From positions 1 through 49,489 of the forward strand of contig JAGBES010000017.1 in assembly GCA_017936845.1 (NCBI GenBank): a stretch of DNA of 49,489 nucleotides, given 5' to 3'. Positions 1 to 49,489 of the stretch are shown in pieces. Both the position numbers and the translations under genes were made by a program. Source of the stretch: Bacilli bacterium (GTDB taxonomy: Bacteria; Bacillota_I; Bacilli_A; RF39; UBA660). The number at the start of each line of letters is the position of its first letter. Positions within the stretch are counted from its first letter, which is position 1. The notes beneath the pieces were generated by a model. The model was given only the letters and a program-made list of their open reading frames with translations, ran no database searches and was not told the DNA's origin.

Positions 1-159
1 CCAATTTTTACCCTGTTTATAGATGTTACAATTTTTATCTAAAACTTTATTCTTACAATACTCAACAACATCATCAGTATCTAATTTAAGATTTTTCTTA
101 ATTCTATCAATACCCATTTCGGTAGTGTGAACTTTATCTATCAGATAATAAATTATCAA
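1..159 (-). CDS. DUF3781-like small protein, C-terminus beyond window
   Basis: The reading frame is open on the minus strand to the left window edge. The visible residues include HTTEMGIDRIKKNL, then DTDDVVEYC and finally GKNW. From memory this matches the start of the small uncharacterised DUF3781 family (about 80-90 residues), so roughly half the protein lies outside. No function is known for the family. The start is uncertain: a TTG at 159 gives the usual short lead-in before HTTEMG, but no good ribosome binding site precedes it, and the first ATG (117) would cut into the conserved part. It overlaps the end of the DUF5655-like remnant in another frame, so it may have been translated by coupling with that gene. 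Confidence 0.5.
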   Translation of the reverse strand, partial: MIIYYLIDKVHTTEMGIDRIKKNLKLDTDDVVEYCKNKVLDKNCNIYKQGKNW

Positions 160-748
160 TATATAATTCTTTACTATTGTCTGTTTTACTATTATATAAA
201 TTTTCAAATAATTTAATAACATAATTAAGTTTAGTTTGTTTACTAATACACATTGAATAAGAAATATTTTGATTTTGATATCCTGCTCTTTCTTTCAATA
301 AATTTTTAGTGTCGTAATCTTTAGCAGATTTATCAAAATTTATAATTAATTCATTTTGTTTAATAACAACAGTCATTAATCTAACATTTGTCTTATATGC
401 TACTTCTTTCATTAAATAGTTTCTATGTATTCCATTAAATTTATTCAAAATCTTCTCGTCTAATTCATCAAATAATTGAATTATTTCAACTCTCTTGTTG
501 GAAGTCAATTTTTTGTAATCACTGGTATTTATGTCAAATAATTTTGCACCTATTTTCTTACTTTTTTTCTTAACATTTTTTGTTACTACAGTTTCGGTGC
601 TTGGAATAGTAACAGGTGAATTATTAAAATACAATACCCCGTCATATATCAAATCATAGTTAGTATTAACATCAATCTTGGTAATTTGTTTTATAGAATT
701 TAAAGGGTTCTCAATAAACTTAAATGTGTTCCTGTATTCACCAGAAGA
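134..748 (-). pseudogene. 3' remnant of a DUF5655-like protein gene, 5' part missing
   Basis: The frame is open from just after a TAA at 749-751 to the stop at 134, about 204 codons, but has no credible start. The first possible start, TTG at 652, has no ribosome binding site, and sensible coding sequence continues upstream of it (SSGEYRNTFKFIENPLNS). The last ~100 residues (IIQLFDELDEKILN ... VAYKTN ... NYVIKLFENLYN) resemble the DUF5655 domain. That domain is often found at the C-terminus of larger proteins, including restriction-type nucleases. The upstream part seems to have been lost where this gene meets the truncated PBP gene near 748. The family call is moderate; the truncation is seen directly. 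Confidence 0.5.
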
Positions 749-1794
749 TTACATGAATTTTCTACTACTTGTAAATAAGTTTGTGAGCCATGTCCTCCAT
801 GTTTCCAACATTTTATACGAGCATTTTCAACCATTATACTTCCTGAATCATGAAAGTGATCTTTTTCTAAATCTATTAATTTTTCTTCTAAAGCGCTTGC
901 TAATGAAATTATTTTAAAGGTACTTCCTGGCTCATATGTCATCCATACTGGTAAATTTCTATTTATTTCTTCTACTGTATAATCTTCATATCTGCTTGGT
1001 GAAAAATTAGGTCGTGATGCAATAGCAAGAATTTCTCCTGTTTTAGGATTCATGGCTATTCCAAGTGCTTGATCAGGATTATATTTTGACATAGCATTAT
1101 CAAGTTCTCTTTCTAATGATTCTTGAAGTTCATAATTTATAGTTAATGTCATATTCATTCCATCTTGAGGTTTTTCATAACTTTCTTCTAATTCTAACTT
1201 ATTTCCCTTTGCATCACTAGCATATTTTATTGAACCATATTCTCCTGTTAAATATTTATCATATGTTAACTCTAAACCACTCAATCCTTGATTATCAATT
1301 CCTACAAAACCGATTGTATGTGATAACATAGTATCATATGGATAATATCTTTTAGATTCTTTTATTAAATAAACTCCATCTAATTTTAAAGCATTTATTT
1401 TGTCTGCTACTTCATATGATAATCTTCTACCAATTGGATGAACTCTTTCTATTGAAGTTCTTTTATTAACATGCTTATACATCTCTTCATATGATACATT
1501 TAAAATATTAGCTAATTCTTTAGCAACAACTTTTTTATTTTTTATTTGATTAGGAACCAATACTAATGATACTGTTGTTTTATTGTCAGCTAATACTACT
1601 CCATTAGTGTCATATATTTTTCCTCTATTAGCTTCTACTGGTAAATTACGATTCCATAAAGAACTTGCTAATTTATTTAATTTCCCGTAACTAATAACTT
1701 GTATATAAAATACTTTAAATATTATTAAAATGAACAATATTATTATAAAAAATCCTACTATTTTAATTCTATTATGAATATTTCTATAAAACAT
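700..1794 (-). pseudogene. Class B penicillin-binding protein (FtsI/SpoVD type), 3' truncated
   Basis: This is the N-terminal half of a class B peptidoglycan transpeptidase, which cross-links septal or cortex wall on the outer face of the membrane. One membrane segment (about residues 12-32) is followed by the PBP dimer domain (about 50-205) and the start of the transpeptidase domain. The serine nucleophile motif STFK is at 291-294 and the SxN motif SCN at 347-349. After SCN the frame continues with only 15 unrelated residues and stops. The KTG motif and the rest of the catalytic domain (roughly 200 residues) are absent, so the product should be inactive. The start is ATG at 1794 after GGTGATACT. 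SpoVD and FtsI/PbpB cannot be told apart because any PASTA region would lie in the missing part. Confidence 0.85.
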
Positions 1795-1913
1795 AGTATC
1801 ACCAATAAATTATATGAAAAAAAAGGACAAATATTAAAAGAAAAGACAAGTTGTCTTTTTTTATTATTAATATATTTATATATAAAATTAGTACTTCTAT
1901 ATTTTAAATTATG

Positions 1914-1941
1914 AAAAAAATAGATATATTTATCTATTTTT
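1914..1941 (-). terminator. Rho-independent terminator of the ABC exporter operon
   Basis: A perfect 11-bp stem (1916-1926 with 1931-1941) has a 4-base loop and is followed on the minus strand by a T run. It overlaps the stop codon of the exporter gene. A second small hairpin (AAAAGACAA/TTGTCTTTT, about 1841-1860) lies between it and the PBP gene. Confidence 0.75.
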
Positions 1942-4243
1942 GAAATTGTGAATTATAAAGTTCTGCATAGAAACCATTTTCTTTTATTAATTTTTCATGA
2001 TTTCCTTGTTCAATAATATTTCCATCTTTCATTACTAATATTAAATCAGCATTTTTTATTGTTGATAATCTATGTGCTATTATAAATGAAGTTCTGCCTT
2101 CAGTTAATTTATCCATAGCTTTACTTACAAGTTCTTCTGTTCTTGTATCTACATTACTTGTTGCTTCATCAAGAATTAGAAGTGGTGCTTTATCTAACAT
2201 ACCACGAACTATTGTAAGTAATTGTTTTTGACCTGATGAAATACTATCACCATCTGTTATTATAGAGTTATATCCATTTGGAAGAGTTTTTATAAAATGA
2301 TGTACTCCAACTTCTTTACAGACTTTTATAATTTCTTCATCACTTATATTTTTATTATTATAAATTATGTTTTCTTTTACTGTTCCATTAAATACCCATG
2401 TATCTTGAAGAACCATAGTAAATAATGAATGAATATTTTCTCTTGTTAAATCATTAATAGATATACCATCTATTTTTATACTACCCTCATTTATATTATA
2501 AAACTTCATAAGCAAATTTACCATTGTTGTTTTTCCTGCTCCTGTTGGCCCTACTATAGCAACTTTTTCTCCTCGTTTTATATTGGCAGTAAAATCTTTT
2601 ATAATTATATCTTCATTATAGCCAAATTTAACATGTGAAAACTCTACATCTCCTTTTACATCTTCTGGATTTAAATATTTATTTTTTTGTTCTTCTTCCA
2701 TTTCTTTTTCTTCTAAAAATTCAAATACTCTTTCTGATGCAGCTGCAGTTGATTGAAGTGAAGTCATTGCTTGAGCTATTTGTGATAATGGATTTGTAAA
2801 TAATCTAATATATGTTATGAATGCTACTATTATTCCAAATGTGATAACATCATTTGATACTAATAAAGCACCTACTATACATACAGCAACATATCCAAAA
2901 TTTCCTATAAATCCCATCATTGGTTGCATTAATCCTGATAAAAATTGACTTTTTCTATTACATTCATATACATTTTTATTTAATTCATCAAAAGTTTTAT
3001 CAGCTTCTTTTTTTCCATTATATGCCTTTACAACATTTAAACCAGAATATATTTCTTCTATATGACCATTTAGTTTTCCAAGTTCTACTTGCCTAGCTGT
3101 AAAATATTTTTGAGATTTACTCAATACTTTAAACATAAAGATGAAACCAATTAAACTTGATAATATAGCTGTTACAGCCATTATCCAATTTGTATAAAAC
3201 ATCATTATAATTGATCCTACAAATAAAGTAATTGAACTAACTAAAGTTGCTAATGACTGATTCATTGATTGAGCTATTGTATCTACATCATTTGTTACTC
3301 TAGATAATATATCACCTGATAAATTATTGTCAAAATATCTAAGTGGTAATTTATTTATTTTTATTGAAATTCTACTTCTTAATTTTTTAGCAAATTTATT
3401 AGCAACATTAGTCATTAAGATTGATTGAATAAAATTAAATAAAGCACTACATATGTATAATATAACAAGGAATTTAGCAATTGCTTTTATATTGTTCATA
3501 TTTATAGAAGGTTCTATGACTTTTTTTATATTATTTGGAAGTTTATCTATTTTTCCATAAACAGTATTAATATCAGCATCTTTATTTACATTTTTTAATA
3601 TACTCATATATTCTATTTTATCTTTTGAAGTGATTTTAATATTATCAATTATAGTATCATTCAATAAAATATCTTTTATATTATCTGGTATATTATTAAA
3701 ATCATTATTTGCTAATGATGATATAAATGTAATCTTATCTTCTTGTTTTATTGTTTTACCATCGTAAATTGAATCTTTTATAATTTGATTTAATATTTCA
3801 TTAGGTAAATCACTTATATATTTTAAAGTGTTTTTTTCATCATTTTTTATTTTAAATAATGTTTCATTAAATATTTGTATATTATCACTAGACATTTCAT
3901 AAATATTAACTTCGTTAAATTTAATATCTAGTATTTTATTTATTCTTTCACTATATTCTTCACTACTTATTTCTTTTTTTATATCATTTGTTAATATTTC
4001 AATATTTTTACTATTTACAGTAATTCCTTCACTTATTTCATCTGTTAAATCAGATAACTTATTAGGAGCAATTAAAGATAAAATTGAACTTGAAATAGCA
4101 AGTATAAGTGCTATAAAAATAAATATCTTAAACACTTTTAAATTCTTAAATAATTTTTTTAATGATTTTTTAAAGTCTTTAGGTTTTTCAAAATTTGGGC
4201 CATGCATTGAACCTCTTCTAGAATTAGCTTTTCCATTACTCAT
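1934..4243 (-). CDS. ABC exporter half-transporter, consensus-site subunit with large external domain
   Basis: A membrane-fused ABC half-transporter of 769 residues, much longer than the usual ~580. TM1 (about 40-63) is followed by some 190 hydrophilic residues that should lie outside the cell, then TM2 and the rest of the exporter fold. The ATPase domain begins near residue 530. It has Walker A GPTGAGKTT, Walker B LLILDEATSNVD with the catalytic Glu, and the switch His in IIAHRLS. Its signature is the weak form SSGQ rather than LSGGQ. The external insert holds three degenerate copies of a ~40-residue unit (DLPNEILNQIIKDSI, NIPDNIKDILLNDTI, KLPNNIKKVIEPSI). It overlaps the partner gene by 8 bases and has its own AGGAGG site. 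Together they should form a heterodimeric exporter; the substrate is unknown. Confidence 0.9.
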   Translation of the reverse strand: MSNGKANSRRGSMHGPNFEKPKDFKKSLKKLFKNLKVFKIFIFIALILAISSSILSLIAPNKLSDLTDEISEGITVNSKNIEILTNDIKKEISSEEYSERINKILDIKFNEVNIYEMSSDNIQIFNETLFKIKNDEKNTLKYISDLPNEILNQIIKDSIYDGKTIKQEDKITFISSLANNDFNNIPDNIKDILLNDTIIDNIKITSKDKIEYMSILKNVNKDADINTVYGKIDKLPNNIKKVIEPSINMNNIKAIAKFLVILYICSALFNFIQSILMTNVANKFAKKLRSRISIKINKLPLRYFDNNLSGDILSRVTNDVDTIAQSMNQSLATLVSSITLFVGSIIMMFYTNWIMAVTAILSSLIGFIFMFKVLSKSQKYFTARQVELGKLNGHIEEIYSGLNVVKAYNGKKEADKTFDELNKNVYECNRKSQFLSGLMQPMMGFIGNFGYVAVCIVGALLVSNDVITFGIIVAFITYIRLFTNPLSQIAQAMTSLQSTAAASERVFEFLEEKEMEEEQKNKYLNPEDVKGDVEFSHVKFGYNEDIIIKDFTANIKRGEKVAIVGPTGAGKTTMVNLLMKFYNINEGSIKIDGISINDLTRENIHSLFTMVLQDTWVFNGTVKENIIYNNKNISDEEIIKVCKEVGVHHFIKTLPNGYNSIITDGDSISSGQKQLLTIVRGMLDKAPLLILDEATSNVDTRTEELVSKAMDKLTEGRTSFIIAHRLSTIKNADLILVMKDGNIIEQGNHEKLIKENGFYAELYNSQFQK

Positions 4244-5996
4244 TTTCTAATTCCTCCTTTGAAAGTTGCGAAAGAGCAATTTCTTTATATACTTCACAGT
4301 TTTGAAGTAATTCTTTATGAGTGCCCATTCCAACACAAATTCCATTATCCAAAACTATTATTTTATCTGCATTCATAATAGTCCCTATTCTTTGAGCTAC
4401 AATTAAAATTGTAGCATCTTTTGTATATTTTTTTAATTTTTTTCTCAATGTTGCATCTGTTTTATAATCTAAAGCACTAAATGAATCATCAAAAATATAT
4501 ATTTCTGGATCACGAGCAATTGCACGGGCAATTGAAAGTCTTTGTTTTTGTCCACCAGATATATTAGAACCACCTTGAGCAATATGAGAATCATATTGTT
4601 TATCCATTTTTAAAACAAATTCTTCTGCTTGAGCTACTTCTATAGCTTCCTTCATTTTTTCATCTGTGATTTCTTTTCCATTCTCTCCATATTTAATATT
4701 TGATTCTACTGTTCCATTAAACATCACTGCTTTTTGTGATACATAACCTATTTTATTATGTAATACTTCTTCTTTGTATTCTTTTACATTTACACCATCT
4801 ACTAATATTTCACCATCTGTAACATCATAAAATCTTGGTATTAAATTGATTAATGTTGATTTTCCACTTCCTGTTGATCCTATAAATGCTACTGTTTCCC
4901 CTTTACTAGCTTTAAATGAAATGTTTTGAAGAAGATATTCTTCAGCATCTGGATATTTAAAAGATACATTTTTAAATTCTACTTCTCCTTTTATATTATC
5001 TATTCCTTTTGTTAGATTGCCATCTATTATGCTTAGTTTCGTATCTAAAACTTCGTTTATACGTTTAGCTGATACATTAGCTCTTGGTAACATCATAAAA
5101 ATCATTGCTAACATTAAGAAGGACATTATAACTTGCATAGCATAACTTGAAAATACTATCATATCTCCAAATAATGTTATTTTATCTATCATTAAAGCAT
5201 CTTTTATTAAAATTGCACCTATAAAATAAATAGCAAGTGTTAAAAAATACATTACTAAATACATAATTGGTTGTAATACACAAAATGCTCTTTGATTAAA
5301 TAATTGCATTGAAGTTAATTTAGTATTTACACTTTCAAATTTATTTTCTTGATATTCTTCAGCATTAAATGCTCTAACTACTCTAATACCATTTAAATTT
5401 TCTCTTGTAACATCATTTATATTATCTATTAATTTTTGAACTATTTTAAATCTTGGCATAACTATTAACATAAGAATTATAATAGTTGCTAATAAAACTA
5501 TTACTGCTATTGCTGTTAGAATACTCCAATCAATATTCTTATTTAAAATTTTAGTTACAGCCCAAACAGCTGTTATAGGTGATTTGATAAGTAGTTGTAA
5601 TCCCATAGCAATAAACATTTGAACTTGAGTAATATCATTTGTAGTTCTAGTAATTAAACTACTTGTTCTAAATCTTTTTATTTCTTCCATTCCTAAAGAT
5701 TCAACTTTATTAAATAATTTTTTTCTTGTATTCATTGAAAATGTAGCTGCTATATTAGATACAAAATATCCTACTATAATAGCTGATACCAAACTACCAA
5801 AAGCACATAAAAGCATATATGCCCCTTGTGTTAAAATATCATTCATACTAGCACCATCTGTTTGAACTAATTTTGTTATCTCAGACATATAATCAGGCAT
5901 TTTTAATTCTAAAAATACTTGAAATATAATTAAAATAAAACATATAAGAATTAAAAAATAATCTTTTTTATTGAAACTTCTTAATAACTTTATCAT
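4236..5996 (-). CDS. ABC exporter half-transporter, degenerate-site subunit
   Basis: The 586-residue partner of the exporter above, with six predicted membrane segments followed by an ATPase domain from about residue 340. Walker A is GSTGSGKST and the signature ISGGQKQ is good. Walker B ends in FDDSFSALD, with Asp instead of the catalytic Glu, and the switch histidine is Gln (VAQRIGTI). This is the degenerate-site half of a heterodimer such as TM287/TM288; the weak signature of the partner completes the pattern. The ATG at 5996 follows AAAGGAGAG. The upstream MarR gene ends 3 bases before the start, so the three genes form one operon likely repressed by that regulator. Drug or peptide export is an inference from the MarR linkage. 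Confidence 0.92.
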   Translation of the reverse strand: MIKLLRSFNKKDYFLILICFILIIFQVFLELKMPDYMSEITKLVQTDGASMNDILTQGAYMLLCAFGSLVSAIIVGYFVSNIAATFSMNTRKKLFNKVESLGMEEIKRFRTSSLITRTTNDITQVQMFIAMGLQLLIKSPITAVWAVTKILNKNIDWSILTAIAVIVLLATIIILMLIVMPRFKIVQKLIDNINDVTRENLNGIRVVRAFNAEEYQENKFESVNTKLTSMQLFNQRAFCVLQPIMYLVMYFLTLAIYFIGAILIKDALMIDKITLFGDMIVFSSYAMQVIMSFLMLAMIFMMLPRANVSAKRINEVLDTKLSIIDGNLTKGIDNIKGEVEFKNVSFKYPDAEEYLLQNISFKASKGETVAFIGSTGSGKSTLINLIPRFYDVTDGEILVDGVNVKEYKEEVLHNKIGYVSQKAVMFNGTVESNIKYGENGKEITDEKMKEAIEVAQAEEFVLKMDKQYDSHIAQGGSNISGGQKQRLSIARAIARDPEIYIFDDSFSALDYKTDATLRKKLKKYTKDATILIVAQRIGTIMNADKIIVLDNGICVGMGTHKELLQNCEVYKEIALSQLSKEELENE

Positions 5997-5999
5997 AAA

Positions 6000-6419
6000 T
6001 TACTCTCCTTTGATATTTTCTTTTAATTTTCCTATTACATCAAAAAAAATTTCTAATTCTTTTTCCGATATATTTTTCTTCAATTCTTTTTCTAGATTTA
6101 ACATTTTTTCTTTTATTTTAGACATTTCCTCTTTTACATCTTTTGTTAAGACAATTAAATTAATTCTACTATTAGTTTGCTTTTTTAATATAAAACCATT
6201 TTTTTCCATTGTCTTAAGAATACCAGATATAGTTGATCGTCTAAGATTAAACTCTTTTTCTAAATCTTTTTGATAGACTTTCTCATTTATTAAAAGATAG
6301 TCTATTATTTTACATTGAATTGGTGTTATTATTTTATTACTATTTTCCTTATATAATGAAAATATTTTTCTTGTTAATAAAATATCTACATCTTTTATTT
6401 CATATCCTATATATTTCAC
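6000..6419 (-). CDS. MarR-family transcriptional regulator
   Basis: A 139-residue winged-helix regulator of normal MarR length. The recognition region is LEKEFNLRRSTISGILKTMEKNGFI (about residues 56-80), followed by a wing and the C-terminal dimerisation helices. The start is GTG at 6419 with AAGGTG five bases upstream. It is the first gene of the ABC exporter operon. A perfect 7-4-7 inverted repeat lies between its promoter and start codon, which fits autorepression with release of the exporter genes when a ligand binds. The ligand cannot be predicted. Confidence 0.88.
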   Translation of the reverse strand: MKYIGYEIKDVDILLTRKIFSLYKENSNKIITPIQCKIIDYLLINEKVYQKDLEKEFNLRRSTISGILKTMEKNGFILKKQTNSRINLIVLTKDVKEEMSKIKEKMLNLEKELKKNISEKELEIFFDVIGKLKENIKGE

Positions 6420-6428
6420 TTTATCACC

Positions 6429-6446
6429 TTGTTAGCACCCTAACAA
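6429..6446. promoter_or_regulatory. Likely MarR operator
   Basis: A perfect inverted repeat TTGTTAG-CACC-CTAACAA lies just downstream of the -10 box and overlaps the ribosome binding site of the marR gene. Size and form are typical of MarR operators. Binding is inferred. Confidence 0.7.
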
Positions 6447-6451
6447 AAACA

Positions 6452-6480
6452 ATTCTATCAAATTACTATATGTAAGTCAA
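6452..6480 (-). promoter_or_regulatory. Sigma-A promoter of the marR-ABC exporter operon
   Basis: Read on the minus strand: -35 TTGACT (6475-6480), 17-base spacer, -10 TAGAAT (6452-6457). The inverted-repeat operator begins within about 6 bases of the -10, so repressor would block initiation. Confidence 0.75.
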
Positions 6481-6493
6481 TGAAATTTATGTG

Positions 6494-6522
6494 AAAAAAA
6501 AATAAAGTAAATTACTTTATTT
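6494..6522 (-). terminator. Terminator of the lipoprotein gene
   Basis: An 11-bp perfect stem AAATAAAGTAA/TTACTTTATTT overlaps the stop codon and is followed on the minus strand by about nine T. Confidence 0.75.
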
Positions 6523-6904
6523 CATAATCAATATTTGCTATTTCATATAATTCTCCATCAATAGACTCATTTATATTTTTTGTTTCTTTTTTCTTTACAA
6601 CATCAAGCGATACATCTAATGTTTTAATTGTCTTATTATTACTATCTTTAAATAAAATAGTAAATTTTTCTATTTTTATATCATTATTTGTTTCATTTAT
6701 TATTGTTGTATCAACATATGTTTTCCCATTACTTACATAAAATGAAGCTGTTCCAAATTTTAAATTTTTAATAGTTTTGTAATTAATTACAGGTTTATTA
6801 GGATCAACAACTTCTTTATTAGTGTCTTTTTTATTACATCCACATCCTGTTACTAAAAACATCACTAAAATCAAACTAAAAACAATATTTAAATTTTTTT
6901 TCAT
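6512..6904 (-). CDS. Small secreted lipoprotein
   Basis: A 130-residue lipoprotein. A signal peptide ends in lipobox LVTGC, so the mature protein would start at Cys21 and be lipid-anchored on the outer face of the membrane. The remainder is one small beta-rich domain (FYVSNGKTYVDTTIINETN ... FKDSNNKTIKTLDV) that looks like an FxLYD or NEAT-free Ig-type fold; no function can be assigned. ATG 6904 is preferred over the in-frame GTG at 6910, because AGGAG then sits 8 bases from the ATG and only 2 from the GTG. It is a single-gene unit with its own terminator. Confidence 0.75.
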   Translation of the reverse strand: MKKNLNIVFSLILVMFLVTGCGCNKKDTNKEVVDPNKPVINYKTIKNLKFGTASFYVSNGKTYVDTTIINETNNDIKIEKFTILFKDSNNKTIKTLDVSLDVVKKKETKNINESIDGELYEIANIDYEIK

Positions 6905-6964
6905 AATCACATCTCCTAGTATATTTATATTTTATCATAAATAACTAGAATTTGTACATAATTT

Positions 6965-7102
6965 TTACTTATTTATTATTAATTCATTATCATTTAATGA
7001 TTTATTATTTAATTTTTCTACATTTAATGAATTAAAATATGAAACTCCAAGTACAAATACTATAAATAAAATTAAAAATTTGCTTTTTAACATTTCTTTC
7101 AT
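6965..7102 (-). CDS. 45-residue single-pass membrane protein, likely SOS-induced
   Basis: ATG at 7102 follows a strong AAGGAG. The product has one membrane helix (KFLILFIVFVLGVSYF) near the N-terminus and a short polar tail. The frame is open further upstream, but that part covers the promoter and operator and is unlikely to be translated. It is divergent from lexA, and a LexA-type box lies exactly between its -35 and -10. In Bacillus the gene divergent from lexA is yneA, an SOS cell-division inhibitor with an N-terminal membrane helix. This product is less than half that size and has no LysM domain, so it would be a functional analogue at most. Lactobacilli and staphylococci also carry small membrane SOS division inhibitors. 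Confidence 0.6.
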   Translation of the reverse strand: MKEMLKSKFLILFIVFVLGVSYFNSLNVEKLNNKSLNDNELIINK

Positions 7103-7126
7103 GTTATCACTCCTTAACTTAATTAT

Positions 7127-7155
7127 ATTGTATAACGAACACTTGTTTGTGTCAA
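7127..7155 (-). promoter_or_regulatory. Promoter of the small membrane protein gene
   Basis: Minus strand: -35 TTGACA (7150-7155), 17-base spacer, -10 TACAAT (7127-7132). The LexA-type box 7136-7149 fills the spacer, so LexA binding would shut this promoter. Confidence 0.75.
7136..7149. promoter_or_regulatory. LexA (SOS) box 1
   Basis: CGAACACTTGTTTG matches the Firmicute LexA box (CGAAC-N4-GTTCG type) in eight or nine of ten fixed positions and lies between -35 and -10 of the divergent small gene. Confidence 0.7.
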
Positions 7156-7164
7156 TGGTTTTAG

Positions 7165-7178
7165 CAAAAAAATGTTCG
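7165..7178. promoter_or_regulatory. Possible weak LexA box
   Basis: On the minus strand it reads CGAACATTTTTTTG. One half-site is perfect and the other is weak. It is spaced between the two better boxes, which may help cooperative repression. Confidence 0.35.
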
Positions 7179-7201
7179 TTTTTTTGTTTTTTTACAAAAT
7201 A

Positions 7202-7215
7202 CGAACAAATATTTG
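7202..7215. promoter_or_regulatory. LexA (SOS) box 2
   Basis: CGAACAAATATTTG overlaps the -35 of the lexA promoter, which fits autorepression of lexA. Confidence 0.65.
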
Positions 7216-7241
7216 ACAAACATATGAATGTATGATAAACT
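7213..7241 (+). promoter_or_regulatory. lexA promoter
   Basis: -35 TTGACA (7213-7218), 17-base spacer, -10 TAAACT (7236-7241) with a TGn extension (7233-7234). The -35 overlaps LexA box 2. Confidence 0.7.
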
Positions 7242-7268
7242 ATTAATAGTTAAAAAGGAGGTTTTATC

Positions 7269-7886
7269 TTGGTAAGTTTAACTAAAAGACAAAATGAAAT
7301 TTTAAACTACATCAAAGAGTATATAGTAGATCATGGTTATCCACCTACTATAAGAGAAATTGGCAAAGCTTTAGGAATTTCAAGTCCTGCTACAATACAT
7401 GCCCATTTAAAAAATCTTGAAAAGAAAGGATTCATAAGAAAAAATGATTCCAAAAATAGAGCATTAGAATTATTAGTAAAAAATGAATTTGCTATTAATA
7501 ATGAATTAATAGTTGAAGTTCCTCTTTTGGGAAAAATTACAGCTGGTAGTCCAATTGAAGCAATTGAACATCCTGATGAATATTTTTCATTACCATCTTA
7601 CTTAATTCCTAAAAATAAAGAAGTATTCACTCTAAATGTAAGTGGTACTAGTATGATAAATGCCGGAATATTAGATGGAGACATTGTTGTAGTTGAAAGA
7701 GCAAATACAGCTAGAAATGGTGAAATTGTAGTAGCTATGACAGATGAAAATGAAGTAACTTTAAAAACATTTTATAAAGAAAAAGATCATTTTAGATTAC
7801 AACCTGAAAATGATACAATGGATCCAATTATTCTAAATAATGTTACTATTTTAGGAAAAGCAATTGGATTATATAGAAAAATATAA
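7269..7886 (+). CDS. lexA: LexA SOS repressor
   Basis: LexA represses DNA-damage genes and inactivates itself when RecA filaments trigger cleavage. The product has 205 residues, the normal length. The N-terminal winged helix covers about 1-65 (TIREIGKALGISSPATIHAHLKNL region). The cleavage site Ala92-Gly93 is in ITAGSP. The S24-type protease domain has Ser128 (SGTSM) and Lys166 (VTLKTF). The start is TTG at 7269 with a strong AAAGGAGG upstream; no ATG fits the family N-terminus. It is one of only two plus-strand genes here. LexA-type boxes in the divergent region indicate autoregulation. Confidence 0.97.
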   Translation: MVSLTKRQNEILNYIKEYIVDHGYPPTIREIGKALGISSPATIHAHLKNLEKKGFIRKNDSKNRALELLVKNEFAINNELIVEVPLLGKITAGSPIEAIEHPDEYFSLPSYLIPKNKEVFTLNVSGTSMINAGILDGDIVVVERANTARNGEIVVAMTDENEVTLKTFYKEKDHFRLQPENDTMDPIILNNVTILGKAIGLYRKI

Positions 7887-7914
7887 AAAGAAATCAGCTA
7901 GATTTCTTTTTTTG
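7885..7914. terminator. Bidirectional terminator between lexA and queH
   Basis: Stem AAAAAGAAATC/GATTTCTTTTT with loop AGCTA. T runs on both sides let it serve the two convergent genes. Confidence 0.75.
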
Positions 7915-7916
7915 TA

Positions 7917-8528
7917 CTATTCATTTATATTACCTCTTTTAGAATATATACATCCACAATAATTTTGTCTATACAAATTATATTTTTTAGATAATTCTAT
8001 CGATCTTTTATATCCATTTTTCTTTTTAAAATCTGCATATAAATACTTTATATCATATTCTTTTTCTAATTCTTCTCCTATTTCATTTAATTTAGTAGCA
8101 TTTTTATAAGGACTAATAGACAAAGTTGTTGTAAAATAATCATAGTTTAATTTAGTTGCTAATTTAGCTGTTTCTTCCATTCTGAGTCTATAACATTTAA
8201 AACAACGATTTCCTCCTTCTTTTTCATTTTCTAATCCTTTTATTAATTTTTCATATTTATCATTTTCATATAATCCTTCAATTATATCTATTTTATTAAC
8301 TGTTTCCATTTCATTAATAAGTCTTATTTGTTCTTTTAATCTTTTATCAAATTCTTCTTTTAATGAAATATTAGGATTATAATAAAAAATTGTAATTTTG
8401 AAATATTTTGCCAAATATTCTAGTACATAACTACTACATGGAGCACAACAACTATGCAACAACAATTTTTTAGGTTCTTTTATTGTTTCTAATATTTCTT
8501 CTAATTTCTTTTGATAGTCTATTTTCAT
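7917..8528 (-). CDS. queH: Epoxyqueuosine reductase QueH
   Basis: QueH catalyses the last step of queuosine synthesis, reducing epoxyqueuosine in tRNA to queuosine. It is the cobalamin-independent replacement for QueG. The 203-residue product has all the expected cysteines: CCAPC (27, 28, 31), CFKC (109, 112) and CGC (191, 193), which bind an iron-sulfur cluster and a second metal. ATG at 8528 follows AGGTGATATT. It lies 8 bases after dagK and is probably co-transcribed with it. No other queuosine gene is in the window, so the organism may salvage the precursor or encode the rest elsewhere. Confidence 0.92.
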   Translation of the reverse strand: MKIDYQKKLEEILETIKEPKKLLLHSCCAPCSSYVLEYLAKYFKITIFYYNPNISLKEEFDKRLKEQIRLINEMETVNKIDIIEGLYENDKYEKLIKGLENEKEGGNRCFKCYRLRMEETAKLATKLNYDYFTTTLSISPYKNATKLNEIGEELEKEYDIKYLYADFKKKNGYKRSIELSKKYNLYRQNYCGCIYSKRGNINE

Positions 8529-8536
8529 AATATCAC

Positions 8537-9454
8537 CTACTTAATAAATAGTTTTTTTATATTTTTTCTAGGTAATAAAATATTTACATTATTAACTATT
8601 TTTATTACAAATGTATTTGTATTATCATTAAACTTTTCACCATCTAAACTCCAATTAATACTTTCCACATTATTAAATGTTATCTCAAACTTACTAGTTT
8701 TATAGAAATTAAATCCTGGTGCTTTTGTTATATCCGATGTCTTTAAATAATATAACCCCTTAGCTATATCTCTTTTAGCTATTGTATCACATACTAATAC
8801 CTCAAATGTATTATCATCTAATTTTATATCTTTATAAAAATTTTGAATTCCAGCTATTCTATTAGCATTTGATATTAATATAAAAGACGAGTCTACTTCT
8901 ATTTTCTTTTCATTTACTTTATATGTTACATTATATAATTTTGATGGTCCATTAAATGATTTTAAACCATTTATCATATAAGCAAAATAACCATATTTTT
9001 TCTTTAGATTTCTAGGAGTATCATAAGATACATTTACAAAATTACCTGCTCCTGCTGAATATATAAACGGTCTATCATTTATAGTGCATACATCTATTTT
9101 TTTTACTGAGCCATCTAATAATAATCTCAAATTTCTAATTAAGTTTTTACCATATCCATACATTGCTCCCACATCATTTGTTGTTCCAACTGGTATATGT
9201 GCTAATAATAGTTTTTGTTTTCTTCTAAAATTTCCAGTCATGCTTTCATTAAAAGTTCCATCACCACCTATAGATATAACTAAATCAACTTTTTTAGAGT
9301 TTTCTACTATCTCTATAGCATGCCCTTTATATTCCGATTTAATTATATTACTTTCATAATTGTAACTTAATAAAATCTTTTCTACCTTTTTTAATAATTT
9401 TTCATGTATACCTCTACCACTATTTGGATTATATATTACTATACATTTTTTCAT
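8537..9454 (-). CDS. dagK: Diacylglycerol/lipid kinase (DagK/YegS family)
   Basis: A 305-residue soluble lipid kinase of the DAGK catalytic family. Its usual role is to phosphorylate diacylglycerol released during lipoteichoic acid synthesis, returning it to phospholipid synthesis at the membrane. The nucleotide-binding signs are clear: YNPNSGRG near the N-terminus, then SIGGDGTFNE (about 62-71) and the HIPVGTTND segment. The C-terminal beta-sandwich ends normally. ATG at 9454 has GAGGTGA upstream. It heads a two-gene unit with queH. The exact substrate within the family is inferred. Confidence 0.88.
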   Translation of the reverse strand: MKKCIVIYNPNSGRGIHEKLLKKVEKILLSYNYESNIIKSEYKGHAIEIVENSKKVDLVISIGGDGTFNESMTGNFRRKQKLLLAHIPVGTTNDVGAMYGYGKNLIRNLRLLLDGSVKKIDVCTINDRPFIYSAGAGNFVNVSYDTPRNLKKKYGYFAYMINGLKSFNGPSKLYNVTYKVNEKKIEVDSSFILISNANRIAGIQNFYKDIKLDDNTFEVLVCDTIAKRDIAKGLYYLKTSDITKAPGFNFYKTSKFEITFNNVESINWSLDGEKFNDNTNTFVIKIVNNVNILLPRKNIKKLFIK

Positions 9455-9526
9455 AAAGTCACCTCAGATAATTATATTATACATATTTTAATATTTTTTT
9501 CAAGATAATAAAAAAGAAAAATATTT

Positions 9527-10135
9527 CTATTCTTCCTCATATACTGCTTCTATTACATTTTGATCTTTTTTATTTTTTGAAACATTTGTAAATTCTTTCA
9601 TTGTTTTCTTTAAAGTATAACATTCTACTAAATCTAATATAGAATATATTATTACAGATATTCCTATAATTTTTGTTAGAATGATTGCTCCTTTAAATGG
9701 ATTAAATATTAATACTAATCCACATACTAATATTATTATAGATAATATTATTGATGCAGTAGCACTACTTAATTTATTTAAAGTTAAAGAATAATATAAT
9801 TTAGTAACACCATTTATTACCATCCATATTCCTATTAAAAGTGGTATTATACTACCTATTATATTAGGCTTAATCATTATAATTATTCCAAATATTAAAG
9901 CAAATACACCTATTATAAAACTGAATTCTAAATATTGCTTTGTCTCTTTATTAGAAAAAAATTGTATTATTGGTACTAGTCCCCATATTATTAAAGCAAC
10001 TCCCATAAAATATGATATAGCATGTAATGTTGTTTCTGGTTTTATTAATAAAAACATTCCAATTAAAATTAACAAACTTGAAAATATAATTGATGTTCTA
10101 TACATACTCTTAAATTTATTTTTTATAAATTCCAT
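9527..10135 (-). CDS. HdeD/DUF308 family membrane protein
   Basis: A 202-residue protein with six predicted membrane helices arranged as three pairs, followed by a charged tail of about 35 residues. The repeated pattern (LLILIGMFLLIKPETTLHAISYFMGV, then the related IFGIIIMIKP and VLIFNPFKGA) is typical of DUF308/HdeD proteins. In enterobacteria HdeD is linked with acid resistance; in Gram-positives the function is unknown. It stands alone, with a good promoter and GAGGAGG ribosome binding site. Confidence 0.8.
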   Translation of the reverse strand: MEFIKNKFKSMYRTSIIFSSLLILIGMFLLIKPETTLHAISYFMGVALIIWGLVPIIQFFSNKETKQYLEFSFIIGVFALIFGIIIMIKPNIIGSIIPLLIGIWMVINGVTKLYYSLTLNKLSSATASIILSIIILVCGLVLIFNPFKGAIILTKIIGISVIIYSILDLVECYTLKKTMKEFTNVSKNKKDQNVIEAVYEEE

Positions 10136-10157
10136 GTTTTTCCTCCTCTATGTTATA

Positions 10158-10186
10158 ATCATAGCACAATTATTATTTTTTTTCAA
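10158..10186 (-). promoter_or_regulatory. Promoter of the DUF308 gene
   Basis: Minus strand: TTGAAA (10181-10186), 17-base spacer, TATGAT (10158-10163) with a TGn extension. Confidence 0.65.
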
Positions 10187-10213
10187 TTTATTAATTATAT
10201 TTTTAAAGGCTAA

Positions 10214-10241
10214 TAAAAAATATGAATTTTCATTCATATTT
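10214..10241 (-). terminator. Terminator ending the M16-Fic-thioredoxin operon
   Basis: Stem AAATATGAA/TTCATATTT (10218-10226 with 10233-10241), then TTTATT on the minus strand, directly after the stop of the last gene. Confidence 0.7.
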
Positions 10242-10910
10242 CTAACAAGATTCATCACACATATCATTTAACATTTTATGTATATTATCTTTATAAATAT
10301 TTAATAATTCTTTTGTTTGTTCTTCATCTAATTTAATATAAGGATCTTTTTGAGATTCTACTGTTGCTTCTTGCATAGCAACAATATTTCCCTTATCTAT
10401 AAATATAACAAGTGGTACATATATTCTTCTTATTGAATCATCATTTAAATCTTTATATATAGATGCTTTATCTCCTAATGCTTCTAGTATTTTTTTATAA
10501 CCTTCTGTCCCTTCTTCTACTGTTACTATTTTTCCATCTATCAGTTCTTTTTTATCTCTTATATCATGCATATTTAAATAATATATTTCATCTATACCTG
10601 TTTGTTTTGCTGCTTCCAATAATACTGGAACAGCATTACGACACCAAGGACATTCTGGATATCCTAAATATATTATTCCTGTTTTATTCTTAATAATATC
10701 TACTATTTCATCTTCAGTTTTATATTTGATAGGATTTTTTTCATCTATAGAAATATTTAAATATTTTTTTCCATTTACTTCTTTATTATTTAATTTTTCA
10801 TATTCTTCTTTAAATTTAATAGAATCTGTTTGTTCTTCTTTTTTATTAAAACATCCAGTTATAGAAAAAGTAAATAATAAAACTAAAAATATAACTATTT
10901 TTTTTCTCAT
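10242..10910 (-). CDS. Thioredoxin-fold lipoprotein with CPWC motif
   Basis: A 222-residue lipoprotein. The lipobox SITGC puts the lipidated cysteine at residue 20, so the protein acts outside the membrane. The thioredoxin-like domain follows from about residue 60, with active-site CPWC at 87-90 (YLGYPECPWCRN) and the cis-proline in RIYVPLVIF. Two further cysteines lie near the end. It resembles the bacteriocin-transport-accessory type of thioredoxin-like proteins. A disulfide reductase or isomerase role is likely; the partner is unknown. Its ATG overlaps the fic stop by 4 bases, so translation is coupled to the genes upstream. Confidence 0.82.
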   Translation of the reverse strand: MRKKIVIFLVLLFTFSITGCFNKKEEQTDSIKFKEEYEKLNNKEVNGKKYLNISIDEKNPIKYKTEDEIVDIIKNKTGIIYLGYPECPWCRNAVPVLLEAAKQTGIDEIYYLNMHDIRDKKELIDGKIVTVEEGTEGYKKILEALGDKASIYKDLNDDSIRRIYVPLVIFIDKGNIVAMQEATVESQKDPYIKLDEEQTKELLNIYKDNIHKMLNDMCDESC

Positions 10911-11575
10911 TTTTCTATTTTCCTTTCAATTTCTTCATTTTTTATTATTTCATTAAATACTTCAAAAGCTAGTGTTTGATCATCTAAAACAGAAGCTTTT
11001 ACTAATTTTTCTTTAACATCTTTATTTATATTATAATCTAAATAAAAATCTGTCTTTAACAACTTATTTATAACTAATACATATTCTCTTAAAAACTCTC
11101 TAAGCGTTCTACCATTTCCTTCTCTAAAAGGATGAATTATATTTAAATCTAAATAGTATTTTGATAAAAAAGTTGCTAACGAATCTTTATCTTTTATTTT
11201 TCTAACATTTTGTTTCATTTCATCTAATGTATCTTTTAATTTCTTAAGTATAAATGGTATTTCACAAAATGGTGTTTTTCCAGCTTTATATGGTTCATTT
11301 ATTTTATATATATTTTCATCTCTAAGACAGCCAGCGAATGAATATAAATTATCAAATAAATATTTATGAATATTTAAATAATGATTAATATCAAATGTTT
11401 GTTTATAAGGTATTTCATTTAAATATAATTTAGATAGTTTATAAGTAGTTATACCATTTTCTAATTCTCTTAATTTATCATTATCTTCTATATTGTAAAA
11501 ATTTATTAATGTTTTAGTCCCTTTATAACAATATTTAGATTGTTCAAATTCATCTATCATTTCATTTTCTTTCAT
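10907..11575 (-). CDS. Fic-domain AMP-transferase (toxin)
   Basis: A 222-residue Fic protein. Members transfer AMP (or another nucleotide group) from a nucleotide to a hydroxyl of a target protein. The active site HPFREGNGR is complete (148-156), with the catalytic His148 and the phosphate-binding Arg156. An N-terminal helical region carries the conserved pattern from HKYLFDNLYSFAG to the flap strand. It lacks its own inhibitory helix, which would be supplied by the small gene upstream (class I Fic). The start overlaps the antitoxin gene by 14 bases and the stop overlaps the lipoprotein gene by 4. Targets in chromosomal class I modules include gyrase and topoisomerase IV; here this is only a guess. 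Confidence 0.9.
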   Translation of the reverse strand: MKENEMIDEFEQSKYCYKGTKTLINFYNIEDNDKLRELENGITTYKLSKLYLNEIPYKQTFDINHYLNIHKYLFDNLYSFAGCLRDENIYKINEPYKAGKTPFCEIPFILKKLKDTLDEMKQNVRKIKDKDSLATFLSKYYLDLNIIHPFREGNGRTLREFLREYVLVINKLLKTDFYLDYNINKDVKEKLVKASVLDDQTLAFEVFNEIIKNEEIERKIEK

Positions 11576-11753
11576 GTTGTTTTATCTTCTCACTTTCTTC
11601 ACTAATTTTTAAAAGTTCTTCGATTAAACTATGATCATTACTTATCTTTTTTAATTTTTCTTTTATTGTTTCTGTTTGTTGTTCAGTTACTTCTAAATTA
11701 TCTATATTTAAACTTGCTACTGCTTGATTTACTGCTTCATCTATTTCTTTCAT
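11562..11753 (-). CDS. VbhA-like antitoxin of the Fic module
   Basis: A 63-residue, all-helical protein directly upstream of fic. Its layout follows VbhA: an N-terminal helix with AVASLNIDNLE, then polar helices. The inhibitory motif of these antitoxins is (S/T)xxxE(G/N); here it reads SLNIDN (Ser14-Asn19), with Asp replacing the inhibitory Glu. That Glu normally contacts the second Arg of the Fic motif and blocks ATP. The ATG shares one base with the stop of the M16 gene (TAATG), and the end overlaps fic by 14 bases, so the antitoxin is translated first. Confidence 0.75.
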   Translation of the reverse strand: MKEIDEAVNQAVASLNIDNLEVTEQQTETIKEKLKKISNDHSLIEELLKISEESEKIKQHERK

Positions 11754-12991
11754 TATGATTCCTCCTTAATTATTTTAGTTATTGAATAATTATTAAAATC
11801 TAATTTATCTATAATTTCTTTATATTCCTCATATGTTTGTTTTTCTATATCTTTAATTTTATCCATTTCATAGTAATCATACTCTATTATATTTTCTATA
11901 AAAGGTTCTAACATACTAAATAGATTATCTTCTCTTAATATTAGTCGTATAATTGATTCTTTTTTTTTCATTTCAAACATTTTTTTATCTGTTTCTCTTT
12001 TATTTAATACTTCTATTATTTTTTCTATTAATTTATCATCTTGATTAGTATTATTTCCTATTTTAATTATTAAAAATTCATCAATTTTTTCAAAACCTAA
12101 ATTCATATTATAAGTACAAATATTATTTTTTACCATATCACTATATGTTTTTGAAGATGGACCTAATATTGTATCTAAATAATACATAATATAAAATGTT
12201 AGTTTTATCTGTTCAATATTACTTAAATTACTAATATTTATTTTGTAGTTTAATGATACATAATTCATATGTACATCTTTACTTATAGCATCATATTTTT
12301 TTACTATCTCATTTGATTCTTTTATTTCTTCTATTTCATAATTAATATTTTTTTTGTTTATTTTTTTGTATGTATCTTCTATTAATTTTTCCATTTCTTT
12401 TATATCAAAATTACCTGATATTATAAGTATTTGATTTTTAGGTTGATAAAATATATCATAGCATTTTTTTATTTCATCATAACTTATTGTTTCAATATCT
12501 TTTACTTCTCCTAATATATTTGGGAATTTTATGTTTTTAAATAAAGAGTTATAAGTTATTTTTTCTAATTCTAAAAAATGTTTATCTTTACTCATCATTT
12601 TTTCTTTTATTATTGCTTTTCTTGTTTCTTCTACATCTTCTTTAGTAAAATTAGGTTTATTTACTACATTTATTAATTTTACTATTTCTTCTTTATAATT
12701 ATCAACAGTATTTATATAAAATTCTGTTGTCTTCCTAGTTGTAAATCCATTTGATATAGTATAATTTTTTTCAAACTCTACTAAGCTATTTCCATAAATA
12801 CTATGTTCTATTAACAAATGTTCTAAAAAATGAGCTGTTCCATCTTTTATAATATATTCTTTATTATTTTCTTTAAACTTTTTATTATTTCCACCAAATT
12901 TTACAAATAGATTAGCTATTACAATATGTTTTGATTTATCTTGATAAAATACAACTTTTAAACCATTTTTTAACGTATATATTTTATTCAT
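11753..12991 (-). CDS. M16 family zinc peptidase, catalytic (YmfH-like)
   Basis: An M16 (insulinase/pitrilysin) peptidase of 412 residues, about the length of YmfH of Bacillus. The inverted zinc motif HFLEH is intact at 54-58, and the expected downstream helix with the third ligand Glu follows. It pairs with the non-catalytic M16 protein encoded upstream; such pairs close around peptides in the cytoplasm or at the membrane. ATG 12991 with GAGGTGAT upstream is better than GTG at 13000. It overlaps the preceding gene by 8 bases and shares one base with the antitoxin start. Confidence 0.87.
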   Translation of the reverse strand: MNKIYTLKNGLKVVFYQDKSKHIVIANLFVKFGGNNKKFKENNKEYIIKDGTAHFLEHLLIEHSIYGNSLVEFEKNYTISNGFTTRKTTEFYINTVDNYKEEIVKLINVVNKPNFTKEDVEETRKAIIKEKMMSKDKHFLELEKITYNSLFKNIKFPNILGEVKDIETISYDEIKKCYDIFYQPKNQILIISGNFDIKEMEKLIEDTYKKINKKNINYEIEEIKESNEIVKKYDAISKDVHMNYVSLNYKINISNLSNIEQIKLTFYIMYYLDTILGPSSKTYSDMVKNNICTYNMNLGFEKIDEFLIIKIGNNTNQDDKLIEKIIEVLNKRETDKKMFEMKKKESIIRLILREDNLFSMLEPFIENIIEYDYYEMDKIKDIEKQTYEEYKEIIDKLDFNNYSITKIIKEES

Positions 12992-14234
12992 CAAAATCAC
13001 CTCTTAAAAAATATATTGTATCTTGCTTTAATCTATCTATAAATTTTAACAATTCATCTAAATCAATATTTTCATATTTTTTTATTAATTCTTCTGTCGT
13101 ATATTTTGTTTTTAATTTTTTAGCAATAAAGTCATTTATTTTTTTTACTCTGCTATCTTTACTTCTTATTAAATTATATTTCATACATTCTATCACCTTT
13201 TGTATATAATTATTTAATAAGGTTTTATCTTTCAATTCCTCAAATATACTTTCTATTCCCATTAATACTTCTTCTTTTGAATTGTTATTTGTATATGTTT
13301 CTATTACTAATAATCCTACTTTAGAATTACACCATGTTTTAACCGAATATACAAGACCTAATTCATTTCTTAATTTTTTAAAAACTAAATCATTAGGTTG
13401 AGAGCCTAGTATTTTTGTTATTATTTTAAGATATATATCATCTTTCTTTTTTTTATTTTCTATTTTATAAGCTATATATAAAAATGATTGGTTATATTTT
13501 GACTTTTCTTCTATATTCTTTTTTTTTTTAAATGGTATTAAATAATTATCATAATCTTTTACAAATGATATTTCTTTATTTTCTATTTTTATATATTTTT
13601 GTATCATATTATTTATAGACTCATCTACATCACCATAAACAATTATTATTGGTTTATTATTTACTATATATTTATTATATACATTATATAATTCTTCATT
13701 ATTAGATTCTTCTATAAGATTCATATTATTATATATATTATCATTTAATACACCTTTATCATCTACTATATTTATAAAATTTTGATAACTTTTGTTATGA
13801 ATGTTTTTAGTTGAGTTTAATATATTTTCTTTTAAATATTCTTTTTCTCTATTAAAACAATCTTGATCAAATTTATTATTAATTATATTAGGTTTATATA
13901 TTGTATCAGTGAAAAACTTAAATGCTGATTCTAAATCATAATTTTTTACTTTTTTGGGATTTGGTACTAAAAGCCCGAATGTTAAAAATGTATTATTATT
14001 ATAATTAGATATTTTTAAAGTCTCACTTATAATCATATTTTCTTGATAAGCTTTTCTATATTTTTCTTCTGTATTAAATTTTTTCGATGTATTTAATAAT
14101 AATTGTCTTAATAAAGGAAAATAAAATATATTACTTTTATTATATTGACATGGAAATATAAGTACAAATTCTATTGTACTATATTTTTTTTGTTTTAATA
14201 TATATGGGATATCTTTAAAAACTAGCTTCTTCAT
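12984..14234 (-). CDS. M16 family non-catalytic partner (YmfF-like)
   Basis: A 416-residue M16-fold protein in which HxxEH is missing. It carries the C-terminal features of M16 partner subunits, such as LRNELGLVYSV (around residue 290), which matches the conserved R/Y substrate-binding region. In Bacillus the ymfF-ymfH pair has the same order. It is the first gene of a five-gene overlapping chain ending in the thioredoxin-like lipoprotein. Cleavage of signal peptides or small secreted peptides has been proposed for such pairs; here this is an inference. Confidence 0.8.
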   Translation of the reverse strand: MKKLVFKDIPYILKQKKYSTIEFVLIFPCQYNKSNIFYFPLLRQLLLNTSKKFNTEEKYRKAYQENMIISETLKISNYNNNTFLTFGLLVPNPKKVKNYDLESAFKFFTDTIYKPNIINNKFDQDCFNREKEYLKENILNSTKNIHNKSYQNFINIVDDKGVLNDNIYNNMNLIEESNNEELYNVYNKYIVNNKPIIIVYGDVDESINNMIQKYIKIENKEISFVKDYDNYLIPFKKKKNIEEKSKYNQSFLYIAYKIENKKKKDDIYLKIITKILGSQPNDLVFKKLRNELGLVYSVKTWCNSKVGLLVIETYTNNNSKEEVLMGIESIFEELKDKTLLNNYIQKVIECMKYNLIRSKDSRVKKINDFIAKKLKTKYTTEELIKKYENIDLDELLKFIDRLKQDTIYFLRGDFDE

Positions 14235-14254
14235 AACATTACTCCTCTTAGAAT

Positions 14255-14284
14255 ATTATAGCATATCAATCTATCTATTCGCAA
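14255..14284 (-). promoter_or_regulatory. Promoter of the M16-Fic-thioredoxin operon
   Basis: Minus strand: TTGCGA (14279-14284), 18-base spacer, TATAAT (14255-14260) with a TGC extension. No other good promoter was seen inside the chain. Confidence 0.6.
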
Positions 14285-14290
14285 TACAAC

Positions 14291-14324
14291 AAAAAATAAG
14301 ACTTATTAATTTGTTAGTCTTATT
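14291..14324 (-). terminator. Terminator of the obg-DUF1003 gene run
   Basis: Stem AATAAGACT/AGTCTTATT (14295-14303 with 14316-14324), then TTTTTTG on the minus strand. It starts in the DUF1003 stop codon. Confidence 0.75.
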
Positions 14325-14817
14325 TCTTTTCTAATTCTTTTAATATTTTATTTTGATTCAATAATATTTTATCCATTTTATCATGTAATTCTTCTAATAT
14401 TAATTCACTTTTTAAATCTGTCTTATAATCATTACTACTTCTTAGACTATCTTTTTTAGCTTCTCTATTTTGACTCATCATTATTATTGGTGCTTGTAAA
14501 GATGCAAGACATGAAAGTAATAAATTTAACAATATAAATGGATATGGATCTAAATTTTTAACAAAAAATAAATTTAAAATTATCCAACCTATTAAAAATA
14601 TACAAAAACTGATTATAAATTTCCAACTACCAGCAATACTTGTTAGTTTATCTGCAACTTTATCACCTAATTTAATATTTTCTCTATCTTGTTTATCGAC
14701 ATCTATTGCAATTGGTTGTTCAATAAGTAAATCAAGTAATTCTTCTTCATCTTCTATTTCTAAATCTTTATTTAAAAGCATATTTACTATTTCTTTTTTT
14801 GTTATATTTTTTTCCAT
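14320..14817 (-). CDS. DUF1003 family membrane protein
   Basis: A 165-residue protein with an acidic N-terminal segment, two membrane helices (about 64-84 and 92-112) and a C-terminal coiled coil. The DUF1003 core is plain: GSWKFIISF, DPYPFILLNLLLS, then QAPIIMMSQNR. The family is widespread and its function is unknown. It lies 7 bases after the cysteine desulfurase gene and ends the gene run before a terminator. Confidence 0.88.
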   Translation of the reverse strand: MEKNITKKEIVNMLLNKDLEIEDEEELLDLLIEQPIAIDVDKQDRENIKLGDKVADKLTSIAGSWKFIISFCIFLIGWIILNLFFVKNLDPYPFILLNLLLSCLASLQAPIIMMSQNREAKKDSLRSSNDYKTDLKSELILEELHDKMDKILLNQNKILKELEKK

Positions 14818-14824
14818 ATTATCA

Positions 14825-15949
14825 CTATCCTTTTAAATTATCAAACTTATTATAACAATTTAAAAAAGCTTCCATAAATTTTTGTAATTCTTCTTCTGTT
14901 GTTAAACTAGATAAACTTATTCTAATACTATGACGTGCTGATTCTTCGTTTTTAGTAACTTCATACACAGCTTTACTTATAGGATTATTAGTAGAACATG
15001 CACTCTGTGTAGATATATATATATCATATTCTTCTAAAGCATGTTGAAATGTTTCTGGTTTACTATTTAAAACACTTATATTTAGTATATGTGGTATAGA
15101 GTTTTTATTACTATTAATTCTTACATTTTTAAATTTTTCTAACTCTTTTTTTAATTTTTCATTTAATTTTTCAACATATTGATATTTTTTATCTAAATCT
15201 GTAAGAGATAATCTAAGAGCTTTAGATAGAGATGCTATAAGAGGAAGTGCTGGTGTTCCACTACGATAAATTGTAGTTGATTTTCCCCCATGAATAAGTG
15301 GTTCTATTATTATGTTATCTTTCTTTATTAAACATCCTATTCCTTTTAAACCATATATTTTATGAGCTGAAAAACTAACTAAATCTATATTGTCAAAATT
15401 AATATTTACTTTTCCTATACTTTGTGTCATATCAACATGAAAATAACAATTTTTGTCTTTCAAAAATTTGGCAATTTCTTCTATATTTTGAAGTACACCT
15501 GTTTCACTATTAACTGACGCTATTGTAACTAGAACTGTATCATTTCTAAGAATTTTTTTTAAATCTTCCATATCTACTAATCCATTTTTTGTTTTTACAA
15601 AATCAACTGTATATCCTTGTTTTTGTAAATATCCAATTGGGCCATAAATACTTGAATGTTCTAGATTAGTTGTTATAATATGTTTTCCAATTCCTTGGTG
15701 TTTTAAACAAATACCTTTAATTGCTAAATTATTTGATTCACTTGAACCAGAAGTATAAATTATTTCATGATTTTTTAATTTTAATAATTCTTTTATCTGT
15801 TTAGTTGCACTTATTTCTAATTCTTTTGCTTTTACTCCTAGTTTATGTAAAGAATTAGGATTACCTATAAAATCTAAAGATACTTTATTAAATGTTTCTA
15901 ATACCTGTTTATCTACAGGTGTAGTTGCTGAATAGTCTAAATATATCAT
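14825..15949 (-). CDS. Cysteine desulfurase (NifS/IscS type)
   Basis: A PLP enzyme of 374 residues that takes sulfur from cysteine, forming a persulfide used for Fe-S clusters or tRNA thiolation. The N-terminus MIYLDYSATTP is diagnostic. The PLP lysine is Lys197 (SAHKIYG), and the active cysteine is Cys318 in the loop STQSACS of the class I group. ATG at 15949 has AAGGTGATAAT upstream. In Bacillus-type genomes such a gene often precedes thiI or mnmA, but the neighbours here are an unknown small gene and DUF1003, so the acceptor cannot be read from context. Confidence 0.92.
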   Translation of the reverse strand: MIYLDYSATTPVDKQVLETFNKVSLDFIGNPNSLHKLGVKAKELEISATKQIKELLKLKNHEIIYTSGSSESNNLAIKGICLKHQGIGKHIITTNLEHSSIYGPIGYLQKQGYTVDFVKTKNGLVDMEDLKKILRNDTVLVTIASVNSETGVLQNIEEIAKFLKDKNCYFHVDMTQSIGKVNINFDNIDLVSFSAHKIYGLKGIGCLIKKDNIIIEPLIHGGKSTTIYRSGTPALPLIASLSKALRLSLTDLDKKYQYVEKLNEKLKKELEKFKNVRINSNKNSIPHILNISVLNSKPETFQHALEEYDIYISTQSACSTNNPISKAVYEVTKNEESARHSIRISLSSLTTEEELQKFMEAFLNCYNKFDNLKG

Positions 15950-15993
15950 ATTATCACCTTCTTAATTATACCATTTTCGATAAAAAAAAGAAA

Positions 15994-16431
15994 TTATTTT
16001 TTCTTGATCTTTTCTTTTTCTATTTGGTTTATAAATAATGGAAGTTTTTCATTTAAAAAGTTAACATTTTCTATATTTAAATTATTTATATATTCTTTTT
16101 CAACCATAATTCCTACTTTTCTAAGTTTTATATATTTATTTACTATATTAAGTTTAGTTTCACTAACTGGTTCTATATATTTATCTTTACTTTTTAATAA
16201 CAATATATATTCTGGAATACCATATACTTTTAATTTAATCTTTATTTCTTTATTTATTTTTTCTATTCTCTTTTGTGTTATTTTATTAAATGGTTTTTTA
16301 CTATTATTTTTTATATACCATAAATTATTATATAACTGTTTTATTTCTGGATACATTTCATATAAAAAATCATATTCTATTCCATCTTTTTCTATAATTA
16401 AATTATTTATCCATGACATATATCTTTTCAT
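15994..16431 (-). CDS. Unknown 145-residue protein
   Basis: Not recognised. A lysine- and asparagine-rich cytoplasmic protein without signal peptide or membrane helix. It is predicted to be mainly helical with a polylysine end. ATG at 16431 follows GGAATGATAAT. It lies 12 bases after truB and 44 before the cysteine desulfurase, in the obg-truB run, and has normal codon use for the window. This suggests a real co-transcribed gene, perhaps a fast-evolving housekeeping factor. No function is proposed. Confidence 0.6.
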   Translation of the reverse strand: MKRYMSWINNLIIEKDGIEYDFLYEMYPEIKQLYNNLWYIKNNSKKPFNKITQKRIEKINKEIKIKLKVYGIPEYILLLKSKDKYIEPVSETKLNIVNKYIKLRKVGIMVEKEYINNLNIENVNFLNEKLPLFINQIEKEKIKKK

Positions 16432-16443
16432 ATTATCATTCCT

Positions 16444-17310
16444 TTATGTAAACATTTTATACGGTTTTATTTTTGTTTTATCTTTTTCATATATAGAATA
16501 AATAGCAAGTACTTTTTTATCTTTTTTAAATACAATATATTTTTGATTATAATTATTGTCTAATATACTACCATTTATTATCTTTTTTTCTATTTTTTCT
16601 GTTACTTCTACTGTATAAAAATCCTTTAATATTTCTTCAGTTGATATTAATTTAAATTTATTATTTTCTATTTCTTCTAATGTATAACAATCTTTTATAT
16701 CAAAGTTACCTTGCTTTATTCTTTTTAAATTACTCATTGTTCCAATAGTATTTAATTCATACGCTATATCTTCTATTAAACTTCTTATATATGTACCTTT
16801 ACTAACAAGTGTTTTTATTTTAAATATTGTTTTATTATTTTCATATTTAATATCACTTATTAATTCTAATGATTTTATTTCTACTAATCTTTTTGGTAAT
16901 TCTACTTTTTCATTATTCCTAGCGTATTCATATAATTTCTTTCCATTTACTTTGATTGCTGAATATATTGGTACAGTTTGTTCATAATTCTTAGTCATAT
17001 TTTTTAAAACTCGTTCTATTTCTTCTTGGTCTATTTTTGAATTTTCTAAAGATATTATATTACCAGTTATATCTCCAGTATCTGTTTTTATACCAAGGAT
17101 TATTTCTGCTTCATATTCTTTATATGTACTTGTTAGTATTTCTACTAATTTAGTTGAAGTTCCTATACAAACAACAAGAACACCTGTAGCTATTGGATCA
17201 AGTGTTCCAGTATGTCCTACTTTTTTTGTTTTTAATATTTTAGATATTATATTTACTATGTCGCGACTTGTATAATTTTTTTCTTTATTTACTAATAATA
17301 CACCATTCAT
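16444..17310 (-). CDS. truB: tRNA pseudouridine-55 synthase
   Basis: TruB converts U55 in the T-loop of nearly all tRNAs to pseudouridine. The product has 288 residues. The catalytic Asp38 is in HTGTLDP (33-39), preceded by the usual MNGVLLVNKE start. The family motifs YSAIKVNGKKLYEYAR and SKGTYIRSLIEDI follow. A C-terminal region of about 50 residues resembles a reduced PUA-like tail. It starts one base after the stop of obg, so the two are translated together. The common partner rbfA/ribF context is absent; obg-truB is the local pairing. Confidence 0.96.
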   Translation of the reverse strand: MNGVLLVNKEKNYTSRDIVNIISKILKTKKVGHTGTLDPIATGVLVVCIGTSTKLVEILTSTYKEYEAEIILGIKTDTGDITGNIISLENSKIDQEEIERVLKNMTKNYEQTVPIYSAIKVNGKKLYEYARNNEKVELPKRLVEIKSLELISDIKYENNKTIFKIKTLVSKGTYIRSLIEDIAYELNTIGTMSNLKRIKQGNFDIKDCYTLEEIENNKFKLISTEEILKDFYTVEVTEKIEKKIINGSILDNNYNQKYIVFKKDKKVLAIYSIYEKDKTKIKPYKMFT

Positions 17311-17311
17311 A

Positions 17312-18589
17312 TTAAACCTCTTTATATTCGAACTCTATATCTAATATTCTTACAGTATCTCCGTCTTTAGCTCCTAATTCTTTTAATTTGTCATCTATTC
17401 CCATTTTTCTTAATTTATTTGAAAATCTTTTAGCTGCTTCATCAGTTGTAAATTTTGTCATTCTATATAATTTTTCTATTTCTTTTCCTTTTATAACCCA
17501 TACACCATTTTCATTAACTACATTAAATGGTTGTTCTTTTTTAAATTTATATAATATGTGACTTTCAAATTTTTCTTCTTCATATAATGGCTTTTTTTCT
17601 ATTTTATCTAACATATTTGATAATTCTATTAATACTTCTTTTAATCCCATACCATTTATAGCAGATATTGGAAATATCTTTATATCTTTTACTTTTTCCT
17701 TAAATATTTTTAAATTTTCATTACTTGTTTCTAAATCCATTTTGCTTGCAATTATAATTTGCGGTTTTTCTAATATTTTTTTATCAAAATTTTCTAATTC
17801 TTTATTTATAGTTATATAATCATCATAAGGATTTCTTCCCTCAAAACCACTCATATCAATTATATGTGCAATTACTCTTGTTCTTTCTACATGTTTTAAA
17901 AATTTATCACCAAGTCCTTCACCTAAACTTGCTCCTTTAATAAGTCCTGGTAAATCAGCAACTACAAATGACTTATTAGTAGGTGCTAAAACAACACCTA
18001 AATTAGGAGTTAAAGTTGTAAAATGATATGCTGCTATTTTAGGTTTTGAAGCACTTATTTTAGATATTAATGTTGATTTTCCTACACTTGGCATTCCAAC
18101 AAGTCCAACATCTGCTAAAAGTTTAAGTTCAACTTTTACTTTTTTTATTTCTCCTGGCTCTCCATTTTCTGCAAAACTTGGAGCTGGATTAGAACGAGTT
18201 GCAAAAGCCATATTTCCTCTTCCACCACGTCCACCATATGCAACTACTACTTTATCATCTTTTTTAGTTAAATCTGCTATTATAAGTCCAGTATCTACAT
18301 CTGTTACTACTGTTCCTAATGGTACTTTTATAACAACATCTTTAGCATTAGCCCCTTGTTTAGCACTTCCTTGTCCATTTTCACCTTTACTACCTTTAAT
18401 TATTCTTTTATATCTTAAATCTAATAAAGTATTTAAACCTTCATCTACTTCAAAGATAATGTCAGATCCTTTTCCACCATTTCCTCCAAATGGTCCACCC
18501 ATTGGTATATATTTTTCTCTACGAAAAGCCATACACCCATCTCCACCATTTCCGGCATATAATTCAACTATTACTTCATCTATAAACAT
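17312..18589 (-). CDS. obg: Obg/CgtA GTPase
   Basis: Obg is an essential GTPase of 50S ribosome assembly, linked in Bacillus with sporulation initiation and stress. The product has 425 residues with three parts: the glycine-rich Obg fold (about 1-158), the G domain with P-loop GMPSVGKST and DLPG, and the C-terminal OCT domain. ATG 18589 is chosen (MFIDEV) with GGGTGAT upstream; the in-frame ATG at 18601 lies within that site. In Bacillus obg follows rpmA, but here it is about 3.5 kb away, heading its own run with truB. An upstream TATAAT (near 18615) may be its -10. Confidence 0.97.
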   Translation of the reverse strand: MFIDEVIVELYAGNGGDGCMAFRREKYIPMGGPFGGNGGKGSDIIFEVDEGLNTLLDLRYKRIIKGSKGENGQGSAKQGANAKDVVIKVPLGTVVTDVDTGLIIADLTKKDDKVVVAYGGRGGRGNMAFATRSNPAPSFAENGEPGEIKKVKVELKLLADVGLVGMPSVGKSTLISKISASKPKIAAYHFTTLTPNLGVVLAPTNKSFVVADLPGLIKGASLGEGLGDKFLKHVERTRVIAHIIDMSGFEGRNPYDDYITINKELENFDKKILEKPQIIIASKMDLETSNENLKIFKEKVKDIKIFPISAINGMGLKEVLIELSNMLDKIEKKPLYEEEKFESHILYKFKKEQPFNVVNENGVWVIKGKEIEKLYRMTKFTTDEAAKRFSNKLRKMGIDDKLKELGAKDGDTVRILDIEFEYKEV

Positions 18590-18678
18590 AGTATCACCCA
18601 TTTCTATGTAGTATTATACACGATAAAATAATAAAATAAAAGAATTATTTTTTATTCTTATAACTAATTTTAAAATAT

Positions 18679-18705
18679 AAAAATAACAGATTTTAAAAAC
18701 TGTTA
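18679..18705 (-). terminator. trpS terminator
   Basis: Stem TAACAG/CTGTTA (18684-18689 with 18700-18705) with A-T extension and TTTTT on the minus strand, overlapping the trpS stop. Confidence 0.65.
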
Positions 18706-19683
18706 TCTACCTAAACCAACTTTTTTTCTAACTTCTTCATATTTAATTCTAGCTATTTCATTTACCTTATTTTTTCCTTCGTCTAATATTTTATCTAAAT
18801 CAGAACTATTAATTATTTCATTATATTTTTTTTGAATTTCCATTAATTTTTCTACTACAATATCAGAAACTTCTTTTTTTAAATTACCATAATTACTATT
18901 TTCAAAATGCTTAACTGTTTCTTCTATAGATACTTCTTTTAGACTTGAATAAATAGTAAGCAAATTAGATATACCTGGTTTATTTTCTACATCATAATAT
19001 ATTTTTCCTTCGGAATCAGTAACTGAACTCATTATTTTTTTTCTTATTACTTCTTCACTATCTAATAAATAAATTATTCCTTTAGGATTTGGACTTGATT
19101 TACTCATTTTCTTAGTAGGCTCCTGTAAATCTTTTATTTTAGCTCCTATTTCTGGTATCATTGGTTCTGGTAATTTAAATGTTTCTCCATATTTATTATT
19201 AAATCTTTGAGCTAAATTACGAGCCAATTCTACATGTTGTTTTTGATCTATTCCTGTTGGCACTATATCAGCATCATAAAGTAATATATCAGAAGCCATT
19301 AATATTGGATATGTAAAAAGACCTACACTAATATTTTTTTTATTTTGACTTTTTTCTTTAAATTGAGTCATTCGTGATGCTTCTCCTATATATGTTGTAC
19401 ATTCTAGAATCCAAGATAAATTAGCATGATATAAGTTTTCTGATTGAATATATATTGTATTTTTCTTTGGATCTAATCCACAAGCAATATATAAAGCAAC
19501 ATTCTTTTTTATTCTTTCTTTTAATAAATTTGGATCTTGTTCTACTGTAATAGCATGCATATCTGGGACAAATACAAAAGATTCATATTCATTTTGATAT
19601 TTGATACTTCCACTTATTCCACCTATTAAACTTCCTAAAGTTAATTCTCCACTTGGTTGTAATCCTGTAAGTATTCTTTTCAT
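18703..19683 (-). CDS. trpS: Tryptophanyl-tRNA synthetase
   Basis: A class I synthetase that charges tRNA-Trp. The product has 326 residues, normal for bacterial TrpRS. The N-terminal signature is GLQPSGELTLGSLIGG, in which TLGS stands for the HIGH motif. KMSKS follows at about residue 195. ATG 19683 is chosen because the protein then starts MKRILTGLQPSG as in the family and has AGAAGAGA upstream; the in-frame codons before it are leader. An extended -10 (TGTTATAAT) ends near 19714. No T-box is present in its leader. Confidence 0.95.
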   Translation of the reverse strand: MKRILTGLQPSGELTLGSLIGGISGSIKYQNEYESFVFVPDMHAITVEQDPNLLKERIKKNVALYIACGLDPKKNTIYIQSENLYHANLSWILECTTYIGEASRMTQFKEKSQNKKNISVGLFTYPILMASDILLYDADIVPTGIDQKQHVELARNLAQRFNNKYGETFKLPEPMIPEIGAKIKDLQEPTKKMSKSSPNPKGIIYLLDSEEVIRKKIMSSVTDSEGKIYYDVENKPGISNLLTIYSSLKEVSIEETVKHFENSNYGNLKKEVSDIVVEKLMEIQKKYNEIINSSDLDKILDEGKNKVNEIARIKYEEVRKKVGLGR

Positions 19684-19773
19684 AATATCTCTTCTTTCAT
19701 TAACTATATAAAAATTATAACACAAAATCAAATAATTTTATATATTAAATAACAAGATATATGAATATATAAA

Positions 19774-19798
19774 TTAAAAATGCTTTTTAAGCATTTTT
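19774..19798 (-). terminator. Terminator after the unknown 153-residue gene
   Basis: Perfect 10-bp stem AAAAATGCTT/AAGCATTTTT (19776-19785 with 19789-19798), overlapping the stop codon, with T-rich end. Confidence 0.75.
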
Positions 19799-20258
19799 AA
19801 TGTTCAATTCCACCTTTTATTCTAGAATCCAATAATACATCTCTTTTAATTTTTTTCACTTTTACTTTTCCATTTTCATTGTAATAAGGCTTTAAACTTT
19901 TTCTATCTACATATATATCCCCTATATATGAGGCTGAAGTAGATAAAATTATTTTATCTAAAATTATTCCGTTTTTATCTACTTTACTATATATACTAAT
20001 ATATGTTAAAAAAGTTTTCAATTTTTTTAATTCAACATACACCTCTGGATTATCACAAATTCTAATTAATATTTGATTTTCCTTATATGGTTTATTTACT
20101 ACGTTTAAAGATCCAAATGAAGTTATTAAAGCAATATCTTCATTAATCATATAATTTGAAACATCATATTCAGTACATTTTATGATATTCCCAATTAATA
20201 CATTTTCTTTATTTATTTTTCCAAATAAATTTTCCATCTCTATATTTTTTACCTTCAT
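19797..20258 (-). CDS. Unknown 153-residue protein
   Basis: Not recognised. ATG 20258 (MKVKNIEME) has AAGGGGATTGATAAT upstream; an in-frame ATG at 20282 has no such site. There is no signal peptide or membrane helix. The sequence alternates short beta-like stretches (VLIGNIIKC, DIALITSFGSLNVV) with charged segments and ends in KKIKRDVLLDSRIKGG, which suggests a compact alpha-beta or all-beta domain. It is a single-gene unit with its own strong terminator between trpS and an ABC exporter. No function is proposed. Confidence 0.55.
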   Translation of the reverse strand: MKVKNIEMENLFGKINKENVLIGNIIKCTEYDVSNYMINEDIALITSFGSLNVVNKPYKENQILIRICDNPEVYVELKKLKTFLTYISIYSKVDKNGIILDKIILSTSASYIGDIYVDRKSLKPYYNENGKVKVKKIKRDVLLDSRIKGGIEH

Positions 20259-20323
20259 ATTATCAATCCCCTTAATTTTCATATTCTACACTATTTATAA
20301 AAAAATTGCAATAAAATTAATAT

Positions 20324-20350
20324 AAAATAATTATTTAAAATAATTATTTT
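20324..20350 (-). terminator. Possible terminator of the ABC exporter gene
   Basis: Inverted repeat AAAATAATTA/TAATTATTTT around TTTAAAA, right after the stop codon. All A/T, so the hairpin is weak. Confidence 0.4.
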
Positions 20351-20351
20351 A

Positions 20352-22064
20352 CTATCCTTCATTTTGATATAACTCTTTATATTCTTTTGACTTTTCTAAT
20401 AATTCTTCATGTGTTCCTGATATTTTTACTTTTCCTTCATCTATTAAATAAATTATATCTGAATCTATAATAGTTGACAATCTATGGGCAATTATAATAA
20501 CAGTATGATCTTTTACCAATTTATCAATTGATTTTTTTATATAAGATTGTGACTCATTATCAAGTGCACTTGTTGCTTCATCAAAAAGAATAATTTTACT
20601 TCCTTTAGCAAGTGTTCTAGCAATGGCAAGTCTTTGTTTTTGTCCACCAGATAAATTAACTCCACCTTCACCTATTTTTGTATCATATTTATCTTTAAGA
20701 CTCATTATATAGTTATCTATATAAGCTTCTTTAGAATAATTTCTTATTTGTTCTAGTGTTAAATTAGGATTTATTAATAAGAAATTCTCTTTTATTGTTT
20801 TATTAAATATAAATGGTTCTTGTCTTATTATTGATATATTTTCTCTTAATGACTTCTCTGTCAATTTTTTAATATTTATATTATCTATTAAAATTTCTCC
20901 CTTTTTTGTATCAAAAATTCTTGTTATTAAGTTAAAAATAGTACTTTTACCTTGTCCTGATTTTCCTACTATAGCTATTTTTTTATTTGGTTCTAATTTA
21001 ATACTAAAATCTTTTAAAATAAGATCATCATCTTTATAACCAAATGTAACATTTTTAAATTCTATTTTCTTTTCTTTATTATCTAAATTAATATTACCAA
21101 ATTTAACATCTTTATATAATTTATTTTCTATTATTTCATTTATTCTTTCAATTGCTACTTTTGTTTTTTGATATGTTTTTGAAAAACTTTGAATATTTTC
21201 TATTACCCATGTATATCTATAAATATAATAAGTCATAGCTGCAAAAAATGTTACTGATATACTTTTATTACATACTAATATAGCACATATAATAAATATT
21301 GTAACTTCAAATATTACTCTAAATATATTAGTTACTATAGAATACTTTGTATCTAATTTCATTTCATTTTTTCTTTTATCAAATAAATTATCAATTATTT
21401 CATTTACTTGTTTAAATAAATTATCTTTAATCCCAAGGGTTTTAATTTCTCTTATACCCCTTACTGTTTCTGATACAATTGATGTATAATTATCATTTGC
21501 TTCTTTTACTGATTTATTGGCCTGTTTAACCATTGGATTGAATTTTTTAGTTATAAAATATAATAAAATAATAAATAATATTATTAAAATACCTATTATA
21601 TAAGAATTGATAAATATATATACTAATACTATTAAACTTCCTAGAAAATAAATGATTAAATCTAGCAATTGTAAAAACGAATCTGATACACTTTCAGCAT
21701 CATTTGTTACTCTATTTATAAATTCTCCAGATTGCTTTTCTTCAAATGCTAATGAAGGCATATCAAGTATTTTAATATACATATCTTTATTAATATTATT
21801 TACTACATTAAGTTGTACTTTATTTAATAGATACATTCCAAATCTTCTAAATAAATTATTTGAAAATATAGATACAAAAAAGTATAATCCATAATAAATT
21901 AAACTCATTTTCAAATTTAACTTTGTTACTGCATCTATAGCTGCACCATTAAAATATCCATATGTTAAATCAAATAATGATGAAACTGTAACTAATGTAA
22001 TAGCTATAAATATCAATCTTTTTTCTTTTTTTAAATATTTCATTATAAAGTTTATATTCTTCAT
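20352..22064 (-). CDS. ABC exporter half-transporter (homodimer type)
   Basis: A 570-residue membrane-ATPase fusion with six predicted helices and an ATPase domain from about residue 335. Unlike the exporter pair at the left, all motifs are canonical: Walker A GKSGQGKST, signature LSGGQKQRLAIARTLA, Walker B IILFDEATSALD and switch IIIAHRLST. It can therefore work as a homodimer. The start is ATG 22064 (MKNINFIMKYL) with GGGGTGAAGGG upstream. No regulator or substrate gene is adjacent, so lipid, peptide and drug export remain open. Confidence 0.88.
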   Translation of the reverse strand: MKNINFIMKYLKKEKRLIFIAITLVTVSSLFDLTYGYFNGAAIDAVTKLNLKMSLIYYGLYFFVSIFSNNLFRRFGMYLLNKVQLNVVNNINKDMYIKILDMPSLAFEEKQSGEFINRVTNDAESVSDSFLQLLDLIIYFLGSLIVLVYIFINSYIIGILIILFIILLYFITKKFNPMVKQANKSVKEANDNYTSIVSETVRGIREIKTLGIKDNLFKQVNEIIDNLFDKRKNEMKLDTKYSIVTNIFRVIFEVTIFIICAILVCNKSISVTFFAAMTYYIYRYTWVIENIQSFSKTYQKTKVAIERINEIIENKLYKDVKFGNINLDNKEKKIEFKNVTFGYKDDDLILKDFSIKLEPNKKIAIVGKSGQGKSTIFNLITRIFDTKKGEILIDNINIKKLTEKSLRENISIIRQEPFIFNKTIKENFLLINPNLTLEQIRNYSKEAYIDNYIMSLKDKYDTKIGEGGVNLSGGQKQRLAIARTLAKGSKIILFDEATSALDNESQSYIKKSIDKLVKDHTVIIIAHRLSTIIDSDIIYLIDEGKVKISGTHEELLEKSKEYKELYQNEG

Positions 22065-22112
22065 CCCTTCACCCCAATTCATAATAACATCTTAAATTAC
22101 TAAATATAACAT

Positions 22113-22139
22113 AAAAAGTTAGAAACAATGTTCTAACTT
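22113..22139 (-). terminator. Terminator of the rplU-prp-rpmA operon
   Basis: Stem AAGTTAGAA/TTCTAACTT (22116-22124 with 22131-22139), followed by TTTTT on the minus strand, two bases after the rpmA stop. Confidence 0.75.
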
Positions 22140-22141
22140 AA

Positions 22142-22429
22142 CTAAACTTCTGGATAAACACTAACTTGTTTTTTATCTTTTCCGCGTCTTTCAAATTTAA
22201 CAATACCATCTATTTTAGCATAAACTGTATCGTCACTACCAATACCTACATTTGTACCTGGATATATTTTTGTTCCTCTTTGACGATATATAATAGATCC
22301 ACCTGTTACAAATTCTCCATCAGCAGCCTTAGCACCTAATCTTTTTGATTCAGAATCACGACCGTTTTTAGTTGAACCTTGTCCTTTTTTATGAGCAAAT
22401 AATTGAATGTCTAAAAATAACAATTTCAT
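22142..22429 (-). CDS. rpmA: Ribosomal protein L27 with cleavable N-terminus
   Basis: A 50S protein whose N-terminus reaches the peptidyl-transferase centre. The 95-residue product has the Firmicute extension [16 protein letters not shown], which must be cut (between Phe and Ala) by the protease Prp before L27 works. The prp gene lies directly upstream, 11 bases away, as in Staphylococcus and Bacillus. The core [17 protein letters not shown] is normal. The ATG at 22429 has AGGAGG upstream. Confidence 0.98.
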
Positions 22430-22440
22430 AAGATTACCTC

Positions 22441-22746
22441 CTATTCATAAATTTTTATATATTTTTTATATTGATTTTCTAATTCTTTTAATAAAGATAT
22501 CATATTCTCTATTAAAATATCTACGTATTTATTATGTTTCTTTATATTAACTTCAACAAATCCCTCATCTTGTTTATAATCAAGTGCTTCATTATCTAAC
22601 TTAATTATTGCATTTATTGAAGTTATGACAATACTGCTTACACTAGCACATACAATATCTGTACCAGAAATACCATAACCTGCATGTCCATCTATTTTAA
22701 TATTAGTAATAATATTATCTTCTTTTTTTATATTTACTTTAATCAT
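22441..22746 (-). CDS. prp: Ribosomal-processing cysteine protease Prp
   Basis: Prp removes the N-terminal extension of L27. The 101-residue product keeps the catalytic pair: His21 in GHAGYG and Cys33 in TDIVCASVS. It sits between rplU and rpmA, the conserved place, and its ATG shares one base with the rplU stop (TAATG). Presence of both protease and extended L27 makes the processing system complete here. Confidence 0.95.
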
Positions 22747-23045
22747 TATGCACTAATTTTAGTAATTTCAACTTTAGTATATGGTTGACGATGTCCTTGC
22801 ATCTTACGATATTTTTTCTTAGCATTATATTTATAAACAAGGATTTTTTTATTTTTTCCATGTTTTAATACTTTACCTACTACTTTAGCTCCTGTAACAT
22901 AAGGACGACCAGTAGTTCCATTTACCATAAGTACATTATCAAAAGAAACTTCTTCATCTTTTAAGGCATCTAATTTTTCTACATAAAGAATAGTTCCTTC
23001 TTCTACATAATATTGTTTTCCACCTGTTTCAATAATAGCTTTCAT
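22746..23045 (-). CDS. rplU: Ribosomal protein L21
   Basis: A 23S-binding 50S protein of 99 residues. The start [17 protein letters not shown] and the C-terminal [19 protein letters not shown] are diagnostic. It is first in the rplU-prp-rpmA operon and has a structured leader that probably mediates feedback by L21. ATG at 23045 with TAAGGAGG upstream. Confidence 0.98.
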
Positions 23046-23143
23046 TTTTTACCTCCTTAAATTTTTCTAAGACTCACCATTAAGGTAACTTACGTTTTTT
23101 TAACCTTTTCTGTGTGGTTGTAGAGTGAGGCTCTACACAGTAT
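23046..23143 (-). ncRNA. L21-type ribosomal protein leader
   Basis: The transcript begins with a hairpin CTGTGT...ACACAG enclosing GTAGAG...CTCTAC, then a second stem AAGGT...ACCTT before the ribosome binding site. The first loop contains CTCAC, which could pair with GTGAG about 45 bases downstream and form a pseudoknot. Position and shape fit the L21 leader known in Firmicutes, in which L21 represses its own operon. The fold was drawn by eye. Confidence 0.6.
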
Positions 23144-23146
23144 TAA

Positions 23147-23175
23147 ATTTTATCATAAAAGTACTTAAAAGTCAA
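23147..23175 (-). promoter_or_regulatory. Promoter of rplU-prp-rpmA
   Basis: Minus strand: TTGACT (23170-23175), 17-base spacer, TAAAAT (23147-23152). It sits directly after the spoIVFB stop, so the ribosomal genes are expressed separately from the sporulation pair. Confidence 0.7.
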
Positions 23176-23180
23176 TAAAT

Positions 23181-23918
23181 CTAATGCTTAAAATGTTTTT
23201 TTAATATTTCTTTTTCTGTATAATATTTTTTATCATAAAAAAAATGTTTATATTCTTTTTTCATTTTAGATAAATTTATTCCTTTTATATATTTAATTTT
23301 ATTAAATTTTAAATTGTAATTATATCTTTCAAACAAAAATTTATTAAACATATATTTATGTTCTTTTAACTCTTTTATTACTTTTAATATCAAAAATATT
23401 AATATAAATAATAACACTAAATTCTTTATTTTAAATGATTTTAATGTTAAAAATATAATTGTTATTATTGATACATATATAGTTATGAGGTGACTTTTTT
23501 TAAAACTAATTATTTTATTCAATATTATATTTAATAATTTTGAACCATCTAATGGAATTATAGGTAACATATTAAATATAAGTAGTGAATAATGATAATT
23601 TTTTATTAAAGGTGTTGTTATATTTAATAATATTAATATAAAATAAAAAATTATTTGAAATATTGGCCCCATTATAAGTATTAAAAATTCTTCTTTTAGA
23701 CTTTTATTTATTAATTCATTAAATATTGTTATTCCTCCAAATGGTAAAAGAATTATTTTTTTTATTTTCCATCCATATATTAAAGCCATTATGGAATGTC
23801 CTATCTCATGTATTAATATAAGTAATGTAACATATATAAAATCTTTAAACATTCCTGTTATTATCATAATAAAGGCGACTACATAATAAATTGGATGTAT
23901 TTTAAATATAGTCTTCAT
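23181..23918 (-). CDS. spoIVFB: SpoIVFB-type site-2 intramembrane protease (M50)
   Basis: In Bacillus SpoIVFB cuts pro-sigma-K inside the mother cell, starting late gene expression. The product has 245 residues and several membrane helices. The zinc motif is HEIGH (37-41), and the second catalytic motif is NMLPIIPLDG (116-125) with Asp124 as third ligand. It overlaps the spoIVFA-like gene by 17 bases and lies before rplU, exactly as in Bacillus. With gerE and a sigma-K-like promoter in the same window, a role in sigma-K activation is likely. A general M50 role cannot be excluded. Confidence 0.88.
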   Translation of the reverse strand: MKTIFKIHPIYYVVAFIMIITGMFKDFIYVTLLILIHEIGHSIMALIYGWKIKKIILLPFGGITIFNELINKSLKEEFLILIMGPIFQIIFYFILILLNITTPLIKNYHYSLLIFNMLPIIPLDGSKLLNIILNKIISFKKSHLITIYVSIITIIFLTLKSFKIKNLVLLFILIFLILKVIKELKEHKYMFNKFLFERYNYNLKFNKIKYIKGINLSKMKKEYKHFFYDKKYYTEKEILKKHFKH

Positions 23919-24504
23919 AATTTAAAACTTTTCCATCTTTTTTGTATACTAAATATAAAATATTATCATTTGTCTCACCTATTAACGATCCCTTTTCTAC
24001 ATAATCATATAATTGAACACTAGATACTTTTATATTAGAATACCATACATCTATGCCATCTGTTTGTTGTATTATAATTGTATTGCCATAGTTTTCTTTT
24101 TCTCCTATAAATACAACCATTCCACTTTCTAATGTTGGAACCAAATAATTTTTAGAAACTGTTAACTTTACACCATCTAAATATTTAAATTTTTCTTTAT
24201 ATTGTAGTTTTTCATCAAAAACAAGACTTGTCTTATTTTTCTCTATTAAATCACTAAATGGTATAGGCGATCCAAATAAATCTTTATACAATTTATTTAC
24301 TTTAGAAAAACTAAAATTTTTATCATAAACGTTTTTATAAAAAAAGGTTTTAAATTCATTATTACTTTTTAAAAATATTAAAGTTATTACTGTTATTAAA
24401 ACTGTTATTAAAAATTTATTTACTAATTTAGTATAGTTATTTTTTTTTAATGGTTTTTTATTTTTATTTCTTTTTATTTCATTTCTTATTTCTTCTATAT
24501 CCAT
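23902..24504 (-). CDS. spoIVFA: SpoIVFA-like protein with degenerate M23 domain
   Basis: In Bacillus SpoIVFA holds and inhibits SpoIVFB until a forespore signal arrives. The 200-residue product has a basic cytoplasmic N-terminus, one membrane helix (about 29-45) and an external LytM/M23-like domain (about 115-200, GMVVFIGEKENYGNTIIIQ ... YDYVEKGSLIGE). The zinc-ligand histidines of active M23 enzymes are missing, as in SpoIVFA. The start is ATG 24504 after GGTGATAAT. The symbol rests on domain layout and position between mreD and spoIVFB. Confidence 0.78.
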   Translation of the reverse strand: MDIEEIRNEIKRNKNKKPLKKNNYTKLVNKFLITVLITVITLIFLKSNNEFKTFFYKNVYDKNFSFSKVNKLYKDLFGSPIPFSDLIEKNKTSLVFDEKLQYKEKFKYLDGVKLTVSKNYLVPTLESGMVVFIGEKENYGNTIIIQQTDGIDVWYSNIKVSSVQLYDYVEKGSLIGETNDNILYLVYKKDGKVLNYEDYI

Positions 24505-24527
24505 ATTATCACCAATAAATAATATGA

Positions 24528-25007
24528 TTAATCCATTTTATATATTCCTTTTTTTTTGGATATTAAATCTGTTATTTTATATAAAAGCATTCCATATAAA
24601 ATATTTATAAATAATGAATTTATAATGCTTACAAAAAAACTATTAATATCTATATCTATATAATTTATAAAAATTAAAATAATAAATACTAATATTCTAT
24701 ATAGTATAACTACTATCAAAGAAATAAGTGCAACATTAAAAATATTATTTGTCATAATAATATTTATTTTTATTATAAAAAAGCCAATAATTAGAAAAAT
24801 GAAAGCATTTAAAAATAATGTATCTGTATATGCTACATCATATAAAAGACCAATAATAAAACATATTTTATAATAATCTTTTTTTAAATTATAAAGATAA
24901 GGATATATTATTATAAGAGATATCAATGTAAATAATGGTAATATATTTCCTATATTAGATAATATTCCTTCTAAATAAAATGATATAATAAGTATTAATA
25001 TTATCAT
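24528..25007 (-). CDS. mreD: Rod-shape protein MreD
   Basis: MreD is a small membrane protein of the elongation complex. The 159-residue product has five to six predicted membrane helices and the weak sequence conservation typical of MreD. Identity rests on size, topology and position: its ATG overlaps the mreC stop by 4 bases. In Bacillus minC and minD follow mreD; here the next gene is spoIVFA. Confidence 0.82.
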   Translation of the reverse strand: MIILILIISFYLEGILSNIGNILPLFTLISLIIIYPYLYNLKKDYYKICFIIGLLYDVAYTDTLFLNAFIFLIIGFFIIKINIIMTNNIFNVALISLIVVILYRILVFIILIFINYIDIDINSFFVSIINSLFINILYGMLLYKITDLISKKKGIYKMD

Positions 25008-25843
25008 TTTTTTTCTTCCTTTTTTAGTACTGTAACATAACTAATATCATCAAAATTAACACTTGATTTTACTAAAACTGTACGAGCTAAATCAAAATTA
25101 TCTTTGCTTATACTTTCTACTCTTCCTATCAAAATTCCACTAGGAAGTCCATTTCCTAATCCTGTTGTTGTTATAATAGAACCTTTTTTTATATCGGTAT
25201 TTTCACTTATTCCTTCTACAATAAAACATTTCTTTTCTTTATTATATCCTGTAAGTAACCCGTATAAATATTCATTTTCTCCTATTTTTATTTTTACAGA
25301 TATTTTATTGTTTGTATCTGATGTTGTTAATAATTTTACAGTACTATTTAAATTAGATGTTTTTATTACAGTTCCAACTAAACCATCATTTGTTATAACA
25401 GCCATATCTTTTTTTATGCCATCTTTTTCTCCTTTATCTATTGTTATATTATTATACCAATATCCTATATTTCTTGTTATTACAGTAGCATTCATATAAG
25501 AGTTTTCACTTAATGTATTATTTAAATTTAATACTTTTTTTAAATCATTTATTTCTTTTTTTGCTTCTTCATATTTTGTTTCCATTAATTCTACTTTTGA
25601 ATATTTTTCACTTAATTTTTCATATTTTTCATATAATTTTTGTTTTGAATTATATTCTTTTATTTTATCTTCTAAAATATTTATTGGTTTCATTGCTAAT
25701 GTATTGATACTAAGAGTGGTATCTTTAAATATTTTTTCTATTATCGTTAAATTTCTTTTATCATTTATTATAACTGAAAATAAAAGCAACATAGCAGATA
25801 CAATAACTAATACAATAATAGGATAATATTTTCTATTTCTCAC
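25004..25843 (-). CDS. mreC: Rod-shape protein MreC
   Basis: MreC is a bitopic protein that links MreB to wall synthases outside the membrane. The 279-residue product has one N-terminal helix (about 8-26), a coiled coil (about 60-100) and the two beta domains with VITNDGLVGTVIK and ITTTGLGNGLPSGILIG. The gene lies 14 bases after radC. The actin-like partner mreB, normally between radC and mreC, is absent. Confidence 0.93.
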   Translation of the reverse strand: MRNRKYYPIIVLVIVSAMLLLFSVIINDKRNLTIIEKIFKDTTLSINTLAMKPINILEDKIKEYNSKQKLYEKYEKLSEKYSKVELMETKYEEAKKEINDLKKVLNLNNTLSENSYMNATVITRNIGYWYNNITIDKGEKDGIKKDMAVITNDGLVGTVIKTSNLNSTVKLLTTSDTNNKISVKIKIGENEYLYGLLTGYNKEKKCFIVEGISENTDIKKGSIITTTGLGNGLPSGILIGRVESISKDNFDLARTVLVKSSVNFDDISYVTVLKKEEKK

Positions 25844-25857
25844 TATATTTCACCTCT

Positions 25858-26538
25858 TTATATGAGATTGTTTTCAAAAAAACTAAAATAACTATTTTTA
25901 CTTATTATTACATGATCATCTATTTTTATACCTAAAAGCATTCCTATGTTTATTAAATTATTTGTTAATTCTATATCATTTTTACTCGGTTTTAAATTTC
26001 CTGTAGGATGATTATGAATACATATAATTGAATTAGCTCCTACTAAATATGCTTCTTTAAATATTTCTCTTGGGTGAACTGTACTATAATTTAGTGTTCC
26101 AAGAAATAGCATTTTATTTTTTATCACTTTTTTACTATTATCTAAATATAAACAGTAAAAATATTCTTGATCTTTATCACCTATAATTTCTTTAAAATAA
26201 TTAAATACTTGCTCAGAATTTGTTATTTTTACATTATTTAAAGTATCTATTTTTTTATTTATTCTTCTTCCTAATTCTATAGCAGCAATTAAAGTAGCTG
26301 CTTTTGTTTTACCTATTCCTTTTATTTTTATTATTTTTTCTATATTTAACTGTTTTAAATCATGTATATCTTTTATTTCTTTTAGTATTTCTTGAGATAA
26401 TTCTTTTACGCTTTTTTCTTTAGTCCCCGTTTTTAATAATATCGAAATAACTTCTTCATTACTTAAAGCTGTTACACCATTATTTAAAAGTCTTTCTATC
26501 GGTCTATCTAACAATGGCAAATCTTTAATTTTTGTCAT
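25858..26538 (-). CDS. radC: RadC (JAMM/MPN+ domain protein)
   Basis: A 226-residue protein with an N-terminal helix-hairpin-helix region (IKGIGKTKAATLIAA, about 69-83) and a C-terminal JAMM metallo-domain with HNHPTGNLKPSKND, so all zinc residues are kept. Despite the name, a role in repair is not established for the family. It precedes mreC as in Bacillus, where it is radC-mreB-mreC-mreD. It overlaps the SPOR gene by 14 bases. Confidence 0.93.
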   Translation of the reverse strand: MTKIKDLPLLDRPIERLLNNGVTALSNEEVISILLKTGTKEKSVKELSQEILKEIKDIHDLKQLNIEKIIKIKGIGKTKAATLIAAIELGRRINKKIDTLNNVKITNSEQVFNYFKEIIGDKDQEYFYCLYLDNSKKVIKNKMLFLGTLNYSTVHPREIFKEAYLVGANSIICIHNHPTGNLKPSKNDIELTNNLINIGMLLGIKIDDHVIISKNSYFSFFENNLI

Positions 26539-26986
26539 CTATTACCAACTCCTCATATTTGCCTAATACTTGATTTTCTATAGATTTTATTATTTTATTA
26601 TCAGTCGTTTCTTGTAATAATGTTTCATATTGATCTAATATAGTAAGAAATGAAATATTTGAAACAAACATTTCTCTTACATATATATCATATCCTTCTT
26701 GTTTAAAATAATCCTTTAATTTTTCTAAATTTTTTTCATTTTTTACTATACCTACATATGAATAATACATGTTGTTCTCTTTTCTATATATATAATATGA
26801 TGATTTACTCATTGCTTCTTTCATTGAACTTTCACTTGAAAAAACCCCAGCTTGCAAAAAATATAAATTTTCTCCTGTTAGTGAAACAGTATCTACTTTT
26901 TGACTATACTGTTTAAACATAAAATTTCCCATAAAAAAACCAATTAATATACATAATACTACTGGAAACATATTTTTTAATTTCAT
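26525..26986 (-). CDS. SPOR-like membrane protein in spoIIB position
   Basis: A 153-residue protein with one N-terminal membrane helix (FPVVLCILIGFFMGNFMF) and an external region starting YFLQAGVFSSESSMKEAM, which matches the start of SPOR domains that bind denuded septal glycan. In Bacillus SpoIIB, a SPOR protein of engulfment, is encoded just before maf-radC, so position supports a SpoIIB-like role. The protein is much shorter than SpoIIB (about 330). ATG 26986 with GGTGATAAGT upstream is used rather than GTG 26995. Confidence 0.68.
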   Translation of the reverse strand: MKLKNMFPVVLCILIGFFMGNFMFKQYSQKVDTVSLTGENLYFLQAGVFSSESSMKEAMSKSSYYIYRKENNMYYSYVGIVKNEKNLEKLKDYFKQEGYDIYVREMFVSNISFLTILDQYETLLQETTDNKIIKSIENQVLGKYEELVIDDKN

Positions 26987-27038
26987 ACTTATCACCAGTT
27001 TTATTATATTTAATTAATTGGTCATATTTTGTCGAATT

Positions 27039-28466
27039 TTAATATGATTTAGCAAAATATACATCTACTTTAGATGGTTTGCCACAACATATACATTTAT
27101 CTTTTGTATTTTCATTTGTTATACAACGTGAAGTTGCTCCTATATCTTCTTTTATTTTCATTTCACATTCTAATTCTTTACACCATGGTACTTTTACAAA
27201 TCCACCTTTTGTATTAAGAATTTCTTTTAATTCACTATAATTATTTGTTTCAAAAATATTTTGATTTAAATGTTCTAATGCTTTATTATACATTTCTTCT
27301 TGTATTTGGTCTAATAAATTTGTAACTACTTCTTCTATTTTGCTATCTAAACTTATAATCTGTTTTGTATAATCATTTCTTTTGGCTATTATTATTTGAT
27401 TATTTTCTAAATCTTTTGGTCCAAATTCGATACGAAGTGGAATTCCCCTTACTTCTGCTTCATTAAATTTAAATCCAGGTGTTTTATCCGTAAAATCTAT
27501 TTCTGATCTTACATTATTTTTCTTTAACAACTCATTAATTTCATTAGCTTTTTTCATTACTTCTTCATTTTCCATTTTTATTGGAATAATTTCTACTTGT
27601 ATTGGTGCCATGCGTGGTGGTAATACAAGTCCATTATCATCTCCATGAACCATTATAATAGCTCCTATTAGTCTTGTTGAAGCTCCCCATGATGTTTGAT
27701 ATACATATTTTTCTTTATTATCTTTATCTAAAAATTTCATATCAAATGCTTTTGCAAATCCTTGACCAAAATAATGACTTGTTCCTGATTGCAATACTTT
27801 ACCATCATGCATTAATGCTTCTATTGTATATGTTTCTTCTGCTCCTGCAAATTTTTCTTTATCTGTTTTTAATCCTGTTACCATTGGAAGTGCCATTAAT
27901 TCTTTACAAGTATCTTTATATATATTTAACATTTTAATAGTTTCTTCTCTTGCTTCTTCTTCAGTAGCATGAACTGTATGTCCTTCTTGCCACAAGAACT
28001 CTGAACCTCTAAGAAATGGTCTTGTTGTTTTTTCCCACCTAACTACACTACACCATTGATTATATAATTTTGGTAAATCGCGATATGATTTTACTATTTT
28101 AGCATAATGTTCACAGAATAATGTTTCACTAGTTGGTCTAATAATTAAATTTTCCTCTAAATCATCTAACCCACCTTTTGTTACTATTGCACACTCTGGG
28201 GCAAACCCCTTTACATGATCTGCTTCTTTTTTTAATAGAGTTTCTGGTATTAACATTGGCATATATACATTTTGATGATTTGTTTCTTTAAATCTTTTAT
28301 CTAGTTCTTTTTGAATCATTTCCCATAATGCATATCCATAAGGTCTATAAATAATAAATCCTTTTACACTAGAATAATCCATTAATTCTGCTTTTTTACA
28401 TACATCTGTATACCATTTAGCAAAATCTACATCACGACTAGTTATTGCATCATTTTTATTTTTCAT
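27039..28466 (-). CDS. proS: Prolyl-tRNA synthetase, archaeal/eukaryotic type
   Basis: A class II synthetase of 475 residues that charges tRNA-Pro. Motif 2 (FLRGSEFLWQEGHT) and motif 3 are present. There is no editing insertion between motifs 2 and 3, and the C-terminal zinc-like domain (CKELECE ... CICCGKPSKVDVYFAKSY) is complete, which defines the archaeal/eukaryotic form. This form also occurs in mycoplasmas and some Firmicutes. ATG 28466 follows AAGAAGAGATG. The leader is short and has no T-box. Confidence 0.95.
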   Translation of the reverse strand: MKNKNDAITSRDVDFAKWYTDVCKKAELMDYSSVKGFIIYRPYGYALWEMIQKELDKRFKETNHQNVYMPMLIPETLLKKEADHVKGFAPECAIVTKGGLDDLEENLIIRPTSETLFCEHYAKIVKSYRDLPKLYNQWCSVVRWEKTTRPFLRGSEFLWQEGHTVHATEEEAREETIKMLNIYKDTCKELMALPMVTGLKTDKEKFAGAEETYTIEALMHDGKVLQSGTSHYFGQGFAKAFDMKFLDKDNKEKYVYQTSWGASTRLIGAIIMVHGDDNGLVLPPRMAPIQVEIIPIKMENEEVMKKANEINELLKKNNVRSEIDFTDKTPGFKFNEAEVRGIPLRIEFGPKDLENNQIIIAKRNDYTKQIISLDSKIEEVVTNLLDQIQEEMYNKALEHLNQNIFETNNYSELKEILNTKGGFVKVPWCKELECEMKIKEDIGATSRCITNENTKDKCICCGKPSKVDVYFAKSY

Positions 28467-28488
28467 AACATCTCTTCTTTCTTAATTA

Positions 28489-28517
28489 ATTATACATTAT
28501 ATATTTATTTTTAACAA
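28489..28517 (-). promoter_or_regulatory. proS promoter
   Basis: Minus strand: TTGTTA (28512-28517), 17-base spacer, TATAAT (28489-28494). It starts at the end of the upstream gene's terminator. Confidence 0.6.
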
Positions 28518-28518
28518 G

Positions 28519-28544
28519 AAAAAAAACTACCAATGCAGTTTTTT
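28519..28544 (-). terminator. Terminator of the unknown 226-residue gene
   Basis: Stem AAAAAACT/AGTTTTTT (28521-28528 with 28537-28544) with T8 on the minus strand, overlapping the stop codon. Confidence 0.65.
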
Positions 28545-29207
28545 ATAGTATGATTTTTTATCTTCAGAAAGATCATATTGAATATAACTAATAACATCTT
28601 CCAATTCTTCCATAACAAATCTATTTTTTATATTTTTAGAAAAATAATTAGGTAACCAATAAACATATTTACTTCCACCAAGTTCTATATATTTGTTAAC
28701 AAATTCTTTTAATCTTGGATTATTAAGTGAACCATCATATGAAGCATATGTCATTGGTATAGAAATATCAAAATTAAATGCTTTAGCAAAAACTAATCCA
28801 TACTCAGATCCTTTATTCGCTCCACCTATTTTTATTATTTCAAGTAATGATGTATATAATACTTCTCTTCTAAATTCATCATTATTATTAAATAATTCAA
28901 TTTCTTCTTTTGTAGAAACAGTTTCTAATATTTTTATAAGCTTGTTCATATCAAATATGTCTAATATGAATTTTTTATTTTCACTAGCTATTTCTAATAA
29001 ATCATTTTCATTAGAATATGAATTTGTGTACATATCAAATTTTATAATATGATTTTCAGCTATTTCATCAATCATATTTTTTAATGTTATTTTATCTTCT
29101 ATTTTATCTTCCATTTTCTTTTTTTTCTTAAAATATGTCTTTATTATTTTTCTAATTTGTTTTTCTATTTTTTCATCTAAATCATATGTATTTGTAAAAA
29201 TAGACAT
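28527..29207 (-). CDS. Unknown 226-residue protein
   Basis: Not recognised. A soluble, charged, mostly helical protein without signal peptide. A lysine-rich N-terminal third is followed by a more ordered C-terminal part (IIKIGGANKGSEYGLVFAKAFNFD, then YASYDGSLNNPRLKEFVNKYIELGGSKYVYWL). The GGANKGSEYG stretch looks like a conserved loop. The start is ATG 29207 with GAGGTGATAT upstream, and it is a single-gene unit between proS and tRNA-Arg. No function is proposed. Confidence 0.6.
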   Translation of the reverse strand: MSIFTNTYDLDEKIEKQIRKIIKTYFKKKKKMEDKIEDKITLKNMIDEIAENHIIKFDMYTNSYSNENDLLEIASENKKFILDIFDMNKLIKILETVSTKEEIELFNNNDEFRREVLYTSLLEIIKIGGANKGSEYGLVFAKAFNFDISIPMTYASYDGSLNNPRLKEFVNKYIELGGSKYVYWLPNYFSKNIKNRFVMEELEDVISYIQYDLSEDKKSYYKKLHW

Positions 29208-29278
29208 GATATCACCTCATTTGTATCACAATATTATACTCATTTTTTTTTGAAAGTCAAATTATCATTTTGAAATTA

Positions 29279-29301
29279 AAAACCGTTGAAATTCAACGGT
29301 T
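29279..29301 (-). terminator. tRNA-Arg terminator
   Basis: Perfect 10-bp stem AACCGTTGAA/TTCAACGGTT (29281-29290 with 29292-29301) followed by TTT on the minus strand, 10 bases after the tRNA. Confidence 0.75.
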
Positions 29302-29311
29302 AATTAACGAA

Positions 29312-29388
<77 letters not shown>

Positions 29389-29411
29389 ATGTGTTTTTTT
29401 AGAACACATTA

Positions 29412-29440
29412 ATTATACAACAAAAATTATTTTTATTCAA
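29412..29440 (-). promoter_or_regulatory. tRNA-Arg promoter
   Basis: Minus strand: TTGAAT (29435-29440), 17-base spacer, TATAAT (29412-29417). The -35 lies inside the 3' end of gerM. A small hairpin (ATGTGTT/AACACAT) lies between promoter and tRNA. Confidence 0.7.
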
Positions 29441-30377
29441 TACTTTTTATAACAGTTTTACAAATTTCTTTTTCATTATAATTAAACACTACTTTATCTA
29501 TATCTAAATTATCTTTTGCTGATAAACTTATTGAATTTTTTACTTCATCTAATATTTTTCTTTCATCTTGATTATTAAATATATATTCATTAAATGTTAA
29601 AAACAATGTATTATCTTTTATCTTTGTATCTAAAAGTAGTGTATTACTATTTAAATAACTCATTAAATTATTATTAGAATTTGAAAGTTCATCTATAACT
29701 ATTTCCATTTTATTTCTATTATCGTTTAAATATTTAGTAACAGGTACATAATAAATTTCATCATTATAATTATTTAGATAATATATTGTTACTTTTGTTA
29801 CATCTTTATAGTCTTTTAAATTATACTCTTTATTTATTCCATAACTTCTATCCAATGTACTTGGTAAATTTATTTTAGATTTAGGTAGTTTTGTTAATAT
29901 ATTTCCATCTACATAAATAATTACTTTTTTTACTTCTTCTATACTTGTTAAAGTATAAATAATTGCTTCTATTACTTTTTCTTCTTCATCTTCTTTTACA
30001 TCTAATAAATAATTATTAAAGTTTACTTTTATTAAATTATTTTTATATTCTAAACTTAATATTTCTGTATTACTAGGTATTACTCCCTTAAAACCACTAG
30101 GAATTTTATTTTCTTCACTCGAATCTTTAATTAAAATATTTAGTAATTCTTTTGCTTTTAATTCTATATCTTCATTATCTATTAAGACACTAGTACGTGC
30201 TAAAAAATTATTTCTATCTAAAAGATATATATTTTCTTTTTTTATTTCATTATCTATATATACTAATTCTTGTTTAATTTCATTTGTTTCTTTATTTGAC
30301 ATTAAGCACATTAAAAATATAGAAAAAAGTAATGCCGAAGAAATAATTATCTTTTTTAGTATTTGCTTTTTTACCAT
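29433..30377 (-). CDS. gerM: GerM-like protein, two GerM domains
   Basis: GerM is a mother-cell protein of Bacillus sporulation and germination. The 314-residue product has an N-terminal membrane helix (about 11-26; no lipobox, unlike Bacillus GerM) and two GerM domains. The first is about 75-165 (ELLNILIKDSSEENKIPSGF, then LEYKNNLIKVNFNNYLLD). The second is about 190-310 (VTIYYLNNYNDEIYYVPVTK, then TLFLTFNEYIFN). ATG 30377 follows GGTGATAAA. It lies downstream of gerE; in Bacillus gerM and gerE are also near each other. Confidence 0.82.
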   Translation of the reverse strand: MVKKQILKKIIISSALLFSIFLMCLMSNKETNEIKQELVYIDNEIKKENIYLLDRNNFLARTSVLIDNEDIELKAKELLNILIKDSSEENKIPSGFKGVIPSNTEILSLEYKNNLIKVNFNNYLLDVKEDEEEKVIEAIIYTLTSIEEVKKVIIYVDGNILTKLPKSKINLPSTLDRSYGINKEYNLKDYKDVTKVTIYYLNNYNDEIYYVPVTKYLNDNRNKMEIVIDELSNSNNNLMSYLNSNTLLLDTKIKDNTLFLTFNEYIFNNQDERKILDEVKNSISLSAKDNLDIDKVVFNYNEKEICKTVIKSIE

Positions 30378-30379
30378 TT

Positions 30380-30418
30380 TATCACCTGATTAATATTATG
30401 AAAATAAACCGTAAATAA
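30380..30418 (-). promoter_or_regulatory. Possible sigma-E-like promoter of gerM
   Basis: Minus strand: CATAATAT as -10, with GTATTAT 14 bases upstream as a poor -35. gerM is sigma-E-dependent in Bacillus and here it follows a terminator, so it needs a promoter. Weak match. Confidence 0.3.
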
Positions 30419-30426
30419 TACGGTTT
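30402..30426 (-). terminator. gerE terminator
   Basis: Stem AAACCGTA/TACGGTTT (30406-30413 with 30419-30426) with ATTTT on the minus strand, at the gerE stop. Confidence 0.65.
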
Positions 30427-30628
30427 ATAATGAAATTTCTCCCAATTTTAAAAGCTCTACTACAGCACTAGCTCTTCCTTTAACTCCTAATTTTTGCATA
30501 GCATTTGATATATGATTTCTTACCGTTTTTTCACTTATGTTTAATTTGTTAGCTATTTCTATTGTTGTTTTATTTTTTATAAGTAATTCAAAGACTTCTT
30601 TTTCTCTTTTAGTTAATATATTCTTCAT
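30425..30628 (-). CDS. gerE: GerE, late sporulation transcription regulator
   Basis: GerE is a stand-alone LuxR-type DNA-binding domain that tunes the last, sigma-K-driven wave of mother-cell genes, including coat genes. The 67-residue product is almost entirely the GerE helix-turn-helix: LTKREKEVFELL, then ISEKTVRNHISNAMQKLGVKG and AVVELLKLGE, which from memory is very close to Bacillus GerE. ATG 30628 is chosen for its strong GTGAGGGGAG site; the in-frame ATG at 30670 has none and lies at the expected transcript start. A sigma-K-like promoter is upstream. Confidence 0.92.
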   Translation of the reverse strand: MKNILTKREKEVFELLIKNKTTIEIANKLNISEKTVRNHISNAMQKLGVKGRASAVVELLKLGEISL

Positions 30629-30672
30629 ACTCCCCTCACTTTCTAAGTTGGGTGGTTTATATTTACTCATAT

Positions 30673-30699
30673 TATTTTATGATGAAATTATAATTTAGT
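30673..30699 (-). promoter_or_regulatory. Sigma-K-like promoter of gerE
   Basis: Minus strand: -10 CATAAAATA (30673-30681) fits CATANNNTA, with AC (30698-30699) exactly 16 bases upstream as the minimal sigma-K -35. gerE is transcribed by sigma-K in Bacillus. Confidence 0.65.
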
Positions 30700-30733
30700 G
30701 AGGACTAAAAGAAAAAAATCTATTTTTGATAGA

Positions 30734-31243
30734 TTATTTTTTAAATTCTATAGTAACAATTACCTTTTTTTCAAAATTATCTTGAACTGTACGCATTATT
30801 TTATTAGCAAGTTCTGTATCATGTTTATCACTATCAATTGTAACTTTAACACTAGAATTTGTTATTTTTACAAATGATTTTAATTTATGAGTTTCTTCTA
30901 TCTTCTTTTCTATTTCTAATTCTTTTGCCTTATTTTCATTTAAATTTTTCATTTTTTCAAAGGCTTTATTTTTTTCTTCTGTTGTTGAGTTTTTATTATT
31001 CAATGTTGATTTTAATGAATCTATTTCTTTTTCTAGATTTTCATCTGATGTTACACGAAGTGCAGTTAAAACTTCACTTTCTTCTATTGTTACAGAAGTT
31101 TTTTCAGATTCTTCATTTGTATCTTTTAAATAGCTAGAATTATTTGTAAGTAATAATTCACTTGGCATTGTTATGTAATAAACACTTAATACTAAAATTA
31201 AACTAAATAAAGTTAAAAACCATAAATTTTTTTTATTGACCAT
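30734..31243 (-). CDS. spoIIIAH: SpoIIIAH, channel protein of the mother cell-forespore junction
   Basis: In Bacillus SpoIIIAH sits in the mother-cell membrane around the forespore and pairs with forespore SpoIIQ. The 169-residue product begins MVNKKNLWFLTLFSLILVLSVYYITMP, split here as a short basic end plus the membrane helix LWFLTLFSLILVLSVYYI. A long charged coiled coil follows (about 50-125). It ends in the ring-building YscJ/FliF-like domain (SSVKVTIDSDKHDTELANKI). The other seven spoIIIA genes, which normally precede it, are not next to it: serS is directly upstream and gerE downstream. Confidence 0.87.
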   Translation of the reverse strand: MVNKKNLWFLTLFSLILVLSVYYITMPSELLLTNNSSYLKDTNEESEKTSVTIEESEVLTALRVTSDENLEKEIDSLKSTLNNKNSTTEEKNKAFEKMKNLNENKAKELEIEKKIEETHKLKSFVKITNSSVKVTIDSDKHDTELANKIMRTVQDNFEKKVIVTIEFKK

Positions 31244-31269
31244 TATTATCCCTCCTAGTACTATCTATT

Positions 31270-31299
31270 TAAAGATATGTTGTTACTTTTTTTTTATGC
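31270..31299 (-). promoter_or_regulatory. Possible sigma-E-like promoter of spoIIIAH
   Basis: Minus strand: CATATCTT (-10) with GCATA about 15 bases upstream. The match is loose. A promoter is expected here because the gene stands apart from any spoIIIA operon. Confidence 0.3.
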
Positions 31300-31317
31300 A
31301 AAAAAAAATATAGAAAT

Positions 31318-32601
31318 CTATACTTTTTTTATTACTGCTTTTCCACCCATATATGGTCTTAAAGCTTCTGGTATTCTTATACTACCATCTTCATTATAAT
31401 TATTTTCTATAAAAGCAATTAATCCTCTTGGAGTTGCTAATACAGTATTATTTAAAGTATTAGCATAATAGTTTCCTTTTTCCCCTTTAACTCTAATTCC
31501 AAGTCTTCTTGCTTGTGCATCTCCTAATGTTGAACAAGAACCAACTTCAAAATATGTCTTTTGTCTTGGACTCCATGCTTCTACATCGCATGATTTAACT
31601 TTAAGATCTGCTAAATCTCCACTACAACATTCAAGTGTTCTAACTGGAATATCTAGACTTCTAAAGAATTCTACTGTATATTTCCACATTTTATTATACC
31701 AATCCATTGCTTCTTCTTCTTTACATAAGACAACCATTTCTTGTTTTTCAAATTGATGAACACGATATAAACCTCTTTCTTCTATTCCATGAGCACCAAC
31801 TTCTTTTCTAAAACAAGGTGAATATGATGTCATAGTTATTGGAAGATTTTCTTCTTTTATTATTTGATTTTGGAATTTACCTATTGTTGAATGTTCAGAA
31901 GTACCAATTAGATATAAATCTTCATTTTCTATTTTATACATCATAGCATCCATTTCTTCAAAACTCATAACACCTGTTACCACATCACTTCTAATCATAA
32001 AAGGTGGAATACAATATGTAAATCCTTTATCTATCATAAAATCTCTAGCATATGAAAGCATTGCTGAATGAAGTCTTGCTATATCTCCCATTAAATAATA
32101 AAAACCATTTCCGCTTGTTCTTCCTGCACTAATTTTATCTAAACCATTTAAATTTTCTATAATATCTGCATGATATGGAATTTCATAATTTGGAACAATT
32201 GGTTCTCCAAATTTTTCTATTTCTACATTAAAAGTATCATCTTTACCTATTGGTACTGAAGAATCTATTATATTTGGAATAAACATCATTTTTTCTTTTA
32301 TTTCTCTAGCTAATTCTTCTTCTTTTTTAGTTAAATTTTCTAAGTCATTTCCATATTTTGAAATTTCTTCTTTTATTTTTTCTGCTTCTTCTTTTTTTCC
32401 TTCACGCATTAATAAACCAATTTCACTACTTTTTTGATTTTTTAAATTTCTTAAATTATCTCCTTCTTGCTTTATTTTTCTAAATTCTATATCTAAAGTT
32501 TCTATTTCATCTACTAAGTGTAATTTTTTATCTTGGAATTTCTTCTTTATATTTTCTTTTACTAATTCTTTATTTTCTCTTATTAATCTTATATCTATCA
32601 T
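31318..32601 (-). CDS. serS: Seryl-tRNA synthetase
   Basis: A class II synthetase of 427 residues that charges tRNA-Ser. An N-terminal antiparallel coiled coil (about 1-105) grips the long variable arm. The catalytic part has GTSEHS, the motif 2 loop FRKEVGAHGIEERGLYRVHQF (residues FRKE to HQF) and motif 3 ending NNTVLATPRGLIAFIENN. Its ATG overlaps the stop of the HD protein gene by 4 bases. The whole unit is preceded by a T-box whose specifier reads a Ser codon, so expression should rise when charged tRNA-Ser falls. Confidence 0.97.
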   Translation of the reverse strand: MIDIRLIRENKELVKENIKKKFQDKKLHLVDEIETLDIEFRKIKQEGDNLRNLKNQKSSEIGLLMREGKKEEAEKIKEEISKYGNDLENLTKKEEELAREIKEKMMFIPNIIDSSVPIGKDDTFNVEIEKFGEPIVPNYEIPYHADIIENLNGLDKISAGRTSGNGFYYLMGDIARLHSAMLSYARDFMIDKGFTYCIPPFMIRSDVVTGVMSFEEMDAMMYKIENEDLYLIGTSEHSTIGKFQNQIIKEENLPITMTSYSPCFRKEVGAHGIEERGLYRVHQFEKQEMVVLCKEEEAMDWYNKMWKYTVEFFRSLDIPVRTLECCSGDLADLKVKSCDVEAWSPRQKTYFEVGSCSTLGDAQARRLGIRVKGEKGNYYANTLNNTVLATPRGLIAFIENNYNEDGSIRIPEALRPYMGGKAVIKKV

Positions 32602-33050
32602 CTTTCCATCTCCTTTAATTTATTTAATAATTTATAATATTGATTATTATACTTTTTTGTTAACCTTTTTTGTGTTTCTTTATCTAACTTAGATAATCTA
32701 TTAAAATCCATATTATTCATCATATCTATTTGCTTTACTTTAATAGCAAGTAGGTTATTACTTGATATTATATTTTCTATATACTCATCATATGTTAAAT
32801 TTTTATCTTTTGTAAGTAATTTTACTGCATCTACTATTTTTTTAGAATATCCTAACGAATATAAATGCCTTTCTGTTATAAAAGTATCTTCTATTACATC
32901 ATGTAAAAGTCCAACTATTTTTAATTCATATGTATCCACATTATTAGCAACAAACAATAAATGATTAATATATTTTTCTCCTGCTTTATCAAATTTTTCA
33001 TCAAACAATCTTTCTACTAATTTTAGTGTTCTATTATATAATTCTTCCAT
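32598..33050 (-). CDS. HD-domain protein, RelA/SpoT hydrolase-like
   Basis: A 150-residue, single-domain protein. It resembles the ppGpp-hydrolase half of RelA/SpoT, as in small alarmone hydrolases: an N-terminal helix with His (YINHLLFVA), the HD motif GLLHDVIEDT (about 48-57), and the later metal/substrate segment VKQIDMMNNMD. No synthetase domain is present. Activity on ppGpp or another nucleotide is inferred. It is the first gene after the serine T-box, coupled to serS by a 4-base overlap. Confidence 0.8.
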   Translation of the reverse strand: MEELYNRTLKLVERLFDEKFDKAGEKYINHLLFVANNVDTYELKIVGLLHDVIEDTFITERHLYSLGYSKKIVDAVKLLTKDKNLTYDEYIENIISSNNLLAIKVKQIDMMNNMDFNRLSKLDKETQKRLTKKYNNQYYKLLNKLKEMER

Positions 33051-33062
33051 TTATCCTCCTTT

Positions 33063-33259
33063 AAGAAAAAAAAGACCTAAATATAGGAGTGATTTAATCA
33101 CGGTGCCATCCTAATTTGGTCTTATTTTTGATAACGGTATTACCCGAAAATGTTTTCATTTCACTCAAGAGTAGATTCATAAAATTTTATTATTAGTTTC
33201 CATCAACCACTAACTTTCTATAAATAAATTTTTTATTACTATTCTCTATCAACGTTTTA
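33063..33259 (-). promoter_or_regulatory. T-box leader, serine-specific
   Basis: On the minus strand the leader has the T-box AGGATGGCACCGTG (33099-33112). It is followed by a terminator in which AAGACC...TAGGA pairs with TCCTA...GGTCTT and ends in T9. Upstream, stem I carries GAA-TCT-A, giving specifier TCT (33173-33175), a serine codon. Uncharged tRNA-Ser would stabilise the antiterminator and let transcription reach the HD gene and serS. Confidence 0.88.
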
Positions 33260-33266
33260 CATGTCA

Positions 33267-33295
33267 ATTTTATCATTTTTATATTATTTAGTCAA
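33267..33295 (-). promoter_or_regulatory. Promoter of the T-box-HD-serS operon
   Basis: Minus strand: TTGACT (33290-33295), 17-base spacer, TAAAAT (33267-33272). The -35 overlaps the 3' end of the gene upstream. Confidence 0.7.
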
Positions 33296-34504
33296 TGTTT
33301 CTTTTAACATAGTTAATAATTTATTATCTTCTAACAAACCTAATGCCATCATTTGATTTTTATTACCATAATAACTAGAATTATCTATTATTATTTTGTT
33401 TTCTTCTAAAGATCTACTTATAACATAAAGATAAGCTAAAGCTCTTAAGTCATCTTCTTCTAAATTATTTATATAATTTTTTATATCTTCTAACGATATA
33501 TTAGAGCCATTAATGAGCATATTATTAACTATATAATTATTTTTTTCTATTCTTCTCATTATTATATCATTGTTTATTTCACCAATACCAGAATATAATT
33601 TTCTCTCTGTATAATCAAGAGATTTTTTATTTGATGTATATATATTTAAAAGTAATGAGTTTTTTAATAATGAAATTATTAATTTGTCTTTATCTATTCC
33701 ATTTATTTCTTCTCCATTTAATATATTAAGTATAGTTTCTCCTCTTTGTTCAATTGGTATGGTATCTAATAAACGATCTAATTTATTTAATGATGTTTTT
33801 TCTATATTTTCATCCTTTTTAAAATATGTATAATCTAATAAATTTTGTAAAAGTAATCCTGAAAATATACTATTATGATTTATAGCTATTAATAATTCTT
33901 CTATATTACTATCATATACATATTCTTCTACTATTTTAATAGCATCCATCTCATTCATATTCTTATCTGTTATATCCAATTTTCTTAAAACTGTAGCATT
34001 ACCTCTTTTTAATTTAGCTTTTCTTAAAGCTGCTTCTAACATATCATATCTTATTTCTTCTTGCGATATTGTTTTATCTTTTCCCATGAATATATTAGAA
34101 AAACTTTTCCAAACATTATTAATAAATTCTTGATCATTATTAGATGAAGTACTTAAATATCTTATTTTTTGTGTTATTTTATTTAAATCACTATTATTAT
34201 TGATATATTCTCTTAAATCTATTTTATTTTTCTTTAAAAAATGTTTAGTAATATAACTATCTATTATTTCTTCTTTATTATTTGAAATTATCCTAGTACT
34301 ATTTACCATCTCATTTATAATATCAGTTATTGTTCTACTTTTTATATAATCTCTAGCTCCATTAGTTCTTGTAAAATAATTTGCTTTTCCTTCTAGAGCA
34401 TTAATAATTAATTTTTTTATTATATCAATATTATTTTCATTATAACCAAGTCTATTTAGGCTAATTATAATCGCATCTTTTAGTGAATTAACTCTATACT
34501 CCAT
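33284..34504 (-). CDS. Unknown 406-residue protein downstream of polA
   Basis: Not recognised. A soluble, all-helical, Asn/Ile/Lys-rich protein with no signal peptide or membrane helix. ATG 34504 (MEYRVNSLKDAI) has AGGAGG upstream; the longer frame starts inside polA. It lies 11 bases after polA and is surely co-transcribed with it. The position after polA is usually taken by mutM or coaE. Segments such as ITDIINEMVNSTRI and DDLRALAYLYVISRSLEENK look like tandem helices, but no catalytic motif is visible. No function is proposed. Confidence 0.65.
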   Translation of the reverse strand: MEYRVNSLKDAIIISLNRLGYNENNIDIIKKLIINALEGKANYFTRTNGARDYIKSRTITDIINEMVNSTRIISNNKEEIIDSYITKHFLKKNKIDLREYINNNSDLNKITQKIRYLSTSSNNDQEFINNVWKSFSNIFMGKDKTISQEEIRYDMLEAALRKAKLKRGNATVLRKLDITDKNMNEMDAIKIVEEYVYDSNIEELLIAINHNSIFSGLLLQNLLDYTYFKKDENIEKTSLNKLDRLLDTIPIEQRGETILNILNGEEINGIDKDKLIISLLKNSLLLNIYTSNKKSLDYTERKLYSGIGEINNDIIMRRIEKNNYIVNNMLINGSNISLEDIKNYINNLEEDDLRALAYLYVISRSLEENKIIIDNSSYYGNKNQMMALGLLEDNKLLTMLKETLTK

Positions 34505-34515
34505 TTTTATTCCTC

Positions 34516-37095
34516 CTATTTTGCCTGATACCAATTGTCACCATACTCAATATCCACTTTTAATGGAACATTAAACTTATAAACATTTTCCATACTTGTT
34601 TTTACTATTTCTATAACTTTTTCTTTTTCTTCTTTTAATAAATCAAATACTAATTCATCATGAACTTGAATAATCATTTTAGATTTTATATTATTTTTTA
34701 CAAATTCTTTTTTTATATCTACCATTGCTTTTTTTATTATATCAGCACTTGTACCTTGAATTGGAGTATTAAGTGCTATTCTTTCACCACTATTTCTAAT
34801 CATATAATTTTTATTTTGAAGTTCTGGTATATTTCTTATTCTACCCATTATTGTTTTAACATATCCATTTTTATATGCTTCTTTTATTGTTTCATCCATA
34901 TATTCTTTTACTCCAGGATAAGCATCAAAATAATGATCTATAAATTCTTTAGCTTCTTTTCTAGAAATTTTTAAATTTTCTGATAATCCATATCCACTTA
35001 TTCCATATATAATACCAAAATTTACTGCTTTTGCTATTCTTCGCATTTCTTTTGTTACATCTTCATTTTCTACATGAAAAATATCACTTGCTGTTTTAGT
35101 ATGAATATCTATATTTTGTTTAAATGCTTCTATAAGTGAATCTACATTAGCTATATGTGATAATAATCTTAATTCTATTTGTGAATAATCACTACTCATA
35201 ATTATTGAATCATCGCTTGGTATAAAAGCTTTTCTAATTAATTTCCCATATTCATATCTTACTGGAATATTTTGAAGATTTGGTTCTATTGATGACAATC
35301 TTCCAGTTCTAGTTAATACTTGTGTATATATTGTATGAATTTTACCATCATCTAATATAGAATTTAATAATCCTTCTATATATGTTGTATATAATTTAGA
35401 TAACATCCTATACTCTAATATTTTATTTATTATTGGATGTATGTCTACTAATTTTTCTAAAATATCAGCAGATGTTGAATAACCTGATTTATTTTTTTTA
35501 AAATATGGTAGTTTCAATTTATCAAATAATATTTCACCTAATTGTTTTGGTGAAGAAATATTAAATTCACATCCTGCATCATTATATATATCTTTTTCTA
35601 GTAATTCTAATTTTATCTTTATATCTTCACCCATATTTAATAATTCTTCTTTTGATACATTTACTCCGTCATATTCCATGTCTCCTAATACTAGTGCAAG
35701 AGGCATTTCTATATTATAAAATAAATCATTTATATTTTTTTCATTTATTTTATTAGATAAATCTTCATATGTTTCATATATAAATCTTGCTTTTTTAATT
35801 TGAATTTCCATATATTCTTCTTTTGAAACATTATTTTTTTTATTAAAAATATTTTCATAAAATGGTATATCATAATTAAATTGATTACTTAAATTAGCTA
35901 TATCTTCTTTTACATTATAATCTAATAAAGATGAAGCTATCATTGTATCAAATTTGACTGTATCTAATAAAGTATTTTGCCATTTTAAACTTACATATAC
36001 TTTTTTTAAATCATATGTATATTTTAATTTATCTTTATATTTTTCTATTACTTCTTTTATTAAATCTTTTTCTATATAATAAGCATTATTTTTATTATAA
36101 ATACTAAGACTTAATATATTAGCAGTATGGTAATGAGTATTATTAAGTTCTATATAAAAAGCTGAATCAACATCAATATTAATATCTTCTATTTTGGTAA
36201 CATTTATATATTTTTCTTTTATTATTTCTTTTTTTATATTCATCTTTTTTATAAAAGAATAAAATTCTAAATCTTCATAATATTTTAATAATTCATTATT
36301 ATTTTTTTCTTTTACTTTTAAATCATATATATTTATATCAAGTGGTACTTCTTTATAAATAGTTGCTAATTCATAACTTTTATAAGCATTTTCTTTTTCA
36401 TCTATTAATTTTTTATTTAATGATCCTTTTATATTATCAATATTATCATAAATACCATCTAAAGTTTTATATTCGTGCAATAATTTAAGTGCTGTTTTTT
36501 CTCCTATACCTTTTACACCAGGTATATTGTCTGATGAATCACCCATTAATGCTTTTAAGTCTATTATATTTATAGGATCTATTCCATATTCTTCTTTAAA
36601 TGTTTCAAAGTTATACCTTATATAATCTTTTTGTTTTAATAATTTTATATCTACATCATTACTTATTAATTGTAATAAATCCTTATCACTACTTATAATC
36701 GTTCCTATAAAATCTTCTTCTTCATCACAAAATTTAGCAAATGTTCCTATTATATCATCTGCTTCATAATTATCTATTTCTAAATATTTAATTCCCATTA
36801 ATGTTAATATTTCTTTTGCTACAGGCATTTGCATTTTTAATTCATCTGGTGTACTTATACGACCAGCTTTATATTCAGCATACTTTTCATGTCTAAAAGT
36901 TTTTCCTTTATCAAATGCTACTATCATATATTCTGGTTTTTCTTCTTCAATTATTTTATTTATCATATTAATAAATCCATATAAAGCATTTGTTGGAAAT
37001 TCTTTACTATTTTTCATTAAATTTCCATTATATGCAGTTGCATAATAACTTCTAAATATTAAATTGTTACCATCGACTAATATTAGCTTTTTCAT
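34516..37095 (-). CDS. polA: DNA polymerase I
   Basis: Pol I fills repair gaps and removes Okazaki primers. The 859-residue product has the 5'-3' exonuclease domain (about 1-290, LVDGNNLIFRSYYA at the start, GVKGIGEKTALKLL helix-hairpin), a vestigial 3'-5' exonuclease domain (about 300-450) and the polymerase domain (DYSQIELRLLSHI, RRIAKAVNFGIIYG, VHDELVFD). The DxE metal site of the proofreading domain is not present, as in Bacillus Pol I. ATG 37095 follows GGTGATAAT. An extended -10 (TGCTATAAT, 37113-37121) is the likely promoter core. Confidence 0.97.
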   Translation of the reverse strand: MKKLILVDGNNLIFRSYYATAYNGNLMKNSKEFPTNALYGFINMINKIIEEEKPEYMIVAFDKGKTFRHEKYAEYKAGRISTPDELKMQMPVAKEILTLMGIKYLEIDNYEADDIIGTFAKFCDEEEDFIGTIISSDKDLLQLISNDVDIKLLKQKDYIRYNFETFKEEYGIDPINIIDLKALMGDSSDNIPGVKGIGEKTALKLLHEYKTLDGIYDNIDNIKGSLNKKLIDEKENAYKSYELATIYKEVPLDINIYDLKVKEKNNNELLKYYEDLEFYSFIKKMNIKKEIIKEKYINVTKIEDINIDVDSAFYIELNNTHYHTANILSLSIYNKNNAYYIEKDLIKEVIEKYKDKLKYTYDLKKVYVSLKWQNTLLDTVKFDTMIASSLLDYNVKEDIANLSNQFNYDIPFYENIFNKKNNVSKEEYMEIQIKKARFIYETYEDLSNKINEKNINDLFYNIEMPLALVLGDMEYDGVNVSKEELLNMGEDIKIKLELLEKDIYNDAGCEFNISSPKQLGEILFDKLKLPYFKKNKSGYSTSADILEKLVDIHPIINKILEYRMLSKLYTTYIEGLLNSILDDGKIHTIYTQVLTRTGRLSSIEPNLQNIPVRYEYGKLIRKAFIPSDDSIIMSSDYSQIELRLLSHIANVDSLIEAFKQNIDIHTKTASDIFHVENEDVTKEMRRIAKAVNFGIIYGISGYGLSENLKISRKEAKEFIDHYFDAYPGVKEYMDETIKEAYKNGYVKTIMGRIRNIPELQNKNYMIRNSGERIALNTPIQGTSADIIKKAMVDIKKEFVKNNIKSKMIIQVHDELVFDLLKEEKEKVIEIVKTSMENVYKFNVPLKVDIEYGDNWYQAK

Positions 37096-37122
37096 ATTAT
37101 CACCATATATTAATTATAGCAT

Positions 37123-37151
37123 AAAAAAATAAAAAGAAAAATCTTTTTATT
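37123..37151 (-). terminator. Terminator before polA
   Basis: Stem AATAAAAAGA/TCTTTTTATT (37128-37137 with 37142-37151) and T7 on the minus strand, ending the priA-side surface protein unit. Confidence 0.7.
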
Positions 37152-38189
37152 CTATTCTGGTAATAATCCCCAACCTGTAATTACATATCTACCATTTGTT
37201 TGAGCTGCTCCTGCTGATGGTTTATTTATTAATTTATCTTTTTCTATCAATGTTGCACTTGTTCCACCGTCTAAATTAGCAGCATTATATGCTCCGTATT
37301 TTTGTAATGTTTCAATCATATCTTTAAGACTAGCACCAAATAAATAATTTTGTCCATCTACAACTAAGAATAAAACTACTCCATCTTTTCTTTGAGCAAT
37401 TGCTACTCTAGGTGCTTTTCCCCATGGATCTCCTACTATTTCAAGTGGTTTTCCATTTACTATTAAAAATGGTCCAAATTGTAATGCATCTCTTAAATTT
37501 TTATTTTTGATGGCATTTTCTGCTGAATCTGTTGTAAGTAATAATTTATTATCATATGTAAATCCAATTAATTCTGCATTTGGATCATATCCATCTGACC
37601 AAATGATTTTTCCATCTTTTACTACATATCCATTTGGTATTCCACTACCATATCCTTTATCTACAAATCCCCCACCATTTATACAAACAAGTCCATTATA
37701 TCTTTTACACATTGTAATTATTCTTTCACCATATTGTGTACCTAATTGCTCTTTTGCAATTAAATGCACTCTTGATGGATCATATATAGCAACTAAATAT
37801 GCATCTGCACTTCCTACTTTAATATTTAATAATTTGTAATCATCATTTCCATCATCTCTTGTTAAAATAGCTTTATCATATTCATTGTCATATGAATCCT
37901 TTTCTTTTGTATCTATTACTATATCACTTGTATCTGTTGTATCACTAATTCTAACAAAATAATTATTATTTTTTATATTTTCTACTGTTTTCTCACTATA
38001 TAAAACATAAGCAAAATATTTATGATTCATTGTTTTAAGTGCTGTATTAACAAATAAATTTCTAAAATATCCAAATGGTCCATATGCTAAAAAGAAACAT
38101 GCAAATACTAATAAATCTAAAACTACAATAAAATATGTTCTCTTCTTTTTAAATTTCTTCAACTTTCTTTTTTTTACTGTCTCTTCCAT
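37152..38189 (-). CDS. Membrane-anchored NAGPA-type phosphodiester glycosidase
   Basis: A 345-residue protein with a basic N-terminus and one membrane helix (about 19-38), so the rest lies outside. The C-terminal ~200 residues form a phosphodiester glycosidase (NAGPA/DUF2233) domain: GLVCINGGGFVDKG, GIPNGYVVKDGKI, FGPFLIVNGKP, RVAIAQRKDGVVLFLVVDG and NLDGGTSATL. Family members remove sugar-phosphate caps; in Gram-positives they are linked with teichoic or exopolymer metabolism. It starts one base after the upstream surface protein gene. Confidence 0.85.
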   Translation of the reverse strand: MEETVKKRKLKKFKKKRTYFIVVLDLLVFACFFLAYGPFGYFRNLFVNTALKTMNHKYFAYVLYSEKTVENIKNNNYFVRISDTTDTSDIVIDTKEKDSYDNEYDKAILTRDDGNDDYKLLNIKVGSADAYLVAIYDPSRVHLIAKEQLGTQYGERIITMCKRYNGLVCINGGGFVDKGYGSGIPNGYVVKDGKIIWSDGYDPNAELIGFTYDNKLLLTTDSAENAIKNKNLRDALQFGPFLIVNGKPLEIVGDPWGKAPRVAIAQRKDGVVLFLVVDGQNYLFGASLKDMIETLQKYGAYNAANLDGGTSATLIEKDKLINKPSAGAAQTNGRYVITGWGLLPE

Positions 38190-38190
38190 A

Positions 38191-39480
38191 CTACACCTCT
38201 AATTCAAATGGATTTAATTTTGTACCATTTCCTTTCAATTTAGTATCTTTACTTATACAAACAGTTGGTCTTATTTTATTGATTGAATAATTTACATTAA
38301 CAGTATTATTTACAGAATATATTTTATTATCTACTCTATTTAAATAGAAATAATAATTTAATTCATTATTTAAATTAATATCACTTAATGATAATAATCC
38401 TATTTTTGTAGTTACTTTTTTATTATATATATTTTTATAATCATATTTTGTAACACTACTATAATCACCTGTATAGTAATCACAATCAATTAAGATATCT
38501 TTATATGTTAATTTTTTATAATAAGTATTATTCAAATAATAAGCTATGGAATTTCTATTAGTTGGATTAAATTCTTTATTATAATAATTAGTACTTCTAC
38601 TTGTTGTATCGTCTATTAATTTAGTTGATACTAATTTTATTTTATCATTATCTATATCATATACGGTATATAAATCATTTCCTAATTTAACATAACTATT
38701 AAATGATAAAGTATTAACATCTTTTTCTATTAGATAAGGATCTTCTTTTGTTCCACTTCCTCCAACACTACCTATAGTATTTTTTAATGTTATTACTGAT
38801 TTTATTCCATGTAAACTTTGTTTTGAATCACTTGATAAATTTCCATTCGTAATATACCAAACCTTACCATCTTTTTTAGTATTATATAACCATATACTAT
38901 CTGTATTATTAATATAACTATCTTCTAATTTACTGTTTAAATAATCACCTATACCTAAAATACTTACATATTTTGAATTATCTTTTTTATGACATGTTAT
39001 ATTATTTAGATTGTCAACTGTATCTAAGCAAATTGTATTTGTAGTTAAATATTCTTCTTTATTATTTAATTTTGATTCCACTATTCCAGTATTTTCACTC
39101 TTTTTATTTAACCAATCCACAATATAAGAATTAATAAAATCTGTATCATTTGAGTAAGCTAAATCTGTTAATTTGGAATCTGTTACTAATACTATTGAAT
39201 TATCATTATTTACTCTAACTATTCTCCATAAAATATTTGAATAAATTAAGTAATTATTTACATTTTTTCCTTTAAATACTAATTCTCCATTACTATTATA
39301 AAGACCATCTCCACTACTAACTATTCCTTTTTTTTGAATTGTAATAGCAAGTACTTCTTTACTATTATTATTACTTGATTTTTTATTATATTTCATATAA
39401 AAATATCCAAATCTTCCCCCATAAAAAATAATACACCCTACTATAAAAAGGATACTTATAATTCTAAACTTCTTCTCCAT
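38191..39480 (-). CDS. Membrane-anchored surface protein with DUF6273-like repeats
   Basis: A 429-residue protein with one N-terminal membrane helix (about 7-25) and an external part. Two related modules can be seen: residues ~75-235 (NILWRIVRVNNDNSIVLVTDSKL) and ~262-425 (VYDIDNDKIKLVSTKLIDD). The end is IRPTVCISKDTKLKGNGTKL. This pattern, with a W-R-I-V-R strand and an R-P-T-V-C-I close, is common in uncharacterised surface proteins of gut Firmicutes. Four cysteines may form disulfides. It forms a two-gene unit with the NAGPA-type protein. Confidence 0.65.
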   Translation of the reverse strand: MEKKFRIISILFIVGCIIFYGGRFGYFYMKYNKKSSNNNSKEVLAITIQKKGIVSSGDGLYNSNGELVFKGKNVNNYLIYSNILWRIVRVNNDNSIVLVTDSKLTDLAYSNDTDFINSYIVDWLNKKSENTGIVESKLNNKEEYLTTNTICLDTVDNLNNITCHKKDNSKYVSILGIGDYLNSKLEDSYINNTDSIWLYNTKKDGKVWYITNGNLSSDSKQSLHGIKSVITLKNTIGSVGGSGTKEDPYLIEKDVNTLSFNSYVKLGNDLYTVYDIDNDKIKLVSTKLIDDTTSRSTNYYNKEFNPTNRNSIAYYLNNTYYKKLTYKDILIDCDYYTGDYSSVTKYDYKNIYNKKVTTKIGLLSLSDINLNNELNYYFYLNRVDNKIYSVNNTVNVNYSINKIRPTVCISKDTKLKGNGTKLNPFELEV

Positions 39481-39501
39481 TTTTACTCTCCTAACATAAT
39501 A

Positions 39502-39530
39502 ATTATATATTACATATATTTTTTTATCAA
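39502..39530 (-). promoter_or_regulatory. Promoter of the surface protein-NAGPA pair
   Basis: Minus strand: TTGATA (39525-39530), 17-base spacer, TATAAT (39502-39507), 20-odd bases before an AGGAGAG site. Confidence 0.7.
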
Positions 39531-39549
39531 GACATTTTTCTACATTTTT

Positions 39550-41721
39550 CTACATCCTTATAGGATTTAAATCACATTCAACTTTTATCTTACTTAGTCG
39601 ATATAAATCATTTATATAAATTAATTCTTTTTTTAAAATATCAGTGTATTTAAATTTTATCACAATTTGAATATTATATATATTGTTAATTTTTGGAATA
39701 TTTGATGTACTTGGACCCAATACAACTACATCTTTTAATTTTTTATTTTTTAAATATGTTACTATTTTATTTCCTTCATTAAAACAATCACTTAGATTAT
39801 TTCCTTTTATTTTTATTAAACATAAATTATAATATGGACTATATCCAAGTTTTTTTCTTATTTTTAATTCCGTATTATAAAATGTTTTATAATCATGATT
39901 ACTAGCACAAACAATACTATAATGGTCTATATTAAACCCCTGTATTACAACTTCTCCTTTTATTTTAGAACGACCTGCCCTACCAGAAACTTGATTTAAT
40001 AATTGAAAAGTTCGTTCGCTACTTCTAAAATCTGGTACATTTAACGTTTGATCAGCATTTATGACACCTACAACACTAACTTTTTCAAAATCTAATCCTT
40101 TTGATATCATTTGCGTTCCTATTAATATGTTATAATCATTATTCTCAAATTGTTTTATTATTTTTTCATGTGAACCTTTATTACTTGTTGTATCTACATC
40201 CATTCTAATTACTTTAGATCCTTCTATATTAGATTTTATATATTGTTCTAGTTTTTCTGTACCTAATCCTGTATCATTTATATCTTTACTTTTACAACTA
40301 GGACATGTTTCTATTTTTTTTATAGCATACCCACAATAATGACATCTTAAATTATTTGAATATTTATGATATATAAGTGGAATATCACAATTTGGACATT
40401 TTAATGTATATCCACAGTTTTTACAAGATGTTATAGTTGTATAACCCCTTCTATTTAATAAAATCATTACTTGTTCTTTATTATTTATTGCTTTTAAAAT
40501 TTTCTCTTTTAATAATTCTGATATTATTTTATTGCCTTTTTTATATTCTTCTTTCATATCTATAAGTGTTACTTTAGGTAAATTATTATTTACTCTAGAA
40601 TTCATTTCTAAAAGTTTATATACTCCTATTTTAGCTTTTGTATATGATTCTATTGATGGTGTTGCACTTCCTAATACTAATTTAGCATTATGATATTTTG
40701 TTCTAAATAAAGCTATATCAATGGTATTATATCTGGGATTATTTTCTTGTTTATAGTTTTCAGAGTGTTCTTCATCTATTATTATTATACCTATATTATT
40801 AAAAGGAGCAAATATAGCACTTCTAGCACCTATAACAATTGATACTTGTTTTTCTTCAATACGTCGCCATTCATCATATTTTTCACCATTAGAAAGACCA
40901 CTATGTAATATAGCAACATTGTCTCCAAATCTTTGTTTAAATCTTTTTACAAATTGTGGAGTTAAACTTATCTCTGGTACTAAAACGATAGCTTCTTTTT
41001 TATCTTTTAAATTATTTTCTATAAGACGCATATATACTTCTGTTTTTCCTGAACCTGTTACTCCATGAATTAAATATGGTTTTGGATTGTTATCATTTGT
41101 TATTTCTTCTATTACTTTTTTTTGTTCTTCTGTTAAATTTGGTTTATCTATAATTTGTTTTTCATTATTCTTTATTCTATATATTTCTTCTTTTGTTTCT
41201 TTTATTACTTTATTCTTTATTAAAGTATTAACAGCTGATAATGATATTTTAGTTATTTCACTTTTTAATGTTTTATTTTTTAATTTTTCTATTATTTCTT
41301 TTTGCTTATCATTTTTAGCATCTTTTTTTGCTTCTTCATAATCAACTATTAGTTCTAAGTATGTTGCATATTTTTTATTTATTTTAGTATTATGTTTGGC
41401 TTTTAAAGCTGTAGGAAGCATTGTTTCATAAGCAGTTATTAAATTACATAATGTTTTTTCTTTTATATATTTTCCAAGTATTAATAGTTCCTTAGTTAAA
41501 ACTGCTTTTTCATCTATAACAGATATTATATTTTTTATTTCATAGTCTACATTTATATTTTCTTTTATATCTAGTATAAAACCTTCTATTTTTTGTTTTC
41601 CAAATGGCACTAATACTCTTTTTCCTATTTCTATTTCTTTTTTTAATTGTTCATCTACTTTATATGTAAAGGTCTTATCTATAGCTTTTGCTTTTATTTC
41701 AACTAATACTTCTACAAACAT
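39550..41721 (-). CDS. priA: Primosomal helicase PriA
   Basis: PriA restarts stalled replication forks. The 723-residue product has the N-terminal DNA-binding domain, the helicase core (GVTGSGKTEVYMR, DEEH, GSATPS) and the paired zinc-binding region with eight cysteines (CKNCGYTLKCPNC, CHYCGY, CPSC). ATG 41721 (MFVEVLVEI) has GGGTGATAGT upstream; the in-frame ATG at 41733 is part of that site, the same arrangement as obg. In Bacillus priA lies near coaBC and def; neither is here. Confidence 0.96.
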   Translation of the reverse strand: MFVEVLVEIKAKAIDKTFTYKVDEQLKKEIEIGKRVLVPFGKQKIEGFILDIKENINVDYEIKNIISVIDEKAVLTKELLILGKYIKEKTLCNLITAYETMLPTALKAKHNTKINKKYATYLELIVDYEEAKKDAKNDKQKEIIEKLKNKTLKSEITKISLSAVNTLIKNKVIKETKEEIYRIKNNEKQIIDKPNLTEEQKKVIEEITNDNNPKPYLIHGVTGSGKTEVYMRLIENNLKDKKEAIVLVPEISLTPQFVKRFKQRFGDNVAILHSGLSNGEKYDEWRRIEEKQVSIVIGARSAIFAPFNNIGIIIIDEEHSENYKQENNPRYNTIDIALFRTKYHNAKLVLGSATPSIESYTKAKIGVYKLLEMNSRVNNNLPKVTLIDMKEEYKKGNKIISELLKEKILKAINNKEQVMILLNRRGYTTITSCKNCGYTLKCPNCDIPLIYHKYSNNLRCHYCGYAIKKIETCPSCKSKDINDTGLGTEKLEQYIKSNIEGSKVIRMDVDTTSNKGSHEKIIKQFENNDYNILIGTQMISKGLDFEKVSVVGVINADQTLNVPDFRSSERTFQLLNQVSGRAGRSKIKGEVVIQGFNIDHYSIVCASNHDYKTFYNTELKIRKKLGYSPYYNLCLIKIKGNNLSDCFNEGNKIVTYLKNKKLKDVVVLGPSTSNIPKINNIYNIQIVIKFKYTDILKKELIYINDLYRLSKIKVECDLNPIRM

Positions 41722-41744
41722 ACTATCACCCATTTAATTATAAC

Positions 41745-41773
41745 ATAAAAATGAGATTATCTAATCTCATTTT
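41745..41773 (-). terminator. Terminator of the Rpn-type gene
   Basis: Perfect 12-bp stem AAAATGAGATTA/TAATCTCATTTT (41748-41759 with 41762-41773) on the minus strand, ending in T. Confidence 0.75.
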
Positions 41774-41782
41774 AAATAATCA

Positions 41783-42733
41783 TTATTTTATTTTTTCTAA
41801 TTCTTTCTTAGAAATTCCTGTTGACAATGAAACTATATCAATATTAACATTTGCTTTTAAAAGATTTTTTGCTATTTCAAATTTATTCTTTTCATATTCT
41901 ATTTCTTGTTTTTCTAATTTTTCTTCTAATCTTGTATTATATTCTATTTTTTGATTTTCTAATGCTTCTTCTAATCTTGTATTATATTCTATTTCTTGAT
42001 TTTCTAATGCTTCTTCTAATCTTGTATTATATTCTAACTCTCTTCTACCTAAATTTATATATAATTCTACCATTTCATCATCACCACTCAATTTATTTAC
42101 ATATTCTAGCAATTTAATTTTCGATTTATTACTTATTATTTCTTTTAAAGCTTCTTTTAATTGTTTCTGAGTTGTACTTATAAATACTTTACACCATCTT
42201 ATCAACATATTTGTTCTTTCATCATTAGTATATCTCATATTGCTTCCTTTTTCAAGATTTAATATATCTATTCTTAATTTTTTTGTTAAAATTTTTCCTT
42301 TTTTATTTTTTAGATAATACTCTTCTATTAATTCATTTGTATGATTTTCATTATCCAAATTTATTTGAATTGTTGGTTTTATCTCTTTATATGATTTAAA
42401 TCCTCTTTTTAACTGTGTCCCATGTACTTTACCTATATATACAATATTCCTATCTATTATTCCTGTATTACATATATTGTTTAATTCTATATTTATTTTT
42501 TCTCCTTTCATATCTAATAATAAATCTACTTCTTTTTTTGAATCTTTTTTATTAATTCTATTTAATTTTCTAGATAATAATTTTAGATTTCCTCTTACTT
42601 TATTGAGCTCTATATTTAAATAAATTGCTACAAATTCTTCTAATATACATATATTATCTTCATCATTAAATATTTCTGTAAACATTGGATCAAATGTTAA
42701 TGGTATTATTTCTCCTTTTTTTAACTTCTGCAT
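41783..42733 (-). CDS. Rpn/PD-(D/E)XK nuclease-family protein with 15-residue repeats
   Basis: A 316-residue protein of the Rpn (YhgA-like) family, once called transposase 31, related to PD-(D/E)XK nucleases. The start is typical (IPLTFDPMFTEIFNDE), and the nuclease core is VDLLLDMKGEKINIELN. The usual ExK/ExQ reads ELN, so activity is uncertain. The C-terminal part has three copies of EYNTRLEEALENQEI and a fourth partial one, then a helical tail ending in STGISKKELEKI. ATG 42733 is chosen for the AAGGAAGG upstream. It is a single gene between eno and priA. Confidence 0.78.
   Translation of the reverse strand: MQKLKKGEIIPLTFDPMFTEIFNDEDNICILEEFVAIYLNIELNKVRGNLKLLSRKLNRINKKDSKKEVDLLLDMKGEKINIELNNICNTGIIDRNIVYIGKVHGTQLKRGFKSYKEIKPTIQINLDNENHTNELIEEYYLKNKKGKILTKKLRIDILNLEKGSNMRYTNDERTNMLIRWCKVFISTTQKQLKEALKEIISNKSKIKLLEYVNKLSGDDEMVELYINLGRRELEYNTRLEEALENQEIEYNTRLEEALENQKIEYNTRLEEKLEKQEIEYEKNKFEIAKNLLKANVNIDIVSLSTGISKKELEKIK
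41900..42034 (-). repeat. Three 45-bp tandem repeats inside the Rpn-type gene
   Basis: Each unit encodes EYNTRLEEALENQEI with few changes. The first two units differ by only a few bases. The units keep the frame, so copy number could vary by slippage without breaking the protein. Confidence 0.9.
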
Positions 42734-42810
42734 ATTTTTCCTTCCTTTTAAAGGAATATTAACATAACTATTTTCTTTACACAAATGACTATTTTCTCTT
42801 TTTTGTTATA

Positions 42811-44427
<1,617 letters not shown>

Positions 44428-44434
<7 letters not shown>

Positions 44435-45756
44435 AATTCATTAACTATTTTTTTAAATAGTTCTCCTCTTTGTTCAAATGTATCGAATTGATCCCATGAT
44501 GCACAGGCTGGAGAAAATAAAATTGTATCTTTCTCTTCTGAATTTTCATATGCTTTTACTATTGCTTCTTTTAAATTATCAACTTTTATATTTTTTATAT
44601 TATTTTTTTTAGCAAATTCTTCTAAAACATCTTTTGTTTGTCCATAACATACTATTAATTTAACATTTTCCATGTAATCTTTTAATTCATCAAATGGTAT
44701 TTTTCTATCTAAACCTCCCATAATTAATATTGTAGGGGTTTTAAATGTTTTAAGTGCTGTTATAGTAGCTGCATTATTTGTTGCTTTAGAATCATTATAA
44801 AATACTCTTCCATTTAATTCTTTCACATATTCAATTCTATGTTCTACACCATTAAAACTACTTAAATATTTTTTTATTAGTTCATTTTCTACATCAAAAA
44901 TTTTTAAAACTAGTATTGCAGCCATAATATTTTCATAATTATGCATTCCTTTTATTTTTATTTCTTCTAATTTTACAATTTCTTCGTCTTCATAATATAT
45001 TGCATTATTTTCTATATAACAATTCTTTTTTTGATTTTTTGAAAAGTATTGTTTTTTGGATTTTATATTTTTTGTTAAATTCATAACATCGTTATTATCA
45101 TAATTTAATATAGCAATATCTTCTTCTGTATGATTATTGAATATTCTTTTTTTCATTTCCATATATCTTTCATAACTTCCATGAAAATCTATATGAGCAT
45201 GGACTAAATTTAGTAATAAACTTATATTTGTTTTAAATTTATACATATCACATAATTGATGATCTGATATTTCCATTACTAATATTGAATTTTCTTTTAT
45301 ATCTTTTACTATTTGAGCTAAAGGATAACCAATATTACCACCTAGATATACATTATCATATTTTTCTTTCAATATTTCATATATCATTGTTGTTGTTGTT
45401 GTTTTTCCATTTGAGCCTGTAACACCTATTATTTTAGTTGAATTTGGTAAATAATTATAAGATGCTTCTATTTCATTTATAACTTTTATTCCATATTCTT
45501 TTGCCTTTAAGACAACTGGATTATCTGCTTTAATACCTGGATTTTTTATCATATAATTAAAACTATCATCTAATAATTCTAATTGATCATTTGTTATAAA
45601 TACTTTTACTCCAAGTTTTTCTAATTCTTTAATATGATCACTATTTTGTTCTTTGTTATCCGTTATAATTATTTCATTTGAAGGAGCTAACAGTTTAGCA
45701 ATTTCATAACCACTCTTAGCCATTCCAAATATAAATATCTTCTGATTTTCAAACAT
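44428..45756 (-). CDS. murD: UDP-N-acetylmuramoyl-L-alanine:D-glutamate ligase
   Basis: MurD adds D-Glu to the peptidoglycan precursor in the cytoplasm using ATP. The product has 442 residues in three domains. The N-terminal Rossmann part starts FIFGMAKSGYEIAKLL, the ATP-binding motif is GVTGSNGKTTTTT (about 113-125), and the C-terminal domain has NDSKATNNAAT and FSPACASWDQF. Usually murD lies in the dcw cluster beside mraY and ftsW; here it heads murD-orf-eno. ATG 45756 follows AGGTGATATT. Confidence 0.95.
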
Positions 45757-45771
45757 AATATCACCTATTTA

Positions 45772-45800
45772 ATTATATCAAAATTTAATATAAATGTTAA
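45772..45800 (-). promoter_or_regulatory. murD operon promoter
   Basis: Minus strand: TTAACA (45795-45800), 17-base spacer, TATAAT (45772-45777). Its -35 overlaps the -35 of the divergent Fem gene within the palindrome TGTTAACA. Confidence 0.75.
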
Positions 45801-45825
45801 CAATAAGAATAAAATATGTTATAAT
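45797..45825 (+). promoter_or_regulatory. Promoter of the Fem-type transferase gene
   Basis: TTAACA (45797-45802), 17-base spacer, TATAAT (45820-45825) with TGn extension (45817-45818). Confidence 0.75.
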
Positions 45826-45851
45826 AAATTGCAAATGAAAGGAGCTTTAAA

Positions 45852-47087
45852 ATGTTACTAAAAGAATTAACTAACAATGAATTTAATAGTTTTAAAAATA
45901 GTTTTAATTCTAGTTCGTTATATCAAAGTATTGCTTATAAAAATGTAATGGAAAAAGAAGGATTTAATACTATTTTATTAGGATTAGTAGATAATGATAA
46001 TATTTTAGCTGCTTCTTTAATTATAATTTTAAAATCAGGCAAAATAAAATATGGATATGCCCCTAGAGGATTTTTAATTGACTATAATAATCATGAACTA
46101 CTTAGAATTTTTACTAAAGAAATAAAAAAATATTTAAGTAAAAAAAATGTAGCTGCAATTAAATTATGTCCTAATATTATAAAATCAGTTAATGATACTA
46201 AATATAATATAATTAACCATAATAATTATTATGATAATATAATTTATAATTTAAATAGTTTAGGTTATAAACATTTAGGTTATAATAATCATTTTGAAGG
46301 ATTAAAGCCTAGATTTGAAGCTATTATTGATTTAGATAGCCCATATTATATTTTATTTAAAAATATAAAAAAAGAATACCGAACTAAAATAAGAAGTGCT
46401 GAAAAAAAAGGTATTAATATATTTAAAGGTAATATAAATAACCTTAATGACTTATATGAACAAATAAAAAATAAATACCCAAGAAAAATAGAATATTTTA
46501 ATAACATATATGAAGAGTTTGATAAAGATAATAATGTTGAATTATTTTATTCTAAATTGGATACTAAATATTACCTAAATCTTATTCAAAAAAAATATCA
46601 TAAACAAGAAGAAATTTGCAATTATTATAATTCTATAATATCTGGGAATATTAATGAAAAAAATATTTCTAAAAAAATGGAAGCTGATAAATTATTAAAT
46701 AAATATAAAAAAGAAATTATAAAAGCTACTAAATACTTAAAAGAATATCCTAATGGAATAATTACTTCTACTATTTTAATTATTAAAAATAAAGAAGAAA
46801 TATATATGTTAATGGATGGTTATGATTCAAAATTTAAATCATTTAATTCTAAACATTTACTTATTTGGAAATTAATTGAGATGTATTCTAATCAAGGATT
46901 TAAAAAATTTAATTTAGGTGGTATTACTAATCCAAATATAGATTCTAAATATAAAGGACTAAATGAATTTAAATTAAACTTTAATGCTTTGTGTTATGAA
47001 TATATTGGTGACTTAGAATTAGTTTGTAATGAAACTCTATATTTTATTTATAAAAATGTTCCACTAAAAGGTATATTAAAAATATAA
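45852..47087 (+). CDS. FemABX/MurM-type aminoacyltransferase
   Basis: Fem transferases add amino acids from charged tRNA to lipid II, building the cross-bridge of the wall. The 411-residue product has the two GNAT-like folds: SSLYQSIAYKNVMEKEG and KIKYGYAPRGFLIDY in the first, TSTILIIKNKEEIYMLMDG and KFNLGGITNP in the second. Between them lies a long helical hairpin rich in lysine (about 225-300), which resembles the coiled-coil arm of FemA. ATG 45852 follows AAAGGAG. It is divergent from murD, a functional partner in precursor synthesis. The amino acid added cannot be told. Confidence 0.88.
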   Translation: MLLKELTNNEFNSFKNSFNSSSLYQSIAYKNVMEKEGFNTILLGLVDNDNILAASLIIILKSGKIKYGYAPRGFLIDYNNHELLRIFTKEIKKYLSKKNVAAIKLCPNIIKSVNDTKYNIINHNNYYDNIIYNLNSLGYKHLGYNNHFEGLKPRFEAIIDLDSPYYILFKNIKKEYRTKIRSAEKKGINIFKGNINNLNDLYEQIKNKYPRKIEYFNNIYEEFDKDNNVELFYSKLDTKYYLNLIQKKYHKQEEICNYYNSIISGNINEKNISKKMEADKLLNKYKKEIIKATKYLKEYPNGIITSTILIIKNKEEIYMLMDGYDSKFKSFNSKHLLIWKLIEMYSNQGFKKFNLGGITNPNIDSKYKGLNEFKLNFNALCYEYIGDLELVCNETLYFIYKNVPLKGILKI

Positions 47088-47118
47088 AAAAATATCTTTA
47101 TTTTGAAGATATTTTTTT
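47086..47118. terminator. Bidirectional terminator between the Fem gene and fibre gene 1
   Basis: A perfect 13-bp stem (47086-47098 with 47106-47118), with A runs and T runs on both flanks, at the meeting of two convergent genes. Confidence 0.8.
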
Positions 47119-48313
47119 ATCCTATTCTTTTATACATATAAACAGTTATATATGGATCTAATACACTAAATGATGTATTACTTCCTGTTGAATCTGTATT
47201 ACTTGCTGTTCCTGTAAATGTACTTGTTACTGTTCCTTTTGCTGTTACTGAATGGTAATGTGATGCAACTCCACTTATGCTATTTGCATAATAATCATTA
47301 TAACTATGTGCATGGTTAACACTTATACCACTTGTTGTTCCACTATACGTATGATAATGTCTACCACCATCAACTGTTGCTAATGCATATGGCGCTGTTG
47401 CTGTTCCTCTTCCTATTCCTTGATTAGGAGCACCGGCAGCTTCTCTTAAATATGAAAGACCATACTGAACATTATAATTAACTTCTGAACTTGTTGTTCC
47501 ACTAAAATTATGCGTATGATTAGCTGATTCAGCCGCTGTTGCTCTTGCTGAATAACCATAACCTATGCTATATCCACTTCCTGTTGAACCACTATTAACT
47601 GCTGTTCCTGTAAATGTACTTGTAATTGTTCCAGCTGGTGTATATGAATGTGAATGTGATGGTAAGTTTGCTGTTGTTAAAGATACATTACTATTTCCTC
47701 CTGTTTGATTTGCTTCTCCTGTTGTTCCTCTTAATACTCTATCTATTCCATAAGCTTCCCATTTTCCACCTAATGCTTCTTTTACTTCTTCAGCTGTTTT
47801 TAAATTTGTTGATATATATATACTTCCTACTGGATATATCTTATTTAATGCACTTTCTGTTCCTATTCCTTTATTATTCATATCTTTTATTGTATTTTTT
47901 AATTCTTCATTTGATGTTGTTAATTCTTGATTTAATTTTTTTAATTCACTAACTTCACTACTTAATTTTTGAATTGCTGTTAATATATCATTTGTTCCTA
48001 TATCATTACTTGATGAATCTAATAAATAATATGAAAAAGCATCTTTTATACTCAACAAATTTATCATTTTATTACTTCTTATTTTTTTTCTGCAATGTTT
48101 ATCATCTAATGCTTTAATTGTGACATCTTCTTTACATTCTACCATTAAATTTTCATTATATGTAATTGATATTTCTTCTACTGCAAACATCTTATTTTTG
48201 AAAGAATTTAGTATATCATTATTTCTTATTTTATATATCAATAATGGTGTAATTAATACTATTGTTGATAATGCTACTATTGTTACTAGTAATGTAAATT
48301 TACTTTTTTTCAT
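47117..48313 (-). CDS. Membrane-anchored phage-tail-tip-like fibre protein 1
   Basis: A 398-residue protein that joins a bacterial membrane anchor (about 7-27) to a phage-like tip. A small extracellular segment with two cysteines (CKEDVTI, HCRKK) is followed by a coiled coil (about 108-148, LSSEVSELKKLNQELTTS). Next comes a baseplate/tail-collar-type domain that starts YPVGSIYIS and GGKWEAYG. The last ~190 residues are rich in Gly, Ser and Thr and carry five HxH pairs (HSH, HTH, HYH, HAH, HYH). In phage fibre tips such pairs bind metal along a trimer axis. No phage genes surround it. A surface adhesin or filament is likely; this is an inference. Confidence 0.7.
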   Translation of the reverse strand: MKKSKFTLLVTIVALSTIVLITPLLIYKIRNNDILNSFKNKMFAVEEISITYNENLMVECKEDVTIKALDDKHCRKKIRSNKMINLLSIKDAFSYYLLDSSSNDIGTNDILTAIQKLSSEVSELKKLNQELTTSNEELKNTIKDMNNKGIGTESALNKIYPVGSIYISTNLKTAEEVKEALGGKWEAYGIDRVLRGTTGEANQTGGNSNVSLTTANLPSHSHSYTPAGTITSTFTGTAVNSGSTGSGYSIGYGYSARATAAESANHTHNFSGTTSSEVNYNVQYGLSYLREAAGAPNQGIGRGTATAPYALATVDGGRHYHTYSGTTSGISVNHAHSYNDYYANSISGVASHYHSVTAKGTVTSTFTGTASNTDSTGSNTSFSVLDPYITVYMYKRIG

Positions 48314-48477
48314 TTTTTATCCTACTTTCTAATATAAAAATTATATTATAAAACCATAGTTTTTTTTAGTTATATTTCTTGTATTTATTTCAAAACAATT
48401 AAAATCATTTATCTATATTTCATATACAAGTCATATTATTAAAAATTTCAATATTTTTTAATAATTTATTTAAACTT

Positions 48478-49489
48478 TTAATTTATTCTTTTATACATAT
48501 AAACAGTTATATATGGATCTAATACACTAAGTGATGTATTACTTCCTGATGTTTCTGTATTGCTTTCAGTTCCTGTAAATGTACTTGCTACTGTTCCTTT
48601 TGCTGTTACTGAATGGTAATGTGATGCAACTCCACTTATGCTATTTGCATAATAATCATTATAACTATGTGCGTGATTAACACTTATACCACTTGTTGTC
48701 CCACTATACGTATGATAATGTCTACCACCATCAACTGTTGCTACTGCATATGGCGCTGTTGCTGTTCCTCTTCCTATTCCTTGTCCAGAAGAATCCTCTC
48801 TTAAATATGTAAGACCATATTGAACATTATAATTAACTTCTGAACTTGTTGTTCCACTAAAATTATGCGTATGATTAGCTGATTGAACAGCTGTTGTTCT
48901 TGTCGAATAACCATAACCTATGCTATATCCACTTCCTGTTGAACCACTATTAACTGCTGTTCCTTTAAATGTACTTGAAACAGTTCCAGCAGGTGTATAT
49001 GAATGTGAATGTAACGGTAAGTTTGCTGTTGTTAAAGATACATTACTATTTCCTCCTGTTTGATTTGCTTCTCCTGTTGTTCCTCTTAACACTCTATCTG
49101 TTCCATAACTTTCCCATTCTCCACCTAAATTTTCTTTTACTTCTTCAGCTGTTTTTAAATTTGTTGATATATATATACTTCCTACTGGATATATTTTATT
49201 TAATGCATTTTCTGTTCCTATTTCATTATTATTCATATCTTTTATTGCATTTTTTAATTCTACATTTGATGTTGTTAATTCTTGATTTAATTTTTTTAAT
49301 TCACTAACTTCACTACTTAATTTTTGAGTTTCTATTAGTATATCAGTAGTTCCTATATCACTACTTGATGAATCTAATAAATAACATGCAAAATCATCCT
49401 TTATACTAAGCATATTTATTACTTCACTACTTGATAATTTTTGTCCACATAGTTTATCATCTAATGCTGTTATTGATATTTTTCCTTCA
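48478..49489 (-). CDS. Membrane-anchored phage-tail-tip-like fibre protein 2, start beyond window
   Basis: The frame is open to the right edge. The ATG at 49413 is internal, because codons before it (ALDDKLCGQKLSS, then SEVINMLSIKDDF) align with fibre protein 1 (ALDDKHCRKK, MINLLSIKDAF). The coiled coil, the YPVGSIYIS domain and all five HxH pairs are kept, with very high DNA identity over the last ~800 bases. Differences cluster at a loop near 48780-48800 (REDSSGQG against REAAGAPNQG) and in the coiled coil. The offset between copies is about 1361 bases, so this is a tandem duplication. The membrane anchor presumably lies just outside. Confidence 0.7.
   Translation of the reverse strand, partial: EGKISITALDDKLCGQKLSSSEVINMLSIKDDFACYLLDSSSSDIGTTDILIETQKLSSEVSELKKLNQELTTSNVELKNAIKDMNNNEIGTENALNKIYPVGSIYISTNLKTAEEVKENLGGEWESYGTDRVLRGTTGEANQTGGNSNVSLTTANLPLHSHSYTPAGTVSSTFKGTAVNSGSTGSGYSIGYGYSTRTTAVQSANHTHNFSGTTSSEVNYNVQYGLTYLREDSSGQGIGRGTATAPYAVATVDGGRHYHTYSGTTSGISVNHAHSYNDYYANSISGVASHYHSVTAKGTVASTFTGTESNTETSGSNTSLSVLDPYITVYMYKRIN

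Follow-up and report, generated by a model that had tools for sequence, protein, structure and literature searches.

Two phage-type tips at the end of a contig

The right-hand end of this DNA carries two adjoining open reading frames in which a phage-type tip follows a coiled coil, and the question that this locus raises is what kind of bacterial protein carries such tips. The window, that is, the whole stretch of 49,489 bases that was analyzed, is the complete contig C3 of a source genome of 1.12 Mb in 34 contigs. The features considered below are the following, with paralogs named after their contigs:

47117..48313, minus strand: ORF A, 398 aa, complete; degenerate prepilin-like N-terminus, coiled coil, and phage gp10/gp37-type tip
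48320..48329, minus strand: Shine-Dalgarno-like sequence GAAAGTAGGA of ORF A, likewise upstream of the C16, C27, and C7 paralogs
48143..48313, minus strand: ORF A residues 1–57, degenerate type IV pilin alpha-1 segment (MKKSKFTLLVTIVALSTIVLITP...)
47873..47995, minus strand: ORF A residues 107–147, predicted long helix, coiled-coil-compatible
47648..47842, minus strand: ORF A residues 158–222, conserved gp10-like base (KIYPVGSIYIST...GGxW...LPSHSH)
47249..47647, minus strand: ORF A residues 223–355, variable insert with HxH pairs 2–5 at residues 266, 319, 334, and 352
47600..47623, minus strand: TSTFTGTA, copy 1 in ORF A, residues 231–238
47120..47248, minus strand: ORF A residues 356–398, conserved return strand (GTVTSTFTGTA...SVLDPYITVYMYKRIG)
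47204..47227, minus strand: TSTFTGTA, copy 2 in ORF A, residues 363–370
48478..49488, minus strand: ORF B, 336 aa, 5′-open at the contig end; N-module remnant, coiled coil, and tip, with the pilin start outside the contig
48481..49197, minus strand: ORF B tip domain with five HxH pairs

ORF A is flanked leftward by FemAB-family, MurD, and enolase-like housekeeping genes, and no phage genes were found near ORFs A and B in the window, which ends at ORF B; this agrees with what had been stated when the DNA was read from its letters only (the sequence-only reading). The same reading assigned an anchor, a coiled coil, and a tip to each protein, which is correct for ORF A, while the anchor part of ORF B lies outside the contig. 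ORF B is the 3′ portion of a family member whose start is off-contig. The gene breaks at one common point in ORF B and in the paralog on C1, as is expected where an assembler fails to cross a repeat. Joining C3 with C4, at whose start an N-terminal piece of such a gene lies (C4:6-176), was considered and rejected, because no overlap exists between the contig ends and the gene is cut at that point in C1 too. The tips of ORF A and ORF B are 89–90% identical at the protein level.

Relationship of the tip to phage proteins

Each of the two tips contains exactly five HxH pairs, which consume all 10 tip histidines, while only ∼0.35 pairs are expected from 2000 sequences of shuffled composition, in which the maximum was four for ORF A and three for ORF B. 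The motif TSTFTGTA is present twice in ORF A, while the longest exact repeat among 2000 tip shuffles was 6; in ORF B the repeat is kept but diverged (STFKGTA and STFTGTE). Hence, the comparison with the shuffled sequences shows that the five pairs per protein and the internal repeat noted in the sequence-only reading are real and far from chance, the exact repeat being a property of ORF A.

The Pfam model Gp10_C (PF21939) matched ORF A with 54.9 bits and ORF B with 50.8 bits (cut-off 27), and both tips also matched PHROG tail families. A profile of relatives (A4) matched 2fkk, the crystallized C-terminal domain of T4 gp10, with an E value of 2e-20 over the conserved base as well as the last strand (YITVYMYKR); its E value for the long tail fiber 8kec was 5e-8 over the HxH part, and the tip-only profile A2 reached T4 gp37 at E 0.16. 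A family profile was needed for these matches, as the PDB search with ORF A alone returned coiled-coil noise and one weak tail fiber. The best phage relatives were tail fibers with 31–33% identity across 97% of the tip, and two weak relatives only were found in IMG/VR. The tail-collar model PF07484, which was also considered, had no match across the genome. The earlier description of a tail-collar-type domain was right about the phage tail tip, for which Gp10_C is the fitting model.

These profile matches identify the tip as a homolog of the T4 gp10 C-terminal domain, with a variable HxH insert resembling long tail fibers. Like gp10 (PF21939, 2fkk) and the gp37 needle (2xgf), the tip has base strands, a return strand, and HxH pairs in an insert, while it differs from them in being placed on a bacterial pilin without baseplate or tail genes, and in its identity of about 30% to phage tips. 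In gp37 the HxH pairs bind iron (PMC11705849). The single-chain AlphaFold model of ORF A had a poor tip (mean pLDDT 52; tip residues mostly below 50), and the model of a shorter relative (mean pLDDT 63) had gp10 at Foldseek rank 1 with TM-scores of only 0.22, which means that the structural support for the gp10 likeness is sequence-led. It is reasonable to suppose that the chain leaves a gp10-like collar, runs out along an HxH needle, and then returns, and such an out-and-back anatomy would explain why every paralog has a GTVTSTFTGTA-like stretch on either side of its variable part. The insert between residues 223 and 355 of ORF A, which is mosaic across paralogs, would then be the receptor-binding needle.

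The anchor of the intact paralogs is a prepilin N-terminus

The intact paralogs elsewhere in the genome start with MKRKGFTLIELLAVIVIL...; these copies, C16, C27, and C7, have a canonical prepilin start (e.g., MKRKGFTLIELLAVIVILSIIALIATPVLYKIINDAK; pattern M[KR][RK]KGFTL[IV]ELLAVIVIL) with the class III signal peptide, i.e., G or A at position −1, a hydrophobic alpha-1, and Glu5. Their N_methyl scores were 32–33 bits versus a cut-off of 21.2, and TIGR02532 was above cut-off in C16 and C7. In all three, Gp10_C is located within the same ORF as the prepilin start (48–52 bits; cut-off 27), which provides the family with the extra C-terminal module of modular pilins, a feature that is not specific to type IV pili (T4P). 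An intact member begins with a class III signal peptide and the alpha-1 helix of a pilin; behind these come a small N-module and a coiled coil, and the tip at its outer end has a gp10-type base that carries a gp37-like HxH insert.

The membrane anchor ascribed earlier to the window's proteins corresponds in ORF A to a hydrophobic N-terminal helix behind KK, but the identity of this part is that of the type IV prepilin N-terminus which is canonical in the intact paralogs. The N-terminus of ORF A (MKKSKFTLLVTIV) has Lys at position −1 and no Glu5, and its alignment to the intact copies reads MKKSKFTLLVTIVALSTIVLITPLLIYKI, with the cleavage-site Gly replaced by Lys. Consequently, the class III signal peptide is lost, and the one complete copy in the window does not itself qualify as a modular pilin; it also had no match to the N_methyl and TIGR02532 profiles. 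In comparison with C16 and C27, ∼45 pilin-module residues right after the alpha-1 segment are deleted in ORF A, while its pilin segment retains 73–76% DNA identity with the canonical paralogs. The dN/dS values of the pilin segment among C16, C27, and C4 were 0.03–0.06, which indicates strong purifying selection on the pilin parts of the family, while the value for ORF A versus C16, C27, or C4 was about 0.6. Most likely, ORF A descended from a pilin-borne form and its pilin signature was lost under relaxed constraint. It is a degenerate member, which probably can be neither cleaved nor polymerized, and could be either a decaying copy, a donor of tip sequence, or a membrane-held variant.

Scattered paralogs have mosaic tips

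Searches of the genome's contigs, from which the copy number was derived, found at least seven tip genes on six contigs, which are ORFs A and B on C3 and the copies on C16, C1, C27, C21, and C7. Hence, the tandem arrangement proposed earlier is right insofar as A and B adjoin, but the family extends beyond this pair to a total of at least seven loci, which are scattered over the genome. On C17 of the same genome (G000), a 234-aa Gp10_C protein without a pilin start precedes, in the same orientation, a 2013-aa protein that has YD/RHS-like repeats (L036:2295-9069).

Because the tip is truly a phage tail-fiber or baseplate domain, ORFs A and B could be tail-fiber genes of a prophage or tailocin at a prophage edge. 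The intact copies, however, have a prepilin N-terminus, the paralogs are scattered among housekeeping genes (e.g., mutL, trigger factor, M23 peptidase, and PPIC isomerase) rather than phage genes, and the IMG/VR relatives are as few and weak as described above, which makes this origin barely conceivable to us. A prophage tail operon was likewise rejected, as there were no adjacent structural or tail genes and the flanks were housekeeping on the readable sides of the copies, the ORF B side ending with the contig.

The ends of the tips are conserved between paralogs while the centers are variable, and the centers and the N-modules have different histories: C1 and C21 share 30% of the N-module and 82% of the variable tip center, while C16 and C27 share 97% and 46%, respectively. 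This discordance suggests recombination or gene conversion among the scattered copies. In C21 (L034:7900-8087, G000), a one-base deletion (GCAATACCATAATATT versus GCAATACCATTAATATT in C7) splits the prepilin start from the tip-bearing part.

ORF A may be a non-functional duplicate or a silent tip cassette, which feeds intact pilin genes by gene conversion, in the manner of silent pilin loci, but is not displayed; the same may be true of further broken copies, C21 for example. We give this explanation somewhat less than an even chance. The loss of Gly(−1), Glu5, and the ∼45 N-module residues from ORF A is consistent with it, and so are the contrast in N-terminal dN/dS, the near-identity of the A and B tips, and the split between pilin and tip in C21. 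On the other hand, ORF A is open across 398 codons and has a Shine-Dalgarno sequence and a start, the dN/dS of its tip versus that of ORF B is 0.55, and the exchange between donor and recipient was not seen directly. The silent cassette concerns the window copy, and it is compatible with a modular-pilin explanation of the family.

Pilus machinery and a modular-pilin explanation of the family

The genome has 30 N_methyl matches above cut-off, several of them in ORFs of 560–1170 aa in which few C-terminal domains, or none, are recognized. It also encodes an ATPase of the PilB/GspE type, a protein of the PilC/GspF type, and a prepilin peptidase (PilD), which together are the cognate assembly machinery expected with modular pilins. 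A second, separate ATPase locus, which is TadA-like, is located on C29. Given PilB, PilC, PilD, and the many prepilins, the tip proteins sit in a genome able to make type IV pili, although we know of no T4P filament of this organism.

Several long prepilins of the same genome (L182, L183, L184, L185, L186, and L187; 560–1164 aa) have similar pilin modules, and their C-terminal parts lack known domains or have DUF6273; they represent a wider modular-pilin expansion in this 1.1-Mb genome. The leader MLANSKI with a G run behind it is common to several prepilin genes, which are L189 (G000:C4:217-237), L192 (C29:90837), L194 (C27:228), L188 (C2:53447), L190 (C9:111075), and L191/L193 (C21:210, C32:8058). 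The lengths of the G runs, in this order, are 9, 9, 7, 11, GGGAGGGGGG, 5, and some of these genes contain the palindrome GGTTATTTAAATAACC. The leader is in frame with the pilin in the 11-G copy alone, and the others would need one base more or less, which looks like phase variation by slipping.

Because the anchor of the intact paralogs is a prepilin N-terminus, the natural reading of the family is that of modular pilins on type IV pili and not of a free-standing fiber. On balance we consider it probable that ORFs A and B belong to a lineage-expanded group of modular type IV (minor) pilins, which show phage-type receptor-binding tips for adhesion. The architecture, the copy number, the homology of both modules, the pilus machinery, the purifying selection on the pilin module, and the mosaic tips are established for the family. 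Hence, the domesticated phage tip proposed in the sequence-only reading holds insofar as a bacterial surface protein bears a phage-type tip and no prophage is involved, but the carrier is most likely a modular pilin rather than a free-standing surface fiber system.

In the proposed mechanism, the leader of an intact prepilin would be cleaved by PilD, and PilB and PilC would build the pilin into a type IV pilus, either within the filament or at its tip. A trimer could form via the coiled coil and the interwoven tip, with metal ions held by the HxH pairs, and the variable center may bind a ligand on the surface of partner cells, of mucus, or of other bacteria. The scattered copies would recombine in such a way that the variable center is swapped while the ends are kept.

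Tip carriers in other genomes

Among 288 genomes of the order, Gp10_C is present in 63. The search for proteins joining an anchor and a tip, which had been suggested earlier, found a canonical prepilin with a tip in G001 of the same genus and in G200, G283, and G298 of other genera. Other tip carriers were short signal-peptide proteins, phage-type or signal-less proteins, and TM anchors with an NVQDAID motif, of which one rabbit-gut Bacilli MAG has at least 10 copies. In a tree of the conserved tip ends, which is based on a short alignment, the tips of the source genome cluster together (100/90) inside a wider set of anchor-borne tips from Bacilli of the rabbit and cattle gut, and the pilin-borne tips are scattered over several positions, with about four separate pilin joinings as a minimum. 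The tip thus appears to be a module that was repeatedly joined to surface carriers.

The closest relatives of the tips, from rabbit- and cattle-gut Bacilli, are on signal-peptide or TM anchors, which suggests that pilus display is not required for tip function. ORF A itself could work as a membrane-anchored surface fiber, uncleaved and outside any pilus, and its hydrophobic helix behind KK, followed by a coiled coil and a tip, matches an arrangement that occurs in nature in these relatives. This explanation is doubtful in our view, as the anchor is a recognizable decayed pilin segment under relaxed constraint and the ORF A tip is nested within a pilin-borne clade.

Some tip genes occur in larger units. 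A very long surface protein that ends in a tip is the first member of such a unit in G001 (L037:4996-11640, C11), where it is a 1668-aa prepilin, and in G094 (L145:7619-15989, C12), where it is a 2229-aa signal-peptide protein. Behind it come two short genes for secreted tip-only proteins, and the neighboring genes are not those of a phage; similar pairs are present in G151 and G272. Within such a unit the three tips are nearest one another, and the long protein and the two tip-only proteins may possibly form a heterotrimer. In G125 (L139:7077-11296, C4) and G053 (L140:121-4001, C36), eight to nine tandem genes of ∼130 aa, which lack a signal peptide and comprise little beyond the Gp10_C tip, are nearly identical between the two genera.

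Spore coating and a phage decoy, both proposed in the sequence-only reading, found no specific support. The displayed tips of a decoy would block or titrate phage receptors, and the sole point in its favor is the resemblance of the tips to phage receptor-binding proteins; against it, a tip that recognized a receptor of the producing cell would make the cells adhere to each other as well, and we regard a role in defense as very unlikely.

Comparison with known systems

The modular pilins have been established as a class, for which PMC8179133 gives 264 architectures; the main text of this paper lists an architecture with S74 (IPR030392) and mentions no tail or collar module. The description of the locus as an undescribed system was thus too strong, although we found no published modular pilin with such a tip, and searches of open-access literature for prepilins or pilins with a tail fiber, phage tail, or tail collar turned up no account of this architecture. 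The PilB and PilC proteins of S. sanguinis are tested adhesins in the accounts of PMC8179133 and PMC9934059. As presented there, they are similar to the present family in the fusion of a class III signal peptide and a pilin module to a bulky C-terminal binding module, and in a monoderm host with T4P genes; they differ in that their binding modules are vWA or lectin, while here the tip is of the gp10/gp37 type, the coiled coil is long, and the tips are multi-copy and mosaic. The shufflon PilV minor pilins of IncI plasmids also have a variable C-terminal binding tip, which sets the recognition of other cells, but PilV varies by site-specific inversion (PMC9045228), while here scattered paralogs have mosaic tips. 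No recombinase or inverted cassettes for tip variation were identified here. We know of no phage gp10 base in CofB. As cited in PMC8179133 and PMC9045228, this trimeric T4bP minor pilin of ETEC is tip-exposed and has extra C-terminal domains, similar to the present family, which would likewise form trimers.

Of greater interest than the window's two copies is the family as a whole. It joins the tips of phage tails and the type IV pili of bacteria, two receptor-binding machines that have been considered apart. It is tempting to speculate about a recombining, partly phase-variable repertoire of phage-type tips on retractable pili, by which the cell would choose and hold partner cells, e.g., bacteria that an auxotroph needs, although we think that so elaborate a role is unlikely. 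If the tips bind cell surfaces, the recognition of targets would be phage-style, and the variable centers would be a readable code of ligand specificity. The family also opens a way to find out what it is that gut Bacilli with small genomes, which are poorly cultured, attach to.
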